Source: Myxococcota bacterium
GTDB lineage: Bacteria > Myxococcota_A > UBA9160 > SZUA-336
Assembly (NCBI GenBank): GCA_035498015.1
Contig: DATKAO010000092.1
Span: 1 to 52,174, forward strand
Direction of reading: 5' to 3'
Length of the DNA stretch: 52,174 bases
The translations under genes and the position numbers were made by a program. Each line of letters opens with the position of its first letter. Position 1 is the first letter of the stretch. Positions 1 through 52,174 of the stretch are shown piece after piece. The notes under the pieces were generated by a model that worked only from the letters and a program-made list of their open reading frames with translations, searched no databases and was not told the origin of the DNA.

Positions 1-2
1 CG

Positions 3-710
3 CTCGAGCCGGCGAGCGGGCTCGCCGCGGCGGCGGCGCTCGCGGCCATGGCGCAGTTCTGGCTCTCGGCCCGGCTGGGCACGGCCGACATGCTGCTGGT
101 GCTCTTCACCACCGCCGCGCTCGCCGCGTTCGAGAGACTCGCGGTGACTCGCGAGCTGCGCTGGCTGCCGGTGCTCGCGGCGCTCTTCACCGCGGCGTTC
201 CTCACCAAGGCGACCGCCGCGCTGGTCGACGTGGCGGTGCCGGCGCTGGCCTGGCTCGCGGCCGAGCGCCGGCTCGGTGCGCTGCTCCGGCCCCGCGCGC
301 TCGCCTGGGCCGGTGTGGCCGCATGCGCGTCGCTCGCCTGGTACGCGGCGGCTCTGCTCAGCGTGCCCGAAGCCGCGCCGCACCTGCGCGAGTTCTTCTT
401 CGTTCCGCTGGGCGCGGGCCACAGTGACCTGGCGAGCGACCACTACCACCCGGTCTGGTGGTACCTGCCGCGCTTTCTCGGCGCGGCGCTTCCCGCCGTG
501 CTACTCCTGCCGCTCGTGCTCCGGGACGGCGTGCAATCGAAGCTCTGGCGCGGGGTTCCCACGCTGCGCTTCGCGGCGACGAGCTTCGTCTCACTGTTCG
601 CAGTGTGGTCGCTGATCCCGCAGAAGGGGCGTCACTACCTGTTGCCCATGCTGCCGTTCTTTGCGCTGCTCGCGGGCTCCTCGCTCGCGCGCCTCGCGAG
701 GCGCGCGTGA
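3..710 (+). CDS. ArnT/PMT-like glycosyltransferase, 5' end cut by window
   Basis: The reading frame is open from base 3, so the gene starts outside the window; 235 residues of its C-terminal part are visible. The protein is strongly hydrophobic, with repeated membrane-spanning segments typical of GT-C enzymes that move sugars from polyprenyl-phosphate donors on the outer face of the inner membrane. It aligns along its length with the next gene: both carry FLTKATA, then a Leu/Ala-rich helix, and end with HYLLPM. Its stop TGA overlaps the GTG start of that paralogue (707-710), suggesting translational coupling and a tandem duplication. The acceptor (lipid A, other lipid or protein) cannot be read from sequence. 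Confidence 0.8.
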   Translation, partial: LEPASGLAAAAALAAMAQFWLSARLGTADMLLVLFTTAALAAFERLAVTRELRWLPVLAALFTAAFLTKATAALVDVAVPALAWLAAERRLGALLRPRALAWAGVAACASLAWYAAALLSVPEAAPHLREFFFVPLGAGHSDLASDHYHPVWWYLPRFLGAALPAVLLLPLVLRDGVQSKLWRGVPTLRFAATSFVSLFAVWSLIPQKGRHYLLPMLPFFALLAGSSLARLARRA

Positions 711-1756
711 CTCTGCGCCGCAGCCTGCTCGTGCTCGCGCTGTTCGGCGCGATCGCCGCCGGTCTGTTCGTGGGCTCGGCGCGGGGCAAGCTCTGGCGCT
801 CGTCGGAGGAGCGCTGTCTGGGCGTGGTCCAGGAGATGGTGCGGAGCGGCGACTGGCTGGTGCCGCGGCTCGACGGCCAGCCGCGCCTGCAGAAGCCGCC
901 GCTCTTCTATTGGGCCGGCGCGGCGGCGGTGGAGCTGACCGGCGCGCCCGCGCTCTCCGCGCTGCGCTGGCTGTCGGGAGTGATCGCGCTCGTTCTGGCC
1001 GCGGCGGTGTTCGCAGCGGGTCACTCGCTCGGCGGCTTCCCGGCCGCGCTGGCCAGCACCGGGGCGCTGGGCGCGAGCGCGCTCCTCTACGCGCAGGGCC
1101 GCGTCGGCGACGCCGAGATGCTGCTGACGCTCCTGGTCTTCGCAGCGTTGGCTGCGTTCGAGACACTCTGGCGCACGCGCGACCGCCGCCTCCTGCCCGT
1201 GCTGGCGGCGCTGGTCGGGCTGGCGTTTCTCACCAAGGCGACCGCGGGCCTCGTCGACGTGTTTGCGCCGATCGGCGCGTGGCTCGCGCTGCAACGCGCG
1301 CTCCGCCTGGCGCTCCGGCCCGCGGTGCTGGCCTGGGGGCTCCTGGCGCTGGCGATCAGTCTCTCGTGGTATGCGCTCATGCTCTGGCGCGTGCCCGACG
1401 CGCTCGGGATGTTCCGCGAGTATCTCATCGGTCCGCTCGGAGTCCATGCCGCCGGGCGCGACGCGACTCACCTGCGGCCATTCCTGTACTACTGGCCGCG
1501 CTTCCCGCTGCAGAGCGCGGCCACCGGTCTCCTGCTGCCCTGGCTGCTCTGGGAGGCGTGGCGGAGCCGCGGCTTCGCCAGAGACCCGCGGGCGCGCTTT
1601 CTCGCGCTCTCACTTGTCGCGCTGCTGGTCGCCTGGTCGTTCGTGCCGAGCAAGCAGATGCACTACCTGCTGCCGATGGTCCCGCTGCAGGCGCTGTTGG
1701 TGGCGAAGCTCGGGGTGGAGCGCTGGCAGGCCTTCCGGGCTCGAAGCGCGAGCTAG
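707..1756 (+). CDS. ArnT/PMT-like glycosyltransferase, second tandem copy
   Basis: This 349-residue integral membrane protein resembles the GT83/GT39 family (ArnT, PMT). Residues 15-75 hold the first periplasmic loop, with SSEER where many relatives have an acidic pair, followed by GDWLVPRLDG and KPPLFYW, which are diagnostic of ArnT-like enzymes. It is shorter than E. coli ArnT (about 550 residues) and lacks a large periplasmic C-terminal domain. The GTG start at 707 is chosen because it overlaps the upstream stop and begins a good transmembrane helix. It shares FLTKATA and HYLLPM with the gene before it. Its TAG stop shares the palindrome CTAG with the stop of the convergent acyl-CoA dehydrogenase. 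Substrate unknown. Confidence 0.82.
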   Translation: MTLRRSLLVLALFGAIAAGLFVGSARGKLWRSSEERCLGVVQEMVRSGDWLVPRLDGQPRLQKPPLFYWAGAAAVELTGAPALSALRWLSGVIALVLAAAVFAAGHSLGGFPAALASTGALGASALLYAQGRVGDAEMLLTLLVFAALAAFETLWRTRDRRLLPVLAALVGLAFLTKATAGLVDVFAPIGAWLALQRALRLALRPAVLAWGLLALAISLSWYALMLWRVPDALGMFREYLIGPLGVHAAGRDATHLRPFLYYWPRFPLQSAATGLLLPWLLWEAWRSRGFARDPRARFLALSLVALLVAWSFVPSKQMHYLLPMVPLQALLVAKLGVERWQAFRARSAS

Positions 1757-3480
1757 CCCCAGAGCCGGACGATCTTCTCGCAGCGCTCGATGCGGCCGGC
1801 GTCGCCGTCGATCACGCGCCGCGCCTGGCTCTCGAGCTCGAGCATCTTCACGAAGATCCAGCGCGCGGCGAGCTCCGTGCGCTCGGGGGCGTGCTCGGCC
1901 TGACGGAGCAGCTCCGAGGACACGATCACCGAGATCACCATCTCGGCGACCGCGCGCGCCGAGAGCAGCGCGTAGCCGAAGTCACTCAGCAGCGCGTGCG
2001 CCGACTGCTCGATGCGCTCGATGCCGGCCACGACCCGCTCCGCGAACGACTTCAGCACGGGCTGGGTGAGCGCGCCGAGCTCCTTGCGCAGCTCCTCGAA
2101 CACGATCGCGAGCGCCCCCTTGCCGATCTCCTTCAGCGCGAAGCTGACCTGGATCTCGCTCGTGCCCTCGTAGATCGTGGTGATGATGCCGTCGAGGTGG
2201 AGCTTGCCCGCGACGCTCTCCGCCATGAAGCCGACGCCGCCGTGCACCTGGATCGCGGCGCGCGTGATCTCGTCGCAGCTCTCGGTCGCGAGGAACTTCG
2301 CGAGCGGCGTGAACAGGCGGATCTGCACCTGGTTGCGCTCGATCACGCGCTCGAGCTCGCCCCGCTCGGACGCCGAGATCGTCTTGTCGCGCTGCAGGCT
2401 CGAGCGGAGGGCGTTGGAGTGGTCGATCAGCGCCGACACGCGGTAGAGCAGCGAGCGGCTGCCCTCGAGTGACACGATCATGCGCGAGAGCAGATTCTTC
2501 ATCAGCGGCTGGTCGCCGATCGGCATGCCGAACTGTTTGCGCTCGTGCGAATAGCGCACGGCCTCCTCGACCGCGGCTTCGGCGATGCCGATGCCCTGCG
2601 CCGCTACGCCCAGGCGCGCGTTGTTCATCAGGTCGAGCATGGCCTTGAAGCCGTCGCCCCGGGTGCCGATGCGCCAGGCCTCGGCGCGCTCGAAGCGCAT
2701 GACCGCGGTCGGAGACCCGTGCAGTCCGAGCTTGTGCTCGAGTCTCTCGACGCTGACCCGGTTCTTCGTGCCGTCGGGCAGCGTGCGCGGGCAGATGAAG
2801 AGCGAGAGACCCTTGGTCGTGCCCTTGGACTGCTCGAAGGTCTCGGCGTCGCGTGCCAGCACGAGATGGATCTCGGCGCCGCCGTTGGTGATGAAGATCT
2901 TCTGGCCGTCGAGGAACGAGCGGCCGTTCTCCTCGTACGCGCGAGTCACGATGCCGCCCAGGTCGGAGCCGGCCTGCGGCTCGGTCAGGTCCATCGCGCC
3001 TTGCACCTCGCCGGACACGAAGCGCGGCAGGTAGCGCTCGGCGAGCTCGTCGGGCGCGTAGCGCTGGATGTCCTCGGCGACGCCCGCCTGCAGGCCCATC
3101 ACCGTCATGAGCGCGGCGTCGGCGCGCGCCACCATCTGGATGAGGACGTTCGCGATCAAGGTCGGCAGCTCGAAGCCGCCGAAGCGCTCTCTCACGCCCA
3201 CGCTCACCAGCCCCGCCTCGCGCAAGAGCTCGTAGCCGTGGCGCACGTGCTCGGGGTGCACGACCTCGCCGTTTGAGAGCTTCGCGGGCTCCCACCAGCC
3301 GGCGCGCGCCTCGGGCTCGATCTTGGTGCAGATCTCGGCGGCGGTCTCGAGCAGGCTGCGCAGCGCGCCGCGCTCGGCTCCGAGGTCGGCGCCGTCCCCT
3401 TTGCGGCGCGCGTAGTAGTCGTCCCAGTCGACGAGCTTGTCGAGATAGAGCAGGACGGCGTCGTGGAGATAGGCGGCCAT
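1753..3480 (-). CDS. Acyl-CoA dehydrogenase (about 575-residue, long type)
   Basis: This FAD-dependent dehydrogenase of fatty acyl-CoA thioesters has the family signatures in order: LTEPQAGSDLGG (substrate and flavin binding), IFITNGGAEI, NNARLGVAAQG, RKQFGMPIGDQPLMK, VHGGVGFM, and IYEGTSEIQ with the glutamate expected to be the catalytic base. At 575 residues it is longer than the usual 380-400 and carries the extra C-terminal helical region of the FadE/DmdC-like group. The open frame runs further upstream, but the ATG at 3480 has a GAGGG six bases ahead of it, while the alternative ATG at 3510 has none and would place the hairpin repeat (3489-3517) inside the gene. Substrate chain length is not predictable. 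No electron-transfer partner is adjacent. Confidence 0.9.
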   Translation of the reverse strand: MAAYLHDAVLLYLDKLVDWDDYYARRKGDGADLGAERGALRSLLETAAEICTKIEPEARAGWWEPAKLSNGEVVHPEHVRHGYELLREAGLVSVGVRERFGGFELPTLIANVLIQMVARADAALMTVMGLQAGVAEDIQRYAPDELAERYLPRFVSGEVQGAMDLTEPQAGSDLGGIVTRAYEENGRSFLDGQKIFITNGGAEIHLVLARDAETFEQSKGTTKGLSLFICPRTLPDGTKNRVSVERLEHKLGLHGSPTAVMRFERAEAWRIGTRGDGFKAMLDLMNNARLGVAAQGIGIAEAAVEEAVRYSHERKQFGMPIGDQPLMKNLLSRMIVSLEGSRSLLYRVSALIDHSNALRSSLQRDKTISASERGELERVIERNQVQIRLFTPLAKFLATESCDEITRAAIQVHGGVGFMAESVAGKLHLDGIITTIYEGTSEIQVSFALKEIGKGALAIVFEELRKELGALTQPVLKSFAERVVAGIERIEQSAHALLSDFGYALLSARAVAEMVISVIVSSELLRQAEHAPERTELAARWIFVKMLELESQARRVIDGDAGRIERCEKIVRLWG

Positions 3481-3488
3481 GTGACCCT

Positions 3489-3517
3489 CGGAGCATGGGT
3501 AGGTGCCCATGCGATCA
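3489..3517. repeat. REP-like hairpin repeat, copy A
   Basis: A 29-base unit beginning CGGAGCATGGG and ending CCCATGCGATCA recurs at 20162-20191 with a single inserted G. The arms GCATGGG and CCCATGC form a perfect 7-bp stem with a 6-base loop. This copy lies between the divergent starts of the acyl-CoA dehydrogenase and purO, so here it sits in a promoter region. Confidence 0.75.
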
Positions 3518-3564
3518 AGACGTTTCTGGCTATGATCGCCGGGCTCCCCGCCGGAGGTTAGCGC

Positions 3565-4206
3565 ATGTACGTCGGACGGATCGTCGCCGTGGGTCGCACT
3601 CGCGCGGGCATGAACGCGGCTCTGTACCGCGTATCGTCGCGCTCGTTCCCGAATCGGATGGCCGTCGAGGTCGAGGGCCGGCTCGCGGTCGTGCCGCGGC
3701 CCGGGCACGAGGGCGACCTGCACAAGAACCCGTACATCGCCTACAACTGCGTGCGCGTCGCGCGCGAGCTCGCCGTCGCGACCAACGGCAGTCAGACCGA
3801 TCCGATCGCCGAGAAGCTCGCGCTCGGCGTGCCCGCGCGCGACGCGCTCGCCTCGGTGCTGCTCGCGCTCGACTTCGAGAAGGATGCCCTGCAGACCCCG
3901 CGCATCGCGGGCATCGTGCCGCGCGACGGCGACGTGGGCTGGCTCGCGATCGTGCGCCACGACGCGCTCGTGGTGAAGGCCGTGCCGCTCGAGCCCGGCC
4001 GCGCGTGGTACGTGGCCACCTACGAGCACGACGACGTGCGCGAGGCGCAGCGCGTGGACTTCGACGCCCCCGACGCCGAGGCGTGCGCGCGCTTCGCGGT
4101 CGACGGCGGGCGCTTCGCGGAGCTCGAGAAGCCGGTGACCGCCGCGGCGGCGCTGGCGTCGAGCCGGGGCTTCCGGCTCGGCACCTTTCTCGTCAATCCG
4201 TCGTAG
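3565..4206 (+). CDS. purO: IMP cyclohydrolase, PurO type
   Basis: PurO closes the ring of FAICAR to give IMP, the last step of purine synthesis; most bacteria use the C-terminal half of PurH instead. The 213-residue protein matches the archaeal-type IMP cyclohydrolase family throughout: it starts MYVGR, then has YRVSSRSFPNR (about 21-31), KNPYIAYNC (about 54-62), NGSQTDPI, a GVPARDAL segment, LALDFEKDALQTPRIAGI (about 98-115), and a C-terminal TFLVNP. A GGAGG lies nine bases before the ATG. It is divergent from the acyl-CoA dehydrogenase and 23 bases before ampG. No other purine gene is present. The family assignment is firm; activity in this organism is inferred. Confidence 0.88.
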   Translation: MYVGRIVAVGRTRAGMNAALYRVSSRSFPNRMAVEVEGRLAVVPRPGHEGDLHKNPYIAYNCVRVARELAVATNGSQTDPIAEKLALGVPARDALASVLLALDFEKDALQTPRIAGIVPRDGDVGWLAIVRHDALVVKAVPLEPGRAWYVATYEHDDVREAQRVDFDAPDAEACARFAVDGGRFAELEKPVTAAAALASSRGFRLGTFLVNPS

Positions 4207-4229
4207 GAACGCGCCGATGAGGATGCCAG

Positions 4230-5519
4230 ATGCGTCCTCGTGAGGTGCTCGCCGCCTATCGCAACCCGCGACAGCTGACGGTGCTGGCCATGGGCTTCGC
4301 CAGCGGTCTGCCGCTGGCGCTCACGGGCGCGAGCTTGCAGGTGTGGCTCACGCGGGCGGGTGTGTCACTAAAGGACGTCGGCCTGTTCGCGCTGGTCGGC
4401 TTCGCGTACAGCCTGAAGTTCCTGTGGTCGCCGCTGCTCGACGCGCTGGCCGTGCCATGGCTCGGCGCGCGCCTGGGGCAGCGGCGCGCCTGGCTGGTGC
4501 TCCTGGGTCTGGGGCTCATGGGCGCGATCGCGGCGCTGGGTCACACCGATCCCGCGCTCGAGCCGTGGCGCACGGCCGGGCTGGCCGCGCTCGTGGCATT
4601 CCTGTCCGCGAGTCAGGACATCGTTATCGACGCCTACCGCATCGAGCTGCTCACGAAGGAGGAGCAGTCCGCGGGCGCGGCGGCGACTCAGTGGGGCTAC
4701 CGCCTCGGCATGATCGCCTCGGGCGCGTTCGCGCTCTCGCTGGCGCAGCACTACGGCTGGCCGCTGAGCTATCTCGCGATGGCGGCGCTCGCGGGCGTGG
4801 GCGTCGTGACCGCGCTCGTCTCGCCGGAGCCGGAGCACCTGCGCGGGCGGAGTGACTCGTTCCTGGCCAGCGCGGTGATCGAGCCGTTCCGCGAGTTTCT
4901 CTCGCGGCCCGGTGCCTGGCTCTTGCTCGTGTTCATGCTGGTGTACCGCATGGGCGACGCGCTCTCGGGCGGCATGGCCAGCCCGTTCTACGTGCGCCTG
5001 GGCTTCTCGAACGACGAGATCGCGAGCGTGGCCAAGGTGTTCGGCGTGATCGCCTCGATGGCGGGCATCGCGGCGGGCGGCGCGTTCGCGTTCCGGCTGG
5101 GGGTTTCGCGCGCGCTCGTGGCTGCGGGCGTGGTCCACGCGCTCGGCAACCTGGCGTTCATCGTGCAGGCCTATGCGGGTCACGACCTGCGCGCGCTCAC
5201 GCTCACGATCTTCGTCGAGAACTTCACCGGCGGGCTCGTGTCTGCCGCGTTCGTCGGCTATCTCTCGACGCTCTGTCACCCGTCGTTCACTGCGACTCAG
5301 TTCGCGCTGTTCACCTCGCTCACGGCGGTTCCGCGCAACTTCCTGGCCTCGGGTGCGGGCTGGCTGGCGGAGCAGCTCGGCTGGCCGGCGTTCTTCGCGG
5401 CGGCCTTCGTGGCGGCGCTGCCGGGCATCGCGCTGGCGGTGTGGCTCGACGGGGGAATGGGCGGTCAGTCCTTCCGGCGCCAGAGCTCGAACGCGCCGAA
5501 GCTCTCCTCGAACTCGTAG
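4230..5519 (+). CDS. ampG: AmpG-like muropeptide permease (MFS)
   Basis: This 429-residue multi-pass membrane protein of the major facilitator superfamily has the hallmarks of AmpG, which imports GlcNAc-anhydroMurNAc-peptides for cell-wall recycling. Near the N-terminus it has GFASGLPLAL and later YSLKFLWSPLLD, with SASQDIVIDAYR (about 128-139) as the most specific motif. The C-terminus is shorter than in E. coli AmpG (491 residues). It fits with murQ and ddl elsewhere in the window. The last 55 bases overlap the 3' end of the convergent membrane glycosyltransferase, so the final residues (MGGQSF onward) are antisense to that gene and may not be functionally important. It could form an operon with purO. 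Confidence 0.88.
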   Translation: MRPREVLAAYRNPRQLTVLAMGFASGLPLALTGASLQVWLTRAGVSLKDVGLFALVGFAYSLKFLWSPLLDALAVPWLGARLGQRRAWLVLLGLGLMGAIAALGHTDPALEPWRTAGLAALVAFLSASQDIVIDAYRIELLTKEEQSAGAAATQWGYRLGMIASGAFALSLAQHYGWPLSYLAMAALAGVGVVTALVSPEPEHLRGRSDSFLASAVIEPFREFLSRPGAWLLLVFMLVYRMGDALSGGMASPFYVRLGFSNDEIASVAKVFGVIASMAGIAAGGAFAFRLGVSRALVAAGVVHALGNLAFIVQAYAGHDLRALTLTIFVENFTGGLVSAAFVGYLSTLCHPSFTATQFALFTSLTAVPRNFLASGAGWLAEQLGWPAFFAAAFVAALPGIALAVWLDGGMGGQSFRRQSSNAPKLSSNS

Positions 5520-7246
5520 GTGGCGTCGAGGTAGCTCATCACCTCGGGAATTGCCTTGCGATAGCCGATGGCGTCGACCGGATCGGCGTAGCGGTACACC
5601 GCCGCGTAGTGCGGGCGTGTGCGCTCCAGATCGGCCACCAGCTGCTGGCGCTGCTCGCGAGTCACTGCGAGGATGGCCATCGGGAAGCGCGTGGGCTGCG
5701 GGCGGTCGGCCAGGAAGTAGAGCAGCGCCTCGTTCGGGAAGGCCAGAAAGGGCTCGTCGGGGCGCACCCGCGCCTGCAGGACGTGCGTGATGGTCTCGAG
5801 GTGCAGGGCGATCTCCGCCGGCATGCTCGCGCCGCCGCCGCGCGCCACGTCGAGCACGCGATAGCCCGTGGGAGTGGCCGGCCACAGTGACTGCGCGTTG
5901 GCCAGCGCGACGCTCGTCCAGGGCGCGAGCGCCAGCGTGCCCGCGAGCGCGCCCGCGGCGCAGGCGACTCGCCACGCGGGCGTGGTCAGCCCGAGCGCCG
6001 CCTCTTCCAAGAGCCCCGCGAGCAGGATCAGCACGGGCGGCGCGGCGAAGGCGAGATGCGTGTCGTCGGGCCGCGACAGCGCGCCGCTGAACAAGAGCGC
6101 CCCGAACACGGCGAGCGCAAGCTCGCTGCGCGTGCGCGGATCGCGCGCTCCCCGCAGGAGCTTCGTGCCCGCGACGAAGCCGGCCACCACGAGCAGCGCC
6201 GGCGCGAACCACGCGCGCAGTGACTCCGCGGTGGGCTCGAGCGCGGGGAACGGCAGGGCGCCGAAGCCGAGCAGGCGCGTGCGCGGGAACACGAACAGGT
6301 TGTCGAGGGTCGCGGACAGCGCTCCGACCGCGCCGAGATAGACGCCGATCGGGAGCAGCACCGCAGCCGCGCCCACGGTCAGGCGCGCCCACACGCGCCA
6401 CGGCTCACGAGCGGCGAGCAGGGCCGCGCCGGCGCCCGCCGCGCACGCGACGCCGACTTCCTGACTGAATCCGAGCGTGATGGCGAGCAGCGCGCCCGAG
6501 ACCCCGGGCCGCCCGCGCGTGAGGGCCGCCAGCGCCGCCAGGCCGAGGCCGACGCGCGCCAGACACCAGCTCATGGCCGGGAGCGCGGGCGCACACAAGA
6601 GCCCCACGACCAGCGTCGCAGCGAGCGCACCGGCGCGCGTGCGCAGGAGCTCGCGCACGAGCCAGTAAGTCGCCACGAGCGCCAGGGCGTCGAGCGCGAA
6701 GACCCAGATCCGCCACAAGCCCAGCGAGGGACCGGCCACGCGGAACAGCCACGACGTCGGCCAGGTGGCGAGCGGCCCGTAGAGACAGAAGGTGTCGCGC
6801 GACAGGACTTCTCCGCGCAGCACCGTGTTCACCCAGGCCAGCGCCTCGCCTTCCTCGGAGAACAGCATGAACGGATTGGCCCAGGACGAGCGCGCGGTCC
6901 ACGGCCGCGCGAACAGCAGCGCGAACAGTGCAGTCACCGCGAGCAGCTCGAGCCAGGTCAGCTTCGGCCCGCGCGGCAGCGCGACCCAGGGCTCGCGTGG
7001 CCGCGCCCAGACCGCCCAGATGCCCAGGCCCACCGCGAGCGCCACGGCCATGCCCACGGCGTAGGCCAGTGACTCTGCGGACTTCGAGTGACCCGCGAGG
7101 ATCGACACCGACACGATGCCGAGCTCGCGCGCGCGCGCGACGTCGCCGCCCGTCGCGGGCAGCAGCCAGATCGCCGCGCGCGCCGCCAGCGTGCCCGCGG
7201 CGAGCGCACCCGCGCCGATCCAGAAGCCCGCGTCCGCGCGCTTCAC
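5465..7246 (-). CDS. Polytopic membrane protein, GT-C glycosyltransferase-like
   Basis: This 593-residue protein has many hydrophobic helices. An acidic SEEGEAL motif follows the second or third helix, and LYGPLATW comes shortly after, an arrangement like the first periplasmic loop of GT-C glycosyltransferases. A soluble C-terminal portion (about 490-593) ends in ELWRRKD. The longer open frame to 8206 is not used: the GTG at 7246 overlaps the stop of the upstream GT9 gene (GTGA, 7243-7246) and is followed by an amphipathic start and a first transmembrane segment. It is the last gene of a four-gene minus-strand surface-glycan block. The family is only suggested by topology; sugar and acceptor are unknown. 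Confidence 0.75.
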   Translation of the reverse strand: MKRADAGFWIGAGALAAGTLAARAAIWLLPATGGDVARARELGIVSVSILAGHSKSAESLAYAVGMAVALAVGLGIWAVWARPREPWVALPRGPKLTWLELLAVTALFALLFARPWTARSSWANPFMLFSEEGEALAWVNTVLRGEVLSRDTFCLYGPLATWPTSWLFRVAGPSLGLWRIWVFALDALALVATYWLVRELLRTRAGALAATLVVGLLCAPALPAMSWCLARVGLGLAALAALTRGRPGVSGALLAITLGFSQEVGVACAAGAGAALLAAREPWRVWARLTVGAAAVLLPIGVYLGAVGALSATLDNLFVFPRTRLLGFGALPFPALEPTAESLRAWFAPALLVVAGFVAGTKLLRGARDPRTRSELALAVFGALLFSGALSRPDDTHLAFAAPPVLILLAGLLEEAALGLTTPAWRVACAAGALAGTLALAPWTSVALANAQSLWPATPTGYRVLDVARGGGASMPAEIALHLETITHVLQARVRPDEPFLAFPNEALLYFLADRPQPTRFPMAILAVTREQRQQLVADLERTRPHYAAVYRYADPVDAIGYRKAIPEVMSYLDATYEFEESFGAFELWRRKD

Positions 7247-8436
7247 GCAGGGCCCCGCGCCGGCAGCACGCTCCTGCCCGACGCGTCCTCGCACCAGGGC
7301 GTGGCGGGCACGCGGTCGAGCGTGAACAGCCGCATGCACACGTTCTCGCCCTTGCACGGCGGGACCTGGGCCACGTGCAGGCACGGCGAGCAGATCGGCG
7401 GCCGGTAGTGGACCGTCTCGCTGTAGCCCTCGATCGGCTCCAGCAACGTGGCGGGGTCGGTCGGCCCGAAGAACGAGACGCTCGGCACGCCGAGCGCGCG
7501 TGCCGCGTGCACCAGCGCGGAGTCGATGCCGAAGAAGCGGCTGGCGTGGGCGAGCACGCCCAGTGACTCGCCGAGCGTGAGCTGGCCGCACAGGTTCTCG
7601 TGCTGGAGCTCGCCGCCCAGGGCGTCGCGCAGCGCAGCCGCGACCTCCTCGGCCACGGCGCGGTCGCGCGCGTCGCCCAGGAAGCGCCACAGGCGGCCCG
7701 CCAGCTCGCCGCGCCGCGCCTGCGCCCAGGCCCGCCACTCCGCGGCCGGCAGCTGCCGGACCGAGGCGAAGTCCGAGCAGCCGGCGCCCAGCGCGAAGTA
7801 CTCGCCCGCGTGAGTCACCGGGCCCAGGCGCGCGCGCAGGTGAGCTCTCACGTCGCCACGCGTGGCCGGCGGCGCGCCCAGCAGCGCGGCCGCCGCCGCG
7901 TAGAAGTGGAACACGCCGCGCGCGCGGTTGAAGAACACCAGATGCGTGAGCACGTTGCGCCGCCAGTACGTGCTCTCCACGTAGAAGCCGATGCGATTGC
8001 GGGCCAGCGTGAGCAGCGAGAACACCGTGCTGAGCTGCGAGTACACCTCGAGGTCGACCACCGTGTCGACGCGCCGCCGCACGAGGCGCGCGAGCACGCG
8101 CGCCGTGCTCCACAACAGCGCCGCCAGCCCGCGCCGGTCCTCGACCCGCTCCACGCGGTCGAACACGCCGCACAGCTCGGCGAACGGCGCGACCGGTGAC
8201 CCGCACACCAGCGTGAGCGCGTGGTCGGGGTAGCGGCGGCGCACGCCGAGCAGCGCAGGCAGCGCGATCAGCAGGCTGCCGCCGCCCATGAGCTTCAGGA
8301 ACACGATCTCGCCCTGCGGCGCCGGCGAGTGGTCGCGCTGCATGAAGCGGCCGGTGAGCTGCGCCAGCGGGCGCAGCAGCACCAGCAGCCAGGCCCCGAG
8401 CCAGCGGTCAATCCGCTGCTTGTCGTCGACCGTCAT
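7243..8436 (-). CDS. Glycosyltransferase family 9 (heptosyltransferase-like)
   Basis: This is a cytoplasmic, membrane-associated GT-B enzyme of the ADP-heptose:LPS heptosyltransferase family. Visible features are FLKLMGGGSLL near residue 45-56 (N-terminal nucleotide-fold start), a mid-region VVDLEVYSQLS, and the family's C-terminal donor-binding segment: FFGIDSALVHAARALGVPSV then FFGPTDPATL, and finally a Cys-containing CSPCLHVAQVPPCKGENVCM (about 355-375), which resembles the Cys-rich end of GT9 proteins. Length is 397 residues. The start at 8436 overlaps the end of the upstream methyltransferase by 29 bases. The donor may not be heptose. Neighbours point to assembly of a lipid-linked or LPS-type glycan. 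Confidence 0.85.
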   Translation of the reverse strand: MTVDDKQRIDRWLGAWLLVLLRPLAQLTGRFMQRDHSPAPQGEIVFLKLMGGGSLLIALPALLGVRRRYPDHALTLVCGSPVAPFAELCGVFDRVERVEDRRGLAALLWSTARVLARLVRRRVDTVVDLEVYSQLSTVFSLLTLARNRIGFYVESTYWRRNVLTHLVFFNRARGVFHFYAAAAALLGAPPATRGDVRAHLRARLGPVTHAGEYFALGAGCSDFASVRQLPAAEWRAWAQARRGELAGRLWRFLGDARDRAVAEEVAAALRDALGGELQHENLCGQLTLGESLGVLAHASRFFGIDSALVHAARALGVPSVSFFGPTDPATLLEPIEGYSETVHYRPPICSPCLHVAQVPPCKGENVCMRLFTLDRVPATPWCEDASGRSVLPARGPA

Positions 8437-9235
8437 GACGCTCCAGCCACAGACCCATCTCGCCCAGATTGAACCAGACCCGCGCAGAGTCGCGGGCGTT
8501 TTCTCGCGCCGGCGCGGGCGCGCCCGCCAGCAGCCGCAAGTGACTCCAGACCATGGCGAGTGACACGAGCTTCACGGGTCGGAACTCGCGGGTGATGCGG
8601 AAGCCGGCGCGGCCGAAGATCGCCGCCACGCCGCCGCGCGTGTAGTGCACGAGGTGGTCGGGCACGTCGTGCAGCCAGAGCGGCCCCATCCAGCGGCGGC
8701 TCCACGAGTCGGCATCGGGCAGCACCATCAGCACGGCGGCCGACGGCGCGGACTGCCGGGCGATCCACGCGGCCAGGGAGTTCGGGTCGGGCACGTGCTC
8801 GAAGCTGTCTTGGAACAGCCACAGATCGGGCGGGCGCGGCAGCGCGGGTAGGGGCGCGGCAGCGAACAGGCACGCGCGCGGCACGCCGAGTGACTCCGCA
8901 TGCGCGCGGTTGGCGGGCACCGGCTCGAGTCCCAGCACGAACGCGCCGCGCGCCTGTAGCGCCGCGAGACACGCGCCCCCGCCGAAGCCGACCTCGCACA
9001 CGGTGAGTCCCGCCGGAGACACTCCCAGCGCGCCCAGCCAGCGCTCGAGCGTGCGCACCTTGCAGCGGCCGACGGCCGGATCGTGGTGGCCGCGCGCCGC
9101 GGGATAGTCGTCGCCGTAGCGCTCGGCCGGGCCGGCGCCGCGCCGCACGCGCGTGTGGCAGGCGGGGCAGACCAGCCAGCGCCCCGTGGACGCCGCCGGC
9201 GCGAGCTCCGGGTGGCACGGCAGCGGGCCGCTCAC
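8408..9235 (-). CDS. SAM-dependent methyltransferase with N-terminal zinc-ribbon-like motif
   Basis: The 275-residue product begins with a short Cys-containing segment (LVCPACHTRV, about 20-29), then a class I methyltransferase fold: VCEVGFGGGACLAALQ is motif I, GLEPVP follows strand 2, and LFQDSFEHVPDP with LPDADSW are later strands. Similar proteins with a Cys-containing start and a 'RYGDDYP' stretch occur in O-antigen and other polysaccharide clusters. The GTG at 9235 overlaps the upstream stop (GTGA, 9232-9235), which fixes the start. Placement between a GT-C and a GT9 gene suggests it methylates a sugar or lipid intermediate. The substrate is unknown. Confidence 0.8.
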   Translation of the reverse strand: MSGPLPCHPELAPAASTGRWLVCPACHTRVRRGAGPAERYGDDYPAARGHHDPAVGRCKVRTLERWLGALGVSPAGLTVCEVGFGGGACLAALQARGAFVLGLEPVPANRAHAESLGVPRACLFAAAPLPALPRPPDLWLFQDSFEHVPDPNSLAAWIARQSAPSAAVLMVLPDADSWSRRWMGPLWLHDVPDHLVHYTRGGVAAIFGRAGFRITREFRPVKLVSLAMVWSHLRLLAGAPAPARENARDSARVWFNLGEMGLWLERHDGRRQAAD

Positions 9236-10815
9236 GGCTGCCTCCGCTGCAGCACCGAGACCCAGTACTTCGACTCCGGCTGGTAGCTGCGCGCGGCCTC
9301 GCCGAACACGTAGCGCGTGCCGCCGGGCAGGATGTCGGCCACGCCGACCGCGTCGTAGTCGCTCTGGGCGGCCGACGCCGCCCAGTCGAGCAGCACGTGC
9401 GGTGACTCCGCGCGCATGAGCCAGGAGGTGGACACGTTCACCCACACCAGGATCTCGGGCCGCGCCGCCTCCAGCTGCGCGACCATCTCCTCCTGCATGG
9501 CCCGCGCGTAGGGCTGCGGCTCCATCAGCGGGTAGGCGTAGATGTAGCCGGTGGCGGAGCGCCGGCCGGCGTAGAAGGGAATCTCGGGCTCCGAGCCGAG
9601 CACGGCGATCCGGTCGCCCGGGCGGGTGCGGGCGGCGATCTCACGCCCCAGGACCACGGCCTCCGGGAAGGGGTTCAGGGCGTACACCGCGCGCGAGGCC
9701 TGGTCGGGCGTGGCGCGCACGAGCACGTCGGACCGTACACCGATCGGTGTCACGAGCCCGGCCGCGGCCAGCCCCGCGCACGCCCAGCCGTGCGCGCGCG
9801 GCGAGCGCAGAGGCAGCGCCTGCGCGCCGGCGCCGGCCAGGAGCGCGAGGCCCGGCAGCGCCAGCACGAAATACTGCGGGCGGAAGTAGAAGCCCAGGCT
9901 CGCGCCGACCAGTCCCGCCGCGAGCAGTGCCGCCCCGAACCCGACGCCGCGGCGCAGCTCGGCGTTCCACAGCGGCGCCGCGAGCCCCAATGCCGCGGCG
10001 GCCCACCACACCGCCTGGTCGTGCCAGAGCCGCCGCAGCGCGAGCTCGAGGTCGCCCAGACCACGCCCGAGCGACACCTGCGAGCCGTAGCTCGCGGCAT
10101 AAGTCACCGTCCAGAACCAGAAGCGCGGAAAGACTCCCGCCGCCCACAGACCCGCGAGAGTCACGGCCGGCATTGCGATTATGCCTGCGCCAAACGCGCC
10201 CAGCCGAGCGAGTGACTCGGCGCGCCGGCCGCGCGCGTGGGTCAGCGTTACTCCGAGCGCGCCGAACAGCGCGAGCGGCGCCGCGTTCTGCTTCACGACC
10301 ACGGCCGCGCCGAGCAGAAGACCCGCGCCGGCGAGCCCGCCGCGGCCACGGGCATGCTGCGCGAGCAGCAGCCCCGCGAGCGCCGCCGCCACCGCGAACT
10401 GCTCGGCGTGAGCCCACAGCCCGAACACCGCGGGCGAGACACTCGCCGCTGCGCAGGCCGCTCCGGCCACGGCGGCGGCGCCATCCCCGAACCAGCGCCG
10501 CGCGAGCAGCGCACAGGCGAGCGCGCTCCATGCGCTCGCGACGAGCAGGCCCGCGTGGATGGCGGCGACGTTCGGCCCGCCGACTCCGATCAGGAGCGCG
10601 TACAGCGCGTAGACGCCGGGCCACTTCATGTTCCAGGCCTCAGCCCAGGGCGGCACGCCGTGCAGCAAGAGACTCCCGATGTAGGCGTACTCGCCCTCGT
10701 CCCGCTCGAGCGGGACGGTCAAGAGGCGCACGCGCACGGCCACCACCACGAGCAGCACCAAGCCGAGCGCCGCCCACGGGAGCCACCGCGAGAAACGGTC
10801 GACCGGCTCCCGCAT
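9232..10815 (-). CDS. GT-C type membrane glycosyltransferase (PMT/GT39-like)
   Basis: This is a 527-residue polytopic protein. The N-terminal helix (about 12-30) is followed by LERDEGEYAYIGSLL (about 36-50), the acidic first-loop motif of polyprenyl-phosphate-dependent GT-C enzymes, then W-N-MKWPGVY. About ten hydrophobic segments follow, and a periplasmic C-terminal domain from about residue 385 (GDRIAVLGSEPEIPFYAGR) resembles similar domains in PMT_2 proteins. It is the first gene of the minus-strand block running to 5465 and is coupled to the methyltransferase by a GTGA overlap. It starts nine bases from the stop of mutM, so the block may be transcribed from within or upstream of mutM. Acceptor unknown. 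Confidence 0.82.
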   Translation of the reverse strand: MREPVDRFSRWLPWAALGLVLLVVVAVRVRLLTVPLERDEGEYAYIGSLLLHGVPPWAEAWNMKWPGVYALYALLIGVGGPNVAAIHAGLLVASAWSALACALLARRWFGDGAAAVAGAACAAASVSPAVFGLWAHAEQFAVAAALAGLLLAQHARGRGGLAGAGLLLGAAVVVKQNAAPLALFGALGVTLTHARGRRAESLARLGAFGAGIIAMPAVTLAGLWAAGVFPRFWFWTVTYAASYGSQVSLGRGLGDLELALRRLWHDQAVWWAAAALGLAAPLWNAELRRGVGFGAALLAAGLVGASLGFYFRPQYFVLALPGLALLAGAGAQALPLRSPRAHGWACAGLAAAGLVTPIGVRSDVLVRATPDQASRAVYALNPFPEAVVLGREIAARTRPGDRIAVLGSEPEIPFYAGRRSATGYIYAYPLMEPQPYARAMQEEMVAQLEAARPEILVWVNVSTSWLMRAESPHVLLDWAASAAQSDYDAVGVADILPGGTRYVFGEAARSYQPESKYWVSVLQRRQP

Positions 10816-10824
10816 GGCGGAAGC

Positions 10825-11721
10825 TTACCGCGAGCGGAGCGCCTCCATCTCCTCCAGGGTGCGGGGCCAGTCCGACTTCAACAGTCGAGACAGCGCGCGG
10901 TCCGCGAGCAGTCTCCCGCCCGTCTGACAGGTCGCGCAGTAGTTGGTCTCGTTCTCGGCGTACACGATGCGCTGCACGGGCGAGCCGCAGACCGGACAGG
11001 GCTTGCGGTAGCGGCCGTGGACGGCCATCTCGGGGCGGAAGGCGGTCACGCCCTCGGGGAACCCCGCGCCGGCCTGCGCGCGCAGTCGCTCGACCCACTC
11101 GCGCAGCACCGCGCGGGTCGCATCGAGCAGGCGCTCGATCTCGGCGTCGCCGAGCTTCGAAGTCATGGCGATCGGCGAGAGCTTCGCGCGGTGGAGTATC
11201 TCGTCGGAGTAGGCGTTGCCGATGCCCGAGATCAGCCGCGGGTCGGTGAGCGAGCGCTTGAGCGTGTGATTCGCCGAGCGCAGCGCGCGCGCGAAGCCGG
11301 CGACGTCGGTCTCGAGCGGCTCGATGCCGCCCGGATCGACGGAGGCCAGCGCGTCGGGGCCGCGCAGCACGTGCAGCGAGGCGCGGCGCTTCGAGCCGGC
11401 CTCGGTGAGCGTGAGCGTGCCGGTCGCGAAGCGCAGCTCGAAGAGCGGCCGGCGCGCCGGCTTCTTGTCCGGCGGGGTCCAGTGCAGCCGGCCCGCGATC
11501 ATCAGGTGGATCACGAGCCACAAGTCGTCGTCGAAGCCGAGCGCGATGCGCTTTCCCACGCGCCGCAGCTCGCGCACGCTCTTCCCCACGAGCTCTGCCG
11601 GCTTGGGGTCCACGGTGCGCAGCAGGAACGGCTGCCCGATGCGCAAGGCTTCGAGCCGCGCGCCGCGCACACGCTGCGCCAGCGCCGAGAGGTAGACCTC
11701 CACGTCGGGAAGCTCGGGCAT
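10825..11721 (-). CDS. mutM: Formamidopyrimidine-DNA glycosylase (Fpg/MutM family)
   Basis: This bifunctional base-excision glycosylase/AP lyase removes oxidised purines such as 8-oxoguanine. The start at 11721 gives MPELPDVE, so the mature N-terminal proline nucleophile and Glu3 are in place; the longer frame to 11757 would destroy this. VGKRIALGF holds the conserved hairpin lysine, and SGIGNAYSDEILH is the helix-two-turn-helix. The C-terminal zinc finger has two CxxC pairs, CPVCGSP and CATCQTGG (about 240-265). At 298 residues it has about 30 residues after the finger, slightly longer than E. coli Fpg (269). It could be a Nei-like member with Fpg-like specificity. No neighbouring repair gene. 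Confidence 0.9.
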   Translation of the reverse strand: MPELPDVEVYLSALAQRVRGARLEALRIGQPFLLRTVDPKPAELVGKSVRELRRVGKRIALGFDDDLWLVIHLMIAGRLHWTPPDKKPARRPLFELRFATGTLTLTEAGSKRRASLHVLRGPDALASVDPGGIEPLETDVAGFARALRSANHTLKRSLTDPRLISGIGNAYSDEILHRAKLSPIAMTSKLGDAEIERLLDATRAVLREWVERLRAQAGAGFPEGVTAFRPEMAVHGRYRKPCPVCGSPVQRIVYAENETNYCATCQTGGRLLADRALSRLLKSDWPRTLEEMEALRSR

Positions 11722-11867
11722 CGCCCGAGAGTCACATCGGGGGTGTCGAGGCTGCAACCGGGCGCCTGCGTGTCGCCGCCTCGCTGCACCGCCGTAGGCC
11801 GCGCGTCCGTGTCACGCCGCCGCGCCGGGCATACCCCTTGCTCAAAGCCCCCGAGGAGGACTCGACC

Positions 11868-12116
11868 ATGCCCCACGACCGCTACGACTATCCCATGGAG
11901 CGCAGCGAGCGCGTGCCGAGCCCCGGGCTCGCGGCCGTGCTCTCCGTCCTGGTTCCCGGCCTCGGACACATCTACGCGGGCCGCCTCGGCGCCGGGCTGG
12001 GCTGGTTCCTCGCGACCATGTTCGGCTACTGGGCGATCCTGGTGCCCGGCTTCCCGATCCACGTCGCGAGCGTGTACTTCGCCTACCAGGCCGCGAAGCA
12101 CTTCGAAGGCTACTGA
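11868..12116 (+). CDS. Small membrane protein, TM2/DUF5683-like
   Basis: This 82-residue protein has an N-terminal polar stretch (MPHDRYDYPM), then two hydrophobic hairpin helices. AVLSVLVPGLGHIYAGRLG (about 23-41) is the recognisable signature of small TM2-like membrane proteins, followed by GWFLATMFGYWAIL and a short tail ending HFEGY. The ATG at 11868 is preferred over 11838 because GAGGAGG lies about nine bases before it. It is divergent from mutM across a 146-bp gap that contains no other gene I can support. Function of the family is unknown. Confidence 0.75.
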   Translation: MPHDRYDYPMERSERVPSPGLAAVLSVLVPGLGHIYAGRLGAGLGWFLATMFGYWAILVPGFPIHVASVYFAYQAAKHFEGY

Positions 12117-12133
12117 GTGGCGGAGCTCTCCGC

Positions 12134-12463
12134 CTAGTCGCGCGCTTCGAGCGTGAACTGCAGCTCGAGCCGGCCCAGGTGGAAGCGATCGCCGTCCTTC
12201 AGCTCGAGCGCGGCGGGCAGCTCGCCTTCCACGTCGGCGTGGCGCAGCACGAAGCCGCCGCTCTTGAACTCGACGAGCGCGTGCCGGGTGCGCAGTGACT
12301 CATCGTTCAGGGCGAGGTCGACTCCGGGGCCGCGGCCGAGCGCGGTGCGGGGCTGGTCGAGGCGGTACTCGAGGCCTCGGGCTTCGCCGGTGAGGATCAC
12401 CAGCGCGGGGCGATAGCGGGTCAGGAAGTCCGACAGGTTCCAGGAGACGGAGGAAGGTTTCAT
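12134..12463 (-). CDS. FHA-domain protein
   Basis: This 109-residue protein is almost entirely a forkhead-associated domain, a phosphothreonine-binding fold. After about 20 residues come LVILTGEARGLEYRL, then TALGRGPGVDLALNDESLRTRHALVEF, which holds the GR, the S and the R-H of the FHA peptide-binding loops (about 43-68), then GFVLRHADVEG and LKDGDRFHLGRLELQF. A GAGG lies just before the ATG at 12463. It sits 80 bases after the carotenoid oxygenase on the same strand. No Ser/Thr kinase is in the window, so its partner is unknown. The domain assignment is firm; the role is open. Confidence 0.88.
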   Translation of the reverse strand: MKPSSVSWNLSDFLTRYRPALVILTGEARGLEYRLDQPRTALGRGPGVDLALNDESLRTRHALVEFKSGGFVLRHADVEGELPAALELKDGDRFHLGRLELQFTLEARD

Positions 12464-12543
12464 CGATCCTCGGCTTGGACGGGGGGAGGACGGTAATGCT
12501 TCTCCCAACGGTCCGCCGCCGCGCGGCTTGAGTCCGTGGTGAA

Positions 12544-13926
12544 TCAGACCCGATCCTCGGGGACCCAGAGGCCGTGGAAGCCGTACGGCACGCGCTGCGG
12601 CAGGAGCACACGCGCGATCGGCGGCGCGGTCAGGTCGCGGGCGTCGGCGACCAGGAGCTCGCTCCGGCCCTCCGACTCGTCGTGGACGAACGCCAGGAGC
12701 CAGCCGTCGTCCTCGTCCGAGCCGCCCGGCCGCGGCACGAACACGCCTTCGCCGCCGTTGCGGTTCGGGCCGAAGCGGTGGAGCTGCGACGCGCAGCCGC
12801 GGTCGAGGTCGTACTTCAAGAGACCCTCGGCGAGCGGAAGACGAACGTCGCTGCGCATGCGCGAGGCGAACACGTAGCGCGCTCGCCGGCCGACCCGCGC
12901 CGGGTTCACGCTGGGCAGCTCGGCGTTCTGGTCGTCGAGCTCTTGCTCGCGCACCGAGCCGCGCTGCAGGTCGATGCGCCAGCGCCACAGGCGCGTCGGG
13001 TGCGGCGGCGCGTTGCCCGGCTCGACCTCGGCCGCGAGGTCGAACGCCGCGCGCTGGATCACGTCGAGCACCACCTCGGAGCCCTCCTCCCAGGCGTTCG
13101 CCACGTGGTACGCGAAGCAGGGAGCGATCGGGAACCAGCGCAGGTCGCCGCCGGAGCCGCGCCGCGGCATGAGTCCCAGGTGTGACCCGCGCTCGGGCTC
13201 GAAGCGCGCGATCGGCTCGCCGCGCAGAAAGCGCCGCACGTCGAACGTGTACGGGTGATTCATGAACACGGCCCAGCGCTCGGTGATCGCGAAGTCGTGC
13301 ATCCAGACGCCGATCGGCAGCTCGATCGCGGTGGTGTGCGCGAGCGTGCCGTCGGCCGCGATCACCGAGTACTGCGCGTGCGGCTTGGCGACCGGGCTGT
13401 AGCCGAAGGCGAACAGCTCGCCGGTCCGCGGGTCGAGCTTGGGATGCGGAGTGAGTGGATGGCGCAGCCGGCGCCCGAAGCTGTACACGCCGAGTGTCTC
13501 GAGCTCGGGCAGCGCGATCTCGTACGGCTCGCCCTGGTCGTGCAGCGCCAGCAGCCGGCCCGCGTGGCGGACCAGGGCCTGGTTCGCGGTGTTCTTGGTC
13601 GCGCCCTCGGGGTTGTCGAACTGCGGGCGCTCGAGCACGCCGGTCCAGAGCGCGCGCCCGCGCCGCCGCTCGAGCTCGTACGCGCGCGTGCGCACCGCGC
13701 GGTTGCGGTAGCTCGCGCGCCCGTTCTCGAGCCGCACCGCGTGCAGCATGCCGTCGCCGTCGAGCCAGTGATACGCGCCGAGCGGCGGGAACTGCGGATT
13801 GGGTCCGTTGCGCACGAACGTGCCGGCGAGCTCGCGCGGTAACTCACCGCGCACCGGCAGGTCGTCGGCCGCGAGCTCGTGCTCGACGGGTGCGAAGTTC
13901 CCCTCGAGGAACGGGCTCTTCGGCAT
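12544..13926 (-). CDS. Carotenoid cleavage oxygenase family
   Basis: This 460-residue non-haem iron dioxygenase of the carotenoid oxygenase (RPE65/CCD) family cleaves a C=C bond in carotenoids, apocarotenoids or stilbenes. The N-terminal ELAGTFVRNGPNP and HWLDGDGMLHAVRL (about 33-70) are diagnostic. Four histidines in family positions can ligate Fe(II): TPHPKLDP, WMHDFAITE, FAYHVANAWEEG and the C-terminal YGFHGLWVPE. The start at 13926 is the first ATG consistent with family length. The gene lies ten bases after the C45-like gene, probably in one unit with larE. Cytoplasmic; no signal peptide is seen. Substrate is unknown, and no carotenoid biosynthesis gene other than this is visible. Confidence 0.92.
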   Translation of the reverse strand: MPKSPFLEGNFAPVEHELAADDLPVRGELPRELAGTFVRNGPNPQFPPLGAYHWLDGDGMLHAVRLENGRASYRNRAVRTRAYELERRRGRALWTGVLERPQFDNPEGATKNTANQALVRHAGRLLALHDQGEPYEIALPELETLGVYSFGRRLRHPLTPHPKLDPRTGELFAFGYSPVAKPHAQYSVIAADGTLAHTTAIELPIGVWMHDFAITERWAVFMNHPYTFDVRRFLRGEPIARFEPERGSHLGLMPRRGSGGDLRWFPIAPCFAYHVANAWEEGSEVVLDVIQRAAFDLAAEVEPGNAPPHPTRLWRWRIDLQRGSVREQELDDQNAELPSVNPARVGRRARYVFASRMRSDVRLPLAEGLLKYDLDRGCASQLHRFGPNRNGGEGVFVPRPGGSDEDDGWLLAFVHDESEGRSELLVADARDLTAPPIARVLLPQRVPYGFHGLWVPEDRV

Positions 13927-13936
13927 CGGCGCGATT

Positions 13937-14728
13937 CTAGCGCGCGGCCGCGTCGAGCCGAGTGGCCGGGGCGCCGCCGTCGACGCCGAGCCAGGTGAGT
14001 CGGCCCGCGCCGGGGTCGAGCTCGACCTGCGGCCGCAGCGCGCGTGCGGCGCCGGGCACGGGACGCAGCTCGAGTCTCCCGCCGCGGAACGCCAAGCTGC
14101 GCGCGCGCCCGGCTGCGTCGGCCACCACGAGCTCGCCGGTGCCGCCCGCGTAGGCCGCACGCCGGCGCAGGTGGTCGATCCCGGCCTCGAGGTCGCGCGC
14201 GCGGAACAGGAGCTCCTGCGCGAGGAAGCGCAGCGAGAGCTCGTCGCGCGAGAGATCGCGCGTGCACACCGCGGCCAGGCCCTCGGAGTTCACGCCGCAC
14301 AGGCAGCCGGCGAGCGGCGCGAGCACGAGCTCGGCGCTGGCGAAGCCGCCGGCGTCGGGGCGGCTGCGGCGCAGAGCTACGAGTGACTCGAGCCCGGCCG
14401 GGAGCTCGAACGCCGCGCCGAGCGGCGCGCTCGCCGCCACGAACGCGGCCCCTTGCACGCGGGTCAGCGCCTCGCCCAGGAGCAGCAGCCACTCGGGCGT
14501 GCCGCTGGCCAGCGCCATGCCCTCGATCCGCTCGCGCTGCCAGGGCAGCTGCGTCTCGAGCGCGCGCGCGCTGGTCCCGCGCACCCGCCGCACCAGCGCG
14601 CGGCGCGCGAGCCAGGGCAGAGACCCGCGCAGGCGCAGCGCAGCGGCGCGGATCTCGCTCGCCAGCGACTCGCCTTGCGCGCGGCCCTGCTCGACCGGCG
14701 CACCCGGAGTCTCGAAGAGCGGCGTCAT
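13937..14728 (-). CDS. C45-like acyltransferase/hydrolase (Ntn-fold candidate)
   Basis: The 263-residue product resembles the C45 acyl-coenzyme A:6-aminopenicillanic acid acyltransferase family. PGAPVEQGRAQGESLASEI (about 8-26) matches the family's N-terminal G-x-P-E-x-G-x-x-G pattern, and a helical segment ends in WLLLLGEAL. GCLCGVNSEGLAAV (about 142-155) is where the autoprocessing Cys nucleophile would lie; the second Cys of GCLCG is the likely residue by position. C-terminal strands (GTGELVVADAAGR) fit the Ntn sandwich. The start ATG at 14728 overlaps the stop of larE (ATGA), suggesting coupling. It is shorter than typical family members (about 330-360). Reaction unknown; catalytic competence is inferred. 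Confidence 0.65.
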   Translation of the reverse strand: MTPLFETPGAPVEQGRAQGESLASEIRAAALRLRGSLPWLARRALVRRVRGTSARALETQLPWQRERIEGMALASGTPEWLLLLGEALTRVQGAAFVAASAPLGAAFELPAGLESLVALRRSRPDAGGFASAELVLAPLAGCLCGVNSEGLAAVCTRDLSRDELSLRFLAQELLFRARDLEAGIDHLRRRAAYAGGTGELVVADAAGRARSLAFRGGRLELRPVPGAARALRPQVELDPGAGRLTWLGVDGGAPATRLDAAAR

Positions 14729-15582
14729 CGCGCGGGCGGCGCGATCTGCAAAATCTCGTTCGCGGAGCCCATGCGGTAGCCGTCGACGTCGAGCGCGACC
14801 CAGCGGAAGCCCGCGTCGTGCAGCGCGCGCGAGATCGCGCGCAGCGCGTCGGGCGCGAGCGCGCGCGGCATCTCCTCGCGCGCCAGCTCCACGCGCCCCA
14901 GGTCGCCGTGGTGGCGCACGCGCAGCTGGCGGTAGCCGAGCGCGCGCAGCGCGTCTTCCGCGCGGTCGATCTGCGCCAGCTTCTCGGGAGTCACCTCCAT
15001 GCCGTAGGGCACGCGCGACGAGAGACAGGCCGAGGCGGGCAGCTCCGCGGTCTCGAGCCCGGCCGCCGCCGAGAGCGCGCGAATCTCGGCCTTGCCCAGG
15101 CCCGCTTCCAGGAGCGGCGAGAGCACCCGGTGCTCCTCGGCCGCGCGGTGACCGGGGCGGAAGTCGCCGGTGTCGTCGCGGTTGATGCCGTAGGCCACGG
15201 CCGCGAAGCCGCGCTCGACCCGCAGGCCTTCCAGGAGGTCGAACAGCTCGGTCTTGCAGAAGTAGCAGCGGTCGGGCGCGTTGCGCGCGTACTCCGCGCG
15301 CTCGTGCTCGTGTGAGTCGATCCACTCGTGGCGCAGCCCGACCTGGCGCGCGACGCGCTCCGCGGTCTCGCGGTGACTGCGCGGGTACGACGGAGACACC
15401 GCGGTGACCGCCAGCGCGCGCGGCCCGAGCGCCTGGTGCGCGGCCCAGGCGAGGTACGCGGAGTCGACGCCGCCCGAGTACGCGACCACGAGCGACTCGC
15501 AGCGAGACAGTCGCGCCAGGAGCGCCGCTTGCCTGGCGCTGGCGTCGTCGCTGGCGCGCGTTTCCGCTGGCTCGTTCGACAC
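14725..15582 (-). CDS. larE: LarE-type ATP-dependent sacrificial sulfur transferase
   Basis: LarE adenylates pyridinium-bis-carboxylate mononucleotide and inserts sulfur to build the nickel-pincer cofactor of lactate racemase. The 285-residue protein has SGGVDSAYLAW (PP-loop, about 36-46), PDRCYFCKTELF (about 105-116), YGINRDDTGDFRPG, and ASACLSSRVPYG, which contains the Cys of the family's catalytic region. A GTG start is used. It heads a minus-strand run with the C45-like protein and carotenoid oxygenase. larA, larB and larC are absent here, so the cofactor may serve another LarA homologue elsewhere, or this may be a LarE relative with another sulfuration target. It is divergent from ddl across 71 bp. 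Confidence 0.85.
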   Translation of the reverse strand: MSNEPAETRASDDASARQAALLARLSRCESLVVAYSGGVDSAYLAWAAHQALGPRALAVTAVSPSYPRSHRETAERVARQVGLRHEWIDSHEHERAEYARNAPDRCYFCKTELFDLLEGLRVERGFAAVAYGINRDDTGDFRPGHRAAEEHRVLSPLLEAGLGKAEIRALSAAAGLETAELPASACLSSRVPYGMEVTPEKLAQIDRAEDALRALGYRQLRVRHHGDLGRVELAREEMPRALAPDALRAISRALHDAGFRWVALDVDGYRMGSANEILQIAPPAR

Positions 15583-15594
15583 GCGGGCAGGTTA

Positions 15595-15610
15595 CGAACG
15601 CGCTCGTTCG
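15595..15610. promoter_or_regulatory. Inverted repeat CGAACG-CGCT-CGTTCG between larE and ddl
   Basis: Perfect 6-bp arms separated by four bases lie in the 71-bp divergent spacer. Position suits an operator for larE or ddl, but no protein is implied. Confidence 0.3.
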
Positions 15611-15653
15611 CGTGTCAATGACAGTGGCCCCGCGGCGGCTATCCTCGCGGGCC

Positions 15654-16754
15654 ATGGCGAAACGGCGCATCGGGATCGTCTTCGGGGGCCGCTCGACCGA
15701 GCACGAGGTCTCCGTGGCGTCGGCCAGCGCGATCCACGATGCGCTCGACCCCGCGCGCTACGCGCCGGTCCTGATCGGCGTGGCGCACGACGGCAGCTGG
15801 CACGTGGCCGAGGCGGGCTCGGGACTCATGCCCGGCGAGGTGATCGGCCACGCGAAGAGCCGCACGGCCTTCGCGGGTCTGCGCTCCGGCCTCGAGCTCC
15901 TGCGCCGCAGCGACGCGGCACCGGCGCTCGCCGAGAAGCTCGACGCGGTGTTCCCGATCATCCACGGCCGCGGCGGCGAGGACGGCTCACTGCAGGGCAT
16001 GCTCGAGCTGGCCGAGATCCCGTACGTGGGCTGCGGCGTGCTCGCCACCGCGCTGTGCATGGACAAGGCGCTCGCGAAGTCGGTGTTGCGCGACGCCGGC
16101 GTCCCGGTCGTGCCCGCGAACGAGATCTCGCGCCACGAGGCGCTGCTCTCGACCGCCGACTTCGAGGAGGCCGTCGAGGCGCGCTTCGCCTACCCGTTGT
16201 TCGTGAAGCCCACGAACACCGGCTCGTCGGTCGGCGTGCAGAAGGTGCGCACGCGCGCCCACCTGCACCACGCGATCAAGGAGGCCGCGAGATACGACCA
16301 CGACGTGCTGGTCGAGCCCGGCGTCGAGGCGCGCGAGATCGAGTGCGCGGTGCTGGGCGGTCACTCGCCGCAGGCCTCGCAGCTGGGCGAGGTGCGCTAC
16401 AGCGCGGAGTTCTACGACTACGAGGCCAAGTACGCCAGTGACTCCACGCAGATCCTGATCCCGGCCGACGTCACGCCCGAGCAGGACCAGACCATGCGCC
16501 GCTACGCGCTCGAGGCCTTTCGCGCGCTGAAGTGCTGGGGCATGGCGCGCGTGGATTTCTTCCTCGAGAAGAAGACCGGGCGCATCCTGCTGAACGAGCT
16601 GAACACGCTGCCCGGCTTCACCGACGCCAGCATGTACCCGAAGCTCTGGGAGGCCAGCGGCATCTCGCTGCCCGAGCTGGCCGACCGGCTGATCGAGCTG
16701 GCGTTCGAGCGGCGCAAGGAGACGGCCTCGCTCGAGATCCGCTACGCGAAGTGA
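15654..16754 (+). CDS. ddl: D-alanine--D-alanine ligase
   Basis: This 366-residue ATP-grasp ligase makes the D-Ala-D-Ala dipeptide for peptidoglycan. Motifs in order: RRIGIVFGGRSTEHEVSV (about 4-21), FPIIHGRGGEDGSLQGMLEL (about 101-120), PYVGCGVLATALCMDKALAK, PLFVKPTNTGSSVGVQKV (ATP-binding lysine and glycine loop), DYEAKYAS (omega loop), WGMARVDFFLE, and LLNELNTLPGFTDASMYPKLW with the metal-binding Glu and Asn. All catalytic signatures are present and the length is typical. The ATG at 15654 is preferred over 15612 because the protein then begins at the usual family position. It is an isolated gene, not in a division and cell-wall cluster. Confidence 0.95.
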   Translation: MAKRRIGIVFGGRSTEHEVSVASASAIHDALDPARYAPVLIGVAHDGSWHVAEAGSGLMPGEVIGHAKSRTAFAGLRSGLELLRRSDAAPALAEKLDAVFPIIHGRGGEDGSLQGMLELAEIPYVGCGVLATALCMDKALAKSVLRDAGVPVVPANEISRHEALLSTADFEEAVEARFAYPLFVKPTNTGSSVGVQKVRTRAHLHHAIKEAARYDHDVLVEPGVEAREIECAVLGGHSPQASQLGEVRYSAEFYDYEAKYASDSTQILIPADVTPEQDQTMRRYALEAFRALKCWGMARVDFFLEKKTGRILLNELNTLPGFTDASMYPKLWEASGISLPELADRLIELAFERRKETASLEIRYAK

Positions 16755-16764
16755 CTCGCCGCAG

Positions 16765-18039
16765 TCAAGCGGAGAAGAAGCGCAATAGCTCGAGCTCCAT
16801 CGCCTGCGCGTCGGCGTAGCCCAGGTCGATCAGCTCCGAGGCGTACTCGCCGTCGAACAACAGGTAGCTCATCAGGTCGGCCTCGTTCTCGGGTGAGCCG
16901 CGCGTGAGCGCGTCGAAGGCGAAGCGGCCCAGGATGCTGCGCTGCGGGTTGGCCTTGGCGCGCGCGACGTGGCGCGCGGCGATCACGCCGATGTCGCGGC
17001 TCGGGCGGATCAGACAGTCCTCGACCACGCGGAAGCCCATGCCGCGCTCTTTCTTCACCTGCACGTTCACCCGCTCGAGATACTCGTCGCCGTAGAGCTC
17101 GAGCCCGGCGCGCAGGATGCGGTTCACCACGCGCATCTGGCCCAGGTCGTACTCGAGCCGGTCGATCAGCAGCGCGTCGAGGATCTTGCCGAACAGGAAG
17201 CCCGCCGACTGCATCTGGCCCAGGCGCTCGGCCGCGAGCGGATCGCCGAGCGACGGCGGCCGCCCGTGGCGCAGGCCCACGACCAGCACCCGGTTCGAGC
17301 CGAGGCGCAGCGCAGGCGCCAGCGGCGTCTGCTGCCGCAGGCTGCCGTCGCAGTAGAACGTGTCGCCGATGCGCACCGTGGGGAACAGCAACGGGATCGC
17401 CGCCGAGGCCAGGGCGTGCTCGGGGCCCATGCGCGCGGGCTGCGCCACGTGCAGCACGTCGTTGGTCCAGCTCGGCACCTCACGATCGCGGTGGTCGATG
17501 AACGCGACCGTGCGCCCGGTCGCGACCTCGGTCGCGCTGACGCACACGGCGGTGAAGCGGCCCGCGCGGCGGTTGCGGCGCAGGCGCCGCCACGGAATGC
17601 CCTCGACCACGAGTCTCTCGAGCGGCGAGGTGTTCAAGAGGCCCGGGATGCGCGCCTGCGCCGCGCCCGGCGAGATCGAGCGGCCCACGAGCGAGCCGAG
17701 CAGTGACTTCGAGAAGCTCCACGCGTCGCCCACGCCGAAGCGGTACACGCGCGCGAACGACATGTTGCGCCACACGTCGACCAGGCTGCGCACGCCGGCC
17801 GCCGGGTCGTCGGACAGCGCGGCCAGCCAGCACGAGTGCACGGCGCCGACGCTGGTGCCCGAGTAGACGTCGAAGCGCGGGTAGTAGCCGAGCTTGCGCG
17901 GCAGGTCGCCGAGCACGAAGCGCAGCACGCCGGCTTCGTAGGCGCCGCGCGCGCCGCCGCCCGAGAGCACGATCGCGCGGCGCACGCCTTCGCGGCGCGG
18001 CTCCAGAGGCAGCGCGCCGTCTGTCGCGGGAGGGTCCAC
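16765..18039 (-). CDS. Patatin-like phospholipase
   Basis: This 424-residue Ser-Asp dyad hydrolase acts on lipid acyl esters. Visible motifs: VLSGGGARGAYEAGVL (oxyanion hole, about 24-39), YSGTSVGAVHS (GxSxG nucleophile, about 59-69), FYCDGSLRQQTPL (catalytic Asp in DG). The C-terminal 150 residues contain LIDRLEYDLGQMRVVN and a region ending in LLRFFSA, which are outside the core patatin fold. No signal peptide is evident, so it may act in the cytoplasm or be secreted by an unusual route. The GTG at 18039 is the furthest start in frame before a stop; its ribosome-binding site is weak. Convergent with ddl, ten bases apart. Substrate unknown. Confidence 0.87.
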   Translation of the reverse strand: MDPPATDGALPLEPRREGVRRAIVLSGGGARGAYEAGVLRFVLGDLPRKLGYYPRFDVYSGTSVGAVHSCWLAALSDDPAAGVRSLVDVWRNMSFARVYRFGVGDAWSFSKSLLGSLVGRSISPGAAQARIPGLLNTSPLERLVVEGIPWRRLRRNRRAGRFTAVCVSATEVATGRTVAFIDHRDREVPSWTNDVLHVAQPARMGPEHALASAAIPLLFPTVRIGDTFYCDGSLRQQTPLAPALRLGSNRVLVVGLRHGRPPSLGDPLAAERLGQMQSAGFLFGKILDALLIDRLEYDLGQMRVVNRILRAGLELYGDEYLERVNVQVKKERGMGFRVVEDCLIRPSRDIGVIAARHVARAKANPQRSILGRFAFDALTRGSPENEADLMSYLLFDGEYASELIDLGYADAQAMELELLRFFSA

Positions 18040-18396
18040 TCACTAGAAGGTCGGCAGCAGCGCGCGAGACACTTAGGACGCAGAGCAGCAGAAACAGAAA
18101 GCCCGGACCGGAACCTCGCACTGCGCGAGGGGAGGGGTTTCCGGCCCGGGCACTCCCATGCCCGGGACAACGAGCCCCGGGCAGCTCTCTGCCGAGCAAT
18201 CGACATGCCAGACGACGTTTCTCGTGCAGCTCCGCGCCGAGTCACGCGACTTGCCGTGGGAACGCCCCCGAGTCACCGAGCGTGATCCCGAACACCAACG
18301 CGCATCGATCCTGTGGGCCATGCGCAACATGACGCCGAATTGCGGCCCGAGGTGACGCGTCGCGGCCCGGGCGGCGCGTTCGGCTAGACTGGTTGC
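18040..18396. other. 357-bp gap with nested and mutually exclusive hairpins
   Basis: No convincing gene lies here. Bases 18101-18113 pair with 18139-18151 in 12 of 13 positions, enclosing a CCTCGC/GCGAGG hairpin (18114-18130). The 3' arm of that long stem also forms a perfect 8-bp hairpin, CCCGGGCA (18145-18152) with TGCCCGGG (18159-18166), so the two structures compete. A third hairpin, GGCAG-CTCT-CTGCC, follows at 18179-18192. The gap separates the divergent patatin and ACT-domain genes, so either strand could be a 5' leader. An attenuator, a small RNA or simply a GC-rich repeat are all possible. Confidence 0.45.
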
Positions 18397-18933
18397 ATGC
18401 GGAAGTGGTTCATCGTCTCGGCCGTCGGTCGCGATCGGCCCGGCATCGTCGCGGACCTCGCACAGCTCGTGTACGACTGCGAAGCGAACCTCGAGGACTC
18501 ACGGATGACGCTGCTCGGCAACGAGTTCGCGTCGATCCTCCTGTGCTCGGGTAGCTCGCCCGAGCTCGAGCAGCGCCTGGCCGCGGGCGCGCGCCGGCTC
18601 GAATGGGAGAACCGGCTCACGGTGTTCATCCGCCCGCTCGAAGGGCAGCCGCGACCGGCCGTGCCCGCGCCCGGCACGCGCCTGTTCCGCGTCGAGACGC
18701 AGGGCATGGACCGGGCCGGGATCGTGGCGCGCATCTGCCGCACGCTGGCCGACCACCGCGTGAACATCGCCGACCTGCAGTCGCGCTCCGTGCCCTCGCC
18801 GTCGGGCTCGGCCCTGTACCGCATGACGGTGCTGGCCGAGGTGCCCGACCACCTCGACCCGCGCACGCTCGGCAAGGCGCTCGAGGAGCGCGGCGCGGAG
18901 CTCGGGCTCGAAGTCACGCTGACTCCGGCCTGA
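18397..18933 (+). CDS. Double ACT-domain regulator, GcvR-like
   Basis: The 178-residue protein is built of two ACT domains. The first starts WFIVSAVGRDRPGIVADLAQLV (about 4-25) and continues EANLEDSRMTLLGNEFASIL. The second, after a Pro-rich linker at about 85-92, is LFRVETQGMDRAGIVARIC followed by HRVNIADLQSRS. This tandem arrangement is that of GcvR, the glycine-cleavage repressor accessory protein, and of uncharacterised amino-acid-sensing proteins. No DNA-binding domain is present. It sits five bases before the FAD oxidoreductase gene and probably shares its transcript. No gcv gene is in the window, so the ligand is unknown. Confidence 0.85.
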   Translation: MRKWFIVSAVGRDRPGIVADLAQLVYDCEANLEDSRMTLLGNEFASILLCSGSSPELEQRLAAGARRLEWENRLTVFIRPLEGQPRPAVPAPGTRLFRVETQGMDRAGIVARICRTLADHRVNIADLQSRSVPSPSGSALYRMTVLAEVPDHLDPRTLGKALEERGAELGLEVTLTPA

Positions 18934-18938
18934 ACGGG

Positions 18939-20144
18939 GTGCCCCGGCACGTCATCGTGGTCGGCGCCGGCCTCGCGGGGCTGGCGGCGGCGTTCCGGCT
19001 CGAGTCACTGGGCGCGCGTGCGACCGTGCTCGAAGCGCGCGCGCGCCCGGGCGGGAAGCACGCGCGCGAGTCACTCGCCGGGCTCGCGCTCGAGCCCTGG
19101 CCGGGCTGGCTGCCGCGCCCCGCGCCGGCCTTCACGGAGCTCGTGCACGAGCTCGACCTGCTCCGGCTCGTGGAGCGGGCGCCGCTCCGGCCGCCGCTGC
19201 GCCTGCGCGACCTGCTGCGGCGGTCCTGGCTGGGCCCGTGGCGGCTGCGCCGCCTGGCGCTGCTCGCGGCCTGGCTCGGCGGCGGGCTCGACCCGGACCT
19301 GCCCTGGCGCGACACGCGGCTCGACGACCGCAGCGTGGCCGACTTCTGCCAGGTGTATCTCGGGCGGCGCGCGCACGACCAGCTGCTGGGGCCGCTGTTC
19401 GCCGCCGTGTTCGGGCTGGCGAGCCGCGAGACCAGCCGCCAGCTCCTGTTCTCGTTTCTCGAGCCCACAGGCGAGCTCGCGCTCGACTCGGTCCAGGGCG
19501 CGGGTCAGCTGGTCGAGGCGCTCGCGGCCAGGCTCTCCGACCTGCGCACCGGCGCGCGCGTGGCCGCGCTCGAGCCCGACCGCCGCGGCGTGAAGCTCGC
19601 CGACGGCACGGCTCTCGCCGCCGACGCCGTGCTGCTGGCCGTGAGTGCGGGCGAGGCGGAGCGCCTGTCGGGCGCGCTGGCGCCGGCCGCGCAGGCGGGC
19701 TTCGCGGCGCTGCGCAGTCAGTCGTCGCTCGTGCTCCAGGTCGTGACTCCCGAGGACGTGCCCGCCCGGACGCGCGAGACCTGGCTCTCTCGGGCCGAGG
19801 GCGGCGAGCTGGGGGCGATCTCGCTGCGCGGGCCGCGCCAGCTCGCGCTCGTGGCCCGGCCCGATCTCGCCGCGCGCCACGGCCATCGCCCCGACGCCGA
19901 GCTGGCGCACTTCCTGCTCGAGTCCGGCGCGCGCGCCGTGCCCGCGCTCGCCGACCCACGCGCCGTCTGGCGCCTCTTTCGTGTCTCGCAGCCCGCCTTC
20001 GGCGTGGGTCACTACCGCGCGCTGGCGCGCATCGACCCGGGCTACGCCGGTGACTGGTGCGGCGGCCCGCACCTCGAAGGCGAGCTGGCCTCGGGCCTGC
20101 GCGCGGCGCGCGAGCTCCTGGCAGCCGAGCGAAGGCCGCCCTGA
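18939..20144 (+). CDS. FAD-dependent oxidoreductase, protoporphyrinogen oxidase / amine oxidase-like
   Basis: This 401-residue flavoprotein opens with the dinucleotide-binding motif VIVVGAGLAGLAAAFRLESL and EARARPGGK (FAD ribose Glu, about 36-44). Mid-protein VQGAGQLVEALAARL resembles the segment that precedes the substrate domain in protoporphyrinogen oxidase and phytoene desaturase-like enzymes. A second flavin segment near the C-terminus (GDWCGGPHLEGELASG, about 370-385) replaces the usual 'GDxxxxxxxxGAxxSG'. The GTG at 18939 is the only start near the Rossmann motif and lies just after the ACT gene. Candidates are a haem-biosynthesis oxidase or a carotenoid or polyamine oxidase; sequence alone does not decide. 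Confidence 0.8.
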   Translation: MPRHVIVVGAGLAGLAAAFRLESLGARATVLEARARPGGKHARESLAGLALEPWPGWLPRPAPAFTELVHELDLLRLVERAPLRPPLRLRDLLRRSWLGPWRLRRLALLAAWLGGGLDPDLPWRDTRLDDRSVADFCQVYLGRRAHDQLLGPLFAAVFGLASRETSRQLLFSFLEPTGELALDSVQGAGQLVEALAARLSDLRTGARVAALEPDRRGVKLADGTALAADAVLLAVSAGEAERLSGALAPAAQAGFAALRSQSSLVLQVVTPEDVPARTRETWLSRAEGGELGAISLRGPRQLALVARPDLAARHGHRPDAELAHFLLESGARAVPALADPRAVWRLFRVSQPAFGVGHYRALARIDPGYAGDWCGGPHLEGELASGLRAARELLAAERRPP

Positions 20145-20161
20145 GCGAGGCCCGCAAGCGC

Positions 20162-20191
20162 CGGAGCATGGGTAGGGTGCCCATGCGATCA
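20162..20191. repeat. REP-like hairpin repeat, copy B
   Basis: It matches copy A (3489-3517) over its full length with one extra G in the loop; the GCATGGG/CCCATGC stem is conserved. Here it lies between the convergent ends of the FAD oxidoreductase and mutS2, where it could act as a transcription terminator. It is followed within 12 bases by the second dispersed repeat (20203-20229). Confidence 0.75.
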
Positions 20192-20202
20192 CAGGGCAGC
20201 CA

Positions 20203-20229
20203 CGCGCAGTGAGGCGAAGCCGAACGAAG
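20203..20229 (-). repeat. TTCGTTCG-type dispersed repeat, copy 1
   Basis: Read on the minus strand, this 27-base unit begins CTTCGTTCG and ends CTCACTGCGCG, and matches 28183-28209 with two mismatches. It lies directly next to the mutS2 stop codon and beside REP-like copy B, so the two may form one composite element of about 70 bp. Confidence 0.65.
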
Positions 20230-20230
20230 C

Positions 20231-22648
20231 TCAATCAGACAGAGTCGCGACGGTCACGCCGTTCCCGCCCTCGCGCGGGCCGCCGGGCTCGAACTTCTCG
20301 ACCCCGCGAATGCCGCGCAGCCAGCTGCGGATCGCGTCGCGCAGCGCGCCCGTGCCGTGGCCGTGGATGAAGGTGACTCGCCCGCCGCCGCGCCCGAGCA
20401 GCCGCTGCAGCGCGGCGTCGGCGCGCTCGAGTGCCTCGTCGACTCGGAGCCCGCGCAGGTCGCACTCCAGGCTCGACGGCTCGTCGGCGACCTCGCGCCG
20501 CACGCTCACGCCGCCGCCCGTTGCCCGCGGAGCGTGGGTAGGGTCCGGCCCCAGCACGCGCGTGACTCGCTCGCGCGCGACCACGGTGCGCACGGCTCCC
20601 ACGCGCACCGCGATCCGGCCGCGCTTGTCGGGCGGCTCGAGCACCAGCGCCGGCGCGCGTACGCCTGCGAGCTCCACGCGAGCCCCGACCACGAGCGCCG
20701 CTTCGGGCACGGCGGCGGCACTGACTCGCGGCGCCGGCTCGGGCTCGGCCTGCGCGCGCTCCGCGGACGCGGTGCGCTCGCGGATGCGCGTGAGCTCCGC
20801 CTGCGCGCGGTTCGCGGCTGGCCCGGGCGCCGAGTCGCCGCGCTGCAGCCCGCGCACCACGTGCGCGATCTCGGCCCGCGCGCGCGAGAACGCCGCCTCG
20901 AGGTCGGACTTCATGGCGGCCAGCGCCTGCTCGCGCGCGCCGCGCAGCGCCGCCAGGCGCGTCTCGTAGGCGCTGCGCGCGGCCTCGGACTCCTCGCGCA
21001 TGCGCAGCGCGAGGCGCCGCTCGGCCTCGAGCTCCTGGCGCAGCTCGGACAGCCCGCGCGTCAGCGCTTCGAGCCGCGAGTCCTCGCGGTCGAGCAGCTC
21101 GCGCGCGCGCTCCACCACCGCCTCGTCGAGGCCCATGCGCTGCGCCGCCCACATGGCGCCGCTCGAGCCGGGCTGGCCCAGGTGGATGCGGAACGTGGGC
21201 AGGAGCGTGTCGGGGTCGAACTCCGCGCTGGCGTTGGCGAAGCGCGGGTCCGAGCCGGCCAGCTCCTTCAGCCGGTTGAAGTGAGTCGTGGCGAGCACCA
21301 GCGCGCCGCGCGCGACCAGCGCCTCGAGGATGGCCTGCGCCAGCGCCGCGCCTTCGCCGGGCTCGGTGCCCTCGCCGACCTCGTCGGCGATCACGAGTGA
21401 CTCGCGGTCGGCCTGCGCCACCACCTCGGCCAGGTTGGCCATGCGCGCCGAGAACGTCGACAGACCCGCGCGCAGGTCCTGCTCGTCGCCGATCTCCGCG
21501 AACACGGACTCGCACAGCGGCAGCGCGCTGCCCTCGTCGCACGACACGTGGAGCCCGGCGCGCAGCGACAGCGCCGCGAGCCCCACCGCCTTCGCCGCCA
21601 CCGTCTTCCCGCCGGCGTTGGGGCCCGAGATCACCAGACAGCGCGCGCCGTCCACCAGCGCCAGGTCGTTCGGCACCACGTCTTCGGGCGCGAGCCCCGC
21701 CTCGAGCAAGAGCAGCGGATGGCGAAGGCCGCGCAGGTCGAGCGCGCCGTCGGAGGCGATGCGCGGCTCGCGCTGGCCCGCGCGGCGCGAGAGCCGGCCG
21801 CGGGCCAGCGCGCAGTCCAGCGCCTCGAGCGTCTCGCCCTGCGCCTCGAGCTCGCCCGCGTGCCCGCGCGCCCGCCCGGACAGCTCGGCGAGCAGCCGGT
21901 CGATCTCGCGGGTAAGCTCCGTCTGCGCGATGCGCAGGCGGTTCCCCGCTTCCACGACGTCCTCGGGCTCAATGAACACCGTCGTCCCGCTCGATGAGAC
22001 GTCGTGCACGATGCCGCGCACGCGCTGGCGGGCTTCGGCGCGAATGGGCAGAACCGGGCGGTTCTCGCGAAACGTGGCGTAGGAGTCCTGCAAGTGAGTC
22101 TGCACGTCGGGATCGCGCAGGTGTCTCGCCATGTGACGCTCGATCTCGGTCTCGAGCTCGCGGATGCGCCGGCGCGCGCGCCGCAGCTCGGGGCTGGCAT
22201 CGTCGCGCAGCTCGCCGGCCGGCGTCACCACCGCCGCGATCGCGCGCTCGAGCTCGCGCAGCTCGGGCAATGTCTCGGCGAGCGCGGCCAGCCCGGGCGC
22301 GAGCTCGCGGTTGCCCGCGAAGGACAGCCGCACGCGGCGCGCAGCCTCCAGCGTCTGGCCCAGGGCCGCCAGCTCGCGCGCGTTCCAGGCGCGCCCGCGC
22401 GAGAGCTCAAAGAGCGGCGCGCGCAGGTCGGCCACGCCCGCGAACGGCGGCTCGGACCCGGCGTCGAGCAGCCGCCGGGCTTCGCTGGTGTGCGCCAGCC
22501 GCTCGCGCACCGCAGAGTGAGTCGCCGGGAAGTCGAGCGCGCGCAGCGCGGCCGCGCCGCGCTCGGTCGCGGCCTGGCCGGCGCACAGCTCGAGCAGTCT
22601 CTGCCACTCGAGCCGCGCGAGCGTCGCGTCGCTGGCCCGGAACGTCAC
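20231..22648 (-). CDS. mutS2: MutS2 / RqcU endonuclease-ATPase
   Basis: This 805-residue MutS-family ATPase lacks the mismatch-recognition domain. Family work links MutS2 to suppression of recombination and to splitting of collided ribosomes. In order: an N-terminal core with a helical clamp, RHPLLLLEAG, VISGPNAGGKTVAAKAVGLAAL (Walker A), STFSARMANLAEVV, SLVIADEVGEGTEPGEGAALAQAIL (Walker B and signature), ATTHFNRLKELA, a long coiled coil with Glu/Arg/Ala runs (about 510-600), and a C-terminal Smr nuclease domain with LRGLRVDEALERAD and FIHGHGTGALRDAI. The GTG at 22648 gives the usual family N-terminus. Its start is only 15 bases from the divergent murQ start. Confidence 0.95.
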   Translation of the reverse strand: MTFRASDATLARLEWQRLLELCAGQAATERGAAALRALDFPATHSAVRERLAHTSEARRLLDAGSEPPFAGVADLRAPLFELSRGRAWNARELAALGQTLEAARRVRLSFAGNRELAPGLAALAETLPELRELERAIAAVVTPAGELRDDASPELRRARRRIRELETEIERHMARHLRDPDVQTHLQDSYATFRENRPVLPIRAEARQRVRGIVHDVSSSGTTVFIEPEDVVEAGNRLRIAQTELTREIDRLLAELSGRARGHAGELEAQGETLEALDCALARGRLSRRAGQREPRIASDGALDLRGLRHPLLLLEAGLAPEDVVPNDLALVDGARCLVISGPNAGGKTVAAKAVGLAALSLRAGLHVSCDEGSALPLCESVFAEIGDEQDLRAGLSTFSARMANLAEVVAQADRESLVIADEVGEGTEPGEGAALAQAILEALVARGALVLATTHFNRLKELAGSDPRFANASAEFDPDTLLPTFRIHLGQPGSSGAMWAAQRMGLDEAVVERARELLDREDSRLEALTRGLSELRQELEAERRLALRMREESEAARSAYETRLAALRGAREQALAAMKSDLEAAFSRARAEIAHVVRGLQRGDSAPGPAANRAQAELTRIRERTASAERAQAEPEPAPRVSAAAVPEAALVVGARVELAGVRAPALVLEPPDKRGRIAVRVGAVRTVVARERVTRVLGPDPTHAPRATGGGVSVRREVADEPSSLECDLRGLRVDEALERADAALQRLLGRGGGRVTFIHGHGTGALRDAIRSWLRGIRGVEKFEPGGPREGGNGVTVATLSD
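20528..20545. repeat. Degenerate partial copy of the REP-like repeat inside mutS2
   Basis: CGGAGCGTGGGTAGGGT matches the left half of copy B with one substitution, then diverges, so the right arm of the hairpin is missing. It is translated as part of the low-complexity linker before the Smr domain. It may be a coincidence or the remnant of an insertion from copy B, about 360 bp away. Confidence 0.35.
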
Positions 22649-22663
22649 GGGGCGGAATTGTAG

Positions 22664-23506
22664 ATGGCCGACGAAACACCGACCGGCCGGAAGCTGGTGA
22701 CCGAGGCCCCGAACCCGCGCACGGCCGACCTCGACCGCCTGCCCGTGGGCGAGCTCGTGCAGCGCATCCTCGACGAGGACGCGGGAGTCAGCGCCGCGGT
22801 GCGCGCGGCGCGCCCCGCGATCGAGCTGGCGTGTCTGGCGCTGGTCGAGGCGCTCGACGGCGGCGGCCGCTGGTTCAACGTGGGCGCGGGCACGAGCGGG
22901 CGGCTGGGGGCGCTGGACGCGGCCGAGATTCCGCCCACGTTCGGGCTCGAGCCGCAGCGGGTGCAGGCGTTGATCGCGGGCGGCCCGCCCGCGCTGCTCG
23001 GGCCCGTAGAAGGCGCCGAAGACGACACCGCTGCCGCGCCGCGCGAGCTCGACAAGCTCGGGCTGGGCCCGGGCGACGCCGTGGTCGCGCTGTCGGCCAG
23101 CGGGCGAACACCGTACGCGCTGGCGGGGCTCGAGCACGCGCGCCGGCGGGGTGCGCGCGCGATCGCCATCACCTGCGCGCCCGAGTCACCGCTCGCCAAG
23201 GCCGCCGAGATCGCGATCGTGGTCGTGGTGGGCCCCGAGGTGATCGCCGGGTCGACCCGCCTGAAGGGCGGCCTGGCGCAGAAGATGGTGCTGCACACGC
23301 TGTCCACGGCCGTGATGGTGCGCCTGGGGCGCGTGCACGGGAACTTGATGACGGGCCTGCGCGCCGTGAACTCGAAGCTCTACGAGCGCGGCGTGCGCAT
23401 CCTGTGCGAGCTGGCAGGCGTCGGCCCGGCCGAGGCGGCCCGGGCGCTCGAGGAGGCCGAGGGCTCGGTCGAGCGCGCGCTCGAGAAGCTCGGCGGCGCG
23501 AGCTAG
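22664..23506 (+). CDS. murQ: N-acetylmuramic acid 6-phosphate etherase
   Basis: MurQ cleaves the lactyl ether of MurNAc-6-P to give GlcNAc-6-P and D-lactate in peptidoglycan recycling. The 280-residue protein has the family start TEAPNPRTADLDRLP (about 13-27), RWFNVGAGTSGRLGALDAAEIPPTFG (SIS-domain sugar-phosphate loop, about 68-93), GPVEGAEDD with the catalytic Glu region, ALSASGRTPYALAGLEHAR, and GPEVIAGSTRLKGGLAQKMVLHTLSTAVM. HGNLMTGLRAVNSKL is also typical. It begins MADETPTG and is divergent from mutS2. It functionally matches the AmpG permease at 4230. It ends one base before the convergent BamE-like gene. No anmK or murK kinase is adjacent. Confidence 0.95.
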   Translation: MADETPTGRKLVTEAPNPRTADLDRLPVGELVQRILDEDAGVSAAVRAARPAIELACLALVEALDGGGRWFNVGAGTSGRLGALDAAEIPPTFGLEPQRVQALIAGGPPALLGPVEGAEDDTAAAPRELDKLGLGPGDAVVALSASGRTPYALAGLEHARRRGARAIAITCAPESPLAKAAEIAIVVVVGPEVIAGSTRLKGGLAQKMVLHTLSTAVMVRLGRVHGNLMTGLRAVNSKLYERGVRILCELAGVGPAEAARALEEAEGSVERALEKLGGAS

Positions 23507-23507
23507 C

Positions 23508-23837
23508 TCAGAGACTGCCTTCCAGCGGCGGCGCCGAGTTGAAGGTGTACGACGCGACCACTCCGTTGCCGTCGAAGCGCACGACCAGGTCGCGCGTCTC
23601 CGTCGTCCCGAACAGCTTGTAGCGGTAGTGGCCGTAGGTCCAGGTGCGCCGGCCGTCCTCCAGGCCGGTGCGCCAGGGCTCGCCGAACATGCGGTGGATC
23701 TCGTCGCGGGTGGTGTGGCCGATCTCGATCTGGCCCACCTGATCGGCGGGGAAGTCGCGGCCCACGGTGAGACAGCCCCCGAGCGCTAGCGCCAGCGCCG
23801 TGGCCACGACCGTACGCGCCAGTGACTCGCGGGTCAT
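23508..23837 (-). CDS. BamE/SmpA/OmlA-like small lipoprotein
   Basis: The 109-residue product has a signal peptide with lipobox LALGGC (Cys about 22), so it should be an outer-membrane or inner-membrane lipoprotein. IEIGHTTRDEIHRMFGEPW (about 38-56) is the conserved turn of the SmpA/OmlA domain ('G.s..ev...lG.P'), followed by WTYGHYRYKLFGTTETRDLVVRFDGNGVVASY. It resembles BamE but is also like other single-domain lipoproteins of this fold. The ATG at 23837 overlaps the upstream stop (ATGA). It is the last gene of a three-gene minus-strand unit starting at 24993. Confidence 0.85.
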   Translation of the reverse strand: MTRESLARTVVATALALALGGCLTVGRDFPADQVGQIEIGHTTRDEIHRMFGEPWRTGLEDGRRTWTYGHYRYKLFGTTETRDLVVRFDGNGVVASYTFNSAPPLEGSL

Positions 23838-24619
23838 TTGGTCTCCGGCTCGTCGGGGGTCTCGGGCACGTCGTCGCTGTCCTCCTGGCCCGCGAGGCGA
23901 TCGTGCTGGCCCCAGATCAGCACGTTGTCGACCGCAGCCTGTGCGGTCGAATTGCCGCGCACCATCACGCGCATCGAGCCCGGCACGTTGATCGAGATCG
24001 GCGTGTCGGGCAGGGCGGTCTTGCCGTCGAGCGCGATGCGCCAGGTCTTCTGCTCGAAGTCGACGTCGACGGCGACGTGCACCGGCTTCCTGCGCAGCCA
24101 GCTGCCGATCTTCTGCGGCAGAGCGGGATGGTTCGGGTCCGTGGACGGCACCGTCACGACGATCTGTCCGGCGGGGTCCAGGCCGATCGCGTGCGCGTTG
24201 ATCATGTCGAGGAACACCACGACCGGAGCGTCGTGGTTGCGCGTGTCTGCGACGTCGAGCTGGTTCACGCACAGGTCCAGCTCGAAGTGGTACTGACCCC
24301 AGCGCGGGTCGAGCGAGAACACGACGCCCTCGCTGTTGCTGTCGCCCGTGGCCGCCGTGAGTCGCAGCGGCTGGTGCTCGAGCCCGCAGAAGCGCTCGAC
24401 CACCATCGGGTGGCCGAAGAACACCGCGCTCGGCACGTGCTGCGGCCAGACCTCGGTCTTGCCCGGCTCCACGGTCTTGGGCGGCTCGTTGATCTTCTGG
24501 CCGTCGGGCGAGAAGTCGACGTCGAACACGAGCTCGGCACCCGAGGGGACCTTTTGCCCGCGGCAGGCGCACAGGCAAAAGACCAGCGCGAACGCGGTGA
24601 GTCGAGCGAGCCGGCGCAT
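23834..24619 (-). CDS. Lipoprotein of unknown function
   Basis: The 261-residue product carries an N-terminal signal with a lipobox ending in LCAC (Cys at about 17-19). The rest is a secreted beta-rich domain with FDVDFSPDGQKINEP, WGQYHFELDLCVNQLDV, RRKPVHVAVDVDFEQKTWRIALDG and PGSMRVMVRGNSTAQAAVDNVLIWGQHD, resembling concanavalin-like lectin or beta-sandwich folds. The C-terminus is acidic (DSDDVPETPDEPETK). I do not recognise the family. It is five bases downstream of the 122-residue gene and overlaps the BamE-like gene, suggesting a shared envelope role. Confidence 0.7.
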   Translation of the reverse strand: MRRLARLTAFALVFCLCACRGQKVPSGAELVFDVDFSPDGQKINEPPKTVEPGKTEVWPQHVPSAVFFGHPMVVERFCGLEHQPLRLTAATGDSNSEGVVFSLDPRWGQYHFELDLCVNQLDVADTRNHDAPVVVFLDMINAHAIGLDPAGQIVVTVPSTDPNHPALPQKIGSWLRRKPVHVAVDVDFEQKTWRIALDGKTALPDTPISINVPGSMRVMVRGNSTAQAAVDNVLIWGQHDRLAGQEDSDDVPETPDEPETK

Positions 24620-24624
24620 GGCGC

Positions 24625-24993
24625 TCAGGTGATGATCTTCCGCACCGAGGCCGTGTCGGGCACGACGATGCGCGAGGCCTCGGAGCGCTGGATCTCGCGC
24701 GCCTCCTCGATCATCTCCTCGACGGCGCGGCCCACCGCCTCGGGGAACTTCGCGATCGCCTCCTGGAGCGTCTTGGCCTCGATCAGCGTGGACACCGGCA
24801 CCGGGCCGACCTGAGACATGAGCTGGGTCTGGGCGATCCAGCGCGCCTCGCGCGAGGGATCGGGCTCGCCGGTCGCGGTGATCGGAACCAGGCGCCGCAG
24901 CGACGCGACCTTGAGGTCGGTGTAGCTCTCTTCGCGGTACAGGTTGTTCACGTCGACCGTGAGGTCACCGACGACGCGCCTGGGGTCGCTCAT
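24625..24993 (-). CDS. Conserved-looking hypothetical protein, 122 residues
   Basis: I do not recognise this gene. It has no signal peptide or membrane segment. Visible text: VGDLTVDVNNLYREESYTDL near the start, then RRLVPITATGEPDPSREARW, and a C-terminal helix-rich half with EAVGRAVEEMIEEAREIQRSEASRIVVPD. The start at 24993 (MSDPRR) is chosen over 25038, which would run into the divergent acyltransferase region. It leads a unit with two lipoprotein genes, and composition looks like neighbours. Confidence 0.6.
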   Translation of the reverse strand: MSDPRRVVGDLTVDVNNLYREESYTDLKVASLRRLVPITATGEPDPSREARWIAQTQLMSQVGPVPVSTLIEAKTLQEAIAKFPEAVGRAVEEMIEEAREIQRSEASRIVVPDTASVRKIIT

Positions 24994-25024
24994 GACGGGG
25001 CCCTTTCCTGAAACAGGGAACGCA

Positions 25025-26029
25025 GTGTACCGCGTCATTCCGCATCGACTAGGATCGTGGCTGGTGGGAGAGGGCTGGCGAGAACGCTGGTTGCGCCGAG
25101 CGTGGACGATCCCCGGATACGTCGCGGCCTGGCTCGTCTCGCTCGCGCTCGCGCCGTTCGCGGCGCTGGGCGTGTGGCTGGGCGCGGGCGTCGCCGCGCG
25201 GCTGTTGCTGTTCGCGGCCGTCTACCTCAGCTACGAGATGATCGGCCTGGCCGCGGCGGGGCTGCTGTTCGTGGCAGGGCGCGCGCGCGACCGGCAAGCG
25301 CACGCCGCGCTCCAGCGCTGGTGGGCGTGCAGCCTGTTCCGGGCCGCGGCGCGCATCTTCCGGCTCGAGCTCGAGGTGGCGGGCGACGAGGCGGCCGAGC
25401 CCGGCCCCGTGGTCGTGCTGATCCGCCACGCGAGCCTGCTCGACACGCTCCTGCCCGAGGTCGTGCTCGCCGACCGCCACCGCCTGCAGCTGCGCTACGT
25501 GCTGAAGCGCGAGCTGCTCGCGGACCCGTGCCTCGACGTGGTCGGCCAGCGCATCCAGTGCGCCTTCGTGCGCCGCGGCAGCGGCGAGACCGAGCGCGAG
25601 CTGGCGGCGATCGAGTCACTCGCCCGGGGGCTCGGCCCGCGCGAGGGCGCTCTGATCTACCCGGAGGGCACGCGCTTCACGCCGGACAAGCTCGCGCGGG
25701 CGCTCGAGCGCGTGCAGGCGCTGGCTCCCGAGCGGAGCGCGCGAGTGAGTCGCCTGCGCCACGTGCTGCCGGTGCGCAGTGCAGGGCCGCTCGCGCTGCT
25801 GGCTGCCGCGGCCCCGGCCGACGCGCTGTGGTTCGCGCACACGGGGCTCGAGGGACTGGCCACGCTGCGCGACGTGCTGCGCGGCGGGATCGTCGGGAGG
25901 CGCATCCGCGTCGCGCTGTGGCGCACGCCGCGGAGCGTGATTCCGGCCGCCGACGCGCTGCGTTGGCTCGATGAGCAGTGGGCGCGGGTCGACGACTGGG
26001 TCGACGCTGCGCGCGCGGAGGCGGGCTGA
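25025..26029 (+). CDS. PlsC-like 1-acylglycerol-3-phosphate acyltransferase
   Basis: This is a membrane acyltransferase of the AGPAT/PlsC family. N-terminal hydrophobic segments (about 30-95) are followed by VVVLIRHASLLDTLLPE (HX4D catalytic motif) and, about 80 residues later, ALIYPEGTRFTPDKLA (the EGTR phosphate-binding motif). Length 334 residues if GTG 25025 is used; GTG 25064 with an upstream AGGA is an alternative, so the first 13 residues are uncertain. Its stop overlaps the start of the DUF1295 gene (TGATG), placing it at the head of a lipid operon with DUF1295, CFA synthase and photolyase. Acceptor and acyl specificity are not predictable. Confidence 0.85.
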   Translation: MYRVIPHRLGSWLVGEGWRERWLRRAWTIPGYVAAWLVSLALAPFAALGVWLGAGVAARLLLFAAVYLSYEMIGLAAAGLLFVAGRARDRQAHAALQRWWACSLFRAAARIFRLELEVAGDEAAEPGPVVVLIRHASLLDTLLPEVVLADRHRLQLRYVLKRELLADPCLDVVGQRIQCAFVRRGSGETERELAAIESLARGLGPREGALIYPEGTRFTPDKLARALERVQALAPERSARVSRLRHVLPVRSAGPLALLAAAAPADALWFAHTGLEGLATLRDVLRGGIVGRRIRVALWRTPRSVIPAADALRWLDEQWARVDDWVDAARAEAG

Positions 26030-26820
26030 TGGAAATCGGGCAGCTCCTGGCAGCGAACGCGCTCGGGGTGACGGCGCTCATGTTCGGCACCTGGCTCGTG
26101 AGTCTCTCGCGCCGCGACGCGAGCATCGTCGACGTGGTCTGGGGGCTGGGCTTCGCGGCGATCGGAAAGGCGAGCTCGTTCCTGGCCGACGGCGTGCCCG
26201 CGCGGCGCGTGCTGATCACGGTGCTCGCCATGGTCTGGGGCCTGCGGCTGGCGGTGTATCTCTTGTGGCGCAACCAGGGCAAGCCCGAGGACCATCGCTA
26301 CCAGGCCATGCGCCGGCGCTGGGGCGCGCGCTTTCCGTGGGTGAGTCTCTTGACCGTATTCGGCCTGCAGGGCGTGCTGATGTGGACGATCTCGCTGCCG
26401 CTGCAGGTGGCCTGCGCCGCGCGCACGCCCGAGTCACTCGGCGCGCTGGACGCGCTGGGTGTGGCGCTGTGGCTGGTCGGCATGGCGTTCGAGACGCTCG
26501 GCGACGCGCAGCTGGCCCGCTTCCGCGCCGACCCGGCGAACGCCGGTCGCGTGCTCGACACCGGGCTGTGGCGCTACACCCGCCACCCCAACTACTTCGG
26601 CGACTGCCTGGTCTGGTGGGGGTTCTTCGCCCTCGCCGCGGGCACGCCGGGCGGCCTGTGGACGGTGATCTCACCGCTGCTCATGACGGTGCTGCTGCGG
26701 CGCGTGTCAGGAGTGACTCTGCTCGAGCGGTCACTTTCGCGGCGCAAGCCGGGCTGGGCCGAGTATGCGGCGCGCACCAACGCCTTCGTGCCGGGTCCGC
26801 CGCGCCGGCCGCGCGCCTGA
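26029..26820 (+). CDS. DUF1295 / steroid 5-alpha-reductase-like membrane protein
   Basis: This 263-residue polytopic protein has the DUF1295 signatures SIVDVVWGLGFAAI near the N-terminus and, in the C-terminal half, LWRYTRHPNYFGDCLVWWGFF (about 183-203), shared with isoprenylcysteine methyltransferase and steroid reductase-like enzymes that bind a nucleotide or SAM cofactor. About seven hydrophobic segments are visible. The ATG at 26029 overlaps the acyltransferase stop. In other bacteria this family often neighbours CFA synthase and photolyase genes, as here. Its reaction is not established; lipid reduction or methylation are candidates. Confidence 0.85.
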   Translation: MEIGQLLAANALGVTALMFGTWLVSLSRRDASIVDVVWGLGFAAIGKASSFLADGVPARRVLITVLAMVWGLRLAVYLLWRNQGKPEDHRYQAMRRRWGARFPWVSLLTVFGLQGVLMWTISLPLQVACAARTPESLGALDALGVALWLVGMAFETLGDAQLARFRADPANAGRVLDTGLWRYTRHPNYFGDCLVWWGFFALAAGTPGGLWTVISPLLMTVLLRRVSGVTLLERSLSRRKPGWAEYAARTNAFVPGPPRRPRA

Positions 26821-26903
26821 CCCAATCCGCCGCAATCGGCCTATACTGGGGGCCGGACGGAGTGGAGCCCCCCTATCGTGGCCCCAGTCACGAACACTCC
26901 CGT

Positions 26904-28178
26904 ATGAGCACCTCGAGCATTGCGCCGCGACACCTCCGCGGGAGTCATTCGCGGCCGCTGCAGCGGCTCGCGCGCCGAGCCCTGCTCGGGGCGCTCGAGA
27001 AGCTCGAGCGCGGCATGCTGCGCGTCGAGGACGAGCGCGGCGCGCGCGCGTTCGGCGCGCCCTGCGCCGACTTCCCCGAGCCGATCCGGCTCGAGGTGCG
27101 CGACGCGGCGTTCTGGCCGGCGGTCGTGCTGGGCGGCAGCGTGGGCGGGGGTCACTCGTACGTGCGCGGTGACTGGCGTACGAGCGATCTCACCGGTCTC
27201 TTGCGCATGATCCTGCAGAACGAGTCGGTGCTCCAGGGCTTCGACGCCGGGCTCGGGCGGCTCGGCGAGGCGGCGCGCCGCGTGCTGCACCGCCTGCGGC
27301 GCAACGACCGGCCGGGCAGCCGGCGGAACATCCGCGCGCACTACGACCTCGGGAACGACTTCTTCGCGCTGTTCCTCGACCCGACCATGACTTACTCGGC
27401 GGGCATCTTCGAGCGCGAGTCGTCGACGCTGGAGGAGGCCTCGCTCGCGAAGTACGAGCGCATCTGCCGCAAGCTCGCGCTCGGCCCGAACGATCGCGTG
27501 CTCGAGATCGGCAGCGGCTGGGGGGGCTTCGCGCTGCACGCGGCGCGCACGCGCGGCTGCCGGGTCACGACCACGACGCTCTCGCCGGCGCAGCGCGAGG
27601 TGGCGCTCGAGCGCGTCGCGGCGGCGGGGCTCGCCGACCGGGTGCAGGTGCTGCTCGAGGACTACCGCGAGCTGCGCGGCCGCTTCGACAAGCTGGTGTC
27701 GATCGAGATGATCGAGGCGGTGGGTCACCAGTATCTCGACGCCTTCTTCCGCACCTGCGCGGCGCGGCTCGAGCCGCACGGGCTGATGGCGCTGCAGGCG
27801 ATCCTGATCGCCGACGGGCTGTACGAGTCGGCGCGCCGCGGCGTGGACTTCATCAAGGCCTACATCTTCCCGGGCGGCTGCCTGCCGTCGCTGGCCCGGA
27901 TCGGACAGTCACTCGCCAGCGCCTGCGACCTGCGCGTGGTGCACTTCGAGGACCTGACGCCGCACTACGCGCGCACGCTGCGCAGCTGGTGCGCGCGCTT
28001 CCTGGAGAACCGCGCGGCGATCTCGCGCCTGGGCTACTCGGCCGAGTTCCAGCGCATGTGGGAGTACTATCTCTGCTACTGCGAGGCGGGCTTCCTCGAG
28101 CGCCGCACGGCCTCGGCGCAGCTCTTGCTCGCCATGCCGGGGGCACGCGGCGAGCCGATTCTCGGGGCTCTTGGCTGA
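26904..28178 (+). CDS. cfa: Cyclopropane-fatty-acyl-phospholipid synthase family
   Basis: This enzyme transfers a methylene from SAM to unsaturated acyl chains of membrane phospholipids. The 424-residue protein has an N-terminal lipid-binding domain (about 30-130), then RAHYDLGNDFFALFLDPTMTYSAGIF (about 149-174), VLEIGSGWGGFALHAART (SAM motif I), TTTLSPAQ, KLVSIEMIEAVGHQYLDAFF, YIFPGGCLPSL, and a C-terminal WEYYLCYCEAGFLERR with the family's conserved Tyr and Glu. Frame is open far upstream; ATG 26904 is the first that gives the family N-terminus. It follows DUF1295 by 83 bases and ends exactly where photolyase begins. The modification could also be a different SAM-dependent chain modification. 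Confidence 0.93.
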   Translation: MSTSSIAPRHLRGSHSRPLQRLARRALLGALEKLERGMLRVEDERGARAFGAPCADFPEPIRLEVRDAAFWPAVVLGGSVGGGHSYVRGDWRTSDLTGLLRMILQNESVLQGFDAGLGRLGEAARRVLHRLRRNDRPGSRRNIRAHYDLGNDFFALFLDPTMTYSAGIFERESSTLEEASLAKYERICRKLALGPNDRVLEIGSGWGGFALHAARTRGCRVTTTTLSPAQREVALERVAAAGLADRVQVLLEDYRELRGRFDKLVSIEMIEAVGHQYLDAFFRTCAARLEPHGLMALQAILIADGLYESARRGVDFIKAYIFPGGCLPSLARIGQSLASACDLRVVHFEDLTPHYARTLRSWCARFLENRAAISRLGYSAEFQRMWEYYLCYCEAGFLERRTASAQLLLAMPGARGEPILGALG

Positions 28179-29636
28179 ATGACTTCGTTCGCCTTCGGCT
28201 CACTGCGCGGGCCTTCGGCCCTGGCAGCCGGCCCCGCCTCCATCCGGGCGCTTCACTGGTTCCGCAGCGACCTGCGGGTCGCGGACAACACGGCGCTCCT
28301 CGCCGCGGCGGCGCGCGCCGAGCGACTCACCTGCGTGTTCGTGCTCGACGACCGCCTGCTGCGCGGGCCCGGGTGCGCGGCGCCGCGCGTGCGCTTCCTG
28401 CTGGATTGCTTGAGCCGGCTCGCGGGGGAGCTCGAGCGGCGCGGCTCGGCGCTGGTGGTCCGGCGCGGCGACCCGGCGGCCGAGCTGGTGCGTCTGGCCG
28501 CCGAGGCGCGCGCGGAGCTCGTGACCTGGAACCGCGACTACGGCCCGTTCGCGCGGGCGCGCGACGCAAGGGTGACTCGCGCGCTCGAACGCGCCGGCGT
28601 GCGCGTCCAGACCCACCGGGACCGGGTCGTGTTCGAGTCCGATCAGGTGCGCACGCGCGCCGGCCGGCCGTTCTCGGTCTACACGCCCTACCGGCGCGCC
28701 TGGCTCGAGCGCTGGTCGCGTGAGCCGGCGCCGGCGCAGCGCGCGCCCCGCCTGCCGCCGCCGATCCACGGAGTGACTCGCGGCGCGCTGCCTGCGGCCG
28801 AGCCCGGCCCGCCGCTTCCGGCCGGCGGCTCGAGCGCCGCGCTGCGCCGGCTCGACGCCTTCCTCGAGCGCGCGCTCGCCGACTACGCCTGGCGCCGTGA
28901 CCTGCCCGCCGAGGCCGGGACCTCGCGCCTCTCCGCGGCGCTGCGCTTCGGCACCGTGTCCGTTCGTACCTGTCTGGCGCGCGCCGCCGCCGCCGCCGCG
29001 GACGACCGCCGCCGGCGCAGCGGCGCGGCGAAGTGGCGCGACGAGCTGGTGTGGCGCGAGTTCTACCACGCGGTCCTGGCGGAGAACCCGCGCGTGCTGA
29101 CTCACGCCTGGCGGCCCGAGCTCGACTCGCTCGAGTGGAACGACGACGAGGCCGGGCTCCGCGCCTGGTGCGCCGGCCGCACGGGCTATCCCTTCGTCGA
29201 CGCCGGCATGCGCGAGCTGGTTGCGACGGGCTGGATGCACAATCGCGCACGCATGGCCGTGGCGAGCTTCCTGACCAAGGACCTGGGCATCGACTGGCGC
29301 CGGGGCGAAGCGTTCTTCATGCAGTCACTCGTCGACGGCGACCCGGCCAGCAACAACGGCGGCTGGCAGTGGGCCGCCTCGACCGGCAGCGACGCGCAGC
29401 CCTGGTTCCGGATCTTCAACCCGGTGACTCAGGGCGAGCGCTTCGATCCCGACGGCCGCTACGTCCGGCGCTGGCTGCCCGAGCTGCGCCGGCTGCGCGG
29501 CGCTCGCGCGCACCGGCCGTGGCAGGCCGAGTCACTCGCCCGCGGCTACCCGCCGCGCATCGTCGACCACGCCGAGGCGCGCGCGCAGGCGCTCGCGCGC
29601 TTCCGCGCCGCGCTGGCTCAGAAGCCCTTCACGTAG
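28179..29636 (+). CDS. phrB: Class I CPD deoxyribodipyrimidine photolyase
   Basis: This light-driven repair enzyme splits cyclobutane pyrimidine dimers with FAD and an antenna pigment. Features: HWFRSDLRVADNTAL (about 27-41), VTWNRDYGPFARARDA, SRLSAALRFGTVSVR, WRDELVWREFYH, and FVDAGMRELVATGWMHNRARM followed by FLTKDLGIDWRRGEAFFM and DGDPASNNGGWQWAASTGSDAQPWFRIFNP, the FAD site and Trp relay. The protein is 485 residues with an N-terminal extension of about 23 residues encoded by the TTCGTTCG repeat (28183-28209). ATG 28179 directly follows the cfa stop. CofG/CofH at 40-42 kb could provide an 8-HDF antenna, but this gene does not prove which antenna is used. Confidence 0.94.
   Translation: MTSFAFGSLRGPSALAAGPASIRALHWFRSDLRVADNTALLAAAARAERLTCVFVLDDRLLRGPGCAAPRVRFLLDCLSRLAGELERRGSALVVRRGDPAAELVRLAAEARAELVTWNRDYGPFARARDARVTRALERAGVRVQTHRDRVVFESDQVRTRAGRPFSVYTPYRRAWLERWSREPAPAQRAPRLPPPIHGVTRGALPAAEPGPPLPAGGSSAALRRLDAFLERALADYAWRRDLPAEAGTSRLSAALRFGTVSVRTCLARAAAAAADDRRRRSGAAKWRDELVWREFYHAVLAENPRVLTHAWRPELDSLEWNDDEAGLRAWCAGRTGYPFVDAGMRELVATGWMHNRARMAVASFLTKDLGIDWRRGEAFFMQSLVDGDPASNNGGWQWAASTGSDAQPWFRIFNPVTQGERFDPDGRYVRRWLPELRRLRGARAHRPWQAESLARGYPPRIVDHAEARAQALARFRAALAQKPFT
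28183..28209 (+). repeat. TTCGTTCG-type dispersed repeat, copy 2, inside the photolyase 5' end
   Basis: The same 27-base unit as 20203-20229 (two mismatches), in plus orientation, starts four bases after the annotated photolyase ATG and is followed by a GGGCC-TTC-GGCCC hairpin. The start codon and first ten residues of photolyase therefore appear to derive from a repeat, or the true start is downstream at a non-ATG codon. Confidence 0.6.
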
Positions 29637-30235
29637 GGCAGCGACCAGGCCTTCGCGAGCACCTGCTCGCGCGCCTCGAGCAGCGTGCGCATGGCGTCCC
29701 AGCTGCCGTCCATGAGCTGGCCGCGCGCGCCGTCGGGCATGCGCACCGGCGCCGAGCCGCCGCGCCAGGTCACGTTGCGCGCCGCCAGGTCGATCACGAT
29801 CTCCTGCGAGGGGTCGAGCTCGACCGCGTCCATGAGCTTTGCCACGTCGGCGCGCGCCGCGGTGACTGCCGGAATGCCCAGGGCGATGCAGTTGCCGAAG
29901 AAGATCTCCGCGAACGACTCACCCACGATGGCGCGGATGCCCCAGCGCGCCAGCGCCTGCGGCGCGTGCTCGCGCGAGCTGCCGCAGCCGAAGTTCTGGT
30001 TCACCACCAGCACCTCGGCGCCGCGGAAGCGCTTGTCGTCGAACGGGTGACCCTTGGGCACGCCGTCGGAGGTGAAGCGCGAGTCGCGGAACACGAACTC
30101 CTCGAGCCCCGCGAAGCGGATCGAGGTCATGTAGCGCGCGGGGATGATCTGGTCGGTGTCGATGTCGTTCCCGCGCACCACCACGCCGCGACCGCGGCGC
30201 TTGGTGACTCGCTCGGCGTCGAGCTTGGTGCTCAC
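29618..30235 (-). CDS. leuD: 3-isopropylmalate dehydratase small subunit
   Basis: LeuD is the swivel-domain partner of LeuC and isomerises 2-isopropylmalate to 3-isopropylmalate in leucine biosynthesis. The 205-residue protein has [19 protein letters not shown] (about 22-40), [31 protein letters not shown] and [24 protein letters not shown], all diagnostic. The GTG at 30235 overlaps the leuC stop (GTGA, 30232-30235), so the pair is coupled. Its 3' end overlaps the convergent photolyase by 19 bases. leuA and leuB are not in the window. Confidence 0.95.
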
Positions 30236-31632
30236 AGCAGCTCCCGCACGTCGGCCACGCGCCCGCGCAGCGCCGCAGCGGCGACCATGGCCGGGCTCAT
30301 CAACAGCGTGCGCCCGGTGGGGCTGCCCTGGCGGCCCTTGAAGTTGCGGTTCGAGCTCGAGGCGCACATCTCGCGCCCGATCAGCTTGTCGGGGTTCATC
30401 GCGAGACACATCGAGCAGCCGGCCTCGCGCCACTGGAAGCCCGCGGCGCGGAACACCTCGTGCAGCCCCTCGGCCTCGGCCTGCACGCGCACCGCCTCGG
30501 AGCCGGGCACGACCAGCGCGCGCACGCCGGGCGCCACGCGTCCGGTCTTCGCCACGCGCGCGGCCTCGCGCAGGTCGCTGATGCGGCCGTTGGTGCAGGA
30601 GCCGATGAACGCGACCTGGATCGGCGTGCCGGCGATCGGGCGGCCGGGCACGAGGTCCATGAACTTGTACGCGTCCTCGGCCGACGCGCGGTCGTCCTCG
30701 GCGAGCTCCGAGGTCTTGGGCAGGTTCTCGGTCACGCCGATGGCCTGACCCGGGTTCGTGCCCCAGGTCACCGTCGGCGCGATCTCGCTCGCCGGCAGCT
30801 CGACCGAGTCGTCGAAGGCCGCGTCGGAGTCACTCGCCATGCTGCGCCACCAGCCGACCGCGCGCTCGAAGGCCGCACCCTGCGGCGCAAAGCGCCGCCC
30901 GCGCAGGAAGTCGAAGGTGGTGTCGTCGGGGTTCACGTAGCCCACGCGCGCGCCGCCCTCGATCGACATGTTGCACAGGGTCATGCGCTCCTCCATCGAC
31001 ATGCGCTCGACGGCCGCGCCCGCATACTCGTACGCGAAGCCCACGCCGCCCTTCACGCCGAGCCGGCGGATGATGTGCAGGATCACGTCCTTGGCGTACA
31101 CGCCGAAGCCGGTCGTGCCCGACACCTCGATGCGCCGCACCTTCGGCCGCGCCAGCGCGAGACACTGCGAGGCCAGCACGTCGCGCACCTGGCTCGTGCC
31201 GATGCCGAACGCGATCGCGCCGAACGCGCCGTGGGTCGAGGTGTGGCTGTCACCGCAGGCGATCGTGAGCCCGGGCTGGGTGAGCCCGAGCTCGGGCCCG
31301 ATCACGTGCACGATGCCCTGGCTGCCGGAGCCGATGTCGAAGAACGGGATGCCGTGGCGCTGCGTGTTCGACTCGATCGCCTGCAGCATCTCCTCGGCCT
31401 GCCGGTCGCGCAGCGGCCGCGCGTGCGTGTCGGTCGGCACGATGTGGTCGACGGTCGCGAACGTCCGCGAGGGCACGAGCACGGGCAGGCCCGCGTCGTC
31501 GAGCATCTGGAAGCCCTGCGGGCTCGTCACCTCGTGGATCAGGTGCAGCCCGATGAAGAGCTGGGTCTGGCCGCCCGGCAGCTCGCGCACCGTGTGCAGG
31601 TCCCAGACCTTGTCGAGCAGGCTCCGTCCCAT
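30232..31632 (-). CDS. leuC: 3-isopropylmalate dehydratase large subunit
   Basis: This aconitase-superfamily [4Fe-4S] enzyme has 466 residues. Signatures include ATVDHIVPT (about 60-68), [23 protein letters not shown] (about 130-152), [17 protein letters not shown] with one cluster Cys, [13 protein letters not shown] with the other two cluster Cys residues, and NRNFKGRQG. All three cluster ligands are present. It is the proximal gene of the leuCD pair, starting at ATG 31632. The upstream bases show no obvious Shine-Dalgarno on the coding strand. A methyltransferase gene ends 28 bases upstream. Confidence 0.96.
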
Positions 31633-31659
31633 GGGAGGACGGATGTTAACAAAGGTTGG

Positions 31660-32418
31660 CTAGCGCTCGGCGACCAGCTGGTACGGGCCGGTCGGGCGTT
31701 CGCCTTCGCCGATCGGGCGGGCGTTCGCCAGGTCGTACTCCTGCAGGTAGCGCACGCTCTCGAAGCCGGCTTCGGCGAGCAGCTGCTCGGCCTGCTGCGG
31801 CGGCACGTAGCGCCGGTGCGACACGTGCTCGCAGGGCGGTCCGCCGTCGATCGTGAACACCTGCGTGCGGCGCTCGAGCAGTGGCGTCAGCATCTCGCGC
31901 TTGTCGCGCACGTGCAGCACGCGGCCCTTCACCGTGCGCTCGATGTCGCGCCACTGACCATTCGTCTCGGGCCGCATCATGGGCAGCGGACAGAAGCAGT
32001 CGAGCGCGATCACGCCCGGCGCCTTCATGCAGCGCGACAGGTGACGCAGGAAGAGCCGCTGCTCCTCCACGTCGATCAGCGCATTGAACGCGTAGAGCGT
32101 GGCGAAGACGACGTCGAACTTCTCGAAGAGCGCGCTGTTGCGAAAGTCGAAGTCGGCCAGGCGCACCCGGTCCTGCCAGGGCTCGAGCTTGCGGCGCGCG
32201 ACCTCGAGCATGGGCCGCGACACGTCGACGCCCAGCGCCTCGTGCCCGGCTTCGCCGAGCTTCGCCAGCACGCGGCCGGTGCCGCAGCCGACCTCGAGGA
32301 CCGGACCCGGGTACTTCGCCGCCAGGTCGAGGTACAGCGGCAGATCCAGGCGGAAGTCGGCCGCGAACAGGGCGTGGAACTCGGCGTACTGGCGCTCGGC
32401 GGAGTGGCGGGTCTGCAT
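31660..32418 (-). CDS. Class I SAM-dependent methyltransferase
   Basis: The 252-residue protein has PVLEVGCGTGRVLAKLGEAG (motif I, about 40-59), ALGVDVSRPMLEVARRK (motif post-I), RVRLADFDFRN, and VVFATLYAFNALIDVEEQRLFLRHLSRCMKAPGVIALD, the canonical motif II to III region. The C-terminal half has a strand pattern with HVSHRRYVPPQQAEQLLAEAGF. The family acts on many small molecules; nothing identifies the substrate. It precedes leuCD on the same strand and is divergent from the acyltransferase gene at 32542, with an inverted repeat in between. Confidence 0.82.
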   Translation of the reverse strand: MQTRHSAERQYAEFHALFAADFRLDLPLYLDLAAKYPGPVLEVGCGTGRVLAKLGEAGHEALGVDVSRPMLEVARRKLEPWQDRVRLADFDFRNSALFEKFDVVFATLYAFNALIDVEEQRLFLRHLSRCMKAPGVIALDCFCPLPMMRPETNGQWRDIERTVKGRVLHVRDKREMLTPLLERRTQVFTIDGGPPCEHVSHRRYVPPQQAEQLLAEAGFESVRYLQEYDLANARPIGEGERPTGPYQLVAER

Positions 32419-32461
32419 GCGCGCGGGACTCTGCGCGGGACGAAAGGTCCACGCAAACTCC

Positions 32462-32480
32462 GTGTCGTGATCGGCGACAC
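32462..32480. promoter_or_regulatory. Inverted repeat GTGTCG-N7-CGACAC in a divergent promoter region
   Basis: Perfect 6-bp arms with a 7-base centre lie in the 123-bp spacer between the methyltransferase and the second PlsC-like gene. Position and symmetry suit an operator; no regulator gene is adjacent. Confidence 0.3.
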
Positions 32481-32541
32481 AAGAGCTGCCACGATTGGAA
32501 GGTCCGAGACATCACGCGAGCCGCGCGCGCTATGCTCGGGC

Positions 32542-33513
32542 GTGTTGGGCGAGGCGGCGAACCGGAGACACTCCGCACTCGATCGGACCGCGCTGTTCGC
32601 GGAGGTCGCGGCGGGCCTCTCTGCCTGGGGTGCGGGCGAGCGCGACCCGCTCGAAGTCTCGGTCGCGAAGGAGCTCGAGGCGTTCTCCGACACGGAGCTC
32701 TCGGAGTTCGCGGAACGATTGGTCGGGACCGGCGCTGACTGGGGCTTCCATCCGTTCGATCCGATCGCGCGCCGGCTGTCGCGGCTCGCGCAAGCGCGGG
32801 TGCTCCTGCCCGGCTCGGGTCTTTCGGCGAGCGAGTCGCTCGAGCGCGCGCGCAAGGGTCCGGTGTTCTTCGTCGCCAATCACCTTTCGTACGTCGACGC
32901 GAACATTCTCGACGCGCTCTTCGTCTCGGCCGGCTTCCAGGACGTGGCCGACCGACTCACCGTGCTGGTCGGCCCCAAGGTCTTCCAGACACCCACGCGG
33001 CGGCTGGCGAGTCTGTGCTTCGGGACGATCAAGATTCCGCAGAGTCAGAGCATCGCGTCGGAGGAGGCGGTGATGCCGCGCCGCGAGGTCGCGCGCCTGG
33101 CGGAGCAGACACTGCGCTCGGTGGCGGAGCGGCACGCGGCCGGCGAGCACGTCCACATCTTCATCGAGGGCACGCGCAGCCGCACCGGCGCCCTGCAGCG
33201 CGTGCTGGCCGCCTCGGCGCGCTACTTCGAGACCGAAGGCGCCACGATCATTCCGATCGGTCTGTGGGGAACGGAGCGGCTGGTGCCGCTCGACCGCATG
33301 CAAGTGACTCCCGCTCAGGCCAACGCCCGGGCGGGGCGGCCGATCGCCGCGGCGGAGCTGTCCGCGCGTGCCGGCGGCAAGCGGCCGGTCATTGCCGACG
33401 CGCTCGGCTTCCTGATCGCGGACCTCCTGCCACCGTCCTACCGCGGCGTGTACGGCGAGGTCACACCGGCGCTCGCGGCGGCCCGCGCGGCGGCGGCGAG
33501 CTTCTCCGTCTGA
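32542..33513 (+). CDS. Second PlsC-like acyltransferase
   Basis: This 323-residue acyltransferase-superfamily protein has VFFVANHLSYVDANILDALF, with HX4D (HLSYVD, about 115-120), and HIFIEGTRSRTGALQ (EGTR motif, about 210-224). KVFQTPTRRLASLCFGTIKIP between them matches the acceptor region. No clear transmembrane helix is visible before the motif, unlike the PlsC-like protein at 25025. A GTG at 32542 (or TTG 32545) begins the frame after a TATGCT-like element. The open frame continues much further upstream as antisense to leuC and is not used. Downstream secreted gene starts 18 bases after its stop. Confidence 0.8.
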   Translation: MLGEAANRRHSALDRTALFAEVAAGLSAWGAGERDPLEVSVAKELEAFSDTELSEFAERLVGTGADWGFHPFDPIARRLSRLAQARVLLPGSGLSASESLERARKGPVFFVANHLSYVDANILDALFVSAGFQDVADRLTVLVGPKVFQTPTRRLASLCFGTIKIPQSQSIASEEAVMPRREVARLAEQTLRSVAERHAAGEHVHIFIEGTRSRTGALQRVLAASARYFETEGATIIPIGLWGTERLVPLDRMQVTPAQANARAGRPIAAAELSARAGGKRPVIADALGFLIADLLPPSYRGVYGEVTPALAAARAAAASFSV

Positions 33514-33531
33514 TGCGCCGATAGGCGAGTC

Positions 33532-34827
33532 ATGCGCGGGCTGGTCGTGCTCGTCCTCCTCTTCGCGGGCGCGGCCCGGGCGGACGAGCTCGAGACCAAG
33601 GCGGAGCTGTTCCGCGAGGCGCTGCACGCGCGCCACCTCTCGCGCGAGGGCGTGGTCCTGTACAACGTCGACCTGCGCACGGTGCAGCGCGACCTGGCCG
33701 ACGGCAGCTACCCGGTCGCCGCCGACGGACCCACGTTCAACGGCCTGTACGCGGCGGCCGCGTGCGCGCGCGCCGAGTCGACCCAGGGCACCGAGAGCGC
33801 CCGCGCGAAGGCCGAGGCCGGGCGGGCGCTCGACGGCCTCGAGCTCTTGATGAATGTGACCGGTACTCCGGGCCTGCTCGCGCGCAGCGTGAGGCGCAGG
33901 CCGCCGCCCGAGCGCGTGGCGAGCGAGTGGCACCCGGGCACGGGCGAATACGCGGGCTGGTACTGGCGCGGAGACGTGTCGCAGGACCAGTACGCCAACG
34001 GCCTCGTGCCCGCCGTGGGGCTGTGCCGGCGGCTCTTCCCCGAGCGCGCGCGAAAGCTCGCCGTGGCGGCCGCGACTCACTTGGTCACGCACGGCTACCA
34101 GCTCACCGACCCCGACGGAAAGCCCACGACCTACGGCGACCTGTCGTGGCACTCCGGCCTGGGCTGGAACGGCATCGCGCAGCTCACCTCCTACGCCGTG
34201 ATCTCGCTGGCCGCCGCGCTCGACGAAGACCCGCGCTGGCGCGCCGAACACGACCGCCTGCGCGACCACTACCGCCTGCCCGCCCGGTCACTCTTCACGA
34301 ACCTGCGCCTGTTCGGGATCACCGGTCACTCGAACGACCTGATGGCGTTCGACCTCTACCGCGTGCTGGTGCCCCTGGCGCGCGAGACCCGCGACCCGGC
34401 GCTCGCCGACCTGCGCGCCGGCCTGTGGCGCAGCTGGCTCCGCGTGCGGCCCGACGGGAACGCCTATCTCACACTGGTGTTCTGCCAGCTCGAGCCGCGC
34501 GCGTGCGGGCCCGAGCTCCTGGCCGGCGTGCACGCCACGCTGGCCGACTTCCCGACCGAGAAGCGCAAGCTCGCACCGCCGCCCGAGCTGGCACAGCTGC
34601 CGCGGCGCTGGCTGCCCGGCCGCAAGTGGCAGGATCTGACGCGCGACGTGGTGCCGATGCGGCTCCGGCCCGCGAGCTCGTTCGAGTGGAAGTCGAGCCC
34701 CTACCGAGTGACCGATGACGGCGCGAACCCGAACGTGGAGTACACCGGGCTGGACTATCTGGTCGCGTACTGGCTCTACGCCGAGCTCTGCGCCGCGCGC
34801 AGTGATTGCCCGGCCGCGGCGGAGTGA
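33532..34827 (+). CDS. Secreted protein of unknown function, possible alpha/alpha-toroid
   Basis: The 431-residue product has a signal peptide (MRGLVVLVLLFAGAARA, cleavage likely near residue 17), so it is exported. Repeated helical pairs with aromatic and Gly-rich turns (EYAGWYWRGDVSQDQYANGL at about 141-160, GYQLTDPDGKP, LGWNGIAQLTSYAVISLAAAL) resemble six-hairpin glycosidase or epimerase toroid folds. WYW-R-D and GLGWN could be substrate-binding positions. I do not recognise the family. It lies 18 bases after the acyltransferase gene and may be in the same unit. Nothing shows an enzymatic reaction. Confidence 0.65.
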   Translation: MRGLVVLVLLFAGAARADELETKAELFREALHARHLSREGVVLYNVDLRTVQRDLADGSYPVAADGPTFNGLYAAAACARAESTQGTESARAKAEAGRALDGLELLMNVTGTPGLLARSVRRRPPPERVASEWHPGTGEYAGWYWRGDVSQDQYANGLVPAVGLCRRLFPERARKLAVAAATHLVTHGYQLTDPDGKPTTYGDLSWHSGLGWNGIAQLTSYAVISLAAALDEDPRWRAEHDRLRDHYRLPARSLFTNLRLFGITGHSNDLMAFDLYRVLVPLARETRDPALADLRAGLWRSWLRVRPDGNAYLTLVFCQLEPRACGPELLAGVHATLADFPTEKRKLAPPPELAQLPRRWLPGRKWQDLTRDVVPMRLRPASSFEWKSSPYRVTDDGANPNVEYTGLDYLVAYWLYAELCAARSDCPAAAE

Positions 34828-34830
34828 GTC

Positions 34831-35370
34831 CTAGCTGGAGCCGCGCGCGAGGCGCAGCTCGACGCCCGTGGCCCCGGGCTCGACCGGCGAGGCGAGCTCG
34901 GCCGAGAAGTCGTCGGGGTCGCGCGTCAATGGATCGCCGTCGCGGTCGACGCGGGCGGTGAGCGCGATCGGCCCGACCCAGGGCCGGCCTTGGATCATCT
35001 CGTCCTCGGGTCCGATCTCGAAGTCCATGGGGAACGGCCCGACGGGCAGGCGCTTCACCGCGAGCGGCGGACCCGGAGTGTCTGGGATGCGCGCGATCAG
35101 GAACAGCACCGAGCCGCTGGCCTCGCCACCCGCGAGCGTGATCGTGCCGCGGATCGGCTCGCCCGATGACGCAACGCCGGTGCGCTGGCCCTCGGCGGGC
35201 GGACCCAGCGGCATGGCCGCGCGCGGTGCGGGTGTCTCGAGCCCGGGGACGCGCACCGGATGCTCGACCGGCGGCGGCTCGTCCTTCGGATCGACATACG
35301 GCTCGACCCGGCGATCGCAGGCCGTGGCGAGCAGCAAGGCGAGACAAGTGTGTCGCAGAATGCGCGTCAT
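34831..35370 (-). CDS. Lipoprotein with CcmI/CycH C-terminal-like domain
   Basis: The 179-residue protein has a lipobox (LALLLATAC, Cys about 17), then a Pro-rich linker. A domain from about residue 70 reads GTITLAGGEASGSVLFLIARI, PGPPLAVKRLPVGPFPMDFEIGPEDEMIQG and ALTARVDRDGDPLTRDPDDFSAE. This matches the C-terminal periplasmic beta domain of CcmI/CycH, which normally binds apocytochrome c in type I cytochrome c maturation, but here it is free and lipid-anchored, without the N-terminal membrane part or TPRs. No other ccm gene is in the window. It is divergent from the DUF4149-like gene by 39 bases. Confidence 0.75.
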   Translation of the reverse strand: MTRILRHTCLALLLATACDRRVEPYVDPKDEPPPVEHPVRVPGLETPAPRAAMPLGPPAEGQRTGVASSGEPIRGTITLAGGEASGSVLFLIARIPDTPGPPLAVKRLPVGPFPMDFEIGPEDEMIQGRPWVGPIALTARVDRDGDPLTRDPDDFSAELASPVEPGATGVELRLARGSS

Positions 35371-35409
35371 GGCCGCAGAGGGTACTCGCTCGACCCGGCG
35401 CGAGACAGC

Positions 35410-35934
35410 GTGCTGACGCACGCGCGCAGCGCCTTGCTCGGCGTGTGGGTCGGCGCGCTCGCAGCGCTCGGCGCGGTGTTCGTGCCGGCCGCGTTCGAGC
35501 ACCTGCCGACCGCGCTCGCGGCATCGGTGCTGGGCGAGGGCTTCGCGGCGCTCGATCGCAGCGGTGCCGCGATCGGCGCGCTGTGCGCCGTACTGGGCTG
35601 GCTCGACGCGCGCCGGCGCGGCGATGCCGCGCTCGCGACCCGGCTGCGCGCGCTGCTGCCACTGGTCGGCGTGGCGGCGCACCTCGCGAGCGGGCTGGCC
35701 GTCACGCCGCGGATCCATGCACTGCGGGTGGCTGCGGGCGGCGGCATCGGCCAGCTCCCGCCCGGCGACCCGGCGCTCGCGCAATTCGCCCGCCTGCACG
35801 CCGCATCGCGCGGGCTGTTCGGACTGGCGGTGGCCTGCGCTCTCGGGGCGTGCATCTGGGACCTCCTGGCCGCGCATCTCCGCGTGGGAGCGCGGGTTTC
35901 TCGCGACATCGGGCCGCCGAATTTTCTGAGTTGA
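35410..35934 (+). CDS. DUF4149-like membrane protein
   Basis: The 174-residue product has four hydrophobic segments: ALLGVWVGALAALGAVFVPAA (about 7-27), GAAIGALCAVLGWL, LLPLVGVAAHLASGLAV, and GLFGLAVACALGACIWDLLA near the C-terminus. FEHLP followed by LGEGFAALDRSG, and VTPRIHALR between TM3 and TM4, match the DUF4149 pattern. GTG 35410 is the likely start; the longer open frame overlaps the divergent lipoprotein gene. Function is unknown. Confidence 0.65.
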   Translation: MLTHARSALLGVWVGALAALGAVFVPAAFEHLPTALAASVLGEGFAALDRSGAAIGALCAVLGWLDARRRGDAALATRLRALLPLVGVAAHLASGLAVTPRIHALRVAAGGGIGQLPPGDPALAQFARLHAASRGLFGLAVACALGACIWDLLAAHLRVGARVSRDIGPPNFLS

Positions 35935-35987
35935 AACGCGAAAAATCCGTAGCGGGAGCGAGTGCCTTCGTTATAGTCCCGGCCCCT

Positions 35988-36019
35988 GCGAAGAATCCCC
36001 TGGGGCTTCAGGGGTTCGC
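35988..36019. promoter_or_regulatory. Leader hairpin upstream of the 67-residue gene
   Basis: Arms GCGAA/TTCGC and CCCCT/AGGGG form a 10-bp stem with a 4-base bulge on the 5' side and an 8-base loop. A TATAGT hexamer at 35972-35977 lies just upstream and could be a -10 element, but I cannot find a matching -35 at 16-18 bp. The hairpin lies about 35 bases before the ATG of the small gene. Confidence 0.4.
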
Positions 36020-36053
36020 GCACGCGAGCGCTCTACGGAGGCGGAAGGCGCCC

Positions 36054-36257
36054 ATGGCCATCGACATCACGCTGCAAATCAAGCTGTCGGTCGAAGAGTC
36101 GTCCCTTGAGGACGCGCTCGCCGAGTACGACGAGCTGACCGTGAGTGCGCTCGTGACGCAGATCCTCGACAAGGCGATCGCGCTCGAGCACATCGAGACC
36201 GAGATCAAAGCCGGCCCGAACTCGCTCGAGGAATACGACAAGGTTCGCGACGTCTGA
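36054..36257 (+). CDS. Hypothetical protein, 67 residues, with strong ribosome-binding site
   Basis: I do not recognise this gene. The product is a compact acidic polypeptide: MAIDITLQIKLSVEESSLED, then DELTVSALVTQILDKAIALE and a C-terminal KAGPNSLEEYDKVRDV, with heptad-like spacing in the middle helix. GGAGG and GGAAGG lie just before the ATG, better than most genes here, and it has a long leader with a hairpin and a TATAGT element. There is no signal peptide or membrane segment. A strong inverted repeat (36274-36294) follows the stop. Together these argue for a real, well-expressed small gene. Confidence 0.7.
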   Translation: MAIDITLQIKLSVEESSLEDALAEYDELTVSALVTQILDKAIALEHIETEIKAGPNSLEEYDKVRDV

Positions 36258-36273
36258 GCCTCCCGTTCAGCGG

Positions 36274-36294
36274 ACGGCGCGCTCCGCGCGCCGT
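36274..36294. terminator. Bidirectional terminator-like hairpin
   Basis: ACGGCGCGC and GCGCGCCGT form a perfect 9-bp stem with a TCC loop, 17 bases after the 67-residue gene and close to the end of the convergent metallopeptidase gene. There is no T-run, so it may stop transcription on either strand inefficiently or by another mechanism. Confidence 0.6.
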
Positions 36295-36299
36295 GCGGC

Positions 36300-36761
36300 T
36301 CAGAACAACGCGAGCTGACCGGTTGCACCGTCTGCAGGCGCGCGCACGCGCTCGCGTGGCAGCGCGCGAGTCACTGCCGCGGGCAGCCCTTGGAAGGGCG
36401 TGGCGCGCGCCGCGATCGGCTCGGGCCCCGGCCGGTAGATCCCGTGGCGCCGCGCGTAGGCGAGGATGCGCCGGTAGAGCCGCCAGAACCTCTGCCCGTG
36501 ATTCAGGTGCCGCAGGTGCGCGAGCTCGTGACACAGGGTGTCGACCATGACCGAGTACTTGAGCAGCTCGGGCGTGCGCACCTGGTGCAAGCGGATCTTG
36601 ATGCGGCCGTCGGCGAAGCAGATGCCGTAGCGGCGGCGCACGCGCGGACTCTCCGCCTCGACCGAGTGCAGCGGCAGGTCGAACGCGTGCGCGAGCAGCG
36701 ACGCGTGCCTGCGCAGCCGGTCGAGCGCGCGCTCGCGTGCCTCGTGCGGAATGTCGCTCAA
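36300..36761 (-). CDS. YgjP/SprT-like zinc metallopeptidase
   Basis: The 153-residue protein contains DTLCHELAHLRHLNHGQRFWRLY (about 74-96), a HExxH motif with a downstream His in H-x-N-H-G, the zinc site of the YgjP/M48-type small metallopeptidases. Upstream, YGICFADGRIKIRLHQVRTP matches the family's N-terminal core. No signal peptide is seen, so it acts in the cytoplasm. The last 20 residues end GATGQLALF, which is variable. It is divergent from the LON-domain gene by 44 bases. Physiological substrate of the family is unclear. Confidence 0.85.
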   Translation of the reverse strand: MSDIPHEARERALDRLRRHASLLAHAFDLPLHSVEAESPRVRRRYGICFADGRIKIRLHQVRTPELLKYSVMVDTLCHELAHLRHLNHGQRFWRLYRRILAYARRHGIYRPGPEPIAARATPFQGLPAAVTRALPRERVRAPADGATGQLALF

Positions 36762-36805
36762 GAGCCGGGCTCCCGAGGAGGGTGCGCGCAGTATAGCCTT
36801 GTGAC

Positions 36806-37480
36806 ATGGCCGAGGCCGGATTCCCGACGCGCTTCGCGATCTTCCCGCTGCCCAACGCCGTGCTCTTCCCCGGGACCTATCTCCCGCTGCACATCTTCGA
36901 GCCGCGCTACCGCGCGATGATGGAGGCGGCGCTGGCGTCGCAGCCGGTGATCGGCATGATCCTGTTGCGGCCCGAGGCCGACGCGATGGCCGAGCGCGCG
37001 CCGGTCTTCTCGGTCGGCTGCGCGGGCCGCATCGCGGAGCACCGGCGCCTGCCGGACGGCCGCTTCCACTTACTGCTGCACGGTGAGCGGCGCTTCCGCA
37101 TCGCGCGCGAGCTGCCGCTCGCGCCCGGCGGCTTCCGCGAGGTCGAGGCCGAGCTGCTCGCCGACCCTTCGTTCGCCGAGCTCGCGCCCGCGGCGCAGCG
37201 CGCGCTGGAGACGGCGCGCACGGAGCTCGAAGCGCGCATGCTCGAGCTCGTGCGACTCACTTCGCCAAAGAGCGCCGACGCGCTGGGCGAGCGCATGCGC
37301 GCGCTCGACCCGGTGCTGCTCGCGAACGCGATCGCGTTCGGCCTCGACGGCCCGTCGCTCGAGCGCCAGAGCCTGCTCGAGAGCTCGGATCCGATGGCCC
37401 GGAGTGAGTTGCTGGCGCGCGTGCTGAGCATCCGGGTCGCCGAGGCAAGACTTCCGGACGGTCCGCAAAGCGTGAACTGA
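36806..37480 (+). CDS. LON N-terminal substrate-binding domain protein
   Basis: The 224-residue product consists of the Lon substrate-binding domain without ATPase or protease modules. AIFPLPNAVLFPGTYLPLHIFEPRYRAMM (about 11-39) is the family signature, followed by IGMILL, FSVGCAGRIAEHRRLPDGRFHLLLHGERRFRI and a helical tail. Such stand-alone proteins are common in bacteria with unknown role, possibly protein quality control. The gene ends 346 bp before dnaA. The ATG has no obvious Shine-Dalgarno. Its divergent partner is the metallopeptidase. Confidence 0.88.
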   Translation: MAEAGFPTRFAIFPLPNAVLFPGTYLPLHIFEPRYRAMMEAALASQPVIGMILLRPEADAMAERAPVFSVGCAGRIAEHRRLPDGRFHLLLHGERRFRIARELPLAPGGFREVEAELLADPSFAELAPAAQRALETARTELEARMLELVRLTSPKSADALGERMRALDPVLLANAIAFGLDGPSLERQSLLESSDPMARSELLARVLSIRVAEARLPDGPQSVN

Positions 37481-37826
37481 TATTCGCCGAAATCGTGCGA
37501 TCTGACGCAAATTCGTGCGATTTGTGAAGACCGATCGACACCACTCCGTGGCACTTCGCTGTGTGAAGCGCTGTGCAATGCGCTGTGGACCCGCGGTCTC
37601 GCCGCCGGCCGCGGCCGCCAAGAGCGATGCGAATCTGGCGACTTGGCCACCGTCGCGCATTGCCCGCGTGAAGCCTGGGGGTCCGCGCCCGTGTAGGCCC
37701 GAGGCGAAAGCCGCGCTGCGCGCGAACCGGCTTTGCGCCCGCGGGAAGCCCGTGGGAGAGTCGCGCGTCGCAAGGGCGGCGGGGTCGAGTCCGAGATCGG
37801 CTCCGGTTGGGGGGAAATCGCGGGAA
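37481..37826 (+). promoter_or_regulatory. dnaA leader with TGTGNA cluster and a direct repeat; possible oriC or autoregulatory region
   Basis: This 346-bp gap has no supportable gene, although an open frame from 37515 runs into dnaA. The first 110 bases are AT-richer than the flanks. Four TGTGNA motifs, the core of a DnaA box, begin at 37523 (TGTGAA), 37562 (TGTGAA), 37572 (TGTGCA) and 37584 (TGTGGA); the last three are 10 and 12 bp apart, so on one helix face. A direct repeat TCGTGCGATYTG occurs at 37493 and 37513, 20 bp apart. No perfect TTATNCACA box is seen. The second half is GC-rich and unremarkable. Confidence 0.4.
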
Positions 37827-39182
37827 ATGACCACTGGGGGGTGGGAGACCGTCCGTTCTGCGCTCGGAGAACGCCTGGACGCCTCGGCGTACGACGCGTG
37901 GTTCCGAACGCTGGACGGACGGTTCGAGAACGAGACGCTGGTGCTGCGCTGCCCGGACCGCTTCACGCGCGACTGGCTGCGCAGCCGCTTCGGGCGCGTG
38001 ATCGAGGAGTGCGCTCCCGGGATCCGCGGCGTGGAGTACCGGGTCGAGCCGGGAGCGCTGCGCGCGCCCGCGCCCGAGGCCAGCGCGCCGCGCGAGCCCG
38101 AGGCCGAGAGCGCCGCCCCCGAGTCACTCGACTGGAGTCACTCGCAGGAGCACCTGTTCGAGCGCTTCGTGTCGGGGCCGGGCAGCGCGCTCGCGCTGGA
38201 GGCGGCGCGCGCGGTGGCGCGCGGCGAGGCCGGGCGCTGCAACCCGCTGTTCCTGGTCGGCGCCACGGGCTCGGGCAAGACACACCTGTGCCGCGCGATC
38301 CACGGCGCGGTGGGCTCCACGGCGCTGTACCGCTCGAGCGAGGAGTTCACGAGCGAGGTGACCGACGCGCTGCGCTCGGGGCAGATGCCGCGCATCCGCC
38401 AGCGCTATCGCCGCTCGGCCAACATGCTGATCCTCGAGGACGTGCAGTTCCTGGCGGGCAAACGCGCCACGCAGGCGGAGCTGTTCCACACGCTCGACCA
38501 CCTGACGAGTCACGGTCGCACGGTCGTGCTGAGCGCGGACCGCCAGCCCTCGGAGCTCGACGAGCTCGACCCCAAGCTGCGCTCGCGCATGGCGTCCGGG
38601 CTGGTCGCGCGCATCGGCCCGCCGGAGTCACAGACCCGGCGCGCGATCCTGCGCGAGCGCGCCGCACGCGGCGGCGTGCGCGTGCCGGACGAGTGTCTCG
38701 AGCTCCTGGCCGAGCGCGAGCTGCCGTCGGTGCGCGACCTGATCGCCGGCTTGAACCAGGTGGTGGCGCGCGCCTCGCTCCTGCGCGCGCCGATCACGCC
38801 CGAGCTCGTGGCCGAGGCGCTCGACGCCGTCGACATGCCGGGCCGCCCGCGCTCGCTGGACGAGATCGCGGCCGTGGTGACGCGCGCCTACGGGCTCGAC
38901 GCCGACGCGCTGCGCAGCCGCTCCCGTAAGCGGGTGGTGGTGCGGCCGCGCCAGGTCGCCATGTATCTCGCGCGGCGCTACACGGCGGCGTCGCTGGCCG
39001 ACATCGGGCGCGTGTTCGGCCGCGACCACACCAGCGTCATGTACGCGATCGACGTGGTCGAGCGGCGCATCGTCGAGCGGCCGCAGCTGCGCTACGAGCT
39101 CGAGGCGCTGGCCGCTCGCATCAGCGGCTCGCCGCCGCTCCGTAGTGCTTCTGGTAGTACTCGCGGTACTCGCCCGACTTGA
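37827..39182 (+). CDS. dnaA: Chromosomal replication initiator DnaA (divergent)
   Basis: The 451-residue protein has all four DnaA domains: N-terminal domain I (about 1-75, with WFRTLDGRFENETLVLRCPD), a Pro/Ala/Glu linker (about 76-100), the AAA+ domain with LFLVGATGSGKTHLCRAIHG (Walker A, about 141-160), LILEDVQFLAG (Walker B, about 201-211), LSADRQPSELDELDPKLRSR (sensor/arginine finger), and the C-terminal DNA-binding domain with RPRQVAMYLARRYT and GRVFGRDHTSVMYAI (about 394-408). Walker A reads GATGSGKT, not the common GGVGLGKT, and Walker B has ED where most have DD. ATG 37827 replaces 37515 as start. Its 3' end overlaps rfbB antisense by 62 bases. dnaN, recF and gyrB are not adjacent. 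Confidence 0.9.
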   Translation: MTTGGWETVRSALGERLDASAYDAWFRTLDGRFENETLVLRCPDRFTRDWLRSRFGRVIEECAPGIRGVEYRVEPGALRAPAPEASAPREPEAESAAPESLDWSHSQEHLFERFVSGPGSALALEAARAVARGEAGRCNPLFLVGATGSGKTHLCRAIHGAVGSTALYRSSEEFTSEVTDALRSGQMPRIRQRYRRSANMLILEDVQFLAGKRATQAELFHTLDHLTSHGRTVVLSADRQPSELDELDPKLRSRMASGLVARIGPPESQTRRAILRERAARGGVRVPDECLELLAERELPSVRDLIAGLNQVVARASLLRAPITPELVAEALDAVDMPGRPRSLDEIAAVVTRAYGLDADALRSRSRKRVVVRPRQVAMYLARRYTAASLADIGRVFGRDHTSVMYAIDVVERRIVERPQLRYELEALAARISGSPPLRSASGSTRGTRPT

Positions 39183-40149
39183 TCGGCTCCCACCAGTCGC
39201 GCCGCGCCGCGTACCAGGCCGCGGTCTTCTCGATGCCTTGGGCCAGCTCGAGCTGCGGGCGCCAGCCGAGCGCGCGGATCTTCGAGGTGTCGACCGCGTA
39301 GCGCTGGTCGTGACCCGGGCGCAGCCCGCTCACCGGCTGGATCAGTGAGTCGGGCTTCGAAAGGCAGCGCAGGATCAGCGCGGTCAGCTCGCGGTTGGTG
39401 ACTTCCGGGTCCTGGTTCGCGCCGATGTTGTAGACCTCGCCCTTGGCGCCCCGGCGCAGCAGCAAGAGCAGCGCCCGGCAGTGGTCCTCCACGCGCAGCC
39501 AGTCGCGCACCTGCGTGCCGCCGTCGTAGAGCGGCAGCGGCTGGTCGTCCAGCGCGTTGGTGATGAAGACCGGAATCACCTTCTCGGGGTACTGGTACGG
39601 CCCGTAGTTGTTGGTGCAGCGCGACAGCACCACGTCGAGCTCGTGCGTGCGGTGGAAGGCGAGCGCGATGTGGTCGCCGCCGGCCTTCGCCGCCGAGTAC
39701 GGGCTCGAGGGGCGCAAGAGCGCCGACTCGTTCGGGAAGTGCGGAAACTCCACGTCGCCGTAGACCTCGTCGGTCGAGACCTGCAGGAAGCGCGCGCGCG
39801 GATTCACCTGGCGCATGGCTTCGAGCAGCACGTACACGCCGTACACGTTGGTCTCGATGAACTCGCCCGCCCTGGTCTTGGTCGAGCGGTCGACGTGAGT
39901 CTCGGCGGCGAAGTTCACGATCCAGTCCGCGTCGGCCACGAGCTCGCGCGCGGTCTTCTCGTCGCGGATGTCGCCGCGCACGAAGCGGTAGCTCGGCGAG
40001 CCCGCCACGTCGGCCAGGTTGGCGAGGTTGCCCGCGTAGGTGAGACAGTCGAGGTTCACCACGCGCGCGTCGGGCTCTTCGGCCAGGAGCAAGCGCACGA
40101 AGTGCGAGCCGATGAAGCCGCAGCCGCCCGTGACCAGGATGCGTTTCAT
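39121..40149 (-). CDS. rfbB: dTDP-glucose 4,6-dehydratase
   Basis: RfbB/RmlB converts dTDP-glucose to dTDP-4-keto-6-deoxyglucose for surface glycans. The 342-residue short-chain-dehydrogenase protein has ILVTGGCGFIGSHFVRLLL (NAD-binding, about 4-22), VNFAAETHVDRS, VSTDEVYGDVEFP (about 122-134), PSSPYSAAKAGGDHIALAF (YxxxK active site) and TNNYGPYQYPEKVIPVFI, all typical. The 3' end overlaps the end of dnaA by 62 bases on the opposite strand. The usual partners rfbA, rfbC and rfbD are not in the window. It lies 32 bases after the cofH stop. Confidence 0.95.
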   Translation of the reverse strand: MKRILVTGGCGFIGSHFVRLLLAEEPDARVVNLDCLTYAGNLANLADVAGSPSYRFVRGDIRDEKTARELVADADWIVNFAAETHVDRSTKTRAGEFIETNVYGVYVLLEAMRQVNPRARFLQVSTDEVYGDVEFPHFPNESALLRPSSPYSAAKAGGDHIALAFHRTHELDVVLSRCTNNYGPYQYPEKVIPVFITNALDDQPLPLYDGGTQVRDWLRVEDHCRALLLLLRRGAKGEVYNIGANQDPEVTNRELTALILRCLSKPDSLIQPVSGLRPGHDQRYAVDTSKIRALGWRPQLELAQGIEKTAAWYAARRDWWEPIKSGEYREYYQKHYGAAASR

Positions 40150-40181
40150 GACCGGCTCATCGACCCGTCGCGCGGGCGCCC

Positions 40182-41396
40182 TTAGTAGCCGCTGGGCAGC
40201 GCGAAGCCCGGCCGTTCGGCCGCGCGGATCTGCGGCAGCTCGAGGGCCGCGGGCTGGAGCTGCTTCTCGCGCCGGCCGTAGGTGGTGGTGCGCTCGTAGG
40301 GCACGCGGCCGATCTCGCGGATCAGCCGCTCGATGGTCTCGACCTCGACGTGGTCACCGTGCTCGGAGCCCGCAGCCTTGGAGATCGACTCCTCCATGAG
40401 CGTGCCGCCGAAGTCGTTCGCGCCCGACATCAGAGCCACCTGGCCGAGCTTCAGACCCATCTTCACCCAGGAGATCTGCACGTTCACGATGTGCGGCCGC
40501 AGGAACAGGCGAGACACCGCGATCAGCCGCAGGTCCTCGGGCATGCTCGCGCCGTGGCGCGAGCCCTGCTCGCGGAACAGCCGCGTGTTGTGGTGGATGA
40601 AGCCCAGCGGCACGAACTCGGTGAAGCCGCCGGTGCGCTTCTGGATGTCGCGCAGTCTCTCGAGGTGACCCGAGATGTGGCGCGCCGACTCGATGTGGCC
40701 GTACATGAGCGTCGAGGAGGAGCGCAGGCCGACCTCGTGCGCGGTGGTCACGATCTCGCTCCAGCGCTCGGTCATGAGCTTGCGCGGCGAGAGGATCTTG
40801 CGGACCTCGTCGTCGAGGATCTCCGCCGCCGTGCCCGGGATCGTGCCCAGGCCCTCGTCGCGCAGCATGACGAGATAGTCGCGCAGGCTCATGTCGCCGA
40901 CGCGCTGCGAGGCGAAGTGGATCTCCTCGGGCGAGAACGCGTGGATGTGCAGGTCGGGCAGCTCGGCCTTGATCGCGCGCACGATGTCGCGGTACCAGAA
41001 GCCGTCCTTGTTGGGATGGATGCCGCCCTGGATGCAGACCTCGGACGCGCCGCGGCTCACCGCCTCGTGACAGCGCGCCAGGATGTCGTCCAGGCCGCGG
41101 TCGTAGGCGTCCTCTTCGTGCTTGTGTCTCGCGAAGCCGCAGAAGCTGCAGCCCACGTAGCAGATGTTGGTGAAGTTGATGTTGCGGCAGACCACGTAGG
41201 AGATCTCGTCACCCACGTCGTCGAAGCGCGCCGCGTCGGCCACGGAGCACAGCGCCTGCAGGTCGCGGCCGAGCGCGCCGAGCAGGGTCTCGGCATCGGC
41301 GCGCGACAGCTCGCGGCCCTCCAGCGCGCGCTCGAGCACGGCGCGCACCGGCGCGCTGGTTCCACGGAGGATCGAGTCAGACAGGGGGGCGGACAT
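40182..41396 (-). CDS. cofH: FO synthase subunit 2, radical SAM enzyme CofH
   Basis: CofH joins tyrosine with 5-amino-6-ribitylamino-uracil in making FO, the deazaflavin chromophore of F420. The 404-residue protein has a CX3CX2C radical-SAM cluster motif (CYVGCSFCGF, Cys 79, 83, 86), a neighbouring ASEVCIQGGIHPNKDG, HIHAFSPEEI, GLGTIPGTAAEILDDEVR, and SSSTLMYGHIESARHISGHLERL. All are conserved in CofH/MqnE-like enzymes; CofH is favoured over MqnC/E by its immediate coupling to cofG. Start ATG 41396 overlaps the end of cofG by 20 bases. No cofC, cofD or cofE lies in the window. Confidence 0.93.
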   Translation of the reverse strand: MSAPLSDSILRGTSAPVRAVLERALEGRELSRADAETLLGALGRDLQALCSVADAARFDDVGDEISYVVCRNINFTNICYVGCSFCGFARHKHEEDAYDRGLDDILARCHEAVSRGASEVCIQGGIHPNKDGFWYRDIVRAIKAELPDLHIHAFSPEEIHFASQRVGDMSLRDYLVMLRDEGLGTIPGTAAEILDDEVRKILSPRKLMTERWSEIVTTAHEVGLRSSSTLMYGHIESARHISGHLERLRDIQKRTGGFTEFVPLGFIHHNTRLFREQGSRHGASMPEDLRLIAVSRLFLRPHIVNVQISWVKMGLKLGQVALMSGANDFGGTLMEESISKAAGSEHGDHVEVETIERLIREIGRVPYERTTTYGRREKQLQPAALELPQIRAAERPGFALPSGY

Positions 41397-42603
41397 CGGC
41401 GGCTCCTGGCTTGCGCACCGCCGGCCAGCCACCGTCGTCGGTGACTGCGCGCAGGCGGCGCAGCATCTCGGGTTCGAAGAAGTCGGGGCGCTCGGCGACG
41501 TACTCGGGGTACACGCACAGCCGGTCGCGCAGCGCGTAGCCCGCGGCTTCGGTGCGCGTGCGCAGCTCGTCGAGCTCGGGCCACGGCATCTCGGGATTGA
41601 TGAAGTCGATGGTGAGCGGCGAGACGCCGCCCCAGTCGTTGATGCCCGCGCGCAGCAAGAGCTCGAGCGCGCTGGGCGACAGGTTCGGCGGGGCCTGCAG
41701 GTTCATGTCGGGCCCGAGCACGAGCCGGGCAAGCGCGGTCGTGCCGGCCATCAGCGCGTCGCTCGGCGCGGGCAGCTGCGACATGCCCGTGCCGGGCTTG
41801 GGATGGAAGTTCTGCACGATCACTTCCTGGATATGACCGCCCGCGGCGTGCAGGTCGCGGATCGCGAGCAGTGTGTCGACGCGCTCTTCGGCGTTCTCGC
41901 CGATGCCGACCAGGATCCCGCTCGTGAACGGGATCTTCTGCTCGCCCGCTTCGCGCGTCATGCGCAGGCGCGCGGAGGGCTCCTTGTCGGGCGCGTGGAA
42001 GTGCGCCTGGCCGCGCTCGCGCAGGCGCGGCGAGGTGCTCTCGAGCATGAGGCCCATGCTGGGGTTCAACGGCCGCAGCGCCGCCAGCTCCTCGCTGGAC
42101 AGGATGCCGGCGTTCGAGTGCGGAAACAGTCCCTCGGCGAGTGACTCGCGGCAGGCATCGGCGAGATACTCGGTGGTGCGCGCGTAGCCGCGCTCGTGCA
42201 GCCACGCGCGGTAGCCGCGGTAGGCGACCTCGGGCTTGTCGCCCAGGCAGAACAACGCCTCGAGACAGCCGTTGGCGTATGCGCGGCGCGACGTGTCACG
42301 CACCTCGCGCAACAGCCAAGTCTTCGCGCGCGGCGAATCGGGCTCGACCGCGAAGGTGCAGTACGCGCAGCGATCGCGGCACAGATTTGTGAGCGGGATG
42401 AACACGTTCCGCGAGACCGAGACCACGCGCCCGTGGCCGCGGATGCCCGACTCCTGCGCGGCCTCGAGCAGTGGCTCGAGGATGGTCTCGGGCGCGCGCT
42501 CGACGCGCTCCATCGCCGCGATCGCGGCGGCGCGCTCCAGCGGCTCGCCGTCGACCGCCTTGCGGATGCGTTCCACGAGCTCGGCGAGCGGGGGGGCAGT
42601 CAC
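41377..42603 (-). CDS. cofG: FO synthase subunit 1, radical SAM enzyme CofG
   Basis: CofG completes FO from the CofH product. The 408-residue radical SAM protein has VFIPLTNLCRDRCAYCTF (CX3CX2C: Cys 75, 79, 82), EALFCLGDKPE, GLMLESTSPRLRERGQAHFHAPDKEP, FTSGILVGIGE and VIVQNFHPKPGTGM, all characteristic of CofG. A GTG at 42603 begins the frame; the ribosome-binding site is poor. It forms a pair with cofH and lies 23 bases after the DNA methyltransferase gene. A palindrome, CTGACGT-G-ACGTCAG, lies 39 bases before its start. Together with cofH it shows FO production; F420 itself requires genes elsewhere. Confidence 0.94.
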   Translation of the reverse strand: MTAPPLAELVERIRKAVDGEPLERAAAIAAMERVERAPETILEPLLEAAQESGIRGHGRVVSVSRNVFIPLTNLCRDRCAYCTFAVEPDSPRAKTWLLREVRDTSRRAYANGCLEALFCLGDKPEVAYRGYRAWLHERGYARTTEYLADACRESLAEGLFPHSNAGILSSEELAALRPLNPSMGLMLESTSPRLRERGQAHFHAPDKEPSARLRMTREAGEQKIPFTSGILVGIGENAEERVDTLLAIRDLHAAGGHIQEVIVQNFHPKPGTGMSQLPAPSDALMAGTTALARLVLGPDMNLQAPPNLSPSALELLLRAGINDWGGVSPLTIDFINPEMPWPELDELRTRTEAAGYALRDRLCVYPEYVAERPDFFEPEMLRRLRAVTDDGGWPAVRKPGAADVRPPV

Positions 42604-42626
42604 CTCGCGGAGGCTAACACTCGCCT

Positions 42627-43478
42627 CTACAGGCCTTCAAACTGACGTGACGTCAGGGTTTTCGGCTGCGCGAACGCCAGGCGCTTCTGCATCACGCGCA
42701 CGGCCTCCGGGCTGCGATCGACCAGGATGAAGTCGCGCCCGAGCCGCGCCGCCGCCTCGCCCGTGGTGCCGCTGCCCGCGAAGAAATCGAGCACCAGGTC
42801 GCCCGGCCGCGAGTGCACGGCCACGATGCGCGACAGGATCGCGAGCGGCTTCTGCGTGGCGTAGCCCGTGCGCTCGGCGCCGTTCGTGGGCACGATGGTC
42901 TGCCACCAGACGTCGGTCGGGGTCTTGCCGCGCGCCGCCTTCTCGGGCCCGACCAGGCCGGGCGCGGCGTAGGGGATGCGGTCGATCGCCGCGTAGTCGA
43001 AGCAGTAACTGGCGGGGTCCTTGGCGTACCACAGGATCACGTCGTGTTTGGCGGGCCAGCGCTTGCGCGTGCGCGCGCCGTAGTCGTAGGCCCAGACGAT
43101 CTCGTTCACGAAGGACGCGCGGCCGAAGATGCGGTCGAGCAGCAGCTTCACGTAGTGCGACTCGCGCGGGTCCAGGTGCACGAACAGCGAGCCGTCGGGG
43201 CGCAGCACGCGCCGGGCTTCGCGCAGGCGCGGCTCGAGATACTCCGGCAGGTCCGTGAACCGGTCGTCGAACTCCGAGACACTGACCACCTCGCTCGCGT
43301 AGCGCCGGCCGGCGAAGCCCGTGCGGTCGCCGCCCGAGGCGACGCGGCGCGTGCGCAGGCGCGTGTGTCTCTGCCTGCGGCCGGTGTTGAAGGGCGGGTC
43401 CACGTAGCACAGCGCGACGCGGCCGTCGGGCAGCGCGCGCAGCGCGTCGAGGTTCTCGCCCTGCACGATCCAACGCAC
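42627..43478 (-). CDS. Orphan site-specific DNA methyltransferase (beta class, adenine-N6 or cytosine-N4)
   Basis: The 283-residue protein has VALCYVDPPFNTG (motif IV with DPPF, about 28-40) before the SAM-binding motif I VLDFFAGSGTTGEAAARLG (about 238-256), the order of beta-class amino-methyltransferases. GSLFVHLDPRESHYVK, WAYDYGARTRKRWPAKHD, DRIPYAAPGLVGPEKAARGKTPTDVWW and TGYATQKPLAILSRIV are also conserved in this family. GTG 43478 is the likely start and is only six bases from the divergent HAD gene start. No restriction endonuclease is adjacent. Same-strand neighbours are cofG and cofH. Recognition sequence unknown. Confidence 0.88.
   Translation of the reverse strand: MRWIVQGENLDALRALPDGRVALCYVDPPFNTGRRQRHTRLRTRRVASGGDRTGFAGRRYASEVVSVSEFDDRFTDLPEYLEPRLREARRVLRPDGSLFVHLDPRESHYVKLLLDRIFGRASFVNEIVWAYDYGARTRKRWPAKHDVILWYAKDPASYCFDYAAIDRIPYAAPGLVGPEKAARGKTPTDVWWQTIVPTNGAERTGYATQKPLAILSRIVAVHSRPGDLVLDFFAGSGTTGEAAARLGRDFILVDRSPEAVRVMQKRLAFAQPKTLTSRQFEGL
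42642..42656. promoter_or_regulatory. Palindrome CTGACGT-G-ACGTCAG upstream of cofG
   Basis: Perfect 7-bp arms around one base lie at the 3' end of the methyltransferase coding region, 39 bases before the cofG GTG. It could be an operator for cofGH, or chance within coding sequence. Confidence 0.35.
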
Positions 43479-43484
43479 GCGCGT

Positions 43485-44240
43485 ATGCTCGCGCGCGTGC
43501 GGGTGCGCGCCGTCTCTCTCGACCTGTTCGACACGCTGGTCGACATCCACATGGACCGCCTGCCCCTGGTCGAGATCGGCGGGCGGCGCATTCCGTCGAC
43601 CTACGGGCTCCTGCATGCGGCGAGTGTGCACTGGCACGGGCTCGATTTCGAGTCATTCGCGGCCGAGCTGGGCCGCGTGGACCGCGAGCTCCGCGACCGG
43701 CTGCAGAAGCAGCACGTGGAGGTGCCCACGCTGGAGCGCTTCGGCGAGCTGGCGCGGCGGCTGGGCCGCGGCGGCGACCCCATGGCGCACGCGCTCACCG
43801 AGACTCACATGGCAGAGCTGCGCAAGCACGTGTCGTTCCAGCCGCACCACGCGGAGCTGATCGCGCGCCTGCACCGGCGCAGCCGGCTGGCGGTGTGCTC
43901 GAACTTCAGTCACACCGACACCGGCCGGGCCGTGCTGGCCGAGGCCGGCTTGCTCGAGCACTTCGACGCGGTGGTGATCTCCATGGACCTGCGCATCCGC
44001 AAGCCGCGGCCCGAGATCTTCCGCGCCGCGCTCGAGTCACTGGGCAGCGCGCCCGAGGAGACGCTGCACGTGGGCGACCGGCTCGACGCCGACGTCGCCG
44101 GCGCCGCGGCGCTGGGCATGCGCACGGTCTGGCTCACGCGGCGCGTGCCGGACCCGGCCGCCGACCTGGCGGCGCACGCAGGCCCGCGCCCCGCGCACGT
44201 GATCGCCGACCTGTCGGAGCTCGAGGCGCTGCTCGGCTAG
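43485..44240 (+). CDS. HAD-superfamily hydrolase
   Basis: The 251-residue protein has the four HAD motifs: VSLDLFDTLVDIH (nucleophile Asp, about 10-22), LAVCSNFS (Ser/Thr, motif II), RIRKPRPEIFRAAL (Lys, motif III) and LHVGDRLDADVAGAAALGMRTVWL (motif IV acidic residues). A helical cap domain sits between motifs I and II. Such proteins dephosphorylate small phosphometabolites; nothing specifies the substrate. It is divergent from the methyltransferase and its stop shares the palindrome CTAG with the stop of the convergent GT4 gene at 44237-44240. Confidence 0.88.
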   Translation: MLARVRVRAVSLDLFDTLVDIHMDRLPLVEIGGRRIPSTYGLLHAASVHWHGLDFESFAAELGRVDRELRDRLQKQHVEVPTLERFGELARRLGRGGDPMAHALTETHMAELRKHVSFQPHHAELIARLHRRSRLAVCSNFSHTDTGRAVLAEAGLLEHFDAVVISMDLRIRKPRPEIFRAALESLGSAPEETLHVGDRLDADVAGAAALGMRTVWLTRRVPDPAADLAAHAGPRPAHVIADLSELEALLG

Positions 44241-45418
44241 GGAAACAAGAGCCGCTCGAGCACCGCCGTCTGCCGCTCCCAATCGTAGTGCTGCGCCACG
44301 AAGCGCGTGCCGCGCCGGCCGAGCTCGCTGCGCCGCGCGCCGTCGCGCATCAGCGCGAGCGCCTGCCGCGCGAACTCGTCCGGGCTCGCTGCCACGCACA
44401 CCCCGTCCTCCTCGCCGCGCGCGCCCAGGCCCTCGAAGCCTTCGGGGCTCGTGACCACGGGTACGCCCAGCGCCAGTGACTCGAGGATCTTGTTCTGCAC
44501 GCCGCCCGCCACGCGCACGGGGCAGAGACTCGCGGCCGCCCGCTCCACGTAGGGTCGCACGTCGTCGACCGCGCCGGTCACCGTGACTCCGTCGACGCCG
44601 TCGTAGGCGCGCACCGAGGCCGGCGGGCTGACGCCCACCACGTACAGCGTGGCCTTGCCGTGGAGCGCGCGCACCCGGGGGAAGATGTCGCGCAGCATGT
44701 GCTCGGCGGCGTCGGTGTTGGCGAAGCTCGACAGGTTGCCCACGAACACCAGCCGGTCGATGTCGTAGCTCTCCGCGCGCGGCGCGAAGAACTGCCGGTC
44801 GACGCCGTTGTTCACCAGCTCTAGCCGCTCGGCGGGCGCGCCCTTGGCCGCCAGCACGTCGCGGTCCACGTCGGAGATCACCGCCGTCGCGTCGAAGGCG
44901 CGCACCAGGCGTGTCTCGTAGCGGCGCAGCCTCGGGACCTCGAGCGCGAAGATCGGCCGGAATGCGCCGCGCTGCATGGCGCGCGCGCGGTCGTAGACCA
45001 GCGAGATCGCGTCGGTGATGTCGAGCACGCGGCGCAGCGGCGCGCGCTCCACGTACTGCGCCATGCGCAGCAGGTGCACGTAGACCGCGTCGAAGCGGCG
45101 CTCGGCCAGCGTGCGCGCGACCAGCGCCCGCATGCGCCGCGAGCGGTAATAGTGCACCTGCAGCGGCAGCGCCGATGCGACACCGATCAGTGTATTGAGC
45201 CGCGAGCGCCACACCGGCAGCACGACCGTGTCGAGCGAGATACTCGGGTGCCGGGCCTGCAGCGCCCGCCCGTGCTCGAGCTCGGCCTGGTCCGCGACGA
45301 ACGAGCACAGATGGATCTCGTGGCGCGCGGACAGGCGCGCCAGGAACTCGTATGCGCGCAGCTTGTCACCGCCGACCGGCGGGTAGGGCAGGCGCGGGGT
45401 CAGGGCGAGCAGGCGCAC
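44237..45418 (-). CDS. Glycosyltransferase family 4 (sugar transferase of exopolysaccharide type)
   Basis: The 393-residue GT-B enzyme begins MRLLALTPRLPYPPVGGDKLRAYEFL (N-terminal acceptor domain), has VLDITDAISLVYDRA and ATAVISDVDRDVLAAKGAPAERLELVNNGVDRQFFAP at the hinge, and LVFVGNLSSFANTDAAEHMLRDIFP. The donor-site NKILESLALGVPVVTSPEGFEG (about 307-328) carries the conserved E of the E-x7-E motif region. The N-terminal start and the V-x-NGVD hinge resemble the family associated with PEP-CTERM/exosortase polysaccharide systems. Sugar and acceptor are unknown. It lies 252 bases before the aminotransferase start on the other strand. Confidence 0.85.
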   Translation of the reverse strand: MRLLALTPRLPYPPVGGDKLRAYEFLARLSARHEIHLCSFVADQAELEHGRALQARHPSISLDTVVLPVWRSRLNTLIGVASALPLQVHYYRSRRMRALVARTLAERRFDAVYVHLLRMAQYVERAPLRRVLDITDAISLVYDRARAMQRGAFRPIFALEVPRLRRYETRLVRAFDATAVISDVDRDVLAAKGAPAERLELVNNGVDRQFFAPRAESYDIDRLVFVGNLSSFANTDAAEHMLRDIFPRVRALHGKATLYVVGVSPPASVRAYDGVDGVTVTGAVDDVRPYVERAAASLCPVRVAGGVQNKILESLALGVPVVTSPEGFEGLGARGEEDGVCVAASPDEFARQALALMRDGARRSELGRRGTRFVAQHYDWERQTAVLERLLFP

Positions 45419-45427
45419 GCGCCGAGA

Positions 45428-45456
45428 TTGACACGCCTTTCCGCCTGCCGCATTCT
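45428..45456 (+). promoter_or_regulatory. Candidate sigma70-like promoter upstream of the aminotransferase
   Basis: TTGACA at 45428-45433 is followed by exactly 17 bases and CATTCT (45451-45456), a weak -10. The 251-bp spacer between the GT4 gene and the aminotransferase holds no supportable gene; a GAGAGGTGG ribosome-binding site precedes the ATG at 45670. Confidence 0.4.
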
Positions 45457-45669
45457 GCGCGGCCGATGCTGGTCCCGTTGGCAGAGTGTGTTCGCGACTT
45501 CGCGCCGGCCCCGATGCCGGCCGCGGCGGTCGTGCGTCGCGCCCGTACGGGGTCCCTCCGGCACGGATAGATCCGCCTCGCGATCGACGCCGGCCGGCGG
45601 GACCGACACCGAGTTCCGAGACCCGCGTCGCCCGATCCCATGATCTGATCGCATCCGAGAGGTGGAATC

Positions 45670-46866
45670 ATGTCCGAGAAGTACGACCGACTGGTGAGCC
45701 GAGAGAAACGGGTGTTCCTGCCGACCGTCCGGCGCTGGCCCATCGCGCTGGAGCGCGGCCAGGGCTCGCGCGTGTGGGACGTCGACGGCAAGGAGTACGT
45801 CGACCTCACCGCGGGCTGGGGAGTCACTTCGATCGGTCACTGCCATCCGGCGCTGGCCGACGCCATCGCGGACCAGGCGCGCACGCTGATGCAGACGACC
45901 AACAACGTCTACACCAAGCCGCAGCTCGACCTGGCCGAGCGGCTGGCGCGCGTGGCCCCGGGCGGCATGCACCGGACGTTCTTCACCTCGAGCGGCGCCG
46001 AGGCCAACGAGGGCGCGCTCAAGCTCGCCGCGCGCGCCACCGGCCGCAGCCGCTTCGTCTCCACCGTGAACAGCTTCCACGGCCGCACGCTGGGCGCGAT
46101 GGGCTGTCTGGGCCAGGAGAAGTACCGCGGCCCGTGGCGGGGGATCGTGCGCGAGGCCACGTTCATCCCCTACGGCGACGTCGACGCGCTGCGCGCGGCG
46201 CTGACTCCGGAGCACGCCGCGTTCATCGTCGAGCCCGTGCAGGGCGAGGGCGGCGTGGTCGTGCCGCCGGTCGACTACCTGAAGCGCGCGGCCGACGTGT
46301 GTCACTCGGCGGGCGCGCTCTTGATCGCCGACGAGATCCAGACCTGCATCGGCCGCACGGGCCGCTGGTTCGCCTGCGAGCATGGCGGCGCGGTGCCCGA
46401 CATTTTGACCTACGGCAAGGGCGTGGGCGGCGGCTTCCCCCTGGCCGGCTTCATGGCGACCGAGGCCGTGATGGGCGCGGTCCAGGCCGGTGACCACGGC
46501 GGCACCTACGCGGGCAACCCGCTCGCCTGCCGCGCCGGCGTCGCGGTCATGACGGTGATCGAGGACGAGAAGCTCGTGGAGCGCGCGGCCATGCTCGGCA
46601 AGGAGACACTCGCCCGCCTGGCGGCGTTCGCGGCCAAGCACGAGCAGCAGGTCGAGGGGGTGCGCGGGCTCGGGCTCCTGATCGGCGTGGTCATGCGCAA
46701 GCCCGAAGCCGCGGCCGCGGCGCACGCGGCCATGCGCGACCAGGGCGTGCTCGTGAACCTGACCGCCGACCGGGTGCTGCGCATCTTCCCGCCGCTCAAC
46801 ATCCCCGAGGGCGACCTGTCGCACGGCCTCGACGTGGTCGAGGCGTGCGTGGCCGCCGCGAAGTGA
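45670..46866 (+). CDS. Class III aminotransferase, ArgD-like
   Basis: This PLP enzyme of the acetylornithine/ornithine aminotransferase family has 398 residues. [35 protein letters not shown] (about 111-127), [50 protein letters not shown] and [16 protein letters not shown] (PLP Lys about 255) are all present, with [15 protein letters not shown]. It probably transfers an amino group from acetylornithine, GABA, or a related omega-amino compound; genes for arginine synthesis are not adjacent. The stop overlaps the start of the YceI lipoprotein gene (GTGA, 46863-46866). Confidence 0.9.
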
Positions 46867-47477
46867 GAGCTCGGGCTGCGCTGCTGCTGGCGGTCGCGCT
46901 CGGCGCGTCGGGCTGCGCGCTGGTCCGACACCGTGACGTGTCGGGTGTGTGGCGGCTCGTGCCCGCGGAGTCGGCGCTGCACTTCATCGGCATCAAGAAC
47001 GACGCCGTCGCCGTGCCCGGCACGTTCACCACGCTCGAAGGCGCCTACGATGCCGCGAAGCGCACCGGCTTCGTCGAGGTGAAGCTCGGCAGCACCGACA
47101 CCGGGAACCCGGCGCGCGACGAGAACATCCGCAGCCACTTCTTCGAGGTCGCGAGCTTCCCGCTCGCGCGCTTCGAGGTCAGCGGGCTGCCGATCGCCGA
47201 GACACTGCCCGAGCCCGGCGGCAGCGCGCGCATCGAGCTGGCCGGAACCTTGTCGCTGCACGGCGCCACGGTCCCGCTCAAGCTCGCCGCGCGCGTGTCG
47301 CGCGACGTGCAGAACCACCTGCACGTGCGCAACGAGGCGCCGCTCGTGCTCTCGGTGCACGAGCTCGGCATGGACGCGCAGCTCGCCGCGCTCCGGGCCG
47401 TGTGCGGCCACGAGTCGCTGTCCGGGGCGATCCCCGTGGATTTCGATCTGGCGTTCGCTCCCGTGGCCGCGGACTGA
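46863..47477 (+). CDS. YceI-family lipoprotein
   Basis: The 204-residue protein has a signal with lipobox ALGASGC (Cys about 18), then a YceI-like lipocalin-type beta barrel: WRLVPAESALHFIGIKN, FVEVKLGSTDTGNPARDENIRSHFFEV, FEVSGLP, and a core strand ELAGTLSLHGATVPLKL with the family's L-x-L-H-G pattern. YceI proteins bind isoprenoid-type lipids in the periplasm. GTG 46863 overlaps the aminotransferase stop and so is chosen over 46845. The lipid anchor is unusual for YceI, which is normally soluble. Confidence 0.88.
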   Translation: MRARAALLLAVALGASGCALVRHRDVSGVWRLVPAESALHFIGIKNDAVAVPGTFTTLEGAYDAAKRTGFVEVKLGSTDTGNPARDENIRSHFFEVASFPLARFEVSGLPIAETLPEPGGSARIELAGTLSLHGATVPLKLAARVSRDVQNHLHVRNEAPLVLSVHELGMDAQLAALRAVCGHESLSGAIPVDFDLAFAPVAAD

Positions 47478-47485
47478 CCGAGGCT

Positions 47486-48178
47486 CTAAGGCTTCTGCTC
47501 GGGCAGGTCCGGCAGCTTCACGCCGTGCCAGGGGCAGTAGGTCCAGCTCGCTTCCAGCGGCTCGCCGCCCTTCGGACACTTGCGCACGCCGGCCACCGAG
47601 GTGAGCGGCGCGTGCCAGCGGATGTCGTGCGCGGGGCCGTCCTCTTTGAAGCGATACTGGAGCACGAGCTCACCGCGCGTGCCGGCGGTGAGATACGGGT
47701 TGCCCTTGGGGTCGACGTTCGCGAGCGGCAGGAGCCGCAGCCCGTCGCCCAGCGGGCCGAGTGAGTTCCGCAGCAGGTACACGAGCGTGGGCACGAGCTT
47801 CGAGACGTCGGGGTTCACCTCGTGCAGCACCTCGAGCGTCTGGCCGTCGCGCGAGAAGCGCGCGCGCTTCACCACGTCGGCGATCGAGGCCATCGCGGGC
47901 TTCTTCTTCTCCGACAGGTCCGCATCGAGCGCGCCCACGATCACGTAGTCGCGGAAGATGCGCGCGACCTTGGCGCGCTCCTCGTCGGGAATCGACAGCT
48001 CGTTCGCGGTCCGGATCCAGTACTCGGGCGGGAGCCACCAGAAGTTCGCGACGTGCGCGCCTTCCTCGATCGTGCGCGCGGTCTCCGCGGCGATGTCGCT
48101 GCTGGTGTCTGCGGCGCGGGCGCGCGCGGTCACGAGTGACAGGAGGGCGAGCCCGGCCAGGAGCGCGATGCGTTTCAT
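47486..48178 (-). CDS. Exported protein of unknown function with C-terminal zinc-ribbon-like motif
   Basis: The 230-residue product has a signal peptide (MKRIALLAGLALLSLVTARARA). The mature part is helical (NFWWLPPEYWIRTANELSIP, VARIFRDYVIVGALDADLSEKKKP) with strands at about 150-190, and ends with VRKCPKGGEPLEASWTYCPWHGVKL, holding Cys and His in a ribbon-like spacing (CPxGG...CPWHG). I do not recognise the family. The ATG at 48178 overlaps the stop of the 217-residue gene (ATGA), suggesting coupled translation. Its end is close to the YceI gene on the other strand. Confidence 0.65.
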   Translation of the reverse strand: MKRIALLAGLALLSLVTARARAADTSSDIAAETARTIEEGAHVANFWWLPPEYWIRTANELSIPDEERAKVARIFRDYVIVGALDADLSEKKKPAMASIADVVKRARFSRDGQTLEVLHEVNPDVSKLVPTLVYLLRNSLGPLGDGLRLLPLANVDPKGNPYLTAGTRGELVLQYRFKEDGPAHDIRWHAPLTSVAGVRKCPKGGEPLEASWTYCPWHGVKLPDLPEQKP

Positions 48179-48828
48179 GGCGGGGCAGGGTAGCGGCGCC
48201 GCTCGCGGTAGGCTTCCACGCTGGCTGCGGAGCGGCCGATGCGCACGAGCTCGTCCGGCACCTGGCCGCGCCAGGCGCGCACCAGCGCGCCGGTGTCCTC
48301 GTCGTCCGGCAGCGCGGCGTAGGCGAAGGCCAGCTGGCGCTGCGCGCGCGGCGGCAGGGCGACGGTCACGTCGAGCGCCAGGCCGCGCGCGGGCTCGGCC
48401 TCGGGCGCGAGCGCGCGCGTGGCGTCCGAAGCCTCGGCCAGCGCGAACACGTGCCCGCCGAAGCGCCGCTCGCAGGCGGCCGGCGCCACGCGGTACTCAC
48501 CCGACGGCAGGTCCCAGATCTCCGTGTACTCCACCGCCACGAGCTCGCTGCCGGCGTTCTCGAGCCGCGCCAGCCCCAGGAGCAGGGCGCGGGAGCTTGC
48601 GGGCGCGAACACCACGTGAGTCACTCGGAGCGCGCCCACGGTCAGCAGGCGCCGCACCTGGGCGACACCGAAGCGTGTCGCGTCGGGCGCGCGCGTGGTG
48701 AGCACGGCGCCGTCGCAGCGCACCAGCGCGTCGATGCGCGCGCCCGCGAAGGTCACGGAGTCGCGCAACGCGAGTCCGCGGCAGCCGTCGTTCGCGAGCG
48801 GATGGCCCCCGGCGGGTGCGCCCGCCAC
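48175..48828 (-). CDS. Hypothetical protein, 217 residues
   Basis: I do not recognise this gene. It has no signal peptide or membrane segment. Beta-rich text includes LRDSVTFAGARIDALVRCDG, THVVFAPASSRALLLGLARLENAGSELVAVEYTEIWDLPSGEYRV, and LALDVTVALPPRAQRQLAFAYAAL, which reads like a beta-sandwich sugar-binding or glycoside-processing accessory domain. A GTG start at 48828 is used. It lies 34 bases after the ThDP enzyme gene and is coupled to the exported 230-residue gene by an ATGA overlap. Function unknown. Confidence 0.55.
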   Translation of the reverse strand: MAGAPAGGHPLANDGCRGLALRDSVTFAGARIDALVRCDGAVLTTRAPDATRFGVAQVRRLLTVGALRVTHVVFAPASSRALLLGLARLENAGSELVAVEYTEIWDLPSGEYRVAPAACERRFGGHVFALAEASDATRALAPEAEPARGLALDVTVALPPRAQRQLAFAYAALPDDEDTGALVRAWRGQVPDELVRIGRSAASVEAYRERRRYPAPP

Positions 48829-48862
48829 GCTCGGTCCCCAGTCCGGGTCTCCGAACCCGGAG

Positions 48863-50503
48863 TCAGACGTACGTGCTGCCCTTGGGCTCCGTCTCGTCGC
48901 GCCGGATCACCACGTTCACGAGCGCCGGCTTGCCCGACGCGAACGCGCGCTCGAGCGCGGGCCGGATCTGCTCCGGCCGCTCGCAGAACTCGCCGTGACC
49001 GCCCAGCGCCTCGACCACCTTGTCGTAGCGCGTGTAGTTCAAGTAAGTCGCGACGGCGCGCTCCTTGCCGTAGATGCCGATCTGCGGGCGCAGCATCTGA
49101 CCCCAGGCCGCGTCGTTGCCCACGATGCCCACGATCGGCAGGTTGAAGCGGATCGCGGTGTCGTACTCGAAGCCGTTCAGGCCGAACGAGCCGTCGCCGT
49201 AGATGATCAGCACCTTCTTCTCGGGGAAGGAGACCTTCGCGGCCAGCGCGAACGGCATGCCAACGCCGAGGGTGCCGAGCGGGCCCGGGTCCATCCAGCA
49301 GTTCTCCTTCATCACGGGCACGACCTTCGCGGCCTGCGCGACGATGTCGCCGCCGTCGCCGATCAGGATCGTGTCCTCGTCGATGAAGTCGCGGATCTCG
49401 CGGCACATGCGCAGCGGGTCGATCGGGACCTCGTTCGAGTTGAGCTCGCTCTCGAAGCCCTTCTCGATCTTCTGCTCGAGCGCGCGCAGCTCGTCGCGCC
49501 AGGCGTGGAAGTCGAGCTTCAGCGACTCCTCCTTCATGACCTGCAGCATCTGCTCGAAGGCGATCCCGAGGTTGCCCACGACGGCCGCGTCGGCCGAGCG
49601 GTTCTGCCCGACGAGCGTGTTCTCCATCTCGAGCTGGATGATCTTGGCGTTGGCCGGGATGGCCTTGCCGAAACGCAGCCGGAAGTCGAGCGGCGAGCCC
49701 GCGAGCACGAACACGTCGCACTTCGACATGGCTTCCTTGCGCGAGCGGTTCATGAACTGCGGGTCGTCGAAGCGGAGCTGCCCGCGGCCCATGCCGTTCA
49801 GGAAGGTCGGCAGGCGTGTCTCCTCGACGAAGCGGCGCATGGCGGTTCCGCCCTGCGACCACTTCACGCTCGTGCCCGCCATCATGATCGGGCGCTGCGC
49901 GCCGGCCAGGATCTCGAGCGCCGCCACGACGTCGGCGCGGTCGGGCGCCTGGCGCGGGGCGCGCCGGAACTTGGGGAACCAGGCCTTGGCGAAGTCACCG
50001 GGCCCCATCAGCACGTCCATGGGAATCTCGAGGAACGCGGGGCCGGGAATGCCCGAGGTGGCGTGGCGCACCGCCAGCTCGATGTACTCCGGAATGCGCG
50101 ACGTGTCGTAGCAGGCGTCGGCCCACTTCGAGATCGGGCGGATCATGGACACGTGGTCCATCTCCTGGAGTGACCCGCGGCGCAGGTTCGAGAACGGCCC
50201 CTGACCGCCGATCACCAGGATCGGGCTGTTCGCGCGCCAGGCGTTCGCGATGCCGGTGACTCCGTCGGTGACTCCGGGCCCCGCGGTCACGATCGCGCAG
50301 CCGACCTTGTCCGGGTTCAGCCGGCTGTAGGCGTCGGCCGCGTGCACGGCGGCCTGCTCGTGGCGCACGTCGATGATCTTGATGCCCTCGTCGAGCGCGC
50401 CGTCGTAGATCGGCATGATGTGTCCGCCGGACAGCGTGAAGATGCAGTCGACGCCGGCCAGCTTCAGAGCCCGGGCGGCGAGCTTTCCACCGTGGGTGGC
50501 CAT
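48863..50503 (-). CDS. Thiamin-diphosphate enzyme, acetolactate synthase-like
   Basis: This 546-residue ThDP-dependent enzyme resembles the acetolactate synthase, 2-hydroxyacyl-CoA lyase and oxalyl-CoA decarboxylase group. IIDVRHEQAAVHAADAYSR (catalytic Glu, about 43-61) activates ThDP; GCAIVTAGPGVTDGVTGI follows, and IIYGDGSFGLNGFEYDTAIRFNLPIVGIVGND is the GDGx-N metal and diphosphate motif (about 445-475). GPLGTLGVGMPFALAA is also conserved. A GGGAGGA ribosome-binding site precedes the ATG at 50503. No small subunit is adjacent, and the gene is not next to leuCD, so a role outside branched-chain synthesis, such as 2-hydroxyacyl-CoA cleavage, is equally likely. Confidence 0.88.
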   Translation of the reverse strand: MATHGGKLAARALKLAGVDCIFTLSGGHIMPIYDGALDEGIKIIDVRHEQAAVHAADAYSRLNPDKVGCAIVTAGPGVTDGVTGIANAWRANSPILVIGGQGPFSNLRRGSLQEMDHVSMIRPISKWADACYDTSRIPEYIELAVRHATSGIPGPAFLEIPMDVLMGPGDFAKAWFPKFRRAPRQAPDRADVVAALEILAGAQRPIMMAGTSVKWSQGGTAMRRFVEETRLPTFLNGMGRGQLRFDDPQFMNRSRKEAMSKCDVFVLAGSPLDFRLRFGKAIPANAKIIQLEMENTLVGQNRSADAAVVGNLGIAFEQMLQVMKEESLKLDFHAWRDELRALEQKIEKGFESELNSNEVPIDPLRMCREIRDFIDEDTILIGDGGDIVAQAAKVVPVMKENCWMDPGPLGTLGVGMPFALAAKVSFPEKKVLIIYGDGSFGLNGFEYDTAIRFNLPIVGIVGNDAAWGQMLRPQIGIYGKERAVATYLNYTRYDKVVEALGGHGEFCERPEQIRPALERAFASGKPALVNVVIRRDETEPKGSTYV

Positions 50504-50552
50504 CGCGAAATCCTCCCAATGGAGTCCGGGCGCAGCATAGCAGGCGGGGCGC

Positions 50553-51440
50553 TCAGGGCGTCTGGCGGAGCTCCGGGAAGCGCTGGGCGAGGTCGTCCAG
50601 GTGCAGCCCGATGGCCTGGGCCTCCGCGAACGCGGCGCGCGCGCGCTCGGGCCGCTGCGCGTCGAGCGACGACAGGATCCGGTTGCGGTGCGCGAGCTCG
50701 AGCTCGCTCGAGTCACAGCGCGCGCCGTCGCACGGCAAGAGCCGGGCGTACTCGGCGACCGCTTCGGTGTAGCTCTCCTGCGCGCCGTCGTAGTCGCGGC
50801 TCTGCGTCTGCTCGCCGCCGAGGCGCACCAGCGCCTGGGCGAGCATGCGCGCCGCCTGGGCGTTCTGCGGGTACTCGCGCGTCACGGCGCGCAGCTGGTC
50901 GATGCCCGCGTCGATCGAGCCGCGGTCGATCAGGTCGTAGGCCAGGTCCAGGCGCCGCTCGACGGGCAGCCGCACCGCGGGGGTCTGGGCCGCGAGGTCG
51001 GGCGCGAGCGCCGTGGCCTCGGCCCGGAGCTCCTCGGCCAGGGCATCATCGGTCTCGAAGGCCGCGCGCTCGAACAGCACCGACGCCAGGCTGCGCGTGA
51101 CGCTCGCGTCGTCCGGCGCCAGCTCGCGCGCCGCGCGCAGGTCCTTCTCGGCCAGCGCCAGGCCTTTCGCCCCACCCGGCTTGCGCCGCTTGGCCTCGGC
51201 CCGGCTCGCGTAGGCGGCCACGAGCTGGCTGCGCAGGCGGTCGTTCCAGGGCGTGCGTTCGATCGCCTGCTGGTAGCCGCCGATCGCGCCGTCGAGGTCA
51301 CCGTGGGCTGCGGCGGCTTCCGCCCGCTCCACGATGGGGGCGACGCCCGCCGTGGCCGCCGCGCGGGCCGCGTCGTCCGGGGCGCGACCGCCGCAGTCCG
51401 CCCCCGCGAACGCCATCAGCGCCACGCAGAGGGTGCGCAC
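50553..51440 (-). CDS. TPR-repeat lipoprotein
   Basis: The 295-residue product has an N-terminal signal with a lipobox-like FAGADC (Cys about 16) if GTG 51440 is used; a longer start at 51530 would place hydrophilic residues first. Helix pairs of the TPR kind follow: AAAAHGDLDGAIGGYQQAIERTP (about 48-70), LALAEKDLRAARELAPDD, and a later GIDQLRAVTREYPQNAQAARML and GAQESYTEAVAEYARLLP. It is a periplasmic or surface scaffold; partners are unknown. It lies 49 bases before the ThDP gene on the same strand and is divergent from the YbjQ-like gene. Confidence 0.72.
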   Translation of the reverse strand: MRTLCVALMAFAGADCGGRAPDDAARAAATAGVAPIVERAEAAAAHGDLDGAIGGYQQAIERTPWNDRLRSQLVAAYASRAEAKRRKPGGAKGLALAEKDLRAARELAPDDASVTRSLASVLFERAAFETDDALAEELRAEATALAPDLAAQTPAVRLPVERRLDLAYDLIDRGSIDAGIDQLRAVTREYPQNAQAARMLAQALVRLGGEQTQSRDYDGAQESYTEAVAEYARLLPCDGARCDSSELELAHRNRILSSLDAQRPERARAAFAEAQAIGLHLDDLAQRFPELRQTP

Positions 51441-51579
51441 GAGAGATGCAACACCAGACTTCGGATGCACCGGCAACTCCCCCGGAAGGGCGGCGAGGAT
51501 ACCGGGAGTCCCCGGAGTCGAACAACGCATGCAAGCCCCCGAATCTACATACAGTCCGGCCGCTCGGGCGCCGATACCC

Positions 51580-51921
51580 ATGACCGTGGGTGAGACGCAG
51601 ATTCCGCTGAACTCCGAGAACGACGTGGAGCTGTACACGTCGCCCTGGGTCAGCGGCACGCGCGCGGCGGCGTATTTCGGCCCGATCAGCTCGGAGCTGT
51701 TTCTACAAGATGACCAGGTCGAGGACCGGTCGTCGGCGTGGACCAAGGCCGAGCGCGAGCTGCTCGAGTCGCTGCGCGACAAGGCGCGCCTGCTCGGCGC
51801 CAACGCGGTGGTCGGGCTGGAAGTCACGCTCGACCCGTTCGCGCGCGCGAGTGACTCGGACGCGACGGGCCTGCGCCTGCACGCGGTCGGCACCGCGGCC
51901 AAGCTCGAACCTCTGTTCTGA
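51580..51921 (+). CDS. YbjQ/UPF0145-like protein
   Basis: The 113-residue product resembles the YbjQ heavy-metal-binding family. It has VELYTSPWVSG near the start, RAAAYFGPISSELFL, a helix with RELLESLRDKARLLGANAVVGLEVTLDPF (about 62-90), and a C-terminal ATGLRLHAVGTAAKLEPL. The GANAVVGLE segment is the family's strongest match. ATG 51580 is preferred over 51529, which would overlap the divergent TPR gene. Function of the family is not established. Confidence 0.7.
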   Translation: MTVGETQIPLNSENDVELYTSPWVSGTRAAAYFGPISSELFLQDDQVEDRSSAWTKAERELLESLRDKARLLGANAVVGLEVTLDPFARASDSDATGLRLHAVGTAAKLEPLF

Positions 51922-51928
51922 GTCCGTT

Positions 51929-51954
51929 CGGGCTGGGTGTCGTCTGCCAGCCCG
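51929..51954. terminator. Terminator-like hairpin between convergent genes
   Basis: CGGGCTGG and CCAGCCCG form a perfect 8-bp stem with a 10-base loop, between the end of the YbjQ-like gene and the end of the partial minus-strand gene. There is no T-run; it could serve both strands. Confidence 0.5.
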
Positions 51955-51972
51955 CGCAGCGGGCCCTGCGAG

Positions 51973-52173
51973 TCACTTCACGCAGATCCGGAAGCGCAGC
52001 GCGAAGCTCGGATCCGGGGTCGCCGTGTCTGCCACGAAGGTGCCCTTCAGGTTCACGCGCACGTTGGTCACCTGGGTGTCACAGCCGTTCGCGCCCGCCA
52101 CGGGCACGTAGGTCCAGGTGGTGCCGCTGTCCTTCGAGAACTCGAGGTCGTCGGTGGTCGAGGCGAGCGAGGT
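51973..52173 (-). CDS. Exported or surface protein, C-terminal fragment (cut by window)
   Basis: The frame is open from the window edge to a TGA at 51973-51975 and encodes a 66-residue tail: DDLEFSKDSGTTWTYVPV, ANGCDTQVTNVRVNLKGTFV and TATPDPSFALRFRICVK. Two Cys and alternating Thr/Val strands look like the end of an Ig-like or DUF11-type extracellular domain. Codon choice fits the rest of the window. The start and most of the protein lie beyond 52174, so no family is assigned. Confidence 0.55.
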   Translation of the reverse strand, partial: TSLASTTDDLEFSKDSGTTWTYVPVAGANGCDTQVTNVRVNLKGTFVADTATPDPSFALRFRICVK

Positions 52174-52174
52174 G

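Follow-up and report, generated by a model that had tools for sequence, protein, structure and literature searches.

A C45-fold protein that appears to have lost its nucleophile is encoded beside larE across a bacterial class

Part of one survey (PMC11796402, partial text) reports that ~15% of genomes encode LarB, LarE and LarC and no LarA, and postulates a non-LarA protein for the nickel-pincer nucleotide (NPN) in LarA-less genomes, where the user of the cofactor is not known. The class analyzed here, a group of uncultured Myxococcota-type bacteria, resembles the cyanobacteria and other bacteria with LarBCE described in that partial text in that LarC and LarE are kept and LarA is absent from most genomes, but its larE lies away from larBC and next to a conserved candidate gene. 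With the [4Fe-4S]-dependent LarE of the Thermotoga maritima type, as partially described (PMC9283937, partial text), our LarE has in common the TIGR00268 family, the SGGVDS PP-loop, the CXXC-C cysteines and equivalents of the phosphate-binding Ser and Arg residues, although its gene lies apart from larB-larC and adjoins ddl and a gene for a C45-like protein. This neighbor has along its whole length the predicted fold of the C45 autoproteolytic acyltransferase/hydrolases (NF040521; Penicillium 2x1c/2x1d; NAAA and acid ceramidase), whereas its family mostly lacks their nucleophile Cys, Asn-x-Asp motif and later Asn.

The window, which is the whole stretch of Myxococcota bacterium DNA that we analyzed (52,174 nucleotides), carries these genes in the arrangement given in Table 1. 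The larE stop and the C45-like ATG together form a 4-base ATGA overlap, and gaps of 10 and 80 bases separate the C45-like gene from the carotenoid oxygenase gene and the latter from the FHA gene; gene identities and spacings, as read off the sequence, agree with the first-pass annotation.

Table 1. Genes at the larE locus of the window
Feature	Coordinates	Strand	Details
larE	14725..15582	-	GTG start at 15582, stop 14727-14725
C45-like gene	13937..14728	-	ATG at 14728, TAG ending 13937; NF040521 match below cut-off
Carotenoid oxygenase (RPE65 family)	12544..13926	-	ATG at 13926; PF03055
FHA-domain protein	12134..12463	-	ATG at 12463; PF16697 40.3 bits and FHA PF00498 26 bits
ddl, D-alanine-D-alanine ligase, divergent from larE	15612..16754	+	PF07478 244 bits, PF01820 110 bits

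LarE scores 303.2 bits against TIGR00268 (curated cut-off 150). Its C106, C109 and C186 and the PP-loop D40 are kept in 57 of 57 aligned rows from the class (43 distinct sequences) and in all 30 rows from outside it. Alignment with 6b2o reveals equivalents of L. plantarum S180, R212 and R214 and places the third Cys one residue off L. plantarum Cys176, in the CXXC-C arrangement of the [4Fe-4S] type. The predicted role is that of an ordinary iron-sulfur-type sulfur insertase, which would convert P2CMN to P2TMN. A second LarE was rejected, as a profile search of the window's genome (assembly 95% complete) found no other match above the cut-off.

The first-pass annotation had described larE as standing without LarA, LarB and LarC. 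This is correct at the locus and, for LarA, in the 95% complete assembly, where the LarA N-domain (PF09861) has no match; it does not extend genome-wide to larB and larC, which lie on another contig (LarC at G000:C117:3505-4551; LarB, NF033503 278 bits, adjoining it). The combination that had been named as evidence against the proposed unit, larABC together with a second larE, was not found: the genome has larBC only and a single larE. The NPN pathway would then be split, with larE at one place and larB-larC elsewhere. The window's own LarC looks degenerate: its LarC2 part scores 136 bits, above the cut-off of 50, its LarC1 part scores 78.5, below 90, and the protein deviates at 30 of the 97 columns that eight relatives share without variation, the FHEVG stretch included. 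In our sample of 90 genomes from the class, PF09861 is matched in 20. The 81 that bear LarE include 78 with LarC, 64 without a LarA N-domain match and 17 that have LarA too; LarC and LarE occur without LarA in 61. All 21 larC loci viewed contain larB. A conserved user enzyme beside larB-larC was rejected, since the other recurrent neighbors, read from sequence only, resemble chemotaxis genes and a chaperonin.

The pairing of larE with the C45-like gene is deeply conserved. The two are adjacent in 76 of the 81 LarE-bearing genomes (75 same-strand adjacencies and G077, recognized after its contig end was read); contig ends cut two others, and in three both genes are present but apart. Among 23 named loci viewed in detail, both genes were matched in 22, always with no more than 146 bases between the matches, and 12 of these 22 show a 4-base overlap between the larE stop and the C45-like start, where start choice favored the start nearest the stop. 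Both Pfam families of ddl are matched in 22 of the 23 loci, less than 300 bases away in 21 and across a 3.6 kb gap in L051. Besides ddl, the C45-like gene is the sole gene found beside larE across the class, and it is present at none of the 30 LarE loci viewed outside the class. Searches of the open-access literature listed no paper that, judged by title and the start of the abstract, connects LarE to a C45 protein, and a search requiring three terms at once found none.

Eight genomes have neither LarE nor the C45-like protein; in G059 the only matches, of 46 and 66 bits, are to other C45 proteins. ddl has no match in G043, G064 and G069 and only distant ones in G059 and G083, and it lies at a contig start in G003 and G062; G016 is the only one of the eight in which ddl and 2.5 kb upstream could be seen, with neither gene there. 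Because five of the eight have no ddl match or a distant one, most of the joint absences seem to reflect missing contigs, and we rejected joint absence, as mostly uninformative, as evidence of linkage.

An AlphaFold2 model of the C45-like protein (pLDDT 88.2) has a C45/Ntn fold along the whole chain (Foldseek E 6.8e-12) and aligns with isopenicillin N acyltransferase 2x1c at Z 26.7 over 255 residues (rmsd 2.5); the L042 relative aligns with 2x1d at Z 27.6. The window copy has no Pfam match at E 0.1 and scores 40.5 bits against NF040521 (C45_proenzyme), under the cut-off of 85; a profile from the C45-like alignment A1 matches 2x1c (E 5e-7), and all 24 members of alignment A3 have an NF040521 match with an E-value of 0.01 or lower. 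At the nucleophile site, structural alignment places Gly93 in the window protein and Ala98 in L042. Cys occupies this column in 0 of 44 family members, 19 of them gapped in what is a loosely aligned region, versus 8 of 9 ordinary C45 proteins, and the autoproteolytic nucleophile Cys was not found in the window protein. The Asn of the catalytic Asn-x-Asp motif is replaced, as is the later Asn, and the Asp column holds Asp in 8 of 44. R120 (43/44), E133 (39/44) and S131 (38/44) are conserved in the family, versus 2, 1 and 1 of the 9 ordinary C45 proteins. A branch with SH-aLRT 97 separates the family from the rest of the tree, and the Cys is retained in the highest-scoring matches from outside the class (G127 and G117; L080 and L081). 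The gene is under purifying selection, with dN/dS of 0.13-0.26 in six pairs and 0.47 in the window's genus. The protein thus appears to be a C45 fold that has lost its nucleophile and is apparently catalytically dead. We rejected an active amidase or acyltransferase, as the nucleophile and most catalytic partners are gone; for the same reason the earlier label of acyltransferase/hydrolase does not fit, and naming the family so would mislead.

We tentatively favor the explanation that the C45-like protein serves a [4Fe-4S]-type LarE as a non-catalytic accessory, within an NPN pathway whose genes are split. The two genes would form a small unit, probably translationally coupled and presumably co-transcribed, that is old within the class. 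The C45-like protein would descend from the autoproteolytic acyltransferase/hydrolase fold, and the loss of the nucleophile makes both self-cleavage and amidohydrolase activity unlikely. It would most likely bind LarE or LarE's nucleotide intermediates, in a holding, handing-over or regulating capacity. The candidate site consists of Arg120, Ser131 and Glu133, whose conservation is new, close to Asn147, which belongs to the fold itself. Since most of these genomes have LarC and LarE without LarA, the pair bears on the question of the cofactor's user. In a class where this combination is the rule, one conserved C45-fold protein lies beside larE nearly everywhere, which makes it a concrete protein to test for binding.

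A strong caveat applies to a partnership with LarE: conservation of gene order reaches far past the pair, and the C45-like gene persists beside ddl in three genomes that have lost LarE from that site. It is quite possible, if somewhat doubtful, that the protein has its own NPN-independent role, perhaps in ligand binding, and stays beside larE through slow gene-order change. The order ddl, larE, C45-like, helicase, gatCAB is kept, as is that of che-like genes, larBC and a groEL-like gene; the two genes of the divergent helicase/gatC pair, of unrelated function, are no more than 300 bases apart in all 15 cases, and of the 15 named loci that have 3.5 kb of flank or more, 13 still have the helicase downstream. 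LarE is gone from the site beside a remaining C45-like gene in G015, G045 and G074, the last (87% complete) with no LarE above the cut-off and no LarC match, and the joint absences that look like missing contigs (3 of 8 without a ddl match, 2 of 8 with a distant one) also speak for this reading. However, insertions are common between the C45-like gene and the helicase, where gaps reach 5,033 bases and exceed 300 in 12 of 19, and occur once between ddl and larE (L051), whereas 0 of 22 larE/C45-like gaps exceed 146 bases. In G001 (L077), G009 (L076) and the window, other genes with no helicase match lie downstream and the pair is still together. Breaks inside it are few, being G032, where LarE remains beside ddl with the C45-like gene elsewhere, and the three losses of LarE from the site, and overlapping starts and stops are frequent. 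A bolder reading, which we consider unlikely, is that the C45-like protein is itself the missing binder or user, other than LarA, of NPN or P2CMN/P2TMN, a nucleophile-less Ntn-hydrolase fold having been reused as a cofactor binder. In LarA, a Lys holds NPN and a His ligates the nickel. Neither alignment A1 nor A3 has an invariant His, Lys or Cys, and at the two A3 columns where Cys reaches 90% conservation or more the window protein has Thr7 and Leu173. LarA is also encoded in 17 of the 81 genomes, and the window's LarC looks degenerate. Speaking for such a partner are its position as the only gene besides ddl beside larE across the class and the many genomes with LarC (78/81) and without a LarA match (64/81), for which a protein of this kind has been postulated (PMC11796402, partial text). 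If true, it would be the long-sought non-LarA partner of NPN or its precursors in LarB/LarC/LarE bacteria without LarA.

The new conservation of Ser131 and Glu133, with a Cys close by in some rows and in no shared column, could also mark a hydrolase with an unorthodox nucleophile; we regard this as improbable, given Gly93 and Ala98 at the nucleophile position, the replacement of both Asn residues and the scarcity of Asp in the motif column. Still harder to credit is the pathway that the first-pass annotation had suggested, in which LarE would act with an acyltransferase/hydrolase and a carotenoid oxygenase in the synthesis or trimming of a modified metabolite. The 4-base and ten-base spacings are consistent with it, and the arrangement is common to the congener G001, but the hydrolase nucleophile is lost and the oxygenase gene lies beside the pair in no other viewed locus. 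Six genomes of the window's family could be viewed with ~5 kb or more downstream, and the oxygenase gene adjoins the pair in two (G000, the window's genome, and G001) and is absent there from G004, G007, G009 and G010; nor does it adjoin the pair at any of the 23 named loci, the downstream sequence being short in several of these. A lack of neighborhood conservation, which had been named as counting against the unit, is thus seen for the oxygenase but does not extend to the C45-like gene; a three-family unit is unsupported, and we rejected the oxygenase as a member, its adjacency being confined to the window's genome and its congener among the loci viewed. The oxygenase itself scores 477 bits against PF03055, and four His that align with those of 9m6z, as in the RPE65 family, are presumably ligands. 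The FHA gene is also present without the oxygenase in G009 (L076), and we judge both genes to be unrelated local neighbors outside the unit.

The window encodes a normal-looking LarE linked to a predicted C45-fold protein that lacks the family's nucleophile, with LarB and LarC encoded elsewhere in the genome and LarA not found. The spacings reported in the first-pass annotation are present in the sequence: larE overlaps the C45-like gene by 4 bases, 10 bases separate the latter from a carotenoid oxygenase gene and a further 80 precede the FHA gene. The FHA gene and the small TM2-like protein gene lie tail to tail, a pair also present in the congener G001 and in G009.

Genes at the larE locus of the window
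Gene	Coordinates	Strand	Profile match	Remark
larE	15582-14725	minus	TIGR00268, 303 bits	
C45-like gene	14728-13937	minus	NF040521, 40.5 bits (cut-off 85)	no Pfam match
carotenoid oxygenase	13926-12544	minus	PF03055, 477 bits	
FHA gene	12463-12134	minus		
ddl	15612-16754	plus		divergent from larE, on its other side
small protein	11838-12116	plus	weak TM2 match, below cut-off	

The oxygenase had been proposed to form a small pathway with LarE and the C45-like protein, a reading that the relatives do not favor. It is found next to the pair only in the window and G001 (L077), and is absent from the four other family genomes whose viewed downstream sequence spans roughly 5 kb or more (G004, G007, G009 and G010); in G009 the C45-like gene is followed by the FHA gene. 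Although the oxygenase looks intact, as judged by four histidines that align with those of a solved carotenoid dioxygenase, it is a local neighbor of the pair.

The pair itself is conserved. Of 90 class genomes, 81 gave a LarE score above the cut-off; the C45-like protein, sought with a profile of 26 sequences (A1; at least 100 bits), was likewise matched in 81. In 75 of the 81 genomes with LarE, the two genes neighbor each other on one strand, and G077, where the end of LarE lies beside the C45-like gene on its contig, brings the count to 76. Contig ends interrupt the region in G067 and G084, and both genes are present but separated in G015, G032 and G045. Outside the class, the same profile exceeded 60 bits in the 235-genome phylum sample only in G127 (146 bits) and G117 (82 bits), both ordinary C45 proteins that retain the cysteine. 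LarE occurs in 33 of 60 hand-picked phylum genomes outside the class; among 30 such loci viewed with about 1.5 kb of flank each, neither a C45-like gene nor ddl lies beside LarE, and LarB does in four. A single peptide pattern from the C45-like family, run against one genome per species, returned 81 stretches, 23 of which encode relatives, all from MAGs; 21 are titled Myxococcota, Myxococcales or Deltaproteobacteria, and LarE was seen adjoining in 22.

How much does this adjacency mean? Gene order in this class changes slowly. Many loci share a block of ddl, larE, the C45-like gene, sometimes a LOG-like gene, a helicase gene, gatC, gatA and gatB, and larB-larC is flanked by chemotaxis-like and chaperonin-like genes. 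The larE/C45-like gap is at most 146 bases in 22 of 22 loci and the C45-like/helicase gap exceeds 300 bases in 12 of 19, but the functionally unrelated helicase and gatC likewise stay tight (15/15). There are also exceptions: in G015, G045 and G074 the block lacks LarE while the C45-like gene still adjoins ddl, and G032 keeps LarE next to ddl with the C45-like gene elsewhere. For these reasons, functional coupling of LarE and the C45-like protein is only plausible. In G074 (87% complete) LarC was not matched and no LarE exceeded the cut-off, and its C45-like protein has the longest terminal branch in the tree (2.73; next 2.13, median 0.51), which might reflect loss of a partner or the protein's unusual composition.

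Other variations were seen within the block. The LarE of G045 (L063, L064), about 34% identical to the window's, is located elsewhere, as if the original had been replaced. In L051:2504-6150, 3.6 kb separate ddl from larE, with the larE/C45-like overlap retained. The LOG-like Rossmann gene follows the C45-like gene on the opposite strand in L040, L046, L050-L052, L059 and L066; the L059 copy matches TIGR00730.

AlphaFold2 models of the window C45-like protein and a relative (L042) reached pLDDT values of 88.2 and 91.0, and indicate a C45 fold: isopenicillin N acyltransferase is the top solved match, with Z 26.7 and 27.6 respectively, followed by NAAA and acid ceramidase. Window Gly93 and L042 Ala98 align structurally with the first residue of penicillin V acylase, residue 126 of human NAAA and residue 143 of acid ceramidase, all nucleophile positions. 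In the sequence alignment this column holds cysteine in none of 44 family members (19 gapped, in a variable stretch where some rows have a cysteine elsewhere), compared with eight of the nine ordinary C45 proteins in the alignment, the ninth having serine; class genomes supplied seven of the nine, and the rest of the phylum two. The Asn and Asp that follow, and a later Asn, are mostly substituted. The protein therefore has the C45 fold but probably does not function as an enzyme of that family. The family forms one side of a branch (SH-aLRT 97) and has its own conserved residues: Arg120 (43/44 versus 2/9 ordinary C45 proteins), Glu133 (39/44 versus 1/9) and Ser131 (38/44 versus 1/9). Substitution ratios, which are 0.13–0.26 for six close pairs and 0.47 within the window's genus, show that the gene is maintained; in the five pairs where the two were compared, LarE is the more strictly constrained.

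Nothing points to an abnormal LarE. Its sequence suggests a normal enzyme, sharing the three cysteines of [4Fe-4S]-type LarE (57/57 class rows, 43 distinct) and containing the proposed binding residues for the substrate phosphate, whose roles are discussed in PMC9283937.

The pathway is split, larE lying apart from larB-larC, and most class genomes show no LarA. G000, the window's assembly, comprises 4.52 Mb in 257 contigs at 95% completeness and encodes a single LarE above the TIGR00268 cut-off. The first-pass annotation placed LarE without LarA, LarB or LarC; this holds for LarA, whose N-domain profile had no match in the assembly, but LarC is encoded on contig C117 with LarB adjoining in the same direction. 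Across the class, LarC matched in 86 of 90 genomes and the LarA N-domain in 20; of the 81 with LarE, LarC is encoded in 78 and a LarA match is missing from 64, and 61 combine both features. LarB, sought beside LarC only, adjoins it in all 21 larC loci viewed. Three LarA-positive genomes (G062, G064 and G083) are without LarE above cut-off. Eight relatives share 97 invariant LarC columns. The only LarC of G000 (L034:3457-4590), unlike the normal LarC of G001, deviates at 30 of them, the entire FHEVG stretch among these, although it aligns over its length and keeps an open reading frame. Given these deviations and a LarC1 score below cut-off, nickel insertion by the window's species is in doubt.

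Which protein uses NPN in organisms without LarA is a question posed in PMC11796402. As the C45-like alignments (A1 and A3) contain no invariant His, Lys or Cys, LarA-like use of NPN by this protein appears less likely. The favored, though tentative, reading is that the C45-like protein binds LarE, or the nucleotide intermediates of LarE, non-catalytically; precursor binding of this kind is not made less likely by the missing residues.
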